A stretch of DNA of 64,000 nucleotides from Fragilariopsis cylindrus CCMP1102 (lineage: Eukaryota > Bacillariophyta > Bacillariophyceae > Bacillariales > Bacillariaceae): assembly GCA_900095095.1 (NCBI GenBank), contig FMBT01000427.1, positions 54,173 through 118,172 on the forward strand, written 5' to 3'. Position 1 is the first letter of the stretch; each line of letters begins with the position of its first letter. The position numbers and the translations under genes were made by a program. The notes beneath the pieces were generated by a model. The model saw only the letters and a list, made by a program, of their open reading frames with translations. It was not told the origin of the DNA and did no database searches. Shown here one piece after another: positions 1 through 64,000 of the stretch.

Positions 1-524
1 GAAGTTATAGCTGCCACTATGGTCATTGTTTTCTTCAGTGTAATCGTGATGGGCGCGTTTTGTGATCCACTTTTGAAAATACTCAACATTCAAATGGGAG
101 TTGATAATCAAGAATACATGAAAGAATGGCGCAATCGTCGATCATTGGATGGTCGAATTCACCAATTAGGTATGTATTGGTTAAGTTCGAATTCGATGTT
201 GTAAAGAAAGAATAGGACGAAATTTCATTAATCGATATATCGTATCCATGATATTTGAATCGATAGCATAACTTACACTCTTTGTCTTTCTGCTACTTTA
301 TATCACGCCGAAATTTATTTGCAGAGAAAAGATTCGTATATGATGTGGTCGTTCGAGACAAGTCAGACAGTGTAGAACTGATAGAAAAACCTTTCCAGCT
401 TACCAACGTTGATGGTACACTGCCCCAATCAACACGAACAGTTTCCGAGTGTGAGTGTGAGAGGGCAATGACCGCATCAGCAGTAGCAAGGACTTTGACG
501 GGATCGGGAGCATTTGTGATGTAG
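1..524 (+). CDS. Na+/H+ exchanger-like membrane protein, C-terminal part (partial)
   Basis: The frame is open from base 1, so the gene starts outside the window. Exon 1 (1-169) ends in a hydrophobic helix (VFFSVIVMGAFCDPLL) followed by a charged cytoplasmic stretch. This is the pattern at the end of the membrane domain of CPA1/NHE cation-proton exchangers. An intron from 170 (GTATGT) to 324 (TTTGCAG) splits a codon after its first base. Exon 2 (325-524) adds about 66 polar residues ending in a TAG stop, a plausible regulatory tail. Such proteins exchange Na+ or K+ for H+ across plasma or organelle membranes. Only about 120 residues are visible, so the family call rests on one helix and is moderate; another multi-pass transporter is possible. 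Confidence 0.5.
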
Positions 525-1120
525 TACTATCTTTTCAAAAGGATCATACGACACTGCTTTATCGATGATATTATCTGACTTGCACAATTTATGATCTGTA
601 TAGTTTAGTATCGAGAGTACACGTATGGCGTATTTAGCAAAAGAGGAAAGGAATGTATGCTCACTCATATAAGAGTGAATATGTTGTAAGGAGACACATC
701 AAAAGAATTAGCTAATGCTAATGATAATATCAATGTCCAATTTATGACTCCCGACTATGAGTGACTGCTAAGTCCGCTTGGAGTGCACGAAGTTGCGGCA
801 CCTCGAAGAGGCACGCCGATTGTATGTTAATACTTTAAGTAATTTAAAGATTATAATATGTACTATTTCTTATATACTATGTATTGTGTTATAATGCCAA
901 CTTGTTTTTCTGATCTGGATTATTGTATGTAATGGTAAATTGTAAAGTGACTGACTGACTGACTCTCTCTCTTCGTTAATGAAGTCCTTTTTTAGATGTA
1001 TATTTCTCTTTTCTTTTATCGATTGGTTGATGTGATATGATGTGATGATGGTGAATAAATAATGCATGTTGGTCTTACATTTTTTTATCTTTGTAGTTTT
1101 TCTTCTTTTATCTTCTTCTT
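525..1120. other. Intergenic spacer
   Basis: Spacer between two convergent genes. I see only AT-rich sequence, a short TGAC repeat near 950-965 and T-rich tracts that may belong to 3' ends. No RNA gene or credible ORF was found. Confidence 0.5.
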
Positions 1121-2007
1121 TTAAGGAGCTACAGGAAGAGGAATATTTGTTACCACATTAATCTTTTGGGTAATATATCCAGCTTGTGGTCCTCGGATTT
1201 CTGCATCATCAGTAAAACTTACATCATCAACAAAACTTGTGGCGGGAGTTAAAGTACTACCAGTAATAGTTGTAACATCAACATATCCGACAGCACCTAC
1301 AAACAAACCAGTACCACCAATGATAGTTCCTGGATAGCTTGGCGGCAATGAAGGAACAATTTCACCTGCATTATTGTTATCTCTAAAGGTAGTAAGAGAA
1401 ATAAGAACTTGTTCCAATGGATTAAAAACAAATTTAGATCCAGCATAAATGGCTAAACAATTATATCCACCACCACCTAAACATAAGTTTAGTAAACATG
1501 AATGTCCTAAAATTTGAGGTCCTGCAACTTGTGTTGCAACACATTCACCATTAAAGAAAAATCCTGGATCCTTTTGTGGAATGAATTTAGGTTGACGTTG
1601 TCCAGCAAATTGTCCTCGTTTATCAAGGAATAATAACAATCAAAGTTATCAGCTGCAGACGTACCCAAACGATCAACAATTTGTACATCAGCTGGATCAT
1701 AAATACCACCTGATTGGATTGTTGACGAACCTAACAAATTTAGCTGACCCAATCTGTTTTCTTCTGGAACAATACTTTTCTGTTGAGGAATAACAAAAGC
1801 AAAATCTTGTTGTCTAGTAATACACACATATCCACGTGAAAAGACTAAACCAGCATCATTTGTTTGAAGTTGACGTTCAGCTTTATCTTTGCCCATCTTT
1901 TCTCGTGCACGTAACTTGAGTTCATTTGCCTCAACACCTTTGACGGTGGAGGAGGAGAAGGCAGTAACAACAAATACGGTGATCGCAGCAGCAGCAGTAA
2001 ACTTCAT
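1121..2007 (-). CDS. Secreted protein with allene-oxide-cyclase/dirigent-like barrel
   Basis: Starts at an ATG at 2007 with a clear signal peptide (Lys, Ala-rich hydrophobic core, then VKGVEA). The direct frame breaks near 1640, but an intron at 1564-1664 (donor GTACGT, acceptor GATCCAG, 101 bp) joins both halves in phase and gives 261 residues. The join creates a DRLGFFFNGECVAT segment, like the G...G.C(V).T strand of the AOC/dirigent barrel superfamily. The second half carries a GTIIGGTGLFVGAVGYVDV strand pair, the hallmark GGTG.F.GA.G turn of that fold. Members act on lipid or phenolic radicals or are binding proteins; no substrate can be assigned. A sequencing indel is the alternative to the intron. 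There is no transmembrane tail, so the product is probably secreted or vacuolar. Confidence 0.5.
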
Positions 2008-2386
2008 GATTGTTTGATTTGATTTGATTTTTTTTTAATGACTCTATTTGATGTGTTGTGACTACAGATATACCGGTAGGTAAAAGTTATAATCTGCTGC
2101 GTTGCGTTGTTTTACAATAATTCGCTTTTTCATGTTCTGATTGATACCAATGCATACTGCCTATATTTTTTACTTTTGTTCATTTTATTATTTCTGAAGA
2201 AGAAGAAAATTCGCATTTTCGGATCAGGACCTTTGTTCCATCGCTCGGAGGGCCAATTTGTTGCGCGAGCGATGAATTCATCGTTCGTACGCGCGAGAAT
2301 TTTTTTCTTTTTTCATTTTTCATTTTTTTTTCAGAGTCATTATTCGTGCACGGATGAAGAACAGAACATGTTACGAACATTGTTTC
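2008..2386. other. Intergenic spacer, upstream of 1121-2007 gene
   Basis: T-rich spacer of about 380 bp between the start of the barrel-protein gene and the end of the bestrophin-type gene, both on the minus strand. It should hold the promoter of the former, but I recognise no specific element. Poly-T tracts lie at 2308-2331. Confidence 0.4.
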
Positions 2387-3678
2387 TTACTTTACTTCAC
2401 TTTTTTCGTTGTTTCTTTTGATGAATGAATGACGACGACGACGACGATCAGCATCATGCTTCGTTTGTTGTAGGATATTAGATAGTACGGCAAGACAGAA
2501 AGAATCCATATCAAGATGATTTGTTCGATCTTTTCGAAATGGTGATTCCACTTCTTCTGCGGCACCTTCGACACCCAACAGAGCGAAGGCTGTGAGGAAT
2601 ACCACAGGGATTGTGGCGTATCCTAAGGATGCTTCCCAGAAATAGGGCATGGACAGTAAAAACAGCATCAGCCATGTTCGTAAATGTGTGACATACACTA
2701 ATGGGAGAGGAGTACCCTTAATTCGTTCCATGGCACCCGATTCATCGATCATGGAATTTAATTGGTCTTCAATTGCAATTAATTGTTTGGTACGTAAATC
2801 ATTCACTGCATAGGATTGTAATGGCGACGACATACTATCGTTGTTGTTATTGAACCCAGTACCATCCTCATCCTCCGTATTTGTAGTTGTATCAACATCA
2901 GGAGAGAATAATTCACACATATGTATCCGAATCATATCAGCTGCATATAATGGTGGATGGATTGCAGTACACAAATCTTCCAGCTCGTCTTCATTTAATA
3001 TTCCTGCCACACAATTCGGATCAATTTCTTTGATACCTCGACAAAATTCATCGATGCAATTGAAAAGGCAGCCACCCATCGAATGACGTGATCTCTTTGC
3101 TGTGGATGGTGGGAACCATGTACTAGAACGGTACTCACAATAGCACGACTACGTACCACAATGACACCCCAGCATTGTCGAGCCATCCAAAATCGAGTGG
3201 CGGATCGGTTTAAACGAAATACCAACAAAAACGCCATGGTGGTATTTAATACAATAGTTAAAAATCCTTGTAGATTTTCTTTTGCTGGTAATTCTTGCAA
3301 TACCATCATTCCTTTGATGGTTGGTGATTTTTCATAAACGATGGTCCAGATAATTGCATTCAAGGTCACCAGAAACCATGGCAACACAATACGATCCAGT
3401 GCTCTTCCTTCACACGTCAGTAATGTCATTCTCCAACCTGCATTACTTTTTGGATATTTCATTTGTTTCGATCCTGCTTTCATAAAAGTTACTGTTCGAA
3501 TTGATTCTGTTTCAATTAATGCTTGTACCAATGGATAATTTTTATATTTATCCTCATCATTATCATCCTCATCCTCATCCTCTTTTTCGTCAGCAGCAGG
3601 TCGGATCGATTTCAATCTTGATCTTGATCTCGAACTTGACCTTGCCCTCGACGACGATGAGGAGTCATATACGGGCAA
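2387..3678 (-). CDS. Bestrophin-family (RFP-TM/YneE-like) anion channel, one frame break
   Basis: Two overlapping frames make one protein. The upstream part has a Ser/Arg and Asp/Glu-rich N-terminus, then helices with LLVFRLNRSATRFWMARQCWG and a following SRA, the diagnostic RTN..Y.RFWE..R.WG signature of the bestrophin/UPF0187 family. The downstream part has ALLGVEGAAEEVESPFRKD, matching the family's GIEE.G.EIE.PFG motif. The frames meet at the A run 3043-3046 (T run on the coding strand); one extra base there joins them. Related diatom and plant proteins (VCCN/BST type) are Cl- or HCO3- channels of thylakoid or plasma membranes. The true start is unresolved: no in-frame ATG exists between a stop near 3810 and the channel domain, so an upstream exon is likely. 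Confidence 0.72.
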
Positions 3679-4119
3679 AATCGTCTTATTGTTCGTATCC
3701 GTATTGTCGTCATCGTCGAACGTCCTGTTATTTGTGTTCTCTTGAAAATAGAAATGTATGTGTGGTTTCGAAGGTCGATAATGGAGCCCATTTTGTGAAA
3801 TTCCCTTTCACGACTGCATTTCGATAGAGATACGACTGCGCAAATTCAAACGTGAGTTTATGACGTCATCATCAAGCTGTTAGAAGAGGGGCTAGGGGAA
3901 TATTACTATTTCTTTCGCTCGATTTTTTTAAATTCCCTTCATCTCATCACACATCACACATCCCATCATTTCACATTCATCATTCACCATTTTTAAGAGA
4001 CAAGAGATTCAAAATACTGCGGCTGATGCTACTACTGTAGTATGAAATACGAGACAGAAACACAAGAGCTGAAAGCGCGCTATTAGTTGCAGTATCAAAA
4101 AGTACACTAACTTAACAGT
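3679..4119. other. Upstream region of bestrophin-type gene
   Basis: Contains open but ATG-less sequence up to about 3807 that may belong to the bestrophin-type gene. A possible acceptor (TTTTCAAG on the minus strand) lies near 3725. The rest is AT-rich spacer with short CATCA repeats around 3945-3990. Confidence 0.3.
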
Positions 4120-4870
4120 ATGGAGAATGGGACGCAAACGGATAAAGAACAAATCGACCAAGAAGGATACGAGAGCACACACAATCCAATCAATAGTTTG
4201 ATTTTGTTCTATCAATCAGATGATGATCTTAGTCTACTAGAACTTCGACAGAAAGTCAAAACGATCCATCCAAATGAAATTATCGGGACCCAGCTTCTTT
4301 ATCAAATTTTCTTAAATAAAAAATGACCCTTTGATGACGCTGCTGAATATCTCGTGTGAATTCTCTATCCGGAAGTTGTGTGTTCAGCAAGACATTGTTG
4401 GTGGAAATGTTCATTGTTGCATCTTGCGTATCGCAACGAAATAATGTGCATTCAATTGTGAAGTTATTACTGTCAACATATCCAAGGCGATAAAAATAGA
4501 GGATATACGTATGGCCTTCCTCTGCATTCAATAAAGTATCGAGGAGTACAAGAGAAATACCGAGAGAGGTGATATTATCACTAGAACTGATGTCTGGAAG
4601 TTGTTAAGATATTATGCGATGCGTGCGTACCCAGACATTAGAAACCTGCAAAAAATTATCTGGAAGGAACCACGTCATTTGATCATTGCATGTGGCCGAG
4701 ACGAGATATTATCTCATTGGAGATTGTTAAAATTCTCATGCTTTATTTAGTAGACATTATTGTTGTCGCAGGATACGCCTCCATCATATTATGATGGAAT
4801 TAGATTTTTAATCGAGATACCTTCTCGTTATAATAAAACCACAACAATTGTTGCTGACCGATCATCCAAT
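4120..4870 (+). pseudogene. Degenerate ankyrin-repeat gene
   Basis: An ATG at 4120 opens 68 codons ending in IIGTQLLYQIFLNKK. The next 500 bases carry recognisable ankyrin-type pieces in shifting frames: DDAAEYLV.ILYPEVV at about 4332-4378, SLLHLAYRNE near 4409, HSIVKLLLSTYP near 4450, YTYGLPLHSIKYRG near 4506, and ISLEIVKILMLYLVDII near 4710-4760. These match the alternating PLH.AC / EIVK.L...YP blocks of the large diatom ankyrin families. Several in-frame stops and shifts interrupt them, and no single-base correction restores the whole, unlike neighbouring genes. I therefore call it a decayed copy. Ankyrin repeats mediate protein binding; no specific partner can be named. Confidence 0.5.
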
Positions 4871-6098
4871 AAGTATAACAAGTAAAACAAAATAAGTAAA
4901 GCGCGGTATAGTGTGAGATCTAGTTTGATGATATTATTCGTTTCCAGCAGGCAATCTTCATTGTTTTATCATCAATGACAATGTCGAATGGTAGCAGAAA
5001 TTCAGCAACTGTTGATCTTGATTTAAATTTATATTGTTGTTGTTCACTACGGTATCTCATCGTCGTAGGATAATTATTATTACTATTCAAGAAGTTATTG
5101 TTTTTATGGGGTATGCGAATACAAAAGCTACAATAGAGAGTAGAGGAAAGTTTTCGATTGTTTTTATTATATGATGACTGTATTTCTGAAACAAGAAGTA
5201 GTCAACGACTAATAAATAAAAGTAAATATACACTTACCTGTGAATGAATGAAACTTGTTGAAGTTGAAGCGTACTGTAGGCGATGAATGGAGAAGGAACA
5301 AGCTACGTGCGTACGATTAGCGTTGACAAAACTTATTTCTTATACTAGTCGTATAATATGTACTACAGTTGTATACGAGGTCCTATAATTTGTGGTGGTT
5401 CTGAGGAGCAGCGAATAATGTGAAAGATATCGTCGCTTGAAGAACATTATTTGTTAAAACGATTGAACCTTAAAGTAAAACTGCCCTTTGTTATCAGTAG
5501 ACTTGAAGCAGACTTGAAGTATAGATTCGATTCATTCATGGTGATCACGGAATCTTGTTAATAAACTTGAAATATATTATTAGCGCTTGTTAAAAATATA
5601 TATTATGATAGTACAATTTGTGCTTTTCATCGTACATACAAGTCGTACAACGGCTTATCTGTACGGTACCCGTATGTGTTGTTTACGATTTTCTTTATCT
5701 GTGAATGATTGCTTCGACGAAGCATTTTAATTAAGTTGCGCTAACTTAGTTCTATAAGTATTTTTGCTAGAAGCAAGTACAAAAATATGCCTTTTGACTC
5801 GTGACAAAAAAATAATTACCGCGCGCACAATAGTGTTGCATCGAGAATTACGTCTGAAAAAAATCATGTTGTAAAGTTTTCATATAAAATTGTTCTTTAC
5901 CCGTTGCGTTACAAGTACAAGTAAGTACTTCCTCTACCGTATGAAGTGGCGCTAAAATGTGTATTCACCAAAAAAAGAGTTCTATTACTGTAGTTACGAC
6001 TCACTCAATAGTAATAGATGCATACGTATATCCGTCAAAATAAAGTCAAGGGAGTTGCAGATAGATAGTATAAAGATACAAAAAACGAATATCCAACC
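4871..6098. other. Long intergenic region
   Basis: About 1.2 kb of AT-rich sequence without a supportable gene. The single ORF at 5959-6297 overlaps the start of the next locus and lacks family features. I see no repeats longer than a few dozen bases. Confidence 0.4.
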
Positions 6099-6853
6099 AT
6101 GTCATCATCGTCATCTGAGACTCCAGACTGCGAATTTTCCAACTTGGCAACAGCAGTTGTTTTGGGATCTACTACACATTTTTTTTCCTACTTTTGGATT
6201 GGTCTCGTTTGGTATGTTAACTGAGAATTGTATCAGACTGCAAACGCGAGACGACTATCTCGTGACCCATCCAAAACCATCATCCAAGGGCAAGTGAAGT
6301 CAGTTGAGGAGTAGGAGAACATCTCTTCACCCCCTCGTCTACCTTATCACTTATGAGTATATTCCAATGGTATGGCCTCAAGAGGCGGATGCATTGATTG
6401 TAAATCTAATGGATACGATGATTCATTGTCTGATGCAGTCATCAGTATGTTAATATCCGAGTCCATTTTCAGTAGCAGAAGTGAGAGTACAACGCAAGTT
6501 CACGAGTTAAGAAATGGGCAATATCAGGCAGGCAAGACATTGACGTACAAATCTACCTCGAGATCCCATGTCTGGGCGAGTTGCGGAAGAACTTTTAAAT
6601 TATAAGACAGATAAATGCCCGAAAGCCTTCGGTTTCTTATAATAGGATTATTTATGTTTGTATTCGTCACATTTGGACCCTAGGATTTTGGGTGTCTTTA
6701 CAAGATATCTTGCAGGATGGATGCCGAAAAAATGCTGTCGTTTTCTTGTTTGTTGCCTATGTGTTATATCCGGGTCTACTCGTGTTGTATCTTGTGTGCT
6801 TGTGCGGGTATCGATGGAAAGACTTAAAGTGGAGTGATTTATGTCTACTTTAA
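6099..6853 (+). pseudogene. Disrupted or multi-exon membrane-protein gene, unrecognised
   Basis: An ATG at 6099 starts a Ser-rich segment followed by a hydrophobic stretch (ATAVVLGSTTHFFSYFWIGLVW) ending at a GTATGT donor-like site near 6211. A middle open segment (6372-6605) encodes RGGCIDCKSNGYDDSLSD. A last segment (about 6600-6853) encodes RHIWTLGFWVSLQDILQDG and then a strong helix (AVVFLFVAYVLYPGLLVLYL) with a short basic tail ending in TAA. These pieces lie in different frames and I could not connect them with consistent splice sites. It may be a spliced gene with sequence errors or a decaying one. The composition is that of a small integral membrane protein; I do not recognise the family. 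Confidence 0.3.
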
Positions 6854-7931
6854 TTGTGGTTGAGCACCAAGAGAACCAAATGGAAGAAGAAATGACTTGC
6901 TACACTAGTTCTGAATCAGAGCATACAAATGAATTGATGGATGTACCAAATCAATTAATTGAAGTCCTTTTAGTTAAAAGGACAATCAAACAAAATTAAT
7001 GGACGAATGAATAGAGTGAACAAGTGAACCAAACGTGTATACCCAAATCCCCATATCCCCTATCATTATCATCCACTGTATGGATTACAGAATATGGATA
7101 ACAATAAAAAGGAACAATAAATGCAACAACAACAACAACAACAGAAAGATTAGAGATTTGTACAATACAACATTTTTTCGAAGTATTTTACAATATCATG
7201 AATATACAATATAAATTCAATAGCATTTTAAATATTATTTATAACGCATTTCAATTAAAACTAAAATCAATATTTTTTCTCCTTCTATTTTTCATCATCA
7301 TAGGAGTGAGTCAGTCATCATTATTATAATTATATACCAAAAAAAATGTGAACATTTTATTCTTTTTATATAACGAAGCTTTACCTAGAATAACCATATT
7401 TATTTTTTTCTTCTCAATATCTTTGTAGTTGTCAGTTCCCTTTGCCACTCAATAACACAGCCGCATCTTCATCGACACGACACACCTATTGGATTTAATT
7501 GCAAGTATCATTTGGAGGATTGGCAGCATATGTTGCCTTTCTTTTGATATATTGACATAAATGATCCTCCAACCGGCATAAGGGATATTATATTTCCTTG
7601 TCTTTTCTAGGAATCGGAAGAAAAGTATGGTAACCCCCGAGGGTCGTTTATTACGTGCCAAATTATTCTTCTCATTCAAGATGGCATTCCGTTATTGATT
7701 CTGCTGGTTTTGTTCCTTGAACAAAGAAAAGAAGGATGCAAAACGTAGTAACGATTCGTCCGAACGAATGAACGAATAAATAACGAGGTAGTAGACAACG
7801 GAAATGTTATCTTCCATTGTGCCTCACTTGACTCTACTACGCACTATAATACATATTATATAATATTATTTCAGTACTATTATTGTTAATTTCTATAATA
7901 TCAATATCAGTATCAGTATCAATATCAATAC
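6854..7931. other. Intergenic region
   Basis: AT-rich sequence with a CAA run (about 7121-7142) and long A/T tracts at 7170-7420. A minus-strand ORF at 7449-7679 has a weak resemblance to the bestrophin-type N-terminal region (listed as a finding). A tandem ATATCA/GTATCA microrepeat lies at about 7899-7928, just past the stop of the hydrolase gene. Confidence 0.4.
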
Positions 7932-9012
7932 TTATTTCGTTGTCATATTTTTACTGAAGAAATCAGTGATAGATTTCAAGGCTTTTTCAACTCCAGCCTT
8001 GACAGTGTCATCGGCAACATCACCGCGACTCACCCATCCATGTAGCTGGTCGGCAAATTCTTCCACATCACCACCTGTTTTCTTTAACGCAACTTTACCA
8101 GATCCATCCTTGGTATAAATATCAGAATCATTGCCTGCCCACAAAAATAAGGTGGGTTGCTTTAAATCATTCAACATTTGATCTTCATCACCACCAAAAA
8201 CAGCCTTTTCAAGGACCGTTGCTGGATGACACCCAACCGCACAATCAAAATCAACATCACCAGTACTGCTGGCTTTACTTAACAACCATGTTCCGTAACA
8301 AAATCCTAAAACACCTAGAGGAGCGTTGGTGGTGTTCTTTTCTTGAAGGTACCTCGCAGCAGCTTGTACTGCTGGACCCATCTTATCATATCCCTGTTTT
8401 TTAAACCAATCAACACCACCATCTTGTGCGAAGGAATCGAATTTACTGGGAGTGGAGTGGAGCGGAGTCGAGTGATTTTTTTCAAGAGGAAAAGGGTAAA
8501 AAGAAATGATTTTTACTGTTGTGTGAGTATAATGATTGAGATGCTTGATTTGATTTGATTTGATCTGATTTAATTGTCAGTCATTACACGTTGTCATCCA
8601 TCATCCGTCATACACACATAACAACACACACAACGTACCAAAAATCACCATCGTCTGGTCCTTTCACCGCTTCATCGTATGGTGTATCACGAAAAATTCC
8701 TGCAAGAGCAACCGCATATCCTTCTTCCGCTAATGCATCACAAATCGATCCGATACGATCACCACTTCTTACATTAGGAAGTAATGCACGGACACTGTAA
8801 ATATCAGGAATTACAAGAATGCTGCCCTTACATGGCTTAGTTGATGCTGGTTCAACGAAATATAAAGGAAGATCATCTTGTCCGTCTACCGTAATATTAA
8901 TGGTTTCCCCTTTTAGTTGAATGTCATCCTTGTTTAGATCGGCGTTGCAATTGAGCAACAATTGTGGCCAAGAACCGGTGGGACAACAAGCGGGAGTCGA
9001 TGTATTGCTCAT
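7932..9012 (-). CDS. Dienelactone hydrolase-family alpha/beta hydrolase
   Basis: Two exons: 9012-8639 and 8445-7932, with an intron of 193 bp (donor GTACGT, acceptor TCCCAG) splitting a codon after its second base. The spliced protein is 295 residues. The alpha/beta-hydrolase core shows the DLH nucleophile elbow GFCYG (Cys near residue 172), an acid in AGNDSD (near 229) and the catalytic His in LHGW (near 259). This Cys-Asp-His triad is that of dienelactone hydrolases rather than Ser esterases. An upstream Cys pair (ACC) and a PDIYSVR segment also fit the family N-terminus. Eukaryotic members are cytosolic and hydrolyse small lactones or esters; the natural substrate is unknown. No targeting peptide is visible. 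Confidence 0.85.
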
Positions 9013-10058
9013 GGTGGGGAGTTATAGTGATAGTATTATTACCGTAATGCTTTATTATATGTATTGCTTTTGTTGCTTTGTGCTTCGCTACAAAAAAATG
9101 AGAAGGGGTCATAATGTACAAGACTTCCTTACTTATAAAGAAAGATCCAATTTTGGGTACTAGTAGCATCTGTGGTGATGTTGAAGCCTCAGTTGAAGAA
9201 ATAACGCAAATTTCAAAAATTGTTCTCAATTTTCAGGATATTTTTTGGATTCCTTTCCTATTCCAGCACGCAGCTTCTAATTTTTCAGTCGACCAACGTT
9301 AAGTAGAAAAATGTAGTAATGGGCATATCAATACCTGTATTTTGTATTTAGCAATACGGTAATTAGGAATAGAAATACTAAGTATTAGAAAAATGCAGTG
9401 AACAGCCCATACGGTATGATCATCAATAATACCAAATACCGTTCCAATAGAAAAATAAAGTAAATATATAAATAGCAATACTGCACAATAGAACAAAGGA
9501 AGCGGCACATCAATACTGTATATAATACTAAGTACCGTCTAGTAGAAAAATGTAGTAAACAATATTTGTGATGTCGTGTATTGTGTAAAGTTTATTAGTT
9601 AGATATTACGCGTCGCCTTCTTCAATAGAAAGAATAAATGTCATCGCTTTGATAGGTTTTAAGCATTCAAGTGTGTAAGTACCGGTACAACGTTACAATC
9701 TTGTACATGTTGTATGTTGTATCTGTTTAAAACTTTGCTTCCCAACGCGACGCACAACCAAAATTTCATTCATCACGGAGACCAAAATTTCATTCATCGC
9801 GAAGGAGAACAGAGAACAGTTAGTTGTTGATGTGTCAGGAGTTGTTGTCACGAACGAACGACTGTTTGATGTTGAACTATTTATTAACTCACCCAACAAA
9901 GAATATGGTCAGGCAAATTTCATTCATCGCGGAGGAGACCAAGAAAAACTTAGTTGTTCGAGCGTCAATTCAAGAGTTGTTGCCAAGAACGAACGAACGA
10001 ACACGAATAATGTATTGAAAGAATTGGTGGCGATTTCAGACTACGAGTAATAAGAAGC
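9013..10058. other. Intergenic region with short repeats
   Basis: Spacer between the divergently transcribed hydrolase and GMC genes. An AGTAGAAAAATGTAGTAA motif occurs at about 9302 and 9540. A longer direct repeat is annotated separately at 9786-10000. No gene supported. Confidence 0.4.
9786..10000 (+). repeat. Direct repeat, two copies of about 80 bp
   Basis: Copy 1 begins at 9786 and copy 2 at 9916. Both start AATTTCATTCATCGCG and end in a GAACGAACGA run. Between them are matching segments such as TTAGTTGTT and GAGTTGTTG with substitutions. A third short fragment (AATTTCATTCATCACGG) precedes copy 1 at about 9761. They lie just upstream of the GMC oxidoreductase gene; function unknown. 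Confidence 0.6.
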
Positions 10059-12157
10059 ATGGTCGTTTCTTCGCTAAGACGCTGATCGCAACGATCAGCC
10101 TAGCAGGTTCCACCTCCGCCAAGCCAAGAATGAGGCATGGTGCGACGGGAATGATTATGAAGAAAAAGAAGATATGTACTTCGACTACATTGTGACAGGC
10201 GCCGGTCCTGGTGGAGGAGTGGTGGCATCTCGTCTCGTTGAGGCTGGCTTCAAGACTCTTCTTCTTGATGCGGGCCCCGACTACGATACTTATGTAACCC
10301 AGACTCCGCTTGCATGGCCCTTGTCGACCATTGATCCGAAAATCGAGTGGGCAGTGCGCACCAAGAACTCGGATGTTGAGGGCCGAGATAATGTCTTGTA
10401 CCCGAGAGCTGCCATGATTGGAGGATGTGGCCTGCATAACGCCATGCAAGCTTGTTACAGCTACCCGGACACGTGGGATAACCTCAAGAATATGACTGGT
10501 GACACGGAATTTGGGGAGGAAAAGATGCGTGCTCGCTTCATGGCCATCGAAAAGAACGAATACGTTTCGGATTCAACTCCAGGACACGGCTTTGACGGTT
10601 TCATGGCCACGAGCCTTGCCGACACGAGGCTGCTAACGGATGCTCCTTTCCAAGATGACAAGCTAGACTACGTCTTCGGGTCTATTGCTGGCAAGTACCC
10701 ATCTGAGGATCCCGAATTTGCTGTCAGTCCGGAGTTGCCGATCATTGCGGATATCAACAGCCTGGGAGCGAATTCGGTTCAGGGGACTCACATTTTGCCA
10801 AGTAAGTCACTGATGGGCTATGTACAATGTACTCCCGAAAAACACAGGATGAAAACAGTAAACTATAAACTAACAATTTGTACCTTCCCTATTCGATATT
10901 CACAGCTCGATCACCGCAAAGGGAAGAAAGAGATCCGGTGTCTACGACCTCATCAAAGATACGCAAGCTGCCTATCCGGACAAGTTCATCATCAAACCAT
11001 ACTCGCATGTAAAGAAAGTTCTCCTCACAAAGGATGGAAAGGGTGACAAGCCAGTCGCGTATGGTGTCGAGGTGCAGGAAGGGAAAAATCTCTACGAGGC
11101 CTCTACCGGGACAAAGGAGAAGGGCGAGCAGAAGACCTACTATGCCCGCAAGGAACTCATTGTTTCTGGAGGTACCTTCCAGACTCCACAAATCCTCATG
11201 TTGAGTGGCATTGGCCCCAAACAGCAACTCGAGTCATTCGACATTCCAGTCATGGCCGACGTTCCTGGTGTGGGATCAAATTTGCGCGACAAACTTGAAG
11301 CTACTATGAACTTTCGAATGACCAGCATTTGGGGGATCTACAAGGCGGGCTGCTCCTTCTTCATGCCCACACCCGAAGAAGACCAGTGCTATGTCGACTA
11401 TGCCGAGGGCGACTTTACGGACGCGCCCAATCTCTATACCAGTGCTGGACCCTTTTTCAGCACACAGGTCAAGAGTTCTCCCGACCTTGCGTCACCAGAC
11501 TTGTACATGACTGTGGCCCCTCTCTACTTCCAGGGGTATCGTGATGGCTGGGTCGATCAAGCCTTTTCGAGACCGGATTTCTTGACCCTCAACACTCTAA
11601 CGGAGCCTCTCAATAGTGGCGCGGTCAAACTCAAATCGGCCGATCCTTTTGATAGTGTCATGAGTGACTTTAATGGATACGATGATGCTGATTTGACACG
11701 TGTCGCCGGCTTTATTCAAGACCTGCGGGAACTTGGACTCGATTGGATTGACGCTAATGTAGCAGCGGAGGAAATACAGCCTGGCCCGAATGTAACCACG
11801 CTTGATGACATCAAGGACTGGATCTTGGAATATGGTTGGGGACATCACGCCTGTTGCACTGCCAAAATTGGTGCTGACGATGACGAAATGGCAGTTCTCG
11901 ATGGCCAATTCAAGGTTCGCGCTGTGGACTACTTGCGAGTCGTAGATCTCTCCGCCTTTCCGGTCGACTCAGGCTTCTTTCCTATGGTTCCTCTCTACAT
12001 GCTTGCCGAGAATTTGGCCGAGGACATTATCAAGGCGGATCTAACGATATCTCCAAAGGACATGGGTTGTAAGAGTAAAGCAAAGAAGACTAAGAAGACC
12101 AAGAAGACCAAGAAGAGTAAAGCAAAGAAGACTAAGAAGTCCAAGCTTATAATTTAG
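10059..12157 (+). CDS. Secreted GMC (glucose-methanol-choline) FAD oxidoreductase
   Basis: The core reads FDYIVTGAGPGGGVVASRLV at the start of the FAD domain (GxGxxG), then LLLDAG, MIGGCGLHNAM, a substrate domain, and a C-terminal WGHHACCTAKIG...VRAVDYLRVVDLS block holding the active-site His of the family. The tail is a Lys/Thr/Ser-rich repeat (KKTKKTKK) seen in secreted diatom proteins. Upstream of 10174 a signal-peptide-like stretch (FFAKTLIATISLAG) follows the ATG at 10059 but needs one extra base near 10062 and another near 10131 to run through. An intron joins 10801-10805 to 10906; the best donor (GTAAGT, 10802) is off by one base from the frame, so the exact site is unsure. Codons are markedly more G/C-ending than in neighbours. 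The enzyme would oxidise alcohols or sugars outside the cell, giving H2O2 or a reduced acceptor. Confidence 0.82.
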
Positions 12158-12369
12158 ATTCATGTTTTATGTGAAACGAATTATCCAACTTGCCTATCGT
12201 ACTACGTAGTAAGTTAGAACAGAGACTTAAGCAGGCTATAGGAGATCTATTATGAGTGCAAACCCATTAGCGCTAAGAATCGCTACTCCATACGCACGTG
12301 CTTTATTTGATTTTCCAGTTGAAAAAAACATCATGCATCTCTTATAGGTTAGTGTGGAGTGTAGTAGTA

Positions 12370-14415
12370 TTACTTACGACCGAAAACATCCTTTTTACCT
12401 ATAATTGCATACATAATTGAAGCAAATAATACTGTTAATAACGAAATCCCTGTTCTTTGAACGTATGGTATAAGATGTCCATCCCATGTATGTGGTATAT
12501 CTGAATATGGAACTAATTTTGGGATAGGACCGTAATTTAATGGTTGGATTACATCTAATACAGTATGTCCAGCCGAATTTTTTATTTGTGCATGAACCTG
12601 ACGTCGTACATAATTGTCTGCTGCTGCTGTTGTTGTAGATGTTATCTCTAATACACCATAATTTAATCCGATGTAATAGCCATCGTTATTGTGATTGTCA
12701 TCATCGTGTTGATGTTGATGTGGATGCTGTTGTTTGTTGTTAGTATTACGATAACGATGATTCGAAAAAGTTTTTAATATCGGCTCACACAGGGGTCCAT
12801 ACAACGTATCGTTTTGTCCGCAATGATGTGTTAATCCACTACTTGTTATTTCCAAGTATCCATTCTTCCCTGATATTTCTCCATGATGGACATCCCCACT
12901 TAAAAATAACACCGAGGCAGGACGTGCATCTGTATTAGTATTACTATTAGCATTAGTAGTCTCATTACTTGTATTATTGTAGTGCGTTCGTAATAGATTA
13001 TAAAGGCGTTCCTGTTCTTGAGGAAATTGTCCCCATGATTCCATCACAGGGTTAGTGGACCACACTTGTATACTACTAAGAATAATAAATAGTTCCGGTG
13101 GTTCTAATGACGATTCTTCTTCTTCGAATGATTCTGATCTGATTCTGGCGATAATGATAATAATTCATTTTCTAACCAAGTCCATTGATCATCCCCTAAC
13201 AGTTTTGCTGTTCCACAATCTTTCTTATTCCAAAGATAGGAATACCTATGCAGTAGTAAGCCTGATGTTAACCACCGAGTGAAACAGGCAACAGCATTCC
13301 CTTTCGGTATTGCGTGTGCCTGTTAAGTTAGTTGAGATTAGAAATGCAACAACCAACAACAACAAGAAAGAATGTATGTGAGAGAATGTGATGTAGTACA
13401 AGATCAAGATTTATGATCCATTTCGGGATGGTATTGGCAACGGATCATTCGACATGACGAACCACGCAGTTAATTCAGCATGCATCGAAATTGACAATAG
13501 CATAGTAACAAAAAAACAAGCAGTAATATCATCTGATCTGATCTTACAAAACTAGGAATACAGTGATCCTCACGATGCCATCGAGTGTCTAATACCAGAA
13601 AACGAATTTTGCCATTTTCAAAATCAATACGATGATACATCCCATCTCGATCTTGAATGTTTTGTTCTATATCAATCTTTTGTTTAGAAGTAGATGATGT
13701 TGTTGATGATGATGATGATGATGATGATTTTGATGACGTAGACGACGACTGCTGTGATTGCGATTGCGATTGCGATTGTTGCTGGTGATTATTATTACTA
13801 CTCGCATACGCAGGATGATCTAAACTCAAAAAATCCCGATAAATTGTTTGTCGTTCTTTTTTTTCTGGCATATTGGATCCCATATCATTTCCACCATAAT
13901 CATGATCATCCCACACACCTCCCACAATAATTGGTAATTGTGGTGACAGTGACGACTGCTGCTGCTGTTGCTTGTGCTTGTGCTTGTGCTGCTCTTGATT
14001 TTTTGATTTTGATTGACTAATCGATATAAAAAGTCTTTATAACCAATTGTGGCATTTTGTATTTCAATTCCTGTAATCCAATTTTCACTTCATTGGGTGA
14101 TGCTGGCCCATACTGTTTTTTTTGGTGATTGGATGACGACGATGATTTGTTGGATATATGGCATCACCTAACCACAACCATCCATCTAAATAGTATGTTA
14201 TCATTATCATCCTGCTGCTGCTTCTTGTCGTCTTTATCTATTTTTTAATATCACATCCCAGATGGGGGGTGTCGAGGACTTTAAACTCTTATGACAGCTA
14301 CCGAAGGCAATGCGTGACGTTGTCGTTGTCGTCGTCGTTGTCATTGATATCGACGACTTGTTGTCGTGTACAACGACATCATTGACATCGTCGTTCTTGG
14401 CGTTTCTCTCTCCAT
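12370..14415 (-). CDS. PhoD-like metallophosphatase with C-terminal membrane anchor, multiple frame breaks
   Basis: From the ATG at 14415 the family motifs appear in order: IAFGSCHKS, WLWLGDAIYP, VWDDHDYGGND, IRFLVLDTRWHR, LLGDDQWTWLE, LSSIQVWS and VLFLSGDVHHGEIS. These are the metal-binding blocks of PhoD-type alkaline phosphatase/phosphodiesterase. An intron at 13320-13547 (GTAAGA donor, TTAACAG acceptor) joins in phase 0. At least six frame breaks interrupt the reading; five are fixed by one added base in A/T runs (about 14404, 14241-14246, 14116-14123, 14082-14085, 13999-14004). Another is near 13130. Poly-Gln/Ser and His/Asn stretches are loop insertions. A hydrophobic helix near the C-terminus (LLTVLFASIMYAII) suggests membrane anchoring. 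Role: release of phosphate from organic P, outside the cell or in the secretory path. Confidence 0.78.
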
Positions 14416-14834
14416 GGTGGTACGGTATAGTATGTGCCGGAATGATGTATTGTTAGTTTTGGTGTCCTCGATTTTTTCGATTTGCTGCTATTTGTTTGCT
14501 TTCATGCTTTTTACATCGTGACTTGAATTACTTGCGACTCGACTTCTTCTCGATCGACTGACTCGATCGACTCACTCGACTCAGTATTCTCGATCTGCAT
14601 TTGCCAGAGATTCAAGAACGAAAGAACGTCGACATCAAATAAAATAACACAACAATGAGACATCAATACGGTAGAAGCGTTTAAAACAGAGAGAGTGAAA
14701 TAGACGTCAACATTCAAGAAAAAGAAAGATCAAATTCAAAAATTCAATTGTACCGATAGGCAGATATTAGTTTTTTGTCAAAAGAACAAGAAAGAAGGAA
14801 AAGCAAGTGCTGAGAGTGTTGTGGTTTATTGACG
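14416..14834. other. Divergent intergenic region
   Basis: About 420 bp between the PhoD-like gene (minus) and the next plus-strand gene; it must hold both promoters. It contains a GACTCGATCGACTCACTCGACTC motif cluster near 14560-14583 that recurs at about 18711-18728. No gene supported. Confidence 0.35.
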
Positions 14835-16366
14835 ATGATGACGATGATGCATTTTGGAATGGTGTTGTTGTTGTTTCCCTGTGGATGTTCGTTTCCGCAT
14901 TTTTGATAACAACAACAACAAATACTTTTACGACCAGTAATAACGCCGGGGGTGGTGTAAGTACTACTTTGCGAATGAGTAGTATGGACAGTGGTTGGGA
15001 TAATGATAATTTTTAGAATCATTAAGTGGTAGAAATGAAGATGGTGCAATTGATCGAGCCAATGAAGAATACTTTCAAATGTCTCGATACGGAAGACCAC
15101 CAGAAGAAGAAATGGACTACTGGGGAGATGAGGATGTTGTCGTCGTCAATACTCAGAACTATAATAATCAACAACGGTCACCAGCCATCTTATCAAGATT
15201 TGGTCGTCGACCACCTCCCGACTATGACCCGAATCAGAATCAGTACCAACAGCAGCAAGAACAATCGCCGCCCAACACACTCATTTCCACCGAATAATCT
15301 GTATACTGCTAATGCTTATGCTGATAGTAATACTAATGCTAATACTAGTCCTACAACCAGCTATGCTGACTCGTTACAACAATCTCAGCAGCAACCACCA
15401 ATACCATCGTCATCGTATTCGTACAATAATCCCGACGATAGTTCCGATGATTTTGTGGTGATAGAGAGATAGAAGAAAATACCGGTACTACTCCTGCACC
15501 ACCCAATAATGAATTGCCATCATATCCAGAAGATATTGTAGGTGCCACGTTCACAGATGAAATGAAAACAAAGGCGAGATTGTCACATACCGATCAGGAA
15601 GGTGCCTCACAGGGTGGGTCACGATTTAGAGAACTAATGACACGTGCCGAAAACCAACAATTAGTACGTCGATCCAATCCACAACCGACACAACATATTA
15701 CACCCACCATGGTCATGACACCAGAAGAAATTGCGAATCTTTCGATTGATCAACAAGCAAGATTGTATCGAGAATTTTATCATACACAACAAGAACAACA
15801 AAAGCAACACGATTTTTCTTCAGGTGTCAACGCAACAACAACAAAATAGTAAAAGTATTGGTTCACATCCACAAATTATTTACAAAAGGGTATCTATGGA
15901 TTTGATGGCAAAAAAATTGGTCATAATAAGGATATTGATGCTATATCGAATACCTCGGATGAATACTTTGCACGCTTGAAACGTGATTCACCACTCGAAA
16001 TATTGCACGATATTCGGGTGATACTAACAAGGCCAATGATATCTTCCATGATCCATCGATTGCTGATATTAATGTAGTGGTGAATCCCTATTTACAAGAA
16101 TCTCGTCAACGTCAATTGGATGTCATTGAAACAGTACCCGAAGAAATGTTAGTTTTCAAGAATTTGAGAACGAATGATAATAGTAATACCAACGTCGTAG
16201 TGAAGAAGAGAATAAATCATTTTCTGGTATATCTTATCGAAATCGTATAGAACAAGTCAAGAAGCAAAGCGACAACAACAACAGGCCAATAGAAATAATA
16301 ATAATAATAATAATAATGAATAATGATGACGATGTTGATTACAACAACAGTAACAATGGTTGGTAG
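14835..16366 (+). CDS. Conserved stramenopile protein, probably plastid-targeted, frame breaks
   Basis: The start ATG at 14835 gives a signal peptide (MMHFGMVLLLF) running, after one added T at 14874-14876, into LWMFVSAFLITTTT. VSAF resembles the ASAF cleavage motif of diatom plastid precursors. The body is disordered and Gln/Asn/Pro-rich with conserved-looking islands: a DGAIDRANEEYFQMSRYG segment, SRFRELMTRAEN, MTPEEIANLSIDQQARLYREF, a TSDEYFARLKRDS segment and NDIFHDPSIADI. About eight breaks occur; the one at 15010-15014 is fixed by one added T. The C-terminus appears to end DDDVDYNNSNNGW at 16366. The islands are short helical patches and I do not recognise a catalytic domain. A structural or assembly role in the plastid is inference from targeting alone. 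Confidence 0.5.
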
Positions 16367-16483
16367 TTCGAATCGTCTACATGCCTAGTAGAGAGGCAGA
16401 ACTAACGAAAGACGATACATTTTACGTTTTACTCAAATACAAAAGATAAGAAGATGAAATAAAAATAAAAATCTTATATATAT

Positions 16484-17035
16484 ATAAATAATCAAGTTTT
16501 TTGTTGTTGTTATAAGCGTTGTGTTTCCTTTTCTAGAGCTTGAATTCTTGCTTCCAATAACCAATTTTCTCCTTACCCAACACATCAACTTCAAGATCTA
16601 TTAATCGCTTGAAAATGGCATAATTGTTTTTCTCCTCACCATAATATGCTATTTCTAGTTTTTGATATAAATAATCAAGTTTTTGTTGTTGTTATAAGCG
16701 TTGACTTTCCTTTTCTAGAGCTTGAATTCTTGCTTCCAATAAACCAATTTTCTCCTTACCCAACACATCAACTTCAAGATCTATTAATCGCTTGAAAATG
16801 GCATAATTGGTTTTCTCCTCACCATAATATGCTATTTCTAGTTTTTGATATAAATAATCAAGTTTTTGTTGTTGTTATAAGCGTTGACTTTCCTTTTCTA
16901 GAGCTTGAATTCTTGCTTCCAGTCCACCAATTTTCTCCTTACCCAACACATCAACTTCAAGATCTTTTAATCGCTTGAAAATAGCATAATTGTTTCTCTC
17001 CTCACTATAATATGCTCTTTCCAGTTTTTGTAATC
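16484..17035 (-). repeat. Three tandem 183-bp units at the 3' end of the coiled-coil gene
   Basis: The unit beginning ATCAAGTTTTT recurs at 16491, 16674 and 16857, spacing exactly 183 bp, i.e. 61 codons. The third copy contains the last codons and stop of the minus-strand gene ending at 16875. On the minus strand each unit encodes a stop followed by QQQKLDYLYQKLE and a helical segment ending EARIQALEKESQRL. Copies 1 and 2 differ by few bases, including AAA versus AA runs, so duplication is recent. The units lie past the annotated stop. Confidence 0.85.
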
Positions 17036-18134
17036 GGGTAGTATGAGTTGCTTCACGGTTCTGCTCACTTTTTGTTCCAATAGGAGCTGTCTGAGTGTGA
17101 TCTGGCAAGAGTGATACTTGATTGGTTGTATCAGATGCTGTGATATTTGTAGAACCTCTCATGGAAGCGATACCACTACCCGGGGTTGTTGTTTGACCTT
17201 GTTTTCTCTCCTCATCATCACTATCGCCATCACCACATGTTAAATCTACTTCGTGTTGATAGGTGTAAAGTTGAGCGTAATCATGATGGGGTAGTACAAT
17301 ATCAGTAGTAGTAGATGACGATGATTGAATAGCATCAGGATGTACGAATGAACGATGAGCTGCTGCACTGGTGGCAGTAGTATGCTTCTGAACATTACCA
17401 ATAGTTTCATCTTCGCTTCGCTCTACTTGTGGTGGTATATTTTTCTTCTTGTCAAAGTACTTGGATTCCTCGTTGTTGTTTTTGATGGCATTTAATATAT
17501 CGGACGAGTGTGCGGCCGAGACCATGGCGAGGCTAAGCGTATTGACCACTTGTTCGTATTTAGTCGCTTCTAGAAGTCGTTTAAAATTCATACCTTTGAG
17601 GATCTTACAAAATTCACTTTTCTGTTTCGACAACTCCGGGACGACATGTTCGTTTATAAATGCGTTTCTAACCTCATCGGTTAGCGGTTTGCCGTACTTG
17701 CCATCAAAACCTGGCTGTTCGATCTTAGAAGTCGACTCGTTCGCAGATAGTTTGTTTCCATATTTAAATTTACTATATAATTTATTGTGCTTTTTCTTTA
17801 ATGTGTATTTGGCAAATATAATTGCTTGATCAAAGTAAGCTTCAACCTCCTTGAGTATATTTTGTATCTTCTCATCGATTTCACCCTGAAGCTTTCCACC
17901 AAACACTAAGATATCTTTCTGTTGGATACCCCGCACCGACTTTGTTCCTACCTCTAACATAAACTTGTGTTGAATAATCTGCACCAACATCTCTGCGGCA
18001 TATGATGCAGCATCATAACCACCACGGTGGTTTTTAGAAGCTCTTTGCTCCCAAAATAGCGAAGTGTTATTACTGGGCCACCTAGGCGGAATATGCAGGT
18101 ACCATAATTTGTATCTAGAAGCGTTATCAATCTT

Positions 18135-18179
<45 letters not shown>

Positions 18180-18359
18180 AGCACTAGCACTAGCACCTGC
18201 ATCAATCTCCTGAATAGTAGGTACGTTGATCGTTGCAGAAGTAGACCCATCAGAAGTATCAGTTGTAGTCGCCATTATACGAGGCCTTTGGCTAGAATTA
18301 TCGAGGGATGATTGTGCCTTGCGTTTGTTTTCTGCCATTGTTTTGTTGACTTCTTCCAC
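16875..18359 (-). CDS. Unrecognised protein with C-terminal coiled coil
   Basis: A continuous 494-residue frame from an ATG at 18359. Residues 1-80 are polar with an Ala-Ser and Glu-Ser dipeptide run encoded by an ACTCTC microsatellite (18132-18180). Residues about 85-310 look globular, with aromatic LWYLHIPPRWPSNNTSLFWE and helical segments rich in Lys/Glu. A disordered linker follows, then a heptad-like C-terminus (AIFKRLKDLEVDVLGKEKIG, LEARIQALEKES). No family recognised; the ending suggests self-association. The last 61 codons are duplicated twice beyond the stop codon in the same reading frame, so an ancestral protein may have been longer. There is no signal peptide or membrane helix. 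Confidence 0.6.
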
Positions 18360-19098
18360 TGAATTGGCTTAATCATGTAGTAGAACTACTTTTATGACCA
18401 ATGCGGCTGCAGCAAGAGAGTGATTGTTGTGGAAAGACAGCTGGCGCGCTTCGGCACACCTAGAAAAAGTATGAAATGGAACGGTGAGAAAACAATGGTA
18501 CGGTAAGATAGACATGACAATATCTTGAAAAGATCTGAGAAGTTGAGGATAAATCAAGGGTCCAGTCATTCCTGAACTACGGACGAACCATTACTCTCAC
18601 TTTCATTTTCACTTTCACCTCCACTTTCACTTCAACAACGGACTCGCACTCTCACAAAACGAAACGGCTGTATAATTAGTCGCAAAAGTCAAACCACAAT
18701 GTTCTAATCGACTCACTCGACTCGATCGAGACATATGCCATCATCTTGTTTTCCGCGCGAACAAAAATAAAATTCGAAATATAATTTTAGTTTGCAAGAT
18801 CGAGAGAATAATAATACTATTATTACCACGAAAATAAATAAGAGAGGTGTACTCGTACTACAATAGAAGTAGATAGAGTAAGAAACGTAAATTCATTCAC
18901 CGCGTATACCATTTTCAACACCAAAACATTCAACAACGAACGAAGACATTTGTACCGAAATCTGAATTCACGATCGTGTAGTTGTCCCTAGTAGAAGGTT
19001 TCGAATCGAATATACTCGACTCGACTTAACTCTCGCATTAGTGCCGTGCCGTGCCGTGCCGTGCCGTAGACTTAGATTAGACCGTTGATTTCAAAATC
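18360..19098. other. Divergent intergenic region
   Basis: Lies between the coiled-coil gene (minus) and LRR gene 1 (plus). It holds CACTTTCA/CACTTCA repeats at about 18597-18640, ACTCGACTCGATCGAG motifs near 18712-18730, and five CCGTG units at about 19043-19067 just before the LRR start. No gene supported. Confidence 0.4.
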
Positions 19099-21327
19099 AT
19101 GACGATCATGGCAGAAGTAATAGAACAGGAAAATAAGAAGAAGCAGACGAACGAGGGTGGCAGTAATGATGAAAATAATAATAATAATGGCCAAGAAGAA
19201 GAATTATTTTTTGATTGTCTGACTATATCCGAAGACGAGTATGCGAATATCATTCCCAAGGATATGGATCTCGAGGATGGTTTATCTTTACTTTGTTTGG
19301 TCAACGAAGTACGATTTCAAACAGGATTATATCGTAATCCATCTTATCCATTATCGAAATGTTTTCAATATTTGATTACATATTATGAAACAGAGACAGA
19401 GATTACGTCTACAAGTACAAGTACAAATACAAGTACAAGTTTTATGGAAAACAATTCAAGTAATAATAATGACAATCACAATCACAAAGAGCAACGAGGA
19501 CGGATCACCAAACTAGTTCTTGGTCCAATGCCGGGCACCACTACGTACGATACTAGAATTCCAGAACTACCACCAATGATTGAACAATTCCAACAGTTAC
19601 AGTCCTTAGAATTACATGGATTTCGTCAATTACCTAAAGAATTAAATAATTTAGGCTCACATTGTTTGCAGTCTCTAACATTAAAAAGTTGTGTCCCCTC
19701 CTTATTTTTTAATATGCCAACAGCACAGCAATTCACAAAGTTAGGACAGAATTTAAAATATATTCAATTAGAATCCAACGATTTTATACGTTATCAACCC
19801 ACCTTTGATTTTATCACCAAACAATTACCCAACTTAGAAACATTATCATTGATTGGCAGTTATCCGAACAATGAACAAGATACACCCAAAATTTTAACTG
19901 CACTGCTCGGTGGTGATACTAAAGATGCTTGTGCTTTTCAACATACATTGAAAGTATTAGAGTTACAACAAATGGGTATCAATGAAACACAATTGATTCA
20001 TAGTATATTGTATGGTATAGCACCTTTGTATACAAATTTAACGGAATTACATTTGATGTATAACAATGTAGGAAGTTTACAACCATTATTGACTATCATC
20101 CAACAACAGAAACAACAACAACAACAACAACAAGAAATGACTGGTGATGGTCGTCGGCCATCATCACAAGCACCACAGCCACCACTAGTAAATACTACTA
20201 CTCTTCGTACCATAAATTTATCACAAAATCCGATAGCCGATCAAATTCAACAAAAATTTAATGAAAAGGAGGAAACAATACTTCCAAAAGAAGAAAAGGA
20301 TGCCATTCTATATTTATTAAATACATTTACTGGGATTTCGAATCTATTATTATTCGAAAATAAAGATCCTCCCTCTCTTTGGCGTCGTCGTGTTCATCCC
20401 CGTGAAGAACGTCATCATCGTCGTCTTCGTGATCGTAATTTTTATCATCGCCAGCAACAGCAACAACAAACGATGCAGGTGACGCTTAGAAATAACAACA
20501 CCGCAATGCATGTAGAAGTTATGAACAATAATAACAACGATAACGTGGTAGATCATGAGGATGAGGATGATGATGACGATGACGACGACGACGACGACGT
20601 TAGTATGAATTTCCTAACAACAATGTTTCAGAATATGTATCATCATGTTCGTCGAAATAATCAAAATCAAAATCAAAACGAAGAACAACAGCAACAGCAA
20701 CAGCAAGTACAAGCACAAGCACAAGCACAGCAAGAACCGGAACAAGAAGATGAACCACCTGAAACATTATTATTTGATTCTGATATAGAATATTTACTAC
20801 GAATTAATCATGCCGGACGTAAATATATTACGCCATCAACACAATCACATTATCATCATGCAGGAGAAGGGGAGGAGGAGGAAGAAGAAGGTAAACGTAC
20901 GGTGGAAGAATTACACGAAGAAGAACTACTAACAAAAAATGAAACTAGTAAAAAAGATGACGTGGATGGGACAATAACATTTGTCAAAAAAATAGTCCAT
21001 GACAATGACAAAGAAGTAACACCGTCGTCGTCATCGTCGTCGACACCATCACTGTCACCATCAATAACACCAAACAATATTATTAAACCTCAATTATGGC
21101 CATTGATATTAGAACGTGCATATAATAAATCAGATGAAATTACTGTTTATGTCAAACAAGATAATAGTATTGCTCCTCGTACTGCTTTTACTTCTAGATA
21201 TGGTGGACCACGTGGTAGTATTATTGCAAAGAAGAAGAAGGCAAAATGTCCCACTGGTATGCATTATATGATACGTCACGGATCTGTATTACAGGATATT
21301 ATTGCGGCACGACGGAACGATATGTAG
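19099..21327 (+). CDS. Diatom LRR-type protein, paralogue 1
   Basis: A 742-residue uninterrupted frame. After an acidic, Asn-rich N-terminus, residues about 130-380 form irregular leucine-rich repeats (LQSLELHGFRQLPKELNNLG, LQSLTLKSC, LETLSLIGSYPN, LKVLELQQMGI, LTELHLMYNNV, LRTINLSQNPI). A long Gln/Asp-rich insert (CAA and GAT runs) follows, then IEYLLRINHAGRKYITP and a terminal block LWPLILERAYNKSDEI...CPTGMHYMIRHG. The minus-strand gene at 24293-25818 has the same order, including IEYVLRINKAGRKELT and LWPLILERAYNNSSEI...CATGLFHLVHHF. The conserved terminal block marks a family expanded in diatoms. LRRs bind proteins; target and location unknown. No signal peptide. Confidence 0.72.
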   Translation: MTIMAEVIEQENKKKQTNEGGSNDENNNNNGQEEELFFDCLTISEDEYANIIPKDMDLEDGLSLLCLVNEVRFQTGLYRNPSYPLSKCFQYLITYYETETEITSTSTSTNTSTSFMENNSSNNNDNHNHKEQRGRITKLVLGPMPGTTTYDTRIPELPPMIEQFQQLQSLELHGFRQLPKELNNLGSHCLQSLTLKSCVPSLFFNMPTAQQFTKLGQNLKYIQLESNDFIRYQPTFDFITKQLPNLETLSLIGSYPNNEQDTPKILTALLGGDTKDACAFQHTLKVLELQQMGINETQLIHSILYGIAPLYTNLTELHLMYNNVGSLQPLLTIIQQQKQQQQQQQEMTGDGRRPSSQAPQPPLVNTTTLRTINLSQNPIADQIQQKFNEKEETILPKEEKDAILYLLNTFTGISNLLLFENKDPPSLWRRRVHPREERHHRRLRDRNFYHRQQQQQQTMQVTLRNNNTAMHVEVMNNNNNDNVVDHEDEDDDDDDDDDDDVSMNFLTTMFQNMYHHVRRNNQNQNQNEEQQQQQQQVQAQAQAQQEPEQEDEPPETLLFDSDIEYLLRINHAGRKYITPSTQSHYHHAGEGEEEEEEGKRTVEELHEEELLTKNETSKKDDVDGTITFVKKIVHDNDKEVTPSSSSSSTPSLSPSITPNNIIKPQLWPLILERAYNKSDEITVYVKQDNSIAPRTAFTSRYGGPRGSIIAKKKKAKCPTGMHYMIRHGSVLQDIIAARRNDM

Positions 21328-21628
21328 AGCGATAAATATTTTTTTTTAAAGAAGGATCTGGCATGTATGTATGTATGTATGTATGAACATAGTACAGTAC
21401 ATAATTTTGAGGCAATATTGCTGGTGACAGTAGAACGGAACGAAACGGAACACCGTAGTATTACTATAAGACAGAATTTGTTAATGTAGAAATTGTTGAT
21501 GCAAGAACATGGAGTTTAATGGGAAGACCAATAACAAATAACGAATAAAATAGAACGTAATGGAAGTAGTAAATTAATAAGTAGTACAATGCTCTAAAAT
21601 TATTTGACGTATATATTGTCGTTGTTTA
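21328..21628. other. Spacer between convergent genes with first copy of a direct repeat
   Basis: Holds the 3' regions of LRR gene 1 and the HA-domain gene, and a copy of the roughly 105-bp repeat at 21364-21473. A GTAT microsatellite forms its first part. Confidence 0.5.
21364..21473 (+). repeat. Direct repeat copy 1, flanks HA gene
   Basis: Begins in GTATGTATGTAT, then ACATAATTTTGAGGCAATATTGCTGGTGACAG in the core, and ends CCGTAGTATTACTATAAGACA. The same block occurs in the same orientation at 23890-23990, differing mainly in GTAT and CGAAA unit number. Together they bracket the HA gene. Confidence 0.85.
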
Positions 21629-23356
21629 TTAGCGGAGTACCCTCCAGACAAAGCCGATGGAATGAAGCTGATCAAGGCGTTCTTCTGATAGTTCGTTCTT
21701 CTTGAAAAGTTGTCGCTGGTTACTAACCCATAGACCGAGTGAGGGATCTTCATCATATTGATTTGGAACCAAAGTATGTTTGTGTGCCTTCTCATACTCA
21801 ACAAGTTTTTGAAACATCTTCATCCACTTCCCTCCTTTGGCTCTTGCCCTTGCCCATTCAAAGTCAATCGAATTCAAAAGGTCGAGACGATTGGAAGGCA
21901 TATCATCATTTCTGTAATGATAACGTTGTTTGTAAACCCAACTTCCTAATTTGGAATCTTCATCATAATGTTGCGGTACCATCGTATGTTTATGTATCTC
22001 CTTATAGGCAACAAGTCTTTGAAACATATCATCCCATTTTTCATTATTATTTCTTTGAACTCCTTTCCATGCAAAGTCAATCGAATTCAAAAGGTCGAGT
22101 CGATTGGAAGGCATATCATCATTTCTGTATTTACCACGTTGTCTACAAACCCAAGTTCCGAGTGGGGGATCTTCTTTGTAATAATGCGGTACCATCGTAT
22201 GTTTATGTATCTCCTTATAGGCAACAAGTCTTTGAAAAGCTTTTTCCCAATTTGTATCATTCAAGCTCTCGTTATCAATTCGTCTTCTCTTTCCTCTTAC
22301 TACTGGTGACTTTGAATCTTTATTTTGATTGCTATCAGTGCTGTCTTCAGGAAGAGATTCATCTTCATCGTTTACATCGTCGTCATCTTGGTAATCATCG
22401 ATGTCGATGTTGCTGTCATCAGTGTCATCGCAGCATTCGTCATCTTCACTTTGATCCTGAGTACGTTTTCGATTTGTAGAACCATTACCTTTGCTGTTTT
22501 CTTTGTCCTTCTTCGCCGCACTCTCTGATTGACTAACTGTCTGGCTTTTGTGATAATCGTCGTCGTTATTGCTACTGCTATTGATGTTATTACCGTTATA
22601 TAACACCCAAACACTATCACGTGGTTCTGTCTTGATCTTTTGTACCCCTTCATTTATTCTAGCATTATTTTTGTTACTATTTTCGTTGTTGGTTTTGCCT
22701 TCGTCGTTACCGACGTCGTCGTCTGCCTTCGTTGCTGTTGTATCATCATGCCCTGCGATATTAGTAGTAGTGACAGCGACAGTGACAGCGTCCTCACCGT
22801 TGGTGTTGTTGTTGTTGTTGTTGTTGTTGTAGAAATCATGGTAGCTTTTAGCCATGATGTCGGCGACAGTAGTAGTAGTAGTAGTAGTCGATAATAAGGT
22901 ATCATTATTATTGACGACAGGCAGGGCGACAGTAGTGCTGGACGCAGCAGCAACAGCAACAGCAGCAGTAGCACCAGTAGCACCAGTAGCAGCACCAAAA
23001 CCAGAAGTATCATCATACGTATTTGTATTTGTATTCGGCAACAACACGCTGGTAGTAGTAGTAGAAGAAACATAATTATTAATAGTTTCCATCGCTTCTG
23101 CCATTACTTTTCGTAATAATTCATCACCATCGTCAACATCAACATCAACATCAACATCAACGGCGTTATTATTATCGCTACTCCTACTAGTAATAGTACT
23201 ACTCATGACTGATATCGGTTTAATTTCATCATCGTTGAAACTGTTAACCTCCGCCATAACCTTTCGTAACAATTCTTCACCGTCATCAGCAACGTCGATG
23301 CTATTATTGTTCATAACGTAGTTATTATCACTACTAGTACTAGTAGTAGCCATCAT
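21629..23356 (-). CDS. Protein with three helicase-associated (HA) domains
   Basis: A 575-residue frame from ATG 23356. The first 60 residues contain two copies of a (G/D)ELLRKVMAE motif, once as EELLRKVMAEVNSF and once as DELLRKVMAEAMET, encoded by a duplicated segment. A disordered Asn/Thr/Val-rich region and an acidic/basic linker follow. The last 190 residues are three tandem HA domains, each about 60-65 residues: W...F..L..YK..HKHT.VP..Y.ED..LG.WV..QR..Y, with the third diverged (FQKLVEYEKAHKHTLVPNQY). HA domains are thought to bind nucleic acid and are hugely expanded in diatoms, usually without a helicase core, as here. The repeats share near-identical DNA, so they arose by recent internal duplication. 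A nuclear DNA- or RNA-binding role is inference. Confidence 0.85.
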   Translation of the reverse strand: MMATTSTSSDNNYVMNNNSIDVADDGEELLRKVMAEVNSFNDDEIKPISVMSSTITSRSSDNNNAVDVDVDVDVDDGDELLRKVMAEAMETINNYVSSTTTTSVLLPNTNTNTYDDTSGFGAATGATGATAAVAVAAASSTTVALPVVNNNDTLLSTTTTTTTVADIMAKSYHDFYNNNNNNNNTNGEDAVTVAVTTTNIAGHDDTTATKADDDVGNDEGKTNNENSNKNNARINEGVQKIKTEPRDSVWVLYNGNNINSSSNNDDDYHKSQTVSQSESAAKKDKENSKGNGSTNRKRTQDQSEDDECCDDTDDSNIDIDDYQDDDDVNDEDESLPEDSTDSNQNKDSKSPVVRGKRRRIDNESLNDTNWEKAFQRLVAYKEIHKHTMVPHYYKEDPPLGTWVCRQRGKYRNDDMPSNRLDLLNSIDFAWKGVQRNNNEKWDDMFQRLVAYKEIHKHTMVPQHYDEDSKLGSWVYKQRYHYRNDDMPSNRLDLLNSIDFEWARARAKGGKWMKMFQKLVEYEKAHKHTLVPNQYDEDPSLGLWVSNQRQLFKKNELSEERLDQLHSIGFVWRVLR

Positions 23357-23543
23357 TGATTCGATTATTGTTCAGTTCAGTTCAATTCAATTCAATTCAA
23401 TTCAATTCAATTCAATATAATACAATTCGATCCTATTAAAGTACAATATGTTAGATACTATTGTTGTCTTCTTATCGAAGCTCTGTTGTCGACGTAATAT
23501 CAATATATGGTAAAACGGAGTTGTACTCTACAATAGACAAGAA

Positions 23544-23760
23544 AACTTCCTCCGAGCAACGTTTAACTCAACCGCGCTATTGTTTGAAAATTAAGACGAG
23601 CTAAAGGACACTAAAACCTTAAAATTCTACTCAGAAAATGCGAAATATGTACGAAAAAAATAAAAATAAGCGAATCTTTTGAGGGTGTTCAAAGCGCTTC
23701 TACCGTGTAATAATTCGAATCAATAGCGCGGTTGAATTAAGCGTTGCACGGAAGAAGTAA
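23544..23760. mobile_element. Small foldback (MITE-like) element
   Basis: The left arm (about 23544-23590) contains GCAACGTTTAACTCAACCGC, and the right arm (about 23712-23760) is its inverted complement with few mismatches, including GCGCGGTTGAATTAAGCGTT. Arms of about 45 bp enclose roughly 125 bp of AT-rich sequence with no ORF. No clear target duplication is seen, so element borders are approximate. Confidence 0.5.
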
Positions 23761-23889
23761 TGCAGTAGTCGCGCCGTTTAAATTTTTGAAATCAAGTCAT
23801 ACCGTACATTCATTACATTTATTATTTGAAAACATAAAATTCGCGAAAAATAAAAATCGAGTGCAATATTCTTAGATTTGGATTCCCCG

Positions 23890-23990
23890 TATGTATGTAT
23901 GAAGTATAGTACATAATTTTGAGGCAATATTGCTGGTGACAGTAGAACGAAACGAAACGAAACGGAACACCGTAGTATTACTATAAGACA
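23890..23990 (+). repeat. Direct repeat copy 2, flanks HA gene
   Basis: Second copy of the block at 21364-21473, same orientation, sharing ATAATTTTGAGGCAATATTG and GTAGTATTACTATAAGACA. It has fewer GTAT units but extra CGAAA units. Confidence 0.85.
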
Positions 23991-24292
23991 CGCCAATAAT
24001 ACCGGTAGGATGCTTAATCTTCACCATCGTCATAAAACATACACCACACATGTTTCCTTCTTTATCTACGTTCACATAGTCCTATCTGTATTCATTATTT
24101 ACTAGAGTGTACATACCCAGTACCGTCTTTCACGATGATATCTTCGTAATATTCATAGTACCGTACTTCTCAAATTCTTCGTTGTTATATCCATCATTAT
24201 CACCATCGTTCTCATACAGTGTCATTAAACCCATTATTTTTACTATCAAGAGCGGTTCCAACTTTATATCACCACTATCTCACTTAGAAGAC

Positions 24293-25818
24293 CTATTTGC
24301 GCTTCCGTTTCCCTTTCAATTCATTAAGTGTGTTGCTGTTGCTGTTGCTGTTGCTGTTGTTGTTACTGCCTTCACTAGAATCATAATTTGTAATATTAGT
24401 AGTAGTAGTAGCAGTAGTAGTACAACTACCACCACGATCTTCTGTCATAACCGGCGCGTAGAAGTGATGGACCAGGTGGAAAAGTCCTGTTGCACACTTT
24501 TTACTCTCCGTTTCTTCGCTGATAGAAACAGTATCCCTACCATTTCTATTATAAATGTAAATTTCTGAGGAATTATTGTAAGCCCTCTCCAGTATTAGAG
24601 GCCATAATGCACGATTCATAGTTGGTTTATCCTCATCATCAGTGTTATTAGACCTCCTGCTGGATTTCCCCTCGTGAGCTCCTTCCTTCCAGCTTTATTG
24701 ATTCTCAATACATACTCGATTTTCGGTTCGTATTTTTGACTTGAATATACGCCAAGGTTCGAGATTCCATCAAATTTTTCAAGAAGAGTAACCAATGCTG
24801 CTATTTCCTTAGGGTCCTTCGTTACATTCAGTGTATCACCATCGCCATCATCACACATTTGCTTCCGGATCGGATTATGATTAAGATTCAATTTGAGCAG
24901 TTTGTTATTAGGTATCAATTTAATCTGTTTGATTCTATCACCAATACCACAAAGACTTTCAATGTTGTTACAACTAATATCAAGTGTATGAAGATTAGGG
25001 AACCGTTCTCGTATTTCAAATACCAATCGTTTCAAATCGTCTTCATTTAATTCGCAGTCAATCACCTTGATTGTAGTTAGGCTATGTCTGAAACATAAAT
25101 CATCATTTTGAAGAACATATAGAATTTCATCTGTGTCTTCTCGTGTCATATAACGAAAAACCAATTCTTCTAGCGTATTTGAAAATATCTTTAGAAATGA
25201 TGACAAGTTAGAATTAAATTCTGATTCTTCTTGGATAACAACTTTCTTGATTGAAGAAAGTTGAAGTCCTTCTGGAACATTTTCAAACATATTACTAGTA
25301 CAAAGATTAAAAGTAATTGTTTTGAGTACAGGAAGATTACCAAGTTCCATGGTAAGTAACTGACAATTCTGAAGACATATACTTTCAAGACTTTGAAATT
25401 GATCAATGATCGATGGTACGTCAAAAGCATCATAAGCTTGGTAAAGAAATAAAAATGTGATCCTACCTGTTTTGGAATCTATCTCGATGTATTCCTCACG
25501 ATTGAAATCAAAATAACCCTTGAATTTCACGTATTCGCCATAATTATTATCAACAAGATCTACTAAATACTTCGATAATATTCCAACTTTATACAGCGTA
25601 TTCATCAAATTGTATCCTTCTTTAATATTCATAATGATATTGTCAGGCACATGATGCATACATTCTGCCACAATCTGACGCTGTTCTGCGTCTGCATCTG
25701 CATCTGCATCTGCGTCTGCATCTGCGTCTGATTCTGATTCTGCGTCTGATTCTGCGTCTGCATCTGTGTCTATGTCTGCTTCCGCTTCTGCTTCTGCTTC
25801 TGCTTCTGCTTCGTTCAT
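24293..25818 (-). CDS. Diatom LRR-type protein, paralogue 2, one frame break
   Basis: From ATG 25818 the protein opens with a run of Glu-Ala and Asp-Ala dipeptides (a TCTGCA/TCTGCT microsatellite at 25685-25810). It continues with irregular LRRs (LESICLQNCQLLTMELGNLP, LEELVFRYM, LTTIKVIDCEL, LHTLDISCNNI, LLKLNLNHNPI), IEYVLRINKAGRKELT, and in another frame the terminal block LWPLILERAYNNSSEI with ATGLFHLVHHFYAP. One extra G in the four-base run at 24668-24671 joins the two parts. It ends in an Asn/Ser-rich tail and GKRKRK, a possible nuclear signal. Domain order matches the 19099-21327 gene, so the two are paralogues on opposite strands on either side of the HA gene. Function unknown beyond protein binding. 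Confidence 0.7.
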
Positions 25819-26562
25819 GTTTGATTTAATTCAGTTTAATTTATGATTCGTTCGATCCGATAGGACTATGGTTCATTCGATCGAGCGATCTGCCTGTTTT
25901 TTGTTTTGTTTATACCTATATTCGTCGAATGGACTTGATTTTGAATGCTTCTTTTGTTCGACGACGACAGTTTTTGATTTTATGTAGATCTGAAGCAGCT
26001 TTGCCAGTACGGTAGTGATCCTTGTTCAGCATACCATCTTATTTCAAAATAAAGGGGGGCGGGGGGGGAGGGGGGACTACTAGTAGTACTTTACCACTAG
26101 GCACTGGACGTTTGGGGTGTTGAAACGGGACTGACTAATATTCAGTCCTTTATCCTAACAATCTTTAGCTACTGTACTGTATGCACAAGAAATAATTCGA
26201 CATGAACTTGTGTACTGTACTGTACATACAGTAATACGGTAGGTACCGAAGATAGTATAATAGTATAATAGGATAAAACACATCGAATGACCGCACATTA
26301 ACCCAACAAGAACACACACATCGACGAAGACTATCTAAACAACAATTGACACTGCTAGATTATATCTGGTAAAAGCAACACCATCAAGAAGTATCCAATT
26401 GAATGTCGTCGAAAAAGTAACAAGTCGGTTGGTCTAAGCAAATTAAAAATCGCGTCTCACCGTCGCATTCATAGTCATACAGAAGACAAGTCTATTGATC
26501 TGTATGTACAAGTCAAAAATAAAATACAAATTAAGATAAATTAAACTAAAATACCGAACAAA
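25819..26562. other. Divergent intergenic region
   Basis: Between LRR gene 2 and the amino acid transporter. It has a striking G-tract block at 26054-26077 (G6, G8, G6 separated by C/A), able to form a G-quadruplex, and TACTGTA repeats near 26170-26235. No gene supported. Confidence 0.45.
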
Positions 26563-28094
26563 ATGGGCGAAGATAACAGCAACAACATAATATCTCATCG
26601 TAGGTCTTCTGGCGATCACAGTACTGATGTGGGAAATAACCACAACAACAGTAACAGTAACAATGATACTGAAATGACAACAACAGTATCAACAAACAAT
26701 AATAATAATAATAATAATAATGGTAATGCTACTCTTAAAAGTGAGAAACCAACCTTCTCGCCGCTGGAAATAGAAAATTCAACAACAACAACGGCAGCGA
26801 TCGATGTTGATGTTGATGTCGATGTCGATGTCGATGATGACGGAGAACTAATAAATCCTTTAGTTGCTGACGCTACTTCTACTGCCACATACACCAATAC
26901 ATCGAATGATCATGATCATCATGGTGCTGGTCCACCCGGATCAGCCAGTACACCACAAGTGATAATTAATATCATTATCTCATTTGTGGGTGCTGGATTA
27001 TTAGGTGTACCAAATGCATTTTCAAAATCAGGTTGGTTACTGGGTTCGATCACACTCTTAACAGTCTCCGCATTGAATGTCTATGGAATGTTATGTTTAC
27101 CACAAGTGCAACGTGTCTTACAAAAACAATATCCACATGAAATTATACAATCGTATGGTGACTTAGGACGGATCTGTTTAGGAACCAAAGGTGAAAAATT
27201 AATCTTTATTTGTTTAGGGATCAGTCAAGCAGGATTTGCTACCGCGTATTTAATTTTATTTCCGCTAATTTAAATTCCATCTATAATTGGTCCAGATTTA
27301 TCGTGTGTATTCTGTGTGTCCCGGGCCTGGTGGGATTAGTCCAATTTCGTGATTTGAAATCCTTATCACCCTTTTCCATGTTAGCCAATGGTGCTAATTT
27401 TTGTGCACTAAGTGCGGTATTGTTCCAAGATTATGAACATTACACACCACATAATGACACGATACAGAAATGGAATTCCGATGGATTATTATATGTGATT
27501 GCCATTACCATATATAGTATGGAAGGTGTGGGGTTAATATTAAGTTTAAAATCAAGTTGTAAACAACCCAAGGATTTTTCCTTCTTATTAATATCCACAT
27601 TAACAGCAATTTCCTTATTTATGGTAATATTTGGTTCCGCAGGATATTGGGCATTCGGTGATTCGACAATGGCACCCATTACCTTAAATATGGCCTCTCA
27701 TTGGTCCGCAACATTTGTGAAGTGTGCATTATGTCTTGGCCTATACTTGACGTATCCAATTATGATGTTCCCGATATGGACCATCATTGAAACACCAGCA
27801 GTATCCAATCAAAAACGATTCCTGATACGATCCACTATTGTGTGTCTCTCCGCAATCATTGCTTATGCCGTTCCAAATTTTGGTCAATTCTTATCATTGG
27901 TGGGTTCCTCAATCTGTACATTGCTGGGATTTGTGTTTCCATCCTACTTTCATTTATATGTCGTCGGGAAAGACTTACCATTATATCAAAAAATAATAGA
28001 TAGTTTTTTATTAGTTGGTGGATTGTCCTTCGGTTGCTTAGGTACGTATCAATCTCTAGTGGCGATGATGAATGGTGAATTGGAAGCCGAATAA
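26563..28094 (+). CDS. Amino acid transporter, AAAP/SLC36-38 family, one frame break
   Basis: ATG 26563. The first 125 residues are disordered (Asn run, Asp-Val dipeptides). Then comes the AAAP first helix VIINIIISFVGAGLLGVPNA, with the unwound G-AG-LG segment that binds substrate and ion in this fold. The frame ends early in LILFPLI, while a second frame continues from ISANLNSIYNWSRFIV through eight further helices to NGELEAE at 28094. One extra T in the run at 27254-27257 makes a continuous protein of about 510 residues with 11 helices, the usual size. Members carry neutral amino acids or auxin-like acids with H+ or Na+ over plasma or vacuolar membranes; specificity cannot be read here. Confidence 0.83.
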
Positions 28095-28659
28095 ATTAAT
28101 AGTATAAATAAACTATTAAATAATATAGATGATGACTCTATTATGTTGATGAGTATTACCTAATCAAAACAGCATCGTACGGTCCTAGCATACCAAATAT
28201 ACACCATACAGAAAAAAAAACATCGCTATTGATACTACTATTTTGTACTACTACTACTAAAGCTGTTCTAGAGGTGTCAGAAAATGTGAAATTTAAAATC
28301 TATCTATTTTAGAGCTGATGATACAATTCCTTTTTCATTTTTTTCTATGACTAATATAATTACAGTAACTTCCTTCCCGGGATTTCTTTTACAAATAAGA
28401 ATTTTACAATATTATCATTCTTCCAATCCCCATTCACTTCTTGTTCTTTTTACACACATACTTTATACAACTTTGTTATGGCCTGATTTGTGATCGATAC
28501 ATCAAAGGTTCTTCGTTTCCATTTAAGATTATAGTTGCAGTTGTCGTCGCACCATCTACCTCGCCAGTAATATATCGCGATCGATGGCCGTACAAAAGCG
28601 AAGCATGCATGGCGTGCGTCGCGTTACGTCCTCATCTCATGTCAATGTCATCTCATATC
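28095..28659. other. Spacer between convergent genes
   Basis: AT-rich 3' regions of the transporter and the following minus-strand gene. Nothing else is seen. The ORF at 28441-28695 has no coding character. Confidence 0.4.
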
Positions 28660-29297
28660 TCATTTTTTTATAAAAGACATAATACCAGGAGTTAAATCTT
28701 TTTCATCAAATATTAATTCATTAATTATTAAAGTTTGAGGTGTCAGATCATTGGTTTCATCTGCAACTAGTTCTAACAAGTCTTTCAAAAGTATGTCACC
28801 ACCTGCATGTCCCTGTCCCCATCCCAATGGCAGTGGTCCAATTTAGTGACGAGACCGGATAAGTGACGACGATTAATATGTTGTACCATTATATATTCCA
28901 TTCGATTTTCCTCATCATAAAGATCATCCTCGAATTGAACATTTAGATCATCTATATTGATTCGTTGTACGACGACTCCACCCAATCGTATTTCAATTTC
29001 ATGTAGTGAACTTAATGGCAAACCATCAGTAGTAAGATCGTGGCTACTACCATCATCAAAGCATACATGTATATGCGGGGAATCTCTATAACCTTCATAA
29101 GTATATCGTTCAGCATTTTTGAATGATTCTTCATAATGGACAGGTGTACCATTCGTACCTGTAATCTGTACAAGTAATCGTTCATTTTCAGATTCTGTTT
29201 GTCTAGATTTCAATTTATCAATTTCTTGTATCATCTCTGCTACCGTACGATCTTTGAGAACAGCTGCAACGAACGGTGCTAAATCTGATCCGGACAT
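28660..29297 (-). CDS. Uncharacterised diatom multigene-family protein
   Basis: The start ATG at 29297 gives MSGSDLAPFVAAVLKDRTVA, an N-terminus I recognise as recurrent in an unnamed diatom family: a short helix, a coiled-coil segment (MIQEIDKLKSRQTESENERL), then a beta-rich domain with VQITGTNGTPVHYEESF and LHEIEIRLGGVVVQR. The uncorrected frame stops at 28785, but a shifted frame (GWGQGHAGGDILLKDLLELV, then INELIFDEKDLTPG) stays open to a stop at 28660. One extra C near 28816 joins them. The total is about 212 residues. There is no targeting signal or catalytic motif. An upstream in-frame extension lacks conservation and I do not include it. Confidence 0.55.
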
Positions 29298-29775
29298 AAC
29301 AATAATTGCTTCTCCTGTACTTTGTATTTGTATTTGAATTTGTATTAGAATCTTCCTGATCGAATGGGAGGGGGTAATCGATGTACGGTGTATGCAGGAC
29401 TGCAACACTGCATTGATGCGTTTGTATCGAATCGAATTGAATTACTTTACCGGTAAGCTAGCGTGCTTTTTGAACGAAATTTTGATCAGGTCAAACAAGC
29501 AAACTCTTTTCAAATTTTCTCTGCTCTTTACTAGCTGTAGCGAGGGCTTTAATCAGGAGTTCCGCGCGTTAAAATTAAGACGCGCTACAATCAAGGCACG
29601 CTAAAACACACACACCTTTTTTGGAAAAGATGCCGAAGGGTTACACACTTCAAACTCAAAGTATCATATAAGTTTTATTTACTAGTAAGTACTAGTGCGC
29701 AGTTGTAGCAGTTGTAGCTAGCTAGCTATAAGAGAGGGACGTTGCTTACATCAAAGCAAAGAAAATCCTATCAAA
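29298..29775. other. Divergent intergenic region
   Basis: Shared promoter region between the family protein (minus) and the 2H phosphoesterase (plus). It contains a hairpin GCGCGTTAAAATTAAGACGC near 29561, and AATTAAGACG..GCTA also resembles the inside of the foldback at 23544-23760. Confidence 0.35.
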
Positions 29776-30396
29776 ATGTCATTACTATTGGACCCGTATA
29801 AATCCAGCAGTTTCATCGGTCATTCACTTTGGTTCGTACCGTGTGGGGATTCCAAAATCGCATACGAATCCCTGATTACGGATGCATCGAAAAATCTGGA
29901 AACTTTTCGGTTCATTCCACACATTACGTTAGTCGCGGCTCTACTAGATGGTGAAATAGATGTTTGTGTCCGGACGAAGAAGTTGGCGTCCACGTTAGCA
30001 CCGTTCACGTTCGAATTCGATCAACTTTCTCATGGTGATGCGTACTTTAAATGTGTTTATGCCCAAATGAAACGAACCGAGACGGTCGTTGCCGCCAATG
30101 CGCTTGCTCGACAATTCTTCCCAGAACGAAGTTCGGATCCGGACTATATACCACATATGAGTCTCGTGTATGGTGACTTCGACGATACAATTAAACAACA
30201 CCATATCATTCCGACATTGGAAAATTCCATGATGGAAGATCAGGATGGTGTTCGTAATAATAGCAAAGGTATCGCGGCGGCTATCGCATCGATACAGGTA
30301 GATGCAATTGAGGTGTGGTCCACAGAGGGTGATGTAAAAGAATGGTACAAAGTGGAAACCGTACCACTTACTGGTGTTTCTTCAAACAAAATTTAA
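29776..30396 (+). CDS. 2H phosphoesterase, cyclic phosphodiesterase-like
   Basis: A 206-residue intact frame. It has the two diagnostic H-x-(T/S) motifs of the 2H superfamily: FIPHITLVAAL (residues about 46-56) and YIPHMSLVYGD (about 126-136). The N-terminal GHSLWFVP is the first strand of the fold. The length and the second motif followed by GD resemble plant and yeast cyclic nucleotide phosphodiesterases (ADP-ribose 1'',2''-cyclic phosphate from tRNA splicing). It probably acts as a soluble cytosolic or nuclear enzyme in RNA-end or nucleotide metabolism. No targeting signal is seen. Codon use is more G/C-ending than in neighbouring low-complexity genes. Confidence 0.8.
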   Translation: MSLLLDPYKSSSFIGHSLWFVPCGDSKIAYESLITDASKNLETFRFIPHITLVAALLDGEIDVCVRTKKLASTLAPFTFEFDQLSHGDAYFKCVYAQMKRTETVVAANALARQFFPERSSDPDYIPHMSLVYGDFDDTIKQHHIIPTLENSMMEDQDGVRNNSKGIAAAIASIQVDAIEVWSTEGDVKEWYKVETVPLTGVSSNKI

Positions 30397-30773
30397 ATTG
30401 ATTTAGGAAATATAATTAAGTTCTATCATCGCCCATCTTTTATTCTAGCTAACAGCACAACAGCACAACGCCTATAATCAATCCGTCACAGTGTAACCAG
30501 ATTTATAATTCGGTGTGACAAGATGACGAGTTTTTCGTCAGCATTTCCACAAAAGAGAGGAGTGTCAACGTCCTTCGGATAAATTACGAAGAAATCCTCA
30601 ACGAAATTTTTTGGGAAAATCACGGTATTTTCTTTGAATAATTTTTATAGATTCTATGATGCCTTATCGTCAGTGACTTCAGATATCCGTCCTTTTAGTT
30701 CCTCTCATATTTGTTTTCCTGCACCAATGGCAACTCTTTTGGAAAGGTAATTCGTTGAGAAGATGAATATTTA
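30397..30773. other. Spacer between convergent genes
   Basis: About 380 bp between two convergent genes; AT-rich 3' regions, nothing else seen. Confidence 0.4.
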
Positions 30774-32600
30774 TTATTTCATATTATGGTAGTAGTATTC
30801 TTCTGTTTCTTCTAAGTGTAACATTTCTTCGGCCCATTTTGGTATATTTAGATTTAACATAATGTAATCAATTGCGTAATATTCTAATACACGTTTCACG
30901 GTATGTGGTGTATAGTATTCTAATACTTTCCCAGCTGCACCAGTTTCAATTCCTATATTATTATTCTCATTCCCATTCTTATTCTTCTTATTGTTCTTGC
31001 TTTTGCGACTATTGTTATTGCTATTACTATTACTATTCAAATGATGAAATATATCATCCATACCATGTTTACTCAGTCCTGGATATTTATTTTGTAATCT
31101 GTTCAGATCATCATAAAATTTATTCCCAGTCATAGTACCAATAAAGTCATAGTCTTGTATCGTCCTATATAATCCACCACAATAAAAGGATTGTGGAAAA
31201 AAGTGCATATTCCATTTCAAAGGAAATGTATCCACATATGCTTGAAATTTACGTTGATTGTCCCATAACATTGTATCGATGGGTGATATTATATCATTAT
31301 TATTTATAGATGGTGTAGTATTTGTATTATCATCACCTGTTGTTGTTGATTGTGTCGTTGTCGTTGTCGTTGCGGATGGTGAAAATATTGTGATTGGTTC
31401 ACAATGATCAACACCCTTATCATGTCTTCGGACACATTTATCTAAAAACCCTGATAAAAATCGATCTAATGGATCACGTAAGAATACCACTTTATCACTT
31501 TTTATTCTACCACCACCACCACCATCTGCTGCTGCATCTTTGATATTTATCATTGATTTTGATTCTGATTTCAATTTCAATAATTGTTCATCGTAGGGTG
31601 GTTGTTTTTGATAACATTGATTGTAATCAATGTTATTAGTTTGATTCGTATCATAATTATGATTATGGGCACACTGCAATCGTTTCCAATTTTTGGTACC
31701 ACCCTTTTCGTAGACACATAGTTGTAGTCTTGGATTATTGTTATCGTCATCATTACTATATGAATTAAAGTTAGAATTAGAATTAGAATTTGAACGATTT
31801 GAATTTGAATCACTACGTGTTGTACTCGAATTCGATGAGCTGCCAACATTTGTAAATTGTAATATATGCCATGGTTCACCTAACCCAGTTTCTCTGGGTA
31901 CTGTATCTCGTAACAAAGTACGAAACCACCAGGGCCATTTTTTAAAAAACGATGTCGAGGGAGTATTCCCTTCTACTTTCGCTTTTTGTAAACAATTTAG
32001 AATAAAATCTTGTCGTATCGTGGATGGTGATGGTTGTTGTTGTTGTACTCCCTGTACTGGTAATGATGATGATGGTGGTGGTGGTGGACAAAATTCGGTT
32101 ACTAAATCATGATATCCTGATGAATGATAATACGATCGTTCGATAATTTTTTGACCAATAGTTCTATTAGCATTGTTGTTTTTGTTTTTGTTGTTGTTGT
32201 TCATGTTGTGGTTCATACGTTCGGCAACCATATTGCCATATGGATTATACTTTGACTTATCCGTTGTACTATTAAAATAAAGGAATCGTGTACTTATTCC
32301 TCGCCGTATAATATTACGATCGAAAGAAAGAAAGACAAAAATCCAAAATAAAATAAATATTCTACCACCAAAATATTTGCCGCCGCCGTATCTTTTGTTA
32401 TTTTTATTTTTGTATTTACTATTATCATTGTCATCATCATTATTATTGTTATTCTTAAAAGCAGCGGTGACAGTTGTAGGTGTTGTAGGTGTAGTAGCAA
32501 TACCAATCGTTGGTCTACTACTGCAACTGCTACTACTACTGCTATTGCTACTACTCATCGTCTGATTATCTCGATGATGAACAACGTTGCGACTTATCAT
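30774..32600 (-). CDS. Type II membrane carbohydrate sulfotransferase-like protein
   Basis: A 608-residue intact frame from ATG 32600. A cytoplasmic Ser/Asn-rich tail precedes a signal anchor (GRIFILFWIFVFLSF, about residues 78-92), typical of Golgi type II enzymes. The luminal part has a GGTKNWKRL segment and VVFLRDPLDRFLSGFLDKC, matching the 3'-phosphate-binding RDP..R..S.F motif of sulfotransferase family 2 (HNK-1/chondroitin type). It then has IQDYDFIGTMTGNKFYDDLN and a C-terminal TPHTVKRVLEYYAIDYIMLN, a common ending of this family (Y..D). The 5'-PSB loop is presumably the GGTKNW region, where K is expected. Low-complexity Asn/Ser/Thr inserts enlarge it. Role: transfer of sulfate from PAPS to cell-wall or secreted polysaccharides, probably in the Golgi. 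Confidence 0.8.
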   Translation of the reverse strand: MISRNVVHHRDNQTMSSSNSSSSSSCSSRPTIGIATTPTTPTTVTAAFKNNNNNDDDNDNSKYKNKNNKRYGGGKYFGGRIFILFWIFVFLSFDRNIIRRGISTRFLYFNSTTDKSKYNPYGNMVAERMNHNMNNNNKNKNNNANRTIGQKIIERSYYHSSGYHDLVTEFCPPPPPSSSLPVQGVQQQQPSPSTIRQDFILNCLQKAKVEGNTPSTSFFKKWPWWFRTLLRDTVPRETGLGEPWHILQFTNVGSSSNSSTTRSDSNSNRSNSNSNSNFNSYSNDDDNNNPRLQLCVYEKGGTKNWKRLQCAHNHNYDTNQTNNIDYNQCYQKQPPYDEQLLKLKSESKSMINIKDAAADGGGGGRIKSDKVVFLRDPLDRFLSGFLDKCVRRHDKGVDHCEPITIFSPSATTTTTTQSTTTGDDNTNTTPSINNNDIISPIDTMLWDNQRKFQAYVDTFPLKWNMHFFPQSFYCGGLYRTIQDYDFIGTMTGNKFYDDLNRLQNKYPGLSKHGMDDIFHHLNSNSNSNNNSRKSKNNKKNKNGNENNNIGIETGAAGKVLEYYTPHTVKRVLEYYAIDYIMLNLNIPKWAEEMLHLEETEEYYYHNMK

Positions 32601-33574
32601 CGTGTCTTGTCGAGTTGAAGAATAGGATTGTCAGCCTTGTAAAAGACTATGCAGGTAGGTACTACTAGCTAAGACGAGATAATAAAATATAGAAATATAT
32701 TGTCATTTAAATCCTTCCGAAACGCTCAGCCCATGGATTCATCCGGATAATGTTGCGTCTAATAATTATTGTATTCTTCGACGATATTTACTTCACTTAA
32801 AAGCGTGCGTAGATGGCAGTAAGTTAGCACAATGTACTGTAGAGAAGAAACCGGATTTTCGTCAGGAAGTAGCCAAGAATTTAAATATTTGGTGTTCGCG
32901 CGCCAATGAAATTTTATTTTATTTAAACACAACATGCTGACCATCTTCCGTTCATACTGCGTGGAGAAAATTTTGTCTTACTGCACATACAGTACTGCAA
33001 TAATCAGTTATCAGTTGTCGACGAATACAAGTGAAAACTTGTCTCCAGGACCAGGCAGAAAAAAATACTAGTATTTGGTGTTCGCGCGCCAATGAAATTT
33101 TATCATAAACACAGCATGCTGGACCATCTCCACCATAGTATCAATTTATCAAAGCATGGAAATAAAGGACACACACACACACAAACACACAATAGTGTTG
33201 TTTATCTATATGATTATCAAAAATGTTGTGTTTGAACGCAACAAGTAATGGGTCCAATTGTTAGTCTTGACATATAAAGAAATAGATGATGAAAAAAAAT
33301 GTCACCTGCGAAGAAATGAATAGGACTTATAGTACTAGTTTTATTTATGGTTGAGATTGTGTGTGTGTTGTTAATGGTGTGTTGAGATGTGATATAGATA
33401 GTCAAAGTTAGATATATAGAAGTATCGTAGGAACGGCAATATGGTTAGTCAATGAGAGTCGAGTCACCTAAGAAGAGTTAGATATAAAGAATTGTCTAGA
33501 ATTGTTACTAAGGCAGTTCTTTTTACACTAAAGATGATGATCACACGTATTTGAGGTTAAAAGGGGTAAAGGAA
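32601..33574. other. Intergenic region with dispersed repeats
   Basis: No gene supported. Two copies of GGTGTTCGCGCGCCAATGAA (about 32890 and 33076) begin a matching block of about 55 bp. A segment at about 33013-33065 (GAATACAAGTGAAAACTTGT) recurs at about 37028-37080. A CA microsatellite is at 33172-33192. Confidence 0.5.
32888..33130 (+). repeat. Short direct repeat pair and dispersed repeat
   Basis: Blocks at about 32888-32946 and 33074-33128 share GTGTTCGCGCGCCAATGAAA and the following AAACACARCATGCTG..CCATCT. Between them a 50-bp block (33013-33065) has a second copy at 37028-37080 sharing AAAACTTGTCTCC and GGAYCAGGCA. Probably pieces of one dispersed element. Confidence 0.6.
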
Positions 33575-35641
33575 TCAACTCAATGGAGGTCGTTGGTACC
33601 CACCATTAAGCTCAGCAATATAACCGGCTAACTTAGTAGTTGTATAATCACCCCCGTAAGGTCCAACCGCTTGAAAACTAACAGGTAGACCATCTTCCGT
33701 TAAGCCAATTGGTGGTACCGTAGAAGGAAGATAGGACATACCTACGAAAATTGTCCATTGACCCCACTCATCCATGTCCGTATCAACCTTGTTACTATGA
33801 AGAGGCGGTTGAAATGGATAGACTGGCACAATAATGGCATCGTAATCATTAAAAAATTCCGCCCACTTTGTTCGTACAGCATTTCGATTAAAATTGTTCC
33901 AGGCCCAATCCGCATACGTAGAATTATATGGGTGGTTCAAGTCAAAACCCCAACTATAGATCTCTTCTAGAGAAATAGGATCAAAATTAGGACGTGCACT
34001 TCGATCAACTGACACCCCTGATTTTTCCAAATTTGAAACTGCAGTATCTAAGACCACGCGAACTTTACTTTCGACTGGATAAGATTTAATAGTCCCGTCT
34101 AGCCAAACTGCGACTTTTAATGATTTGATGTCATCTGGCGGTTCGGGAAGTGTTACGGGCAAAGGAGCTGTGCTCATCATCAAATCGAGCAACATCTTCA
34201 AGTCCTCTGCTGATCGAGCTAGGGGTCCAGACGAGCTAATATCATCGAATACATCAGAGATAACTTCATCTCCGTAAAGTGTTATACCTCCTGTACCTAC
34301 GAAACCCAAATTAGGTACAATATTGTAGGTTGGTTTATGACCAAAAATACCACAATAGGATGCCGGTTGGCGGATCGACCCTCCCTTATCCGTACCAATT
34401 TCGAAAGAACTCATTCCGGTTGAAACTGCTACTGCTGCGCCACCAGAACTGCCACCCGGAGTACGTGTTACATCCCAGGGGTTTGAAGTAATTCCGAATA
34501 CCTCATTGTTTGTTTGATCACAGCATCCATTTTTGGCCGTATTCGACTTCCCGAGGAGGATCGCTCCCGCATCTTTCATGGCCTTCACGACGGGTGCATC
34601 ATACCTACCAATATAATCTATCCTTTCGATGTCACCAGCGGTAGAAAGAATCCCTTCCGTTTCTAGAAAATCTTTGACCGTGAAAGGAATTCCATGCAAC
34701 TGACCTACGACTGCTCCTGCTGCAATTTGTTCATCTGCAACGTCTGCAGCTAATCTTGCCCCCTCCAAATCGAGGGTGACAATGGCATTCACTATGGGAT
34801 TGATAGCATCAATCTGCTCGATCATCAACTCTAATAAATCCCTGCTTGTGAAGATACCTTCCCGAATGGCACGAGCCTGTTGAGTTGTAGACAAGAACAA
34901 GATATTTTTGCTGATATCACCGTTGTAGTCGTTGTCGTCGTAGCTGCTACTACCGCTACTACTAAGTTGAGGCAACAATAGGTGGTCAACACCATGAATT
35001 ATCCCGTCGCAAACCGCAATGTCGGGTGCAACGATGCGGGGTACTGTGCCTACTTCGAGATTGCCCCTGCCGGTTTGGTACTTTTCGTTGCCTTGGCACT
35101 TGGTACGCGAATCTTCTTCGGACGCCATTTCTAATAAACCAGTGCAGATCAATTCGTCAACCGTGATTGCTTTCCCTTTTATGAGGTGAAATTGGATGAT
35201 GTTGTCTACTACTAGGCCGATGTCATCGAATTGACTGTCATCAAAAGCAGCATCGTTAGGTGCAAAGAGTGTCCATTTGCTGGATAAGTCGTCGTCATCG
35301 TCGTAGCTGGATAATAAGTCGTCGTCGTCGTACATAACGCTGCAAAGAGTAGAATAATCGCTATCGGAACAGATATAGTCCACTGTTATTATCGTATGTA
35401 TGGAATACGGTACGGGGTTGAAAAGAATTCATTATTGTTAGATGTGTTTTTAAAATTGTGCTTCGTAGCACAAACAGATCATGTCTAAAAACAAGACACA
35501 GTAGTCCAATACAATTTATACCATGATGTATTGTTACTCACTCATTGATAGGCAATCATCGCTAATGTCTACTGCTCGTATTGTCCCAAAACTAATCATG
35601 GCCAAGGTTGCGACACTAAAATATCGACTATTGAAGATCAT
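33575..35641 (-). CDS. Secreted fasciclin (FAS1)-amidase fusion
   Basis: Exon 1 (35641-35542) starts with ATG and encodes a signal peptide (RYFSVATLAMISFGTIRA). A GTGAGT donor and an AACAG acceptor at 35383 define a 159-bp intron that keeps phase. The mature protein starts CSDSDYSTLCSVM and KWTLFAPNDAAFDD, the first FAS1 box, and IIHGVDHLLLP, the second. After a Ser/Asp linker an amidase-signature (AS) enzyme follows: GIPFTVKD (Lys of the triad), GGSSGGAAVAVSTG, and GTDKGGSIRQPASYCGIFGHKP (cis-Ser and nucleophile Ser). The total is about 635 residues. FAS1 domains mediate adhesion; AS enzymes hydrolyse amides. A wall- or matrix-bound amidase, perhaps releasing nitrogen from extracellular amides, is inference. 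All catalytic residues appear present. Confidence 0.85.
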
Positions 35642-36355
35642 GATTGACTGGGAATATTTTTCGTTATTGTTTGTCTGCTGTTTCGGATCATGTCTCGGTT
35701 TCAGTTTCTGTTCTATTTCAGAGTGTTTGCATGGATTTTTGAGAAAATGGTCGTGTAATACTGCACACTACAATAAAAGTAGCGCTTGTGAAAATTGCGA
35801 AAGCTCTGTGCATTCTATCATCCGCCACACAATTTGTTTGTTGATCAAGGTTTTTTCCGTAATGATTATGTCGTAATATTGTTTACTGTATTATTGTATA
35901 CAGTATGTTGGAGTTCACCTCCGAACTTCACGTAACGAATGAATGCCACCTGAGCCTGCCCTTCTGGAGCTGCGTCATCTGCGAATAAATCCCAGAGAGT
36001 GGATACTTCCGAATAGTGGTGTCATTCGACCCAAATAAGATGTTGGCGAATGGACCTATTGGTAGTATTTATTGAAAGAACGATTTTATCATTTTCAATC
36101 CAACTTGGACCAAGTTGTGAATCCACTTATGCCCAGTGAAGCGCATGCCCCTGATAGCGCGAAACTGTTTGAAAACGGGAATGTATGTGACGCTTAGGAA
36201 GCGCGAAATGGTTAAAGAAAGTTTTATTCGTGAAACAACGACCTAACTTACTGCACCAAAATTAAGAAAGTTTAAGATACTTCGTACTCTATCTTTTGCC
36301 TACGACAAAGAGGCACTTCTGATTAAATTCATAAAACAATACAATTAATTGGAAA
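35642..36355. other. Divergent intergenic region
   Basis: Between the FAS1-amidase gene (minus) and the small Cys protein (plus); promoters of both expected. A plus-strand ORF through 35523-35876 is antisense to the amidase exon 1 and is not called. Nothing else seen. Confidence 0.4.
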
Positions 36356-36748
36356 ATGGGAAACTGCATCAACAAAACAAGTCAGGGTGTAGCAGCAAAA
36401 ACATTTGCGCCGCTGGAAGAAAAGAACAAGAATAAAATTGATCTCCAACACCATTACGTCGGTGAACGAGCCCAGTTGAGTCGTAAGTACTGTATCTACT
36501 GTAACGGTAAAGGAGAATTTTTGCCCACCTTACAATGGTTTGAAAAACAATCACAAAAGAATATGACTTCTTCCGAAAAGAAGAAGATTCAGATAGCACA
36601 GTCCACGAAACTTCCATTTCAAATATGCTACGATAAAGAAAAGGATGAAAAATTTATCCGATCGGCCTGTGAAATGTGTCTCTTTGGAGTGACCGGTGGC
36701 TTTGATGACGGGGGTTTGGCACGACGACTCAGGAAAATCGCGGGGTAG
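36356..36748 (+). CDS. Small protein with N-myristoylation signal and two Cys pairs
   Basis: 130 residues, intact. It begins MGNCINKT, which fits the myristoylation pattern G-x-x-x-[STAGCN] with a Cys at position 4 that could be palmitoylated. This would place it on the inner face of a membrane. Two Cys pairs, CIYC (with a following NGKGEF) and CEMC (with a following LFG), are spaced about 65 residues apart and could bind one zinc ion, like a split treble-clef or DnaJ-type knuckle. The C-terminus is basic (ARRLRKIAG). I do not recognise a family. Coding character is better than for random ORFs here because the frame lacks low complexity. Confidence 0.55.
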   Translation: MGNCINKTSQGVAAKTFAPLEEKNKNKIDLQHHYVGERAQLSRKYCIYCNGKGEFLPTLQWFEKQSQKNMTSSEKKKIQIAQSTKLPFQICYDKEKDEKFIRSACEMCLFGVTGGFDDGGLARRLRKIAG

Positions 36749-37577
36749 GAGTTGTTACTATTAAAAATACCCTTCTAACAGTCCGCTACCCTACCGTATT
36801 CAGAGTAAAGGTAGCAGCATGCATCACTTGTCGTACGTCGATCATGAATCTAATTTAATGGAGACGAAAAAAAATGATAATAATGATGATACCGATCAAA
36901 AAAATCAGTGGCTCAAGAAGAGGAGGCAGTAAAGCTATGGTACGAGACGAGACAAGAAAAAAGAATACAATAATACAATGCATCATCAATTTAAATATCA
37001 ATTGATATCACAACGAATACTATTAAAAAAAACGAATACAACTGAAAACTTGTCTCCCGGATCAGGCATAAAAAAATACTTTTTAGTCAGGAATCGGAGT
37101 AGGCCATTTGGTCCTAAAATAACACAACAAGCATGTATCATCCTCTGCTACAGATACTTTGTGAGTCTAAGATAGGTATATATATATATATATAGTTCTA
37201 ATCAGTATTGAAACAGTGTTGAATACGACCGTTGACGATACTCTCATTTTTTTACTTGTCTAAATACCAGCACTCATTCTTTATCAAGTAGAGAGCGTTG
37301 CTTCTGTCTATTGGTCTGTCTGTCTGCTTGTTTATCTGTCTATAAGTACTTAAAACTAACCAACGCCAGAGGTGCATGAAAACCCGAAAAGCAACAGTTA
37401 ATCCTTGAAGGCAACGTAAGCAATGAGTTCCTAGACGAATTAATGGCTATTATTGCATGATAAACATTATCTTTGTCGTTCATTTGAGACTTCTACTCTT
37501 TCAGTTTCATTTATTTGGTCAACTTTTTCCCATTTATTGACGACGTCGATCACTATTACTACCATCACAACGATATC
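36749..37577. other. Intergenic region
   Basis: Contains the second copy of a dispersed repeat (37028-37080), a TA microsatellite (37176-37194) and T/CTG-rich microrepeats at 37308-37340. No gene supported. Confidence 0.4.
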
Positions 37578-38266
37578 ATGAGTGATACCAACACGAACGC
37601 AAAAATCCCCACTACTGTCCATTTCAATGTGGGTGGAAAGATATACGAGGTGTCAAGATCTCTTATTGAAAAGTACCCCGATTCCATGTTGAGAACATTG
37701 ATCTCGAAAACTTGGCTAAATGACGAACATAATGACCCCCTGTTCATTGAATGTGATGGAGAAAGATTCAGCTACTGTTTGGACTACATGAGATACGGAA
37801 AAGTTGCGTTGCCGATCACGGTATCAAAGATGCTATCTTGAATGATCTAGATTATTACGGTTTCCATGGAGTGGATCCTAATGTGTTCACCTTCCCCATC
37901 ACGGGTGGGGAAGCCATGAAATACATCAACACTCTTACTGAAGAGAAGGAAATGGACGTCAACTTTCACACTCTAGCCCACTATTGTTTCTTGAGATATA
38001 AGAACTCGGGAACGAGGGATATCACATTTTATGTTGCTGATGATGACTACAAAGACTTCCATGGACGTCCGGGGAATATCAAGTTCCACGAAGGAAAGAT
38101 GGAAGAAATACGTACCATTGTCTGCTCTCTAAAAGGAAACGTCCAAGAGAACAAGACTACATGGGCTTGTTTCAGTAAGTATTTGGACAGTTACGGTCTC
38201 AGATTAAAGTCGCTCGACTTTACCACGTACCCCATCGCTCCTTGCATTGAAGTTGAAACATGCTAG
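37578..38266 (+). CDS. BTB/T1 (potassium-channel tetramerisation-like) domain protein, one frame break
   Basis: The ATG at 37578 gives a short tail, then VHFNVGGKIYEVSRSLIEKYPDSML, the classic first strands of a T1-type BTB domain (V.LNVGG..F......L...P.S.L). It continues with IECDGERFSYCLDYMRYGKVALP, equal to the D.D...F..IL.Y.R.G.L..P block. The first frame ends at 37841; the second (DAILNDLDYYGFHGVD and onward) completes the domain and a C-terminal domain of about 130 residues. One extra A in the run 37826-37828 joins both into about 229 residues. T1-type BTB proteins oligomerise and often serve as CUL3 adaptors. The C-terminal part (about 85 on) has no recognised fold. Confidence 0.75.
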
Positions 38267-39069
38267 ATACAATCCCCGCAATGCCCCACCTAGAACCCTA
38301 TATATCACCCATCACACACAACCCAACAAAAATAGTTCCAAACCGAAATTAAATGGTGAGCTCTTTTTCATGGTAAGTTTGTTCTTCGTAGTTTTATTTC
38401 CGTCCTCTTGCTTGATCGTGTGATACTACAGCGTCTACTGTAGTGAGCCGTATCACAGCTGAATTCTCCTTCCAGACACATAATTTGTCTGGGTGGAATG
38501 TTCGTGGTTTAAATATATTGGAGAGAGATAGAAACATTGTTTCTTTACTATGCTCTTTTCCCCACCGACCTTCATAACTTGATTATTCTTATTCGATGAC
38601 AGGTACATCATTATGCCGTGCCTGGAAGGAGAATTCAACTATGATACGGTATACTACAGCTCGCATTGACGCTGTACTACAGTATCACACGATCAAGCAA
38701 GAGGACGGAAATAAAACAAAATGAATCAGTTTTACCATCAAAAGGAAATTACCATTATAGTACCTAAACGTCAAGAAACCTTAATGTTTTCATTACAGAT
38801 TCCTTTTAATACACAGTACACATATCCTCGTTACCTATCTACAGTATCAAAATCCCTAGAATTCCGAAAACATTTGTTTCTCTATTTATCAACGAAAATC
38901 CGTACTCAACCTTCTCTATAATCGAATGTGACAGTACTACTATATTTTGACCCCTCTCAGCTTCAACTTAAGCGCAGCACCACCCCAACTATCTGAATAT
39001 TGCGATTGTCACATAGATTGTAGGCAAACAGTTATAAAAACACATCCTACCATAACCACAATATAAAAG
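38267..39069. other. Intergenic region with foldback element
   Basis: Mostly occupied by the inverted repeat at 38391-38717. A 66-codon ORF (38721-38921) right after it has no recognisable feature. A TATA-like ATAAAA is near 39035. Confidence 0.4.
38391..38717. mobile_element. Foldback/MITE-like element with about 85-bp inverted arms
   Basis: The left arm 38391-38473 starts GTTTTATTTCCGTCCTCTTG and ends GAATTCTCCTTCC; the right arm 38624-38717 is its inverted complement (GGAAGGAGAATTC ... ATAAAAC) with small internal differences. The 150-bp centre has no ORF. Arms this long and similar suggest a young non-autonomous DNA element, or a hairpin-forming locus able to give small RNAs. Borders were set from arm identity; no target duplication is obvious. 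Confidence 0.75.
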
Positions 39070-39742
39070 ATGAAAACTTCCTTTGCCATTGCCACTTTCC
39101 TACTAGAAGTGGTATTCGCAACTTTTTATAGGTACTGTTGCTGCTCGAGCGGCCCAAGCCGCGGCCTCAGCTTGTGACTCTAATGTCTTGGTTGTTGTTA
39201 CAGGGGGTGCTTGTTTGGCTGCAAAGGTTGCTGCTGAAGTAGCAGTTGTTGCAACTGAGGCGACAGTGGAATCACTTAGTATACAAGATAGTCTCATTGA
39301 TGCCGCCGAGATTCAAGCTGCTTATTTGAACACAAATACCATACTCTCTCAGAATTGCGTCATCGAAGGTGATATTGCGAACCTACAGGCAGATTCCGAC
39401 TTGGACTCGCTCAAGCTTTCTATCGAACCCACAGATCATTCAAAGACGGCTTTCCGAGTCGAGACAGGGATTGATCTTGTAATTGATTCCTACAAATAGA
39501 CTAAAGAGATGTACCGAACTCAGCCATTCACAAGAGCAGAGATTAGTGAAGGAACAACCCTTGTCAAGTTTCCAAAGCGTGCGAAGGATTCGAAGAAATC
39601 GAAAAAGAGCGGAGAAGGAAAAATCGGAGAAGGAAAGGGAAAAGGAGGCTGCCAGAAAATCCGTCGCTTCAAAGGTACTGCAAAGAAGGCGTCACGAAGC
39701 GGTATTCGCTCCACTCGGACCGTCCTTCGGAAGACATTGTAG
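39070..39742 (+). CDS. Secreted Ala-rich protein with Lys-rich tail, breaks
   Basis: The ATG at 39070 starts MKTSFAIATFLLEVVFA, a signal peptide. One base must be skipped in the T run at 39122-39126 to enter the body frame, which reads TVAARAAQAAASACDSNVL and VVVTGGACLAAKVAAEVA, then helical VESLSIQDSLIDAAEIQ. A TAG at 39497 follows DLVIDSYK, but the same frame stays open to 39742 with a basic tail (KRAKDSKKSKKSG, GEGKGKGG) like those of other secreted diatom proteins. Whether the stop is real, an error or read through cannot be decided. I do not recognise a family; an extracellular or silica/matrix-associated role is speculation from composition. Confidence 0.4.
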
Positions 39743-39849
39743 ATGATAAAGATTCAATTCAATTAACTTTTAATAAGAGGCCAGTTTTATTATTACTATT
39801 ATTATTATCATTATTTTTATTCCTCTATCGATATGATTTATATTATGAA

Positions 39850-41527
39850 TCAAAATAATCCTTTTGATTCGTTACACATTTGACAACGTTTATTTTGGAG
39901 GAAATCGTTTTTGAATGTACAACGTCCACAAGACCATTTATTATCGTTATTACTATTAGTATTAATAGTATTCGATGGTTGATTATGCTTGTCATGTGAA
40001 GTGGCGGTGGTAGTGGCGGTGGTGGTTCGTGAAATATTGATATCATTATAGGTCATTGTTGCTGTTGCTGTTGCTGTTGTTGTAAGGTCAATAACATCAT
40101 TATTATCTACTTTACGTCGTGCTTTTTTTGATTTTGTTGTTACGACGGCTATCGTCTTTCTTTTCCTTTTCACTTTTATCATTATTATCATTATCATTTT
40201 CATCGATGGTGACAATTGATCGTTGTTTCTTATCTTTCGTCTGTTGTGTACGAGTCTTGCGGTTGGCATTGATTTCTTGTTTACCACTACTACTGATGCT
40301 GCTGCTGCTGCTGCTACGATTTTCTTTCGTATTTGAATTATGAGATGGTTTTTTCTTTTCATCGTTATTGTTATTATCATCCTCGTCACCATCGTCAACA
40401 ATAATAATAATCTTATCATTCTTGTTATCATTATTTCCAGTTTCGTTCTTCTTCTTCTCGCCTTTATTTTCATATTTTTCTTCCCTATCATCTTTATATT
40501 TATCTTCATCATCTTTATCTTCATCGTCAGTATCACTATCATCGCACAAATCAATGACGCATGGTTCCTTTGATCGTTCAATCATCTTTCGTATGTGTGC
40601 CATTTGACGTTTCCGTGCTTCTGCTGCTTTGACAATCCGTTGTCGTAATTGATCTCGAGTCAAACCACCAGTAACAGTAGCAACAGTATTAGTAGTAGTA
40701 TTTCCCCCTAACTTATATCCCCCACTTAATTCATTGACCAGACGACTACGATTCTTACTATTATTACCTGTACTACTACTACTGATTCCTCGACCTAGCT
40801 TATGCCCACCACTTTCTGGCATTGATGATGATGATGATGATGATGATGATGTTATATTGCCGCCACCGCTACTACTACCGCTGTTATGTGTGCCATAAAT
40901 TATTTGATTCTGAAAATGTTCATCAAGTATTTCTTCCATTAATTTAAAAAAGTTTTTATCATGATTCTGATGGATACAATGTGCCATCTCGTGTGCCATC
41001 GTCCCGGCAACGTCTTCCCAGGATAAGAATCGTGTATGTGTGCACGGATCTCGTAATCGTAAATGTATTCGTGAGGATGATGATGAGGAACATGATGATG
41101 ACTGTCGTTGTCGGCCACGAGTTGTTGTGGTGATTGAATTGTATCCCCAAACATTGTTTCCCATTAGACGACTACCTATCAGTCCATCAGTACAACAACA
41201 CATTTCACTTATTGATTTAATAGTATACTTTCTTCTTTGAATAATTGGAAGAAATTCTTGATGTAGTCGTTGTAATGTTGCATCACAAACATCCTGTTGT
41301 ACTAATCCAGAAATTGAGAATAATAAAGGAATGGCCACGGTAGGTGGAGGCGTTGATGATTTATTCCCAACCGCCTGACAATATTCATTATTAGTACTAC
41401 TATCACTATTATTCTTTCGACTGCTACTGCTAATGATGCTGTTGTTGTTGCTGTTGTTTGACGGTCTACTTCTTTTATTTTGTGTTCCACGACCTCCTGG
41501 AGTTTCGCGATAATACAAATGAGCCAT
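39850..41527 (-). CDS. Wss1/SPRTN-like SUMO-linked metalloprotease (WLM domain), one frame break
   Basis: From ATG 41527: a Ser/Asn-rich start, then a WLM domain with the zinc protease motif HEMAHCIHQNH (HExxHxxxxxH) inside a TMAHEMAHCIHQNHDKNFF segment, and earlier IPLLFSISGL and LRLRDP. A linker with CVIDLCDDSD, a SUMO-interaction-type motif, is followed by a long Lys/Glu/Asp/Asn region. A second such motif (DVIDLTT) and a RanBP2-type zinc finger (WSCGRCTFKND...CQMC) end the protein. The last part is in a shifted frame; dropping one A from the A7 run near 40127-40133 joins them. Yeast Wss1 has the same order (WLM, SIMs) and cleaves DNA-protein crosslinks; a nuclear DNA-repair role is inferred. 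The gene's 5' end is duplicated just upstream. Confidence 0.82.
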
Positions 41528-41782
41528 GATTATTAATTACTGTATTGCTAACTAAACTTTATAGGTAGTACATGGTTAATGTACAGTAAAAGAAATGATA
41601 CAATGTGCTGCTACTGCTACTGCTAATGATGCTGTTGCTGTTGTTGGACGGTCTACTTCTTTTATTTTGTGTTCCACCTCCTGGAGTTTCGCGATAATAC
41701 AAATTAGCCATGATTATTGATTGATTATTGCTCACTAAAATGTATAGTACATGGGTGAATGTAAAGTCAAAGAAATGATATA
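41415..41782 (-). repeat. Tandem duplication of the Wss1-like gene 5' end, unit about 185 bp
   Basis: The segment at about 41603-41782 repeats 41415-41600: CTGCTAATGATGCTG, GACGGTCTACTTCTTTTATT, the start region GCCATGATTATT and the upstream TAGTACATGG. The second copy encodes MANLYYRETPGGGTQNKRSR in place of MAHLYYRETPGGRGTQ, then runs off. It therefore carries a spare promoter plus start. Confidence 0.85.
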
Positions 41783-43559
41783 GTAGAAGTAGTTCACTTT
41801 TTTGACTTGATTCCATTATTAGCATCTCTCGACCCTTTTTTTCTTTTACTTTCTATCGATCGTCTTTTGTCGTAGGTAGGCAGTCAAGTCTACTACTTTT
41901 TGTTCTCCCCGTTGCATTTTATTCAATTTTTTTTTGAAAAATAGAGGAGGGGGCTGCGAATATTTCATTTTTTCATCATATTATTTCAAAGTTTTCTATT
42001 TTTTTCATTGAAAAAAATAATGCTTTCAGAAATTGGGAGGATGGATAGAAACACATACACATACACAACATACACATGCAGACTTGATCAGGATAGTTGC
42101 TAAAAAGCTGATAGTAATAAATTACCTCTCTGGGTCCTGTTTGTTAGGCTTGAAAGCTAAAGCTAGCAAGGATCACAAAAAAAGAAAAAAATATACAGAT
42201 AAAACTAACAGTCTTGTAAATAAAAAATGCAATGGAATATAGTAGTAACATTTGTTGTTGTTGGTTGGATGAGTCTGTGCACTTTCATCAATTGCCTTTC
42301 AATTAACACAAGATACTATCTGACAAGTGAAGCTTGTTGTAAACATTGCTGCAAGCATGGTATTATGCATGGGTATTATATGCATACTATACCAGTAGGT
42401 AACATATAAATTATGGGTGGCTATGTTAAGTTAAGTAACAGATAATGATGCCATTATATCTACTTTCCCACCTAATATGGCCTTAGAATTTACAAAAGAG
42501 AAATTCTTATGGATCTAGCAGTGCAAGATGTGCATAGTGAAGGATTTATAGGTGCAAAGTGCCATATGTCACAATGGATATAACAGTCTACTGAGTATAA
42601 TAACCTCCATCCAGTGTGTTGATGAATAAACAAAGGAGATATACAGCGGTTACTGCTGTTATGGACCTTGATCACTCAACTATTACCAGCTTAGCCAAAA
42701 GGTGCCTGTTACTACAGTTATTACCGTACACAATGTACCCCCACTTCACACCGACAATAAACATTTAAAAAAGGACACTGTACACTCTGAGCAAACTTAT
42801 TGTTTGATTACTGGAGCAAATTATGACTTTCTCAAGTTCTAGGATTATATTGCCATATCTTCCCATACTCAATTTCACTCCCAACACACTTTTCTCTGCC
42901 TTCCCTTCCCATCCCCTTATTTTATAAAGATATTAATTATAATCCCTCCTTCAGCAGAATACTTCAATGGTACAGGTACTAAAACAGGGTTATGGTGAGA
43001 AGAATTAGCAATCCCTTGGGCACCCTTACTTTGTATTGCTGATGCGATGACATATATGGTAATCGTTATTTAATTACAGGACAAAATCCTGCATCATCTG
43101 AATTACTGGTACACTAAAGCAAAGTAAAGTCATTGAACTATTAAAGTGTTGATTATTGGGTGTTCATAATATTATAATGTAAGAAACAAGAACAGAAGAA
43201 TAACTGAATGCATGATTTTTTTAGCCCGTGAGATTGGAATGATGTTCGATTGGAATGATAATGATGAGAATGACAGCATTAATAACGATGACGTTCCCAA
43301 TATCTCTTTTTTAAAATGAGAACATTATTTATGTGGAACTGCTACTAATAAATATTAGTGTACAATTGTATTTTAGAATAAATAAGTTTAATATTATGTT
43401 ATATTATATTATATGTTTTATCGATCTGACTTTTCGTCTCTTATTATGCATATGTAGATGTAGTCGAGTAGCTGGTTAGTTCGTTATTCCATCTCTTTCT
43501 CTTTTTTCGTTTCGTTTCCAGTTCTTCATGAATATTAACTTTTTTGTTTTCAAAATACT
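41783..43559. other. Long ORF-poor region
   Basis: About 1.8 kb. T-rich at 41830-42010, CA-rich near 42047-42077; the rest has a different base texture from the genes but no long repeat or ORF that I can identify. A 60-codon ORF at 42227-42409 (start MQWNIVVTFVVVGWMSL) could encode a small secreted Cys peptide; support is weak. Confidence 0.35.
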
Positions 43560-44177
43560 TTACTCGCAACTTTTGTTAGTATTGCAGCAGGAGGAGCAGG
43601 TATCAGAAGAGGTACGTAAAGTCCATTCAAGTTTTCCATTACTGCATCCGAACTTTGCTGAACCGGAAGTACATTGATATGGCACATCGTCTCCACATAA
43701 ACGATCTGCATAGTCCGTACAAAAGGTCTGGTCGCAGGGTTGATCGCATGATTTAGTATCCTCTGGAATATCCAGGAAACTGCAGTTGGTCAAGTCGCAC
43801 GATGTAGTACACGTTCCTTCCAACCACGGAGTTGGGGAACATCCTCCATGAGGACCACCATTGTTGAAAAGACAAGTAAAGGGTGCGACCTCATGGTTGC
43901 AGTTGGAACCGTAACATTCTTCAAATGTACACGAAGGAACCGAACTGCTGACATAATTATTCCCAAGTGCTACTGTCGCCGCCGCTGTAGTAGCGCTGGA
44001 GCCTGTCGAAGAATACACGGCAATGGCAATCACTAGAAGCATTGATACCACTCCTCCACCAATAAGAATGACTCGGAGACTCATCTTAGAGTGACGACGC
44101 TGCACACTTTCATCAGAGCGAGGAGGGGTCATGGTAATATCAGCGTTAGCGTGTGGGATGCTTTCGTACTTAGTCAT
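43560..44177 (-). CDS. Single-pass membrane protein with Cys-rich extracellular domain
   Basis: 205 residues, intact from ATG 44177. A cytoplasmic head with a PPRSDES segment and basic RRHSK precedes one hydrophobic helix (LRVILIGGGVVSMLLVIAIAVY, about residues 34-55), then an Ala/Thr/Ser spacer. The outer part of about 130 residues has some 20 Cys in regular spacing (CTFEECYGSNC, CDLTNCSFLD, CDQPCDQTFC, CSSCC), implying many disulfides. The layout is that of a type II signal-anchor protein with a secreted-type knot domain. I recognise no named family; surface recognition or wall attachment is inference. Confidence 0.65.
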   Translation of the reverse strand: MTKYESIPHANADITMTPPRSDESVQRRHSKMSLRVILIGGGVVSMLLVIAIAVYSSTGSSATTAAATVALGNNYVSSSVPSCTFEECYGSNCNHEVAPFTCLFNNGGPHGGCSPTPWLEGTCTTSCDLTNCSFLDIPEDTKSCDQPCDQTFCTDYADRLCGDDVPYQCTSGSAKFGCSNGKLEWTLRTSSDTCSSCCNTNKSCE

Positions 44178-44715
44178 TATAGAGTGTATCTTTATTCTAC
44201 TAGATCAATGTATCCGCTCAGTATGTTGTGTTGTTGTGTTGCTGTTGTATATTCTATATTAACGTGATGTTGGGATGTTTGTGACGATTCGACTCTACCG
44301 GTAGATTCGATACGATTCATTCATTAATTCATTTTATACTTCTTCAAAAAAATCTTTTATCTCTAAAAAAATCTAGTCACTTGACTTGTAAACAGCTTGC
44401 TGTCAAAAAAGTACAAGAGCGATTTTTTGTGATTCAAGCGCAGCGCGGAGTCTCACCGAAGATTGACACAACTGCAAAGTGAACGACGTACGTACGAGAT
44501 TCCGTTATCTTTTTCTTGTTACCGGTAACTATCCGTTAAATTTTAATTTTTAAGCAAACCAAAATGAGATCATCGAATCTTCGGTGTTTTCTAAATTTAC
44601 ATTTATATTGATAAAACAAGCAATATTCAAAAAAAAGGGGAATGGAAAGTAAGATAGACCTATTAGTATATTCTTACCACAAATATTATTGTATCTAGAG
44701 AGAGAGAGAAGTACT
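44178..44715. other. Divergent intergenic region
   Basis: Between the Cys-rich membrane protein (minus) and a small plus-strand ORF. AT-rich, with a GAGA run at 44698-44709 just before the ORF. Nothing else supported. Confidence 0.35.
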
Positions 44716-44982
44716 ATGTCAGGTATAGAGGCTGTCTTCAGAGATCCTGCTGCTGCAGTTGATACAACAAAAGCGTCGTCATCAGCAACGCCTACCACTA
44801 CAGCACAAGAAGAAAATTGCACGGAGGAGAAGAAGAATATCAGTAACGGAGGTAGCGATAGCACATTGTCATTATCGTTGAACGACGACGAAGATAACAA
44901 CAAGAATGATGAAAGCAACAAGAACAAGAACGATAGTAGTAATAATGTAATACATGAATCAAAAGAGGAGGAGGAGTGTTAG
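44716..44982 (+). CDS. Small acidic disordered protein, uncertain
   Basis: The ATG at 44716 opens 88 codons: MSGIEAVFRDPAAAVDTTKA, then Ser/Thr/Glu-rich sequence, an acidic/Asn-rich segment, ending KEEEEC. It is almost wholly low-complexity, so coding support is limited to the neat start and lack of frame breaks. No domain, signal peptide or membrane segment. A purine-rich run precedes the ATG. The opposite strand is also open, so either could be chance. Confidence 0.25.
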   Translation: MSGIEAVFRDPAAAVDTTKASSSATPTTTAQEENCTEEKKNISNGGSDSTLSLSLNDDEDNNKNDESNKNKNDSSNNVIHESKEEEEC

Positions 44983-45738
44983 CAAGTAGTTAAGTTACTT
45001 GATTGGATTGGACTATCGACATGGCGTTTCTACTCTACTCATACTTTTACGTCGGACTGTCAAGCAAAAAAAGGTTTAGCCGATCATGATTATATAAACC
45101 GGACGCAGTCAGTACGGTATTAGTGACAACTATCTATCTTTTGTGTTGGGTGGGTGTGCTGTCCAAATATTCTCTACAACGGTGGTGCCCGCATACGATT
45201 GTCACGTCCTCCGACTATAATGATAGTGTATGAGAGCAGCAGCTATAACTCCAACTACTTAAGCAACATACATCCATCCTCGTTACCATAAGCTGAGTTA
45301 ATATAATTAGGAACAGAACCAAGAAGTCAAAACACAACAAAAACTTATATATCATTTTGGAATACACGTATTATGTGCAGTAGAACAAACTATTATTACT
45401 GTTCTACTTTATGTGTATCACTATCCTTCATTTTTAACAGAGGATTCTTCCTTTTCATGATAACATTTTTGTTCGTTGTTGTCAGTTGAGGACGTTGTTT
45501 CTCCAATTATTTTCAACTAGAGCATCACCCAAATGCCTCTCGTACAACGCTTTATATACAAATATTTGTCATATGCGTTATTGAATCTGTCCTTTACTAT
45601 TTCAGCTACCTTGCTGCTAGATAAGAAACCTGGCACAGCACATTACGTATGTACACTATCTTCATCTTGATTTCTCTCTGTCAGCCATCCCTTCAACAAT
45701 AGAATACGATACCAAAGAAGGTGAGGCCAACGGTAACG
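44983..45738. other. Intergenic region
   Basis: About 750 bp, no gene or clear repeat seen. Mixed AT-rich sequence before the 3' end of the RRM remnant. Confidence 0.4.
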
Positions 45739-46571
45739 TCAGCGCCGACGGGGATGATAACGGCGAATAATCATTAGAGCTCGCTTGTGGATGAGACGCC
45801 TATCGATATTCATTGCTTCATCGTCATCTCCCGATACCGATATTCTTCGAAGACGTCGACGACAGGGGGTGGTGGCGGTAGTCACTTTCGTGGGGGGGGT
45901 AAAGGGTTGATCTTGTTCGGATTGAATGTCATGCTCACAGTCACGATATCGATAACGATTTAGATCGGGGTCAATTTCTAGGTCCCGACCATCAAGATCA
46001 CGACGTGATTCGTGATTTTTCACTGGTACTTTGTATACCGGACAACCCTCTCATTACAGTGCATCTTATTCCATCTTTCTTCTTATCGCTACCAATATCG
46101 TTATCTCGAATCTTCAAATACCGATTTTGCAATTTCTGGATCACAGTAAACGCGATGTAGCCAAATCCACGAGGACGATTTGTCTTTTTTGTCACGTGCA
46201 GTAAACGTATACGCATCATCGAGTTGGAACCAAATTGTTGAAACAAGTCACGTAATTCCAGATTGGTCATACTAGGATGGATTCCGTTTGTGAACAGTTG
46301 TATGTCGTTTTTTTTAGTCTCCATCATTACCAGCACGGCAATGTTTGATTTCACAAACTTTTCCTCTCAGTACAATTCGTTCACCGAATCCTTCATTTTT
46401 GTCACCCAATTTTAACAACATGTGCTGCAACTTCTGGATTAACAAATGGCACATATCCAAATTTTACGTTTAGATCTTTTTCTTGGTTAAATGATGTACG
46501 ATTCATCCATACGGATTTTACCAAATTGACCAAGAAGTATTTTCGGCACAATGCCTCCTTTTCAATCGCTT
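45739..46571 (-). pseudogene. Truncated two-RRM RNA-binding protein gene
   Basis: Reading from 46571 the minus strand encodes a first RRM missing its beginning (SYGSVKAIEKEA, then FGYVPFVNPEVAAHVVKIG). After a shift near 46413 come GERIVLRGKVCEIKHCRAG and a full second RRM: IQLFTNGIHPSMTNLELRDL with RNP2-like LFTNGI, and RGFGYIAF as RNP1, followed in another frame by DPEIAKSVFED. A basic tail (CRRRLRRISVSGDDDEAMN, RRYHPRRR) ends at 45739. At least four frame breaks occur, and the 5' end runs into the stop codon of the sulfatase gene with no start. Either a decayed copy cut by rearrangement or a gene whose first exon lies elsewhere with poor sequence; I favour the former. RRMs bind single-stranded RNA. 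Confidence 0.55.
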
Positions 46572-48611
46572 TCACCGAGCCGTAAGAGTTGTACTATTCC
46601 CGGAATAAGATGATGAGATCTTTGAAGAATGCGACCGACTGTGACTATGACTAGTAGTACAGGGATAATTCGACCCGTGTGCTATTCCTTTCCTTCCAAT
46701 AACTAGACTACCGTCCTTCGTTACCCATTTTTCACCTCTACCTTCATTTTGAAATTGTTTTACTAAAGTTTGTCTCCAAAATTTTAAAATGGAATCATTG
46801 TAATAGTCCGTTTTATTTCGTCGTCGTTCCTCACCACCATCTCCGTTATTATGCGCAGCAGCATCAGTCGCAGTTGTTGATGTATTTGATGATGTTACTA
46901 CCAGATCGTATCTTTCATTTGGATCATCCGATATACAAAATAATTGTTCTGTACTATTCATTGGAAAGAAGATGTATTTGTATATTATATTATTACTTTT
47001 GTGTCTATGATGATGATGGTGATTACCCCTCTCATAGTCGTCGTCATTCGCATTCACGGTATTATTATTAAGTATTATTGTAAGGTTACTTGGTAATATA
47101 CCAATAATTGCATTCCAATGAATACGTCCATCGTTATACAATGTCGAATGTTCAAGATCAAGATAGTTTCTAACAGTATTATTCTTCCCTCCTCGAATAA
47201 TATTCATAAGTGATATACCATTCATTAATGGATCAACTTTAGTAACATTGGCTAATATACCAAGATAATCATATATTGTTGCTGCTATATCTCGATTTTC
47301 TACAATAGCGTCACTGACTTTGTTACTTACAAGACTACTTATTCTTGTTTTTGTTCTTTTCGTTTTCGATCCTCCAGCATGAGCATTAGTTGTATTTTTG
47401 TTTGTATTTGTAGTAGGCATTTTCATCATCATATTTATGTGAGTTGATGCTTCGTATGGATAACCTTTCCTCCATAGATTATGATCGCCATTCATATCAC
47501 CATGATCCGATGTCCAAATAATTAACATATCATCTAAAAGAGTGGTGGTACTTGGACTACTCTTTGCACTTGTTGTACTTCGTCTTTTTCTTCTTAATTT
47601 ATTTACTATTATACCAATGGATTCATCTACAAATTCTACATTTGCCATATATGCAGCACGACTAGTTCTTGCTAAATCATCGTCCCCTGGATCACCGTGC
47701 CATGCATCATGTGACATCTTTGTTGTATTCCTATATTGTTGATCCCAACTACTATTATTCATCATACTGTCATTATTGATGTTACGTTTGTAAAATAATT
47801 CATTCTTCTTTTTCATATGCTTATCCCATAATCGTTTTGGTGGATCATAAGGGGAATGCGGTCTATGGTAACTAACCTTCAAGAATATCGGATGCTGTTC
47901 TCTCTTCTTCTTCTTTTGTTGTTGATGAGGATCATTATTGTTATCGACGTCGTTGTCGTCAGAATAATCCAAGAAATGTTCATTATCATCAATAATGTTT
48001 AGTACTTGTCGTGTCGTCCATGATGTTGGATGTATGTGTTCATCAAATTTGTATGGGCATGCATTCCAATCATTCCATCCTAAGTCACATGTTGATAATG
48101 GATCAATACCAGGAAACGTATTATTAAAAAATGTATTATAATCATCCTCGATATTAATATTTTCATCAAATGTCAGACCCTCATATAATTTCATGTTTTG
48201 GTATCCATGTGTAATAAATTCACGGTGACGATGTTGTTGTTGCTGTTGTTGGTCTTCTTTTTCTTTTGTCCCAAAATGATTCTTTCCCACGACAATTGTT
48301 TTATAACCAAGATAATCAGCTAACACGGACGGCAGAGTTGTGGTATAATTCTCACAACTTACACCTGCATCATATCCTAACATACCATGATTCCATGTAC
48401 TTCTTCCTGTTAATAAGGCAGCTCGTGCTGGGGTGCAGCTTGGTGTAGATACGAATGCATTTGTAAATAATGTGGTTGTATTTGTATTTGAATCAACTCT
48501 TGATAGGTGGTACATAATTTGTGGATTGAATGCATCAAATCTCAGTTGATCAGTAACAATAAGTAAAATATTCGGAAGGCTATTACTACTAATACCACTA
48601 CCTGAAACCAT
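46572..48611 (-). CDS. Formylglycine-dependent sulfatase
   Basis: 679 residues, intact from ATG 48611. It starts with the metal-binding N-terminal motif NILLIVTDQLRFDAF, then the type I sulfatase signature around the modified Cys: STPSCTPARAALLTGR (C-x-P-x-R, Cys to formylglycine). Further blocks: LADYLGYKTIVVGKNHFG, FLKVSYHRPHSPYDPP, IIWTSDHGDMNGDHNLWRKG (second metal site) and SDDPNERYDL. Low-complexity inserts of Asn, Thr, His sit in loops. No signal peptide is seen at this start, though sulfatases are modified in the ER, so an upstream exon or unseen signal is possible. Role: hydrolysis of sulfate esters on polysaccharides, the converse of the sulfotransferase at 30774-32600. Confidence 0.88.
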   Translation of the reverse strand: MVSGSGISSNSLPNILLIVTDQLRFDAFNPQIMYHLSRVDSNTNTTTLFTNAFVSTPSCTPARAALLTGRSTWNHGMLGYDAGVSCENYTTTLPSVLADYLGYKTIVVGKNHFGTKEKEDQQQQQQHRHREFITHGYQNMKLYEGLTFDENINIEDDYNTFFNNTFPGIDPLSTCDLGWNDWNACPYKFDEHIHPTSWTTRQVLNIIDDNEHFLDYSDDNDVDNNNDPHQQQKKKKREQHPIFLKVSYHRPHSPYDPPKRLWDKHMKKKNELFYKRNINNDSMMNNSSWDQQYRNTTKMSHDAWHGDPGDDDLARTSRAAYMANVEFVDESIGIIVNKLRRKRRSTTSAKSSPSTTTLLDDMLIIWTSDHGDMNGDHNLWRKGYPYEASTHINMMMKMPTTNTNKNTTNAHAGGSKTKRTKTRISSLVSNKVSDAIVENRDIAATIYDYLGILANVTKVDPLMNGISLMNIIRGGKNNTVRNYLDLEHSTLYNDGRIHWNAIIGILPSNLTIILNNNTVNANDDDYERGNHHHHHRHKSNNIIYKYIFFPMNSTEQLFCISDDPNERYDLVVTSSNTSTTATDAAAHNNGDGGEERRRNKTDYYNDSILKFWRQTLVKQFQNEGRGEKWVTKDGSLVIGRKGIAHGSNYPCTTSHSHSRSHSSKISSSYSGNSTTLTAR

Positions 48612-49379
48612 CGTACAGACTGAATTGCCGTAATTGGGATTTGTTCTGTCGTCGTCGTCGTCGTTGTTAAATCAAGTTTTCTGGAACATCAACGAAGAGT
48701 TTGTTTTTTTGAAGAAGGAAAACCCAGAGACAAATCCAAACCCAAATGGATTGATATACGTTGAAATTATTTTTGATGATGTCGTCTTCGCAATTGTATC
48801 CTACAAGTACTACAATTTTGTATGATAAGAGGCAGTCGTTATCGTTGCCATGAGGTATGAGGTATGTGAAAATGTGAAATGAGTTCAAATTCAAAATGTG
48901 TCAAGATGTTATGATGTCATTTAAGATTTTAGATTCATTCGATTCATTCAGATTGATTCATTCACACGGGACTAAAATGGAACGATCCATTTTTTTCATT
49001 TTGTTTGCACCCACCGATTCCTTTCCTAATTTGTTTCATCTTGTGGAGTACAAGAGATCAACCATGATTGGGTATGCCTTTGTTGCAGTAGTAGTAGTAG
49101 AATGAAGATGCTTGGAAAATTGTTATATAATATATGGTCATTTGACTTATGACTACTTAGCGTATGAAAGTGTTCATTCGTTCAAACATACAGATTAATT
49201 TAGCAAGTATGTATGATAAGACACTTGTTTTTGTCGCAATATTAAAGTAGGTTGACCTTTGTATCGAATTTAATTGACACACCAATACTAGTCTAGTAGT
49301 AGGTAGACCTTTATTGTTTATTCATTAAGTACATACAGTACAAACTAATTTGGGAGAATGCAATTATTCATTTTATTAT
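48612..49379. other. Intergenic region
   Basis: About 770 bp upstream of the sulfatase and downstream of the FKBP gene. A CAA/GTCGTC run at 48648-48665, ATTCATTCGATTCATTCAG-type repeats near 48932-48962, and a duplicated AAACTAATTTGGGAG / GTACTAATTTGGGAG pair at 49342 and 49403. No gene. Confidence 0.4.
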
Positions 49380-50068
49380 TTATTCGTCAGTGAGTAAATA
49401 CGTACTAATTTGGGAGGGGAGTAGTAGCTTCACATCCAGTACCAATTCCGGTGTATCGGGCCGTGTTGGATTGCAAAATGTGTTCTTGAAACGATTGTAG
49501 GTATCTCCACGAGGAACTGGTCCCGGTCCACATTCCTTGACATCATACCCAAGATTATTATTGCCACCAGAAGCATTTATAATCACACGTCGAATTCCAC
49601 CTGGCAGCATGGGAGGAACACCATCCCCTCCCGCTATCGCCTGCTCCAGTCCTGCAATAGTGGATCGATCTCCGAGTACCCATTGGTATGGAATACCAGA
49701 ATCGGCCGTACTGTAAATTTTAACACCGTTTGCTAAGCCAGTGGAGGACATGACATAATTAATCACTACTGGATCACCCATTTTTTTTGGATCACCTTCT
49801 CCCAGTTTGGCATCTGCGTATTGGAATGATTTTCCGGACGAACTAGAATAAAAAACAAGATCCGCAGCATTCGCAATATTATTATTGGTGTTTCCTAATA
49901 ATAAGGGCGCCGAAGTAAAGGCTGAGTAGATTCCAATTACTGCTGGTGTTATAGCAACTCGTGTGAGGAAATCTCTTCGTTGCTCCATCTGCATGTGAAG
50001 TGCCGTAACTGCTTCCCCCAAATAAAGGAAACTAGTTACGGCCAGGAGTATCCTTGTGTGTATCGTCA
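49380..50068 (-). CDS. Thylakoid-lumen-type FKBP peptidyl-prolyl isomerase
   Basis: ATG 50068, 229 residues. A signal peptide (ILLAVTSFLYLGEAVTALHM) with VTALHM in the place of the ASAF motif precedes a second targeting part with twin arginine and hydrophobic core (RRDFLTRVAITPAVIGIY, ending ANAAD). This is the bipartite plus Tat-type leader of thylakoid lumen proteins. The mature FKBP domain has GDPVVINYVMSS, WVLGDRSTIAGLEQAI, GVPPMLPGGIRRVIIN and a C-terminal LVLDVKLL, as in plant and diatom luminal FKBPs, whose active-site aromatics are often reduced. Proposed role: chaperone/isomerase in photosystem assembly. Confidence 0.85.
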
Positions 50069-50738
50069 TTATTGTCTTCAATCTGCTCTCCCGTTAACTT
50101 CCTTTATTAAGGTATTAGACTACTTGATGATAGTATTGTACAATAAAATGTACATCATTTTCTGCCGTGCGTGCCAAGCATCTGAGATTGTAAATTCGTC
50201 TTTTAATTTTATTCATTCACGAATGTTTAGGGTATCACGAACAACTTTGTGAACGCAAGGACAGACGCTATGTTTAGGAAAATTTAATGATCGTAGCACA
50301 TAAATCTTGAATCTTATCACTTCTCAGATTTTTCTATTTATTGTTCCTGGTATCGATCTATACATAATACACAAAATCCTAGCGTGGATGTTTTTCTTTT
50401 CGTATAGCATGCTTCTATCATTACCATCAAGATTGATGATACTACTAGATGGAGTTGGTTGCAGAACCATCAAAATTTCGTACAACGTTTTCACAAAACG
50501 GTATTGAATATTTTATAATTGTTGTGGAGTTCCCTCGAAGGAAATATTCCCAGGCGGGATTGGTATGAATTTCCACGCTTCATCAATTTGTGGTCATGTT
50601 ATGAGCTCGTGATGTGAGGTTCAGCACATCAGATATGTAGACACAATGTTACCTACTACTTGGCCTGTATCCTTCTCATAATATTCATCAGCTTCCAAAA
50701 TCACAAAAATATAGCATTAACGAAAGGACGACGCTAAA
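50069..50738. other. Divergent intergenic region
   Basis: About 670 bp between the FKBP gene (minus) and the GTPase-HA gene (plus), with both promoters; no other feature recognised. Confidence 0.4.
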
Positions 50739-53736
50739 ATGGACGAACAAGAAGAGACCCAAGTGAAGACAAGCAACAACAATGTTGTGGACATGGAGGA
50801 AGATAACGAAACAACGGAGAACGATGTCTTAATGGTCGATATCAAAGCAAAGAAATACGACGCTGTCGACATTGTCAAGTTATTAGACTTGCTCAAAGCC
50901 AGCAAGAAAGCTGGTGATTTGATCGCTGAGAAACATGTGATGCTTCTTATTGGATTGACAGGTGCAGGGAAGGTAAGCCGAGTACAATATCATGAAATAC
51001 GAGTAGGGTTATAAGAGGAGTGAGTCGTCGTTGCAAACACAAAACATTATTATAACGAAGCTTACCGTTGCCGCCTTTTATGTATCTTCTTTTTGTTCTT
51101 TAATAGACGACCAGTACTTTGTATCTAGCTGGTGCAAAATTTGTAGAGGAATACGTTGGTGGATTTTCACACTACAAACCAATCGAGTTACCAAGTGAGG
51201 TTCTAGCTGAGTTTGCTGTGAGCGGTGGTGCTCGCTCTGTGACGACGACTATACAAGCTACTACCATTCCGTTGGAGAATGACTTCGTCACTATTTGCGA
51301 TACACCTGGATTTGGTGATACTAAGGGACATGAGCGCGAGATAAGCAATGGTCTTGGGATTATCCATGCACTAAAAGGTGCTGCCTCAATCAAGCCGTAA
51401 GTTTTTTCGTTCTATATATAGTTATACGTATGGAGGAAATAGGAACGAAACGACTTTTCTTCTTCCTGACTATTCTCCTCCCACATAATTCTCTCTCTCT
51501 CTCTCTTTATCTCTTGGTCCAACAAAACAACAAATTATTTCCTAGTGTTATTGTCATCGATCACAGCACCATGCATGCAAATCGATTTGATCCTCTACGA
51601 AAGAATTTATCAACTGTAATTGCTATGATGGGATGTGAACCTATTGATTTTTCATCATTTGCATACATCTTCACACGATGCGAAGGAAAGGCTTTCAAGC
51701 GGATTACAGAACAGTTGTCGTTCTACCAGAAGGAAGTCAGGGATGATCCGACATTAGAAAACAAGGATATTTTAGATGCGTTACTGTCTGATATGATCTC
51801 AAAGACAAAGCCAGAGGACGTGATTTGTATTGATCCCGAAGAGCCCGATAATGCACCTGACACTCTAAAGCGTCTTTGGCGAGGCTCGAGAATCGAAAAC
51901 CCTGGAAACAGTTTTGTCAACTTCTGCTCGAAAGAATCAATGGCTGCTTTATCTACACAAGTCAACATCTTGATTCAGGATGTCGAAAAATCTCTCAAGA
52001 TATCTGATCTTGATTCAGCACAAGAGTCCCTCCGTAAAATGACCAAAATGGCGAAAGCACTATCCTTATCCAACGTTGAAAATGCTGTTGATCATGGGAT
52101 AACAAAAGTAAAAGACTTTGTGAACCAATTAACTTCTGATATTGAAAACTTGGTGACTTCCGATTTTGAGCAGAATATGAGCGGTATGTCATCGAAGCTA
52201 CATCTGCTCTTTAAGTCAGAAGGAATCCGAAACATCTGTGGAATAGATTTCAATTATAGTGCTTTTATCAAGGACATCACTAGAAGACTTTTGTCGATCG
52301 TCGAGCAACCGATCGCTGATATCCTCCCTACTTTTTTAGGAAGCGAAGATGTCCTACAACGTGCAATAACTCGATTTGCTTTAATCGCTAAAGCATTTCA
52401 AGATATTATTGACAACGAGACTATAGAGACTGGGCACTCAATCATGATAAAGGCAACGAATAATGTAATGAATCCTATCATGGATGTTCTCGGGAACTCT
52501 TTAAATATCAGCGATCCTAAATCAACTACTTTAACTGAGTGCCTCCCTAAAGTCAATCTCGTTCTTGCCATGAGCATATTCTTTCATTCGTCTAAATTTG
52601 CTTCTCTCAACCTGGGACTTTCCAAGTGGACTTCGTCGTTTGAAACTGAGTTGAAGAATATTCTTCAAAATATCAACGATATAAGTCAAACCTGCGTTAC
52701 ACATCTCGAAGAATTGGATAAAGCTCTACATGAAGAGCTTCTGGGAGACGTAGATTGGTCCTATTCTTCTATCTTGAAGTTAAAGGATATTGCCGAGAAA
52801 AAAGAAGCTAGGGCTTTCCTTCAAGCTGTGTTGTCCTCTGATTCTCTTGCTACTTCTACCGAAAATAACACTACTCTGAACTTGAAGTTATCTATCAGCG
52901 ATTTCGATGATGCTGTCAGAAAATATGTACCTAACCTCGTCTTCTTTCTCCAGAACGAATCTCAAGCCGTCTTTGACAATGAAGTAGGAGAGATGAATGT
53001 TCGCGTCGACATAGCAAAGAAAGTTATCGGCTCCGTTGATTCTGTTCTTAGCATCGTCGACAGTATTAAGAATCTGGATGATATCATTTTCCAGAAGGCT
53101 TCGGAAGATATGATTGGCATGAAAGGCCGGTTGAAACAATTCATCGAGGAATCGAAGAAGAATCCTATTCGACGGCGTTTTGTTCAGGGAACGAAACTAG
53201 AGCCCTCAGAAAAAGAACTCTCCCAAACAAAAGATAAGCGAGCCTTGCAACGATGGTATGAGAAATGTAATGAGTTGAGAGTCTATCGGATGAAAAATAA
53301 CCATTGTAACGTACCACATAAAGACCCAAAACTTGGACTTGTAAGTATATTGATAGTGTGTGATTTATTTTGTATCTACACAAACCGACAAATTTACTAA
53401 CTTGTTATTATCTTTCAGTGGGTGATGACCCAACGTTTCGAGAAGAAAAAGTATGAAGCAGGATCAAAGACCGCAATGACTAATGAAAAGTTACAGCATT
53501 TATCTGGTATGGATTTTCAATGGAGCGTTTTGAAGGAGCGCAATAATGCTATGTGGGACCAGCGATTCGGAGAGTTGAAGAAGTTTAGGGATGAACATGG
53601 CCACTGCCGTGTACCTCAAAGAACACGGAAGTTAGGCAAATGGGTAATGCATCAGAGAAACAATAAAAGTACACGCGTCGCCAGAAGTGAGGAGCAAATT
53701 GCCAAGCTGGAGGCAATTGGTTTCTTCGACTCTTAA
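50739..53736 (+). CDS. P-loop GTPase fused to two helicase-associated (HA) domains
   Basis: Four exons (50739-50972, 51107-51396, 51546-53340, 53419-53736) with GT-AG introns, all in phase, give 878 residues. An acidic N-terminus precedes a G domain: P-loop LIGLTGAGKTTSTLYLAG split by intron 1, a Thr-rich switch (RSVTTTIQATTI), G3 as TICDTPGFGDTKG, a VIVIDHSTM strand, and FAYIFTRCEGK as a probable degenerate G4 (TRCE instead of NKxD). This set resembles AIG1/GIMAP-like or dynamin-like GTPases. A helical region of about 450 residues rich in Leu/Ile follows, then two HA domains (RALQRWYEKCNELRVYR...HCNVPHKDPKLGLWV and MWDQRFGELKKFRDEHGHCR...KLGKWVMHQR). HA modules bind nucleic acid. A GTP-driven, nucleic-acid-associated assembly is inference. 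Confidence 0.85.
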
Positions 53737-54269
53737 GAAGAAAAACTCAATGACTATTATGGAGCTATTCTTTCTAACCTTGCTATGTATCATAAAGTTC
53801 TCTGTGTGAGGTGTTAACCAACAGAAGGACCTTTTGTGTGCGAAAGTAGTTAGTTGATCAAAAAAAATCTATTCTGTAGGACGTTTGTTTTGATGGAACA
53901 ATGCCATCAATATTGTCTTGTTTCCTTCTTGGATCGCAAATATCACATGGATTTTTTATATCCTTAGTTTTAGAAATGTAAAACCCAGTTGTATAATAAT
54001 CAATATATCGAAAACAACTACTTTCTCTTTTGAGTTATAAAGGATGAACCTACCGTTAATGTTTGCTCGTATCTAGCGCGGCGGGAATAGTTAGGGACAG
54101 CGGAGCTATAACACTAGAAGGTAAGCAAGATATCCGCTTTCCCTTCTTCAGCTGAATAGGTGTCCATTCGAACATATTCTTTCATTAACACACGGGACTA
54201 AAAATGGAAAACTAGCCAATCTATTTACAAAAAACTATAAATAAACTAAACTAAAATCGTCGCTTCGAA
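53737..54269. other. Spacer between convergent genes
   Basis: About 530 bp of 3' regions of the GTPase-HA gene and the next minus-strand gene. An ACACGGGACTAAAA(A)TGGAA stretch near 54190 also occurs near 48964; otherwise nothing. Confidence 0.4.
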
Positions 54270-56390
54270 TTAATTTGACAGAGGCGTAATAGGGATTTTA
54301 ACGACATACTTTTCATCGTGCTGGAGCGTGCTGGTAGTAGTTGCGGTTGCCTTAAAACGATTGCATCTTTCCATTAAATCTTGTCTTTCTAATGTCGTAC
54401 AGGGGTGGGGTTTCCACCGGCCCATACCTTGTCTTTGTTGAATCTTATTCGATGAACTTTTATCGGAACCAGGAGGCCAGACACAATCATATTTTTCTGC
54501 AATTTTTTCCATTTCCTTACTTGCCTTCTCATCTGACGCAATAATATTTACATTCAAATTATGCATCACACCATAGAAGCCACAAAGTGAATGCTCAACT
54601 GTCTCTAGATCATAAATCCGACCATTGGCACGATCTGCCCACGATTTATCCAATTTTGTTCGTATCAATGCATCCTGGAACTTATTGCGTATTATAACTG
54701 CTCTTGGGATCGTTGATAATTGGGATACATTTTGTTTGAGGTTGGCAAGTAGATCCGATCCACCTCCAAAAATAATATACGCACCCTTACGTGCACCCGG
54801 TCCAAACAAACCATAATTGAATCTTGAATTATCAACGACCGATGATGGGAGGATTGTATTATCAGGAAACAATTGACAGTAGTATTGCACACAAACAAGA
54901 TCACTAAAGATCTGCCAAGCAAAGAAGTCTGCTACCATGGGCCTAGAATAAAGAAAGATGGGATTTGACTTAGAACTATAACAAGTCACAATACGAATAA
55001 TGCGCTTAAAGAACTAAAAATAAATAACAACAAAGTCACAAACGACCACACTTACAGTTCCTTAAACTCGTCCAGTACTACTTTGACATTATCCGTTCCC
55101 ATAACAACTTTACTCATATATTTAAGTTGAGAACAATTATTGGCTGCTAACTTTTTGAGCACAGACATAATTGTTTCATATGGCTGGACTTGATGTTCCC
55201 CTGTCATTACGCCACGACCCATAGTAAGTTTTTCCCAGTCTGTAAATTTCTTAAAATCATTCAACTCCGATGGAAGTGGAATTTGTGATATACAACACAT
55301 CGGCGATTCCGATTCCATTTGTTTGATACAAAAATCTTTCCCCCATTTGTCACGGTACCCCATACGACCAAGAAGGGTAACGCCAGAGGCAGCAATATCA
55401 TGTAGGTCTTCATTACGGTTGGTTCCCTCATTATCATCACCATGTATTGCAGTTTCATACAAACCCTTATCGATAAGTTCTGAAATAGATTTCCCCTCAT
55501 CTTTGGATAGTTTTTTGATTGCAGCCCAACGAGAGAAGGTACTGAGACGATTTATTGTTCTGTATGTAATAGCCCCCCATAAAGCAGCCTCAGCTGGAGT
55601 AAGTCGATCCTTAGTAGTAGAGGCTCGTTCCGTCAAATCTTGCACCATCCGTGCATAACCAATCGAACCACGATCATCACATCGCCAAAGAGCAGCAGTA
55701 CTACCCACAATATTATAGGGTGGTCCTCGTCCATCCTTAAATCGTCGAACAGATCCAAGTAACATCCGATAATTGTAGACACAAAATTCATCCATCCAAT
55801 CCTCGAATGACATGGAATATGGTACAAAGTTGTCGTCGTTGTTTTTCGTCGTCGTCGAAATTGAGTTTGAATTTGTTGCTGTTGTTGTTGAAGTTGAATC
55901 GAAACGAGATTCAATTAAACCAGGATATCCATGTGTACTTTCCGATCTTTCCCTCCACCATTTTGGTGTTTCTTTTTCATTGAGATTTTTTTGTGGTTGT
56001 GCTCTCATAGCACAACAAACATGATTATACCCAACGGGTATCTTTTCGGTACTACAATCTTTACGTTTAAGTAAAATTGGTATAAATTGATCATAACCGA
56101 ACTCACATTTCATTTGTTGTCGACCATGTGCAATACACATAATGCACTCTCTTGGTGGTGGTGACGACGATGATGGTCTTTTTGTTATTCCTTTAGCTAC
56201 TTTCTTTATCTTCTTCTTCTTCCTTGCTGCATTTGATGATGCCATCGTTATTATCATCGTCCCATCGGTTGTTCCTGTAGATGATGATGAGGATGATGAC
56301 GATGCTACTACTGTTGGAGCGAATGAAACAGGAAATTTGTTATAATCACGTTCCCAACACCAATTCCCTTGCCCCCAATCATCGAAGAAA

Positions 56391-56423
<33 letters not shown>

Positions 56424-56779
56424 TCGGGATCCGGTTTAATTTTGAGATCAGCTTTCGGCTGATATTGTTCCTTTTTACCTGATTGATTGAAAGGTTGCAA
56501 ATCGCGAATCATACGACTGACATTATTGTTTTTGTTGTTGCAGTTGTCATTGTTGTTGTTGTCGTCAGGATCCGATTTAATTTGGACATCAACTTTCGGC
56601 TTTTTGTTCCTCGACGACGACGACGACGACGACGACGACGGCGTTAATCTCTCAACCTTCCCTTCAATCTCATTGATGTATCGTTTGGGTGCAGATCGTT
56701 GTCGACGTGTTCTACGTGTACCTCCAGAAGCACCATACGGTACGTCGTGATTCTGCTGTATCTCCATTGCCATTACCAT
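54270..56779 (-). CDS. Putative DNA thymine-hypermodification family protein (HMUDK/aGPT-pyrophosphorylase-like fold)
   Basis: Exons 56779-55056 and 54942-54270 (GTAAGTG donor, TTCTAG acceptor, 113-bp intron) give 798 residues. Residues 1-190 are disordered and basic (GTRRTRRQRSAPKRYI) with short KSDPD/KPDPD motifs. A Cys-rich patch follows (CIMCIAH, MKCEF, CCAMRAQP), possibly zinc binding. The main domain, about residues 327-640, runs MDEFCVYNYRMLLGSVRRFKD, LWRCDDRGSIGYARMV, ALWGAITYRTINRLSTFSRW, PMVADFFAWQIFSDLV and NYGLFGPGARKGAYIIFGG. This order (R..G basic helix, F/W..(R)xDD+xT/S, YR..N...TF, GxFxAxQ..xDL, GPGA++G) is that of the helical domain in 5-hmdU DNA kinases and alpha-glutamyl/putrescinyl-thymine pyrophosphorylases. 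A role in base modification or reading is inferred; no kinase P-loop is present. Confidence 0.6.
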
Positions 56780-57275
56780 TACCTTTAGTAATCCAATCCA
56801 ATCCAATCCAATCCAATAATAAATAATGCTATCACAAGAGGACAAGTGCGGTACATGTACTTCAACGTACTAATGTTTTATGATCCGCCCCTTTTTGACA
56901 GGCGAGAAAGGAGTTGGATATGTTGAGATCTTTCGATCTTTTCCAGTATGTGATGTTTCGCCCCCGACTACTCTCCCCCAAAATGAAATACGAGATAATG
57001 AAAGGCTCAAATGGGAGCGCGCGTATCTTGACATGTTTACTGTACTTTTTAGGCTAAAGCTCGACCTGCTACTTCAAAATCGTAAAAAATCGTTTATCGC
57101 CAAATCTGAGGTTTATCTCATGTGCCAAATAGGTTTTCGTCGCGGATTTTTTTCATTATATAGCTACAATTCACAAAAAAAAATCCTTGCCTCACCAATC
57201 GATGCCCAAATAGTCGACGACCCTTACACTACTGCAAAGTTCTAAGTAATTTCAGTTCAAAAAGAGAGCAGCACA
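56780..57275. other. Divergent intergenic region
   Basis: Holds an AATCC/AATCCA microrepeat at 56791-56816 just before the minus-strand start. A plus-strand ORF at 56880-57245 has no family features and is not called. Promoters of both genes expected. Confidence 0.4.
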
Positions 57276-58680
57276 ATGGTAATGATTCAAAGACAACAAG
57301 CGATGTCTATGCGACGACAATCGTCGAATCCGGGAATTCTCGGAGGAGGACAACAACAACAACAACAACAACAACAACAGCAACAAATTGGTAGCCCAAC
57401 GAAGCGTACTAGTTCATCCAATGCTGCTGCTCGACGCAATAGTTCGTTCACATCATGTGCAATGGGTGATGAAGATAATTGTAGTGTTTCTACTATATCA
57501 TCTCATCCATCCTACAGTAGTATTTTGGTGAATAGCAGAAAGGAGAAGATATCATCAATGTTGCCATCCTCATTCGGCAGCGGTTGTGGCAATACAGGTA
57601 ACAGCAGCAACAGCAGTAGTAGGAGTAACAGAAACTTGCATCATCATCAGACAGTAAAAACACCACGTTGGGTATTGGTAGTATTATGTGTATGTACAGC
57701 ATTGTCATGGATCCGTGCCATCCAATATAGGACGGCTAGTTTTAATATCATTTCTGCTATGGATATCGAACTCGAGTCACTCGTATTCCAAAAGAAGCAA
57801 AGTGTACGATTATATAAGGATGGGCAAGATGCAAAAAATAAAATCTCGAAACAACAACTGAAACTTAAAAAGACACAACGTTTATTTACACACGAGACTC
57901 GGATGATTGAAGAAATTGCTGAAATTGAAGCATCTAGTGAACATGGTGACAATGTAGAACTACCAGCAAAATATCGAAATCGTAAAAGTAAAACCGTTAC
58001 AAAGAAGTGGATCGAACATCGGACAGGAAGCACTTCTTCATAAGGTATACAATCTCCAAGCCTATATCCAAGAGGGAAGTCGGAAGCGTGTGATTGAAAA
58101 ATACGGACCGGGTCCACATCATGTACTCTTCGATGTAAAAAGTCGTGAGGGACGAAAACCTGGTAGCTTTATGGTGCAGATGGCACCATTATCAACAGTA
58201 CCACATGCCGTCGAAACATTTTTAGACATGGTAACGAATAAGGTTTGGGACAATACCGTGTTTTATTCTCATCATACACAAGATCATGTTATTGCCGCAG
58301 CACCAATCGTATACGGGACCTTCCAATCGAAGGATCATCAAATGGAATCACTTGGATATGAGGGGGTAAGTTTTCCTGAATACTCAGCTTCATTCCCTCA
58401 TAAGCAATTCACACTTGGCTTTGCTGGGAACGGACCTAATTTCTATATCAATCCAATCGATAACGCGGAACATCATGGGCCAGGTGGAATACAACGCCAT
58501 CATGACTTATCAACCGATGCCGATCCATGTTTTGGTGAAATCGTTAGTGGATTTGATGTAGTGAAATTTGACATGCAAATTGGCCGACATAAGGGAAATA
58601 AACCGAAAGGATGGGCAGATTATGACATAACGAGAATTATAACTGCAAAATTGGTGTCTCATCAATTCGCGACCCACTAG
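57276..58680 (+). CDS. Membrane-anchored cyclophilin-type protein, one frame break
   Basis: ATG 57276. A cytoplasmic tail with a Gln run and Ser-rich sequence precedes one anchor helix (WVLVVLCVCTALSWI, about residues 130-144) and a coiled coil (KNKISKQQLKLKKTQRLFTH). The frame stops at 58043, but a shifted frame (QEALLHKVYNLQAYIQEGSR) carries into a cyclophilin-like domain: YGPGPHHVLFDVKSREG, STVPHAVETFLDMV, WDNTVFYSHH, HKQFTLGFAGNGPNFYIN, GEIVSGFDVV. Dropping one base near 58025 joins them. The fold matches cyclophilin_ABH, but the catalytic Arg and Gln region differs (HH, NFYIN), as in secretory-path cyclophilin-like proteins of diatoms. It is probably in the Golgi or ER lumen; isomerase activity is doubtful. 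Confidence 0.75.
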
Positions 58681-58973
58681 ATACAGTAATAATGAACGAA
58701 CGAACGAACGAACGAACGAACGAACGAACGAACAAACGAACATACGAACAAACGAACGAACGAACATACGAACAAACGAACATACGAACGAAGGTAGAGA
58801 GATCTACCAATGATTTTGAAACAGGAACAGCTATTAATTGTCATCTATAGTTCTGATTAAAACGAGAACGATAACTACAAATTATAGGCTAATATTAAAT
58901 ACTACTACTACTACTACTAATCCAAACTCCAGGCCCCAAAAGAAATTCAGCGTCGCAAATTCTACTTTTGTTG
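58681..58973. repeat. ACGA microsatellite and spacer
   Basis: A tetranucleotide GAAC/ACGA array runs from 58692 to about 58792, with ACAA and ACAT interruptions, directly after the cyclophilin stop. An ACT run lies at 58900-58918. No gene. Confidence 0.8.
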
Positions 58974-60895
58974 TTAGTTCTTTGTTAACGACGATATCGA
59001 TGCAATGGAATCTTTGGTCAATGGAAAAATACCAGCATTCGTCAACGCTTGTCGTGTGTAATAACAAATCGGATGTCGACTGGTTACCATCGGCATCGTC
59101 GCGCTACAATTAGTATTGCTATCTATGCTATTGCTGTTGTTGTTGACATTATCATTATTAGAAAAAGTACACTCCCAACCACTTGGATAGTCAAGGTTTT
59201 TCTTATTGCTGTTGCTATTATTACCGCCATCGAAAGTTGTTTTTGTTTCTTTCGGTACTACAGTTTCCATTTTTAGACATAATTCTATAACATCATTAGG
59301 CACATCAATATCGTGCATCACGCGACCTATTTGTGTTTGTATATTTTGATCTGTTAATGTTTTTATTTGTGATATTGCTGTTAATGGATGTGACCAATAC
59401 ATATTTTGTGTTGATAAAAATGTTTTTGATGGATCAGCATTTGGTGGTACACACAACATAACATACCCACCATCATATGCAGGACATAATGTTGCTACCG
59501 GTTGTTGTGGTTGTGATGAGGATGATGTATACGATGATGATGCTTTTCTTAATCCCACTACTATATCATTTAATGGTAAAATTGGTGCATCCATTCCTAA
59601 AAATACAACACCATACTTATTGGTATTCCTTTGTTTTTGTTTTTGTTCCTGTGATTGTTGTAATAGACGTACTTGTATCAATGCATCTTCTAATTTAGCA
59701 CCTAAATCATGAGATTTCAAATCATCGACGTTATCAATAATACTACTACTACTACTACCGTTACTATTACTGCTGGATGACGATGATGGTGATGATGACG
59801 ATGACAACATCGGAAGTAAATGCCATCCATTGCTATGATATTGACGTTCATAATATGTGAAATCAAGTTCATCAAGTATTCCCTTCATCGTTTCAAGGCC
59901 TTCTGCATTACCGGGTGCATATAGAAGGACCTTCCGAACATTATCTAATTCCGACTATTCAATAAATAAATACCGGTAATGGTATTCCGGAAAAAGAATG
60001 ATGTAAGACAAAAGATTAGGAAAACTCCATGAGAAAGAAAGGTCAGAACAAGCAAGCCTGCGTATTGCATTCGTTTCATAACACAACACAACACAACACA
60101 GCACAGCACAGCACAGCACAACACAGCACAACACAACACAGCACAGCACAGCACAGCACAGCACAACGGCACGTACAAATACGTTACATACAGTCCTGTA
60201 TAAAATTCTATATCACTTACACATCCATCGATAGTTTTAAGAACATCCGATAGCATACTTTTTGCTAATAAGACAGAACCTTGTTCCCCTAATAATGGGA
60301 TCAATCGTGTTTTACTTTTTCCAGCAGAAGGACATTTTGCAACAACGACAATAGTCCCATAAACACCGCCACTATCACTATTATCACCATCGTTATTATT
60401 CCCATCGTCGATCATCGCAGTATTTTTCACAGTAGTCGCAGTCCCCGTTATTGAAACACCACAAACAGGTCTAATATCTGGAGCATCCTCCCGGAGTGCT
60501 TGTCCAGTCTTTTTGATAGCACTTGCATCACCAATATCAAACCACAATCCTACCCCTGCTCCTACTCTGTCTTCCTTCAAGAATCGTCCTGGTGGGTCCA
60601 TCATGGTACGTATATCATGGACGATACTAGCGGCAATATGAGCCTTTTCCAGTTTCTTGGTGGATAAATTTAGATATTGTTTCTTCTTTGCTTGGATGAT
60701 ATATCGAAATTGTACATTCCCAGCATGATTATTGATCCGTCCACCCCGACCACAGAGAACATCATTCTTATTTGGTTCAGGGATTGGACCAATCCCACGA
60801 GGTGGAACATGAAAAATAGGTCGAGGTTTTGCTGTTGATTTTCTAACTACCACCGATGCTTGCGCTGCTACGGCGTTGTTGTTGTTGTTGTCCAT
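58974..60895 (-). CDS. DUF6824 domain fused to a DUF2064-type nucleotidyl/glycosyltransferase
   Basis: Exons 60895-60221 and 59954-58974, intron of 266 bp (GTAAGTG, GAATAG) in phase 0; 551 residues. Residues about 38-135 form the DUF6824 domain found mostly in diatoms: PNKNDVLCGRGGRINNHAGN and a helical ASIVHDIRTM, ending GLWFDIGDASAIKKTGQALR. From about 165 a second domain begins GTIVVVAKCPSAGKSKTRLIPL, then YYERQY, VVFLGMDAPILPL and CPAYDGGYVMLC with a WSHPLTA ending. These are the motifs of the DUF2064/TIGR04282 family (GT-A-like fold, P..GK.KTRL, GxDxP, DGGY). The first domain may bind DNA; the second suggests transferase activity. The intron carries a CACAA/CACAG repeat. Substrate unknown. 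Confidence 0.8.
60057..60166 (-). repeat. CACAA/CACAG pentanucleotide array inside an intron
   Basis: About 19 units of ACACA/GCACA between 60080 and 60165, within the intron of the 58974-60895 gene. It is a variable-length microsatellite, with no coding role although open in several frames. Confidence 0.9.
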
Positions 60896-60923
60896 TTTCT
60901 TTCTTTTCTGTAATTTTACTGTC

Positions 60924-60967
<44 letters not shown>

Positions 60968-61346
60968 CTTCAACAATAATCTATCAAGGCAAATCTTCTT
61001 CTCTTTCTCTCTTTCGTGAAATAAAATGTACTTCTACCAAGCTCCTAGATAGTAAGTTACGGTATGTCGATCGTGTATTGTCAATTTATTTTGTTTTTTA
61101 GAAGTGTTCGCTTTTTGACTCACTCGTGATTAAAATATCGTAATTCGTATCACAATGATTTTGAAGCATGATCCACAAACAAAATCCTTCACAGTTCGCC
61201 GCCACATACATAATTTCCGTGTGTTATGTTCAGAAACATGCCATATCTTGAATCTAGCTCCCATATCCATCCATACTTCTAATACTCGTACTCGTATCTA
61301 ATAATTAATTGCATCCAATCCAATTTCAAATCTCAGCAATCATAAC
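60896..61346. other. Upstream region with CT-repeat leader
   Basis: A CT dinucleotide array (60925-60964) lies just 5' of the 60895 start, in the 5' leader as a GA run on the mRNA. The rest holds nothing recognised. Confidence 0.6.
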
Positions 61347-61478
61347 ATGGCAGCAGCAGTAGCAGCAATAGCAGCATCAATAATGGTATTGAGGCCAATA
61401 CTCTGGAGGTGGATGCCGTTTCATCCAAAATCAAGACTAGAATATGATGTTATTGAAAGATTCTTTCCTACAGGATGA
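61347..61478 (+). CDS. Possible small membrane-associated peptide (43 aa) or first exon
   Basis: The ATG at 61347 opens 43 codons: an Ala-rich amphipathic start (MAAAVAAIAASIMVLRPILW) followed by RWMPFHPKSRLEYDVIERFF and TGA. The layout, a hydrophobic N-terminus and a conserved-looking aromatic/charged tail, is like small mitochondrial inner-membrane subunits. It stands alone in a gene-poor zone and could be a first exon, since CTACAG precedes the stop. No family assigned. Confidence 0.35.
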   Translation: MAAAVAAIAASIMVLRPILWRWMPFHPKSRLEYDVIERFFPTG

Positions 61479-64000
61479 AATTGTATTTTTTAGTCCTCCT
61501 CATGGTGCAATAGATTCAAATGTGTGCTGCTGAATACAATTATGCTGTAGTATAAAGCGTAGCAGTGCTAGTAGTAGAAGTAGTAGTAGAAGTAGTAGTG
61601 CCGTTGCGTTGCTGTCGCACCCACCAGGAAAAACAAAAAGCAACGATAGTTTATTTAGTTGAGGAACAATAACAAAGTCCAAACCAAATAATGATGATAA
61701 TAATATACAACAGCAATAACAACCTACCCAACTTATTGTAACACCAACTTGTAATTGTGATGGGCGGGCAAGACAATGAAGGAGACAGGTGGTAATAGCA
61801 ATGTGCTTGATGAATTGTATACGCTTTTATGTACGGAAGAGTAGCATCATATAAATAAAATAGGTGAAAGTTAATGAGCTGCAGTCCTGTTACATTTCTA
61901 GTAGCTTTGATATATATAAATGTAACATACATCTTTTTCTTAACATAAATATACTTCTTCTCTTTTAAGCAGAACTGAATAATAAAAATTGTTGCTGTGA
62001 CCATAATAAGAGCAATCAATGACGTCATGTTGAAAAAATTTCATACAGATGAAATTACTTATGGATCATGTTTGGTTGGTAGTGACTGTCATCTATTCCT
62101 GCCCTATTAATAGTTACATTTACCACTTTATTCCAGATATGGATATGATTTCCTAGTCTTCTTTTGTAAGCCTACTGGTATCTCACAATGTTGCCTCACA
62201 CACAGCACATATCATCTTTTTATGATATATCTTGTTCAGGACACAAAGCAGGGTAGAACTTCCAAGAAAATGCTTCTTTTTGGTCATGGAAAGTTCCTCT
62301 ACCTTACCATGTGTGTGATAAATGATGATTCAAAATTATGTTGTAGGCGCTCCATCAGTTCATGCACACATTCATGTACAATGACTAGCCTTTAATAACA
62401 ACGCACCATGGTACTAGGTAATTTCTTGCGGGTATTATTTTTGCTAGAAAACCTTTTATAATATGTTTAATCTTAATTTGTCTGTCAGGCGACATTGGTG
62501 AAAAGGGGTTTATTTTCTTCACCAAGGGCCCAAAACCAATTTTTACCCTAGATATTAGCTAAAAATCCTCTAAAATTTATTCTGTACAAGGTGTACCATG
62601 TGAACCAGAGGCCCTATTAATCGGGGCTTTAAGTGGGTTAGTTTATTTTATGAGTATTTGTGTGAATGATCCTGTCAAAATTTGTGTGGGAGAATTTTCA
62701 ACCGACAGTGACTACTTTAATTATGGTCCTTGATTGCTTTTTAATGAGATATTTTTGAGAACAGGGGTACTGCACTTACATCCAAGATAATGGTGGGTTG
62801 GGAGGATGATGCTTTCCATTCACAAGCAGTATGTCCTAGTGAGGACAGTGAATCAATTCTTTGTTCTAATTTACCTGGTGCTATGTGTAAATAATGATAA
62901 CAAAGAGCTGCTGTTTTGGGCTACAATCTTACTCTGTATAGTGTGGGATGGTGTGTTTATTTCTTACTTTACTATATAGAAATGACAGTAGCAGATACAA
63001 GCTGTATTAATTTATCTTAAAAAAAGTAGTATGGAGATGGTTGGTTGGTGTTTCAATGCAGCAGACACCAACAAGTAGATATTGGTATGTTTTGAAATTC
63101 ATTTTGGTTGTTGTGCAAGATTTTGATCAGGAATGAACAACAAACTATCTCATATGAAGGGAATGAAGAGGACAACACCAGATGGGTTGGGTGCACAAAC
63201 ATCCACATAGAGTAGTAGTAGAACATTTCACTTGCCTCCTACAACTTTCCTGTTCCTGTGTTTGCAGAATGAAATTTATTTCACTGTTGTGGAGGGCACA
63301 AAAACAACAAGATGATTTTTGATCAGAAAATTTTAATGAACACAAAATATCTCATCTGAAAAGGTTGCAGAGGACAGCACTAGATGGGTCAGGTGCACTA
63401 ACATCCAAATAGTGTACTAGAACATTGCGTTTGCCTCCTACAACATTTCTGTTCCTGTGGTTGGGGAATGATATCCGGTTCGCTGTTGTCGGGTGTACTA
63501 GCATCCATTGTATCCATATCTACAAGGTCCACATAATGCTCAGGTTCCTATGGAGGTTATGAAGTTGTAGGGCCGCATTAACCACAAAATGGGCCATTTA
63601 GGCCCCAAAACAGGTTTTTCCACTTAAGCTGGACCATCAACACAAAGCACCAAGAGTAAGTTTCCTTTGGTATATATGGTGTACCCCATCCACATATTTT
63701 GGTATGATTCACCTCTTTGAGTGTACTGTATGTCCACAAAACATTGCAAATGGGCCATTTTTGGGGGTTATTTCATGTGTGCTGTGTAATGTGGTATGTA
63801 AGCCTACAATATGAGATACCAGTAGGCTTAGGAGACTAAGGAATTTAACAGTTCTCCATCCAATAGGTCAATTGTAAACTTCACAGTTTATTTTTCCAAA
63901 GAAACGACTTTTTAGGTGTATATACTTAATGCTAAAGTTGTTATTATATACTAGACTAACAAATACTAGAAAAATTTGGGCATGATTTAGTTTTTATATT
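61479..64000. other. ORF-poor, repeat-bearing block to the window end
   Basis: About 2.5 kb without a credible gene. It has AGT-type microrepeats at 61565-61600, a 19-bp perfect inverted pair (62167-62185 and 63812-63830, extending imperfectly to about 50 bp) and a divergent tandem duplication (63121-63510). The texture, with GGGCCA motifs and few long homopolymers, differs from the genic part. Possibly a decayed or non-autonomous transposable element. Confidence 0.45.
63121..63510 (+). repeat. Divergent tandem repeat, unit about 196 bp
   Basis: TTTTGATCAG starts at 63121 and again at 63317. Matching blocks in the same order include ATATCTCAT, AGAGGACA, TAGATGGGT..GGTGCAC, AACATCCA, TTGCCTCCTACAAC and TTTCTGTTCCTGTG. 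Identity is partial (many substitutions), so the duplication is old. Confidence 0.7.

Follow-up and report, generated by a model that had tools for sequence, protein, structure and literature searches.

The closest described counterparts of the diatom protein studied here belong to the HMUDK_hel family (PF18723), of which phrog_2396 comprises proteins from the phages ViI, M6 and phiW-14. These phages are described as bearing hypermodified thymines (PMC6449724). In one phage record the HMUDK_hel protein is named alpha-glutamyl/putrescinyl thymine pyrophosphorylase clade 1. The corresponding gene of PaMx11 is located between the genes for a P-loop kinase-like protein (PF18748, below cut-off) and a thymidylate synthase, and at a viral locus (L071) genes for a 5-hmdU DNA kinase (PF18748, above cut-off) and an acetyltransferase are followed by the HMUDK_hel gene and then by a thymidylate-synthase-like gene. 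According to a 2026 study, 5-hydroxymethyluracil kinase and thymidylate synthase are among the domains of prokaryotic defence systems that were validated, and aGPT-Pplase is among those of predicted, non-validated systems (PMC13092281).

Relatives of the family were collected from viral contigs (80 loci kept from 328 found) and from prokaryote genomes (45 loci). The relatives found are viral or scattered among prokaryotes, the collections searched containing no eukaryotes. Among these 125 loci, near-duplicates included, a 5-hmdU kinase-like gene was detected in 41, a thymidylate-synthase-like gene in 66 and either of them in 70, within flanks of up to 1.5 kb at the viral and up to 5 kb at the genome loci. 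On a Hyphomicrobium contig (L103) a gene of the uracil-DNA-glycosylase superfamily, the HMUDK_hel gene and a thymidylate-synthase-like gene follow one another, possibly forming a prokaryotic modification or defence set. At two loci of an Anaerolinea MAG (L107, L108) the stretch upstream of the HMUDK_hel gene appeared by eye to be nearly letter-identical to phage M6, which likely reflects phage contamination of the MAG.

The 83 viral ORFs, less one on the minus strand (L010), gave 82 sequences that were clustered into 55, and the 45 genome loci less four fragments gave 41, resulting in an alignment of 96 relatives. The viral set was fetched by an F-C-N pattern without CExxK. As the genome set was partly fetched by a CExxK pattern, the invariance of this motif in the genome set is partly by construction. 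The conservation of F-x-N is partly by construction too, since one search pattern contained that motif.

Gene structure and protein layout

The gene is located on the minus strand of the window, i.e. the whole stretch of 64,000 nt that was analysed, and all coordinates refer to positions within it. It consists of two exons (56779-55056 and 54942-54270) and codes for 798 residues. The reading frame of exon 1 is open and its end is adjoined by the donor GTAAGT; both splice sites of the predicted intron are retained on a second contig (C650). The motifs LWRCDDRGSIGY, YRTINRLSTF, FFAWQIFSDL and GPGARKG, which the preliminary description had reported for 54270-56779, were all recovered in the stated order and lie on the minus strand. 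A 113-bp intron (55055-54943) splits the gene, so that FFAWQIFSDL and GPGARKG are encoded by exon 2. The features of the gene and its product are as follows.

55056..56779, minus strand: exon 1, starting with the ATG (56779) and encoding residues 1-574 plus two bases of codon 575
54943..55055, minus strand: predicted intron of 113 bp, GTAAGT...TTCTAG, of the GT..AG type
54270..54942, minus strand: exon 2; residues 575-798 and the stop codon
56159..56779, minus strand: N-terminal basic low-complexity head, residues 1-207
56567..56581, minus strand: IKSDP, first copy of psi-K-x-D-P, residues 67-71
56426..56440, minus strand: IKPDP, second copy of psi-K-x-D-P, residues 114-118
56012..56146, minus strand: Cys/His patch, residues 212-256 (C212, C215, H218, C225, C242, H253, C255, C256)
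55056..55789, minus strand: portion of the HMUDK_hel-like domain encoded by exon 1, residues 331-574, assigned largely from the order of motifs and from multiple alignments
54549..54942, minus strand: portion of the HMUDK_hel-like domain encoded by exon 2, residues 575-706, holding the significant match
55670..55687, minus strand: WRCDDR, residues 365-370, with R366 and D369 aligned to a conserved R and D
55220..55507, minus strand: extra region of ~80 residues relative to the relatives, approximately residues 425-520, its extent depending on the alignment
54891..54941, minus strand: putative helix-hairpin-helix-like segment PMVADFFAWQIFSDLVC, with F581 and D589 conserved; the hairpin is suggested by the fold of a relative
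54783..54803, minus strand: GPGARKG loop, residues 622-628
54570..54599, minus strand: VEHSLCGFYG, residues 690-699, with C695 kept and Gly at 696 and 699

The basic head, the KSDPD/KPDPD repeats, whose motifs lie at residues 67 and 114, and the Cys patch (212, 215, 225, 242, 255, 256) were found as previously described. The head is rich in Ser and Asn, and its basic clusters at residues 59-62 and 186-193 look like nuclear-import signals. IKSDP and IKPDP look like SUMO acceptor sites when read against the consensus; when residues 1-330 were shuffled 20000 times, at least two [VI]Kx[DE]P motifs arose in 3 cases. The Cys/His patch is a possible zinc site; it had no match in the Pfam scan, and a genome search at E <= 1 recovered it elsewhere on the second contig only.

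The domain had been estimated at about 310 residues and was found to span about 375 (331-706), because about 80 extra residues lie between the YRTIN motif and TGEH. This count hinges on matching TGEH with TGAY of the relatives.

Family assignment, conserved residues and fold

The joined domain matched phrog_2396 with E=9e-5. On the profile of the 55 viral sequences it scored 25.6 bits, whereas 2000 shuffled versions of these residues reached 4.2 bits at most, and hhalign with the alignment of the 96 relatives gave a probability of 94.5%, compared with at most 1.0% for 30 shuffles. The family proposed in the preliminary description, HMUDK_hel (here also phrog_2396), was thereby supported, although the score of the domain alone with PF18723 (15 bits, E=0.016) stays below the Pfam cut-off of 25 bits. 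All significant matches are confined to residues ~524-698, the profiles starting at ~524-534. For the N-terminal half of the domain, which contains WRCDDR and YRTIN, no significant score was obtained (best 0.6 bits) and the assignment was made by motif order and multiple alignments.

Close relatives of the domain were found neither in the viral contigs nor in the prokaryote genomes searched. According to a blastp search among the 96 relatives, a small set, the nearest sequences were a Woesearchaeota protein (L129, E 3.8e-5) and a protein of a viral contig (L037). The identity to the relatives amounts to 15-23% in whole-domain alignments and to at most 26% in the exon 2 part. A tblastn search of 50,697 phage records had no match; neither had NCBIfam, queried with the domain and a single phage protein, PADLOC, queried with the domain and two relatives, or the PDB searched with the viral family profile, while the PDB sequence search with the domain returned filamin-B alone (E 1.3). 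The Pfam scan of each exon separately revealed nothing up to E 1, and the whole protein matched a low-complexity model only, which was judged to be chance.

In favour of a similarity by chance or by convergent helical sequence are the score below the curated cut-off, the N-terminal half lacking a significant score and the failure of single-sequence phmmer searches (0 of 83 viral proteins; the best blastp hit among the 83 had E 1.6e-4). Against it stand the shuffle controls of both the profile score and hhalign and the occurrence of the conserved motifs in order, and we regard chance similarity as extremely improbable. Taken at the superfamily level, the family assignment is considered secure with high confidence. 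The profile comparisons indicate that the domain is a real yet divergent relative of HMUDK_hel; membership of HMUDK_hel proper is not claimed, since the score lies below 25 bits and CExxK was not found.

With the HMUDK_hel proteins, the helical members of the phage 5-hmdU pathway (PF18723; phrog_2396; ViI, M6, phiW-14, PaMx11), the diatom domain has in common the order of the elements, F..D, the GPG loop and the E..LC helix, the significant profile scores being restricted to the C-terminal half. Judging from the alignments, R..D and R..N may be shared as well. It differs from them in scoring below the cut-off, in CGFYG for CExxK, in having no clear counterpart of F-x-N, in its ~80 extra residues, in the N-terminal basic/Cys region and the intron, and in a window without a visible kinase neighbour.

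The invariant or near-invariant columns of the 96 relatives include R, D, F, D, G, P, G, C, E and K. Retained in the diatom protein are F581 and D589 (each 96/96 in the relatives), GPG622-624 (G 96/96, P 95/96, G 96/96), G628 (90/96) and C695 (96/96). The Glu and Lys of CExxK, both present in 96/96 relatives and in 55/55 of the viral ones, are replaced by Gly696 and Gly699, so that the CExxK of the family reads CGFYG in the diatom protein; C650 and the window contig are identical at these positions. Glu691 of E..LC was conserved in 8/8 sequences of a MAFFT alignment and lies outside the >=85% columns of the 96-relative alignment.

In the N-terminal half R407 and N410 were paired consistently by all three alignments with the R..N motif of the relatives (R 92/96, N 88/96), in a region without a significant local score. 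R366 and D369 match a conserved R (96/96) and D (96/96) in two alignments, whereas MAFFT pairs residues 346 and 349 of VRRFKD (344-349). WRCDDR was preferred over VRRFKD by judgement, because its distance to R407 is nearer to the spacing in the family. The first invariant Arg of the family (96/96) corresponds to R338 by manual alignment and to Asn in the automatic alignment, and F-x-N before Arg (95/96 each) falls into an alignment gap with no clear diatom counterpart. The loss of DD, R and GPGA, which the preliminary description had set as a refutation, was not seen: the GPG is present, and in two alignments, unlike in MAFFT, R366 and D369 pair with conserved residues. The DD pair was discarded as a conserved element, as D369 alone lines up and the first D is not a conserved column.

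The exon 2 half of the diatom domain modelled alone reached a pLDDT of 59 and a pTM of 0.52, too low for a fold search, and the viral relative L037, for which a confident fold was obtained (pTM 0.86), served as a stand-in. The 50 matches shown for L037 consisted of two of PUGT, two of QNG1 and 46 of DNA glycosylases by title; the similarities to these proteins had middling scores, and the Foldseek list for L037 contains unrelated proteins as well. Based on this model we infer that the all-helical fold of the HMUDK_hel superfamily is probably of the HhH-GPD base-flipping kind.

PUGT, a phage DNA glycinyltransferase (gp46 of PaMx11; PDB 8z2m, 8z2n), is an example of the ADDT family (PF18724); it resembles the fold of L037. 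ADDT showed no sequence match to the diatom protein (hhalign 0.2%) and is absent from its Pfam list. QNG1 / DUF2419 (PF10343), an enzyme of queuine salvage, likewise had no sequence match to the diatom protein. The HhH-GPD glycosylases (OGG1, EndoIII, MutY, AlkA) have an overall helical arrangement like that of L037 and no sequence match to the diatom protein.

Copies in the genome and possible role

In the genome searched (67.9 Mb, 818 contigs), silicon transporters gave 27 matched stretches (best E 1.1e-226), which identifies the host as a diatom, as the preliminary description had it. The gene is single-copy in this genome except for contig C650. This contig shares ~9.3 kb of collinear sequence with the window, 92-93% identical, and resembles a second haplotype. 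Between the window and C650 the domain shows a dS of 0.115 and a dN of 0.017 (dN/dS 0.147; 27 synonymous and 15 non-synonymous changes in 384 codons), and dN/dS of the whole protein is 0.170 over 784 codons, gapped codons excluded. The gene is under purifying selection. At codon 422 of the C650 copy (L006) one base is missing in an A run, so that this copy is either a null allele or wrongly assembled here.

Profile searches of the genome with PF18723 and phrog_2396 missed even the studied gene, presumably because the intron splits the domain. The single phrog_2396 match, on contig C678 (E 0.12), covers 30 profile positions and was put down to chance. Exon-by-exon searches of the genome did not detect 5-hmdU kinases (PF18748, PF18747), an ADDT amino-acid:DNA transferase (PF18724) or Tet_JBP (PF12851). 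These negatives carry little weight, because the same type of search misses the studied gene; in control genomes PF18747 and PF18724 were not detected, and PF18748 and PF12851 were detected in one, below cut-off. In agreement with the preliminary description, no kinase partner was seen in the window, either by eye among its 27 ORFs of at least 200 aa or in the 10 that were scanned, and the same holds for a thymidylate-synthase-like hydroxymethylase.

We tentatively favour the explanation that the domain has been repurposed as a nuclear domain that engages DNA bases without the chemistry of the phage-type 5-hmdU pathway. The C-terminal half of the diatom protein is a divergent member of the HMUDK_hel superfamily, and the protein is presumably nuclear. 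The domain may still grip DNA and engage a pyrimidine, either a modified thymine or another lesion or mark, that would be everted by base flipping. As the C-terminal CExxK helix lacks its Glu and Lys, the original chemistry has probably been lost, and within a chromatin protein the domain may serve as a module that binds or reads DNA bases. A reading module rather than a phage-type enzyme is proposed because the Glu and Lys of this helix are lost. The earlier placement among the pyrophosphorylase/kinase enzymes that build hypermodified thymines is not supported in that form, given the score below the Pfam cut-off, the change of the CExxK Glu and Lys to Gly, the lack of a clear counterpart of F-x-N and, as weak negatives, the missing matches to a kinase, a transferase and TET/JBP. 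It had also been considered that the protein makes or processes a non-canonical base or uses the fold as a reader. The reader alternative fits better than a builder enzyme, and the diatom protein may read or change DNA bases.

An active DNA-modifying enzyme, which would act on 5-hydroxymethyluracil from an unseen oxygenase in the nuclear DNA of the diatom and help to make a hypermodified thymine as in phages, would account for the homology to HMUDK_hel, the retention of several near-invariant residues and the purifying selection, and 5hmU is reported to occur in eukaryotes such as Leishmania via JBP enzymes (PMC5282726). The two Gly residues in place of the CExxK Glu and Lys and the genome without matches to a 5-hmdU kinase, an amino-acid:DNA transferase or TET/JBP, again weak negatives, argue against it, and no report of a modified thymine in diatoms was found in the literature searched, the coverage of which is limited; we consider an active enzyme of this type rather unlikely. 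The protein could also be an enzyme of DNA repair or nucleoside salvage that shares this broad fold, either an HhH-GPD glycosylase or a QNG1-like N-glycosylase. However, neither HhH-GPD nor Q_salvage was matched in the Pfam scan, in which HMMER filters drop most hits above ~E 0.1, and Q_salvage has its own gene elsewhere in the genome, so that the studied gene was rejected as the QNG1 of the diatom. Furthermore, GPG presumably occupies the loop in which glycosylases carry the catalytic Asp. A repair or salvage function thus appears clearly unlikely.

The gene might also have been captured fairly recently from a virus or bacterium, its role not yet being settled. The relatives are viral or scattered prokaryotic ones, albeit in collections without eukaryotes, and the one-base deletion on C650, if not an artefact of the assembly, would cut the protein short. 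On the other hand, the identity to the relatives is low in both the whole domain and its exon 2 part, the intron is of the spliceosomal type, the local G+C content equals that of the window, dN/dS of the domain is 0.15 and no close viral or prokaryotic relative was found in the collections searched, which makes a recent capture very unlikely. Low identity, intron, G+C content and dN/dS rather point to an old, constrained and host-owned gene.

Under the preferred explanation of a repurposed domain, the loss of catalysis would mean that a DNA-modification fold of the phage type was converted to a chromatin module. If the domain engages a modified thymine, base modification in diatoms, a major group of marine algae, would extend beyond 5-methylcytosine, and the protein itself would be a ready probe for finding that base. 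Iyer et al. reportedly predicted in 2013 that such systems occur in eukaryotes, stramenopile algae among them, so that finding the domain is not in itself surprising. The most far-reaching version, in which the nuclear DNA of the diatom bears an enzymatically made non-canonical thymine and the protein is its dedicated writer or reader, derived from the 5-hmdU machinery of phages and tied to chromatin by the SUMO-like motifs and the Cys/His patch, seems to us decidedly improbable.

Neighbouring genes in the window

The convergent neighbour of the studied gene (51430-53736, plus strand) encodes a terminal helicase-associated HA domain (PF03457, E 8.3e-20). On the other side, the ORF at 59945-60976 (minus strand) contains DUF6824 (PF20710, E 5.6e-28) and a stretch resembling by eye the start of a DUF2064-type glycosyltransferase. 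A WLM-domain metalloprotease of the Wss1 kind (PF08325, E 8.6e-20) is predicted at 39850-41527 (minus strand); this kind is linked to the repair of DNA-protein crosslinks. In a frame overlapping this gene a terminal RanBP2-like zinc finger was seen by eye, for which Pfam gave no match at E 0.001.

A single ORF at 33575-35383 (minus strand) carries a Fasciclin domain and an amidase. At 10174-12157 (plus strand) a GMC oxidoreductase (PF05199/PF00732) was found in the second of two ORFs; this stretch has a G+C content of 50% compared with ~38% in its surroundings, and a horizontal gene, an intron or a frame break are possible explanations. The ORF at 21629-23356 contains HA-like repeats by eye, and its IKTEP resembles the SUMO-like motifs of the studied gene.
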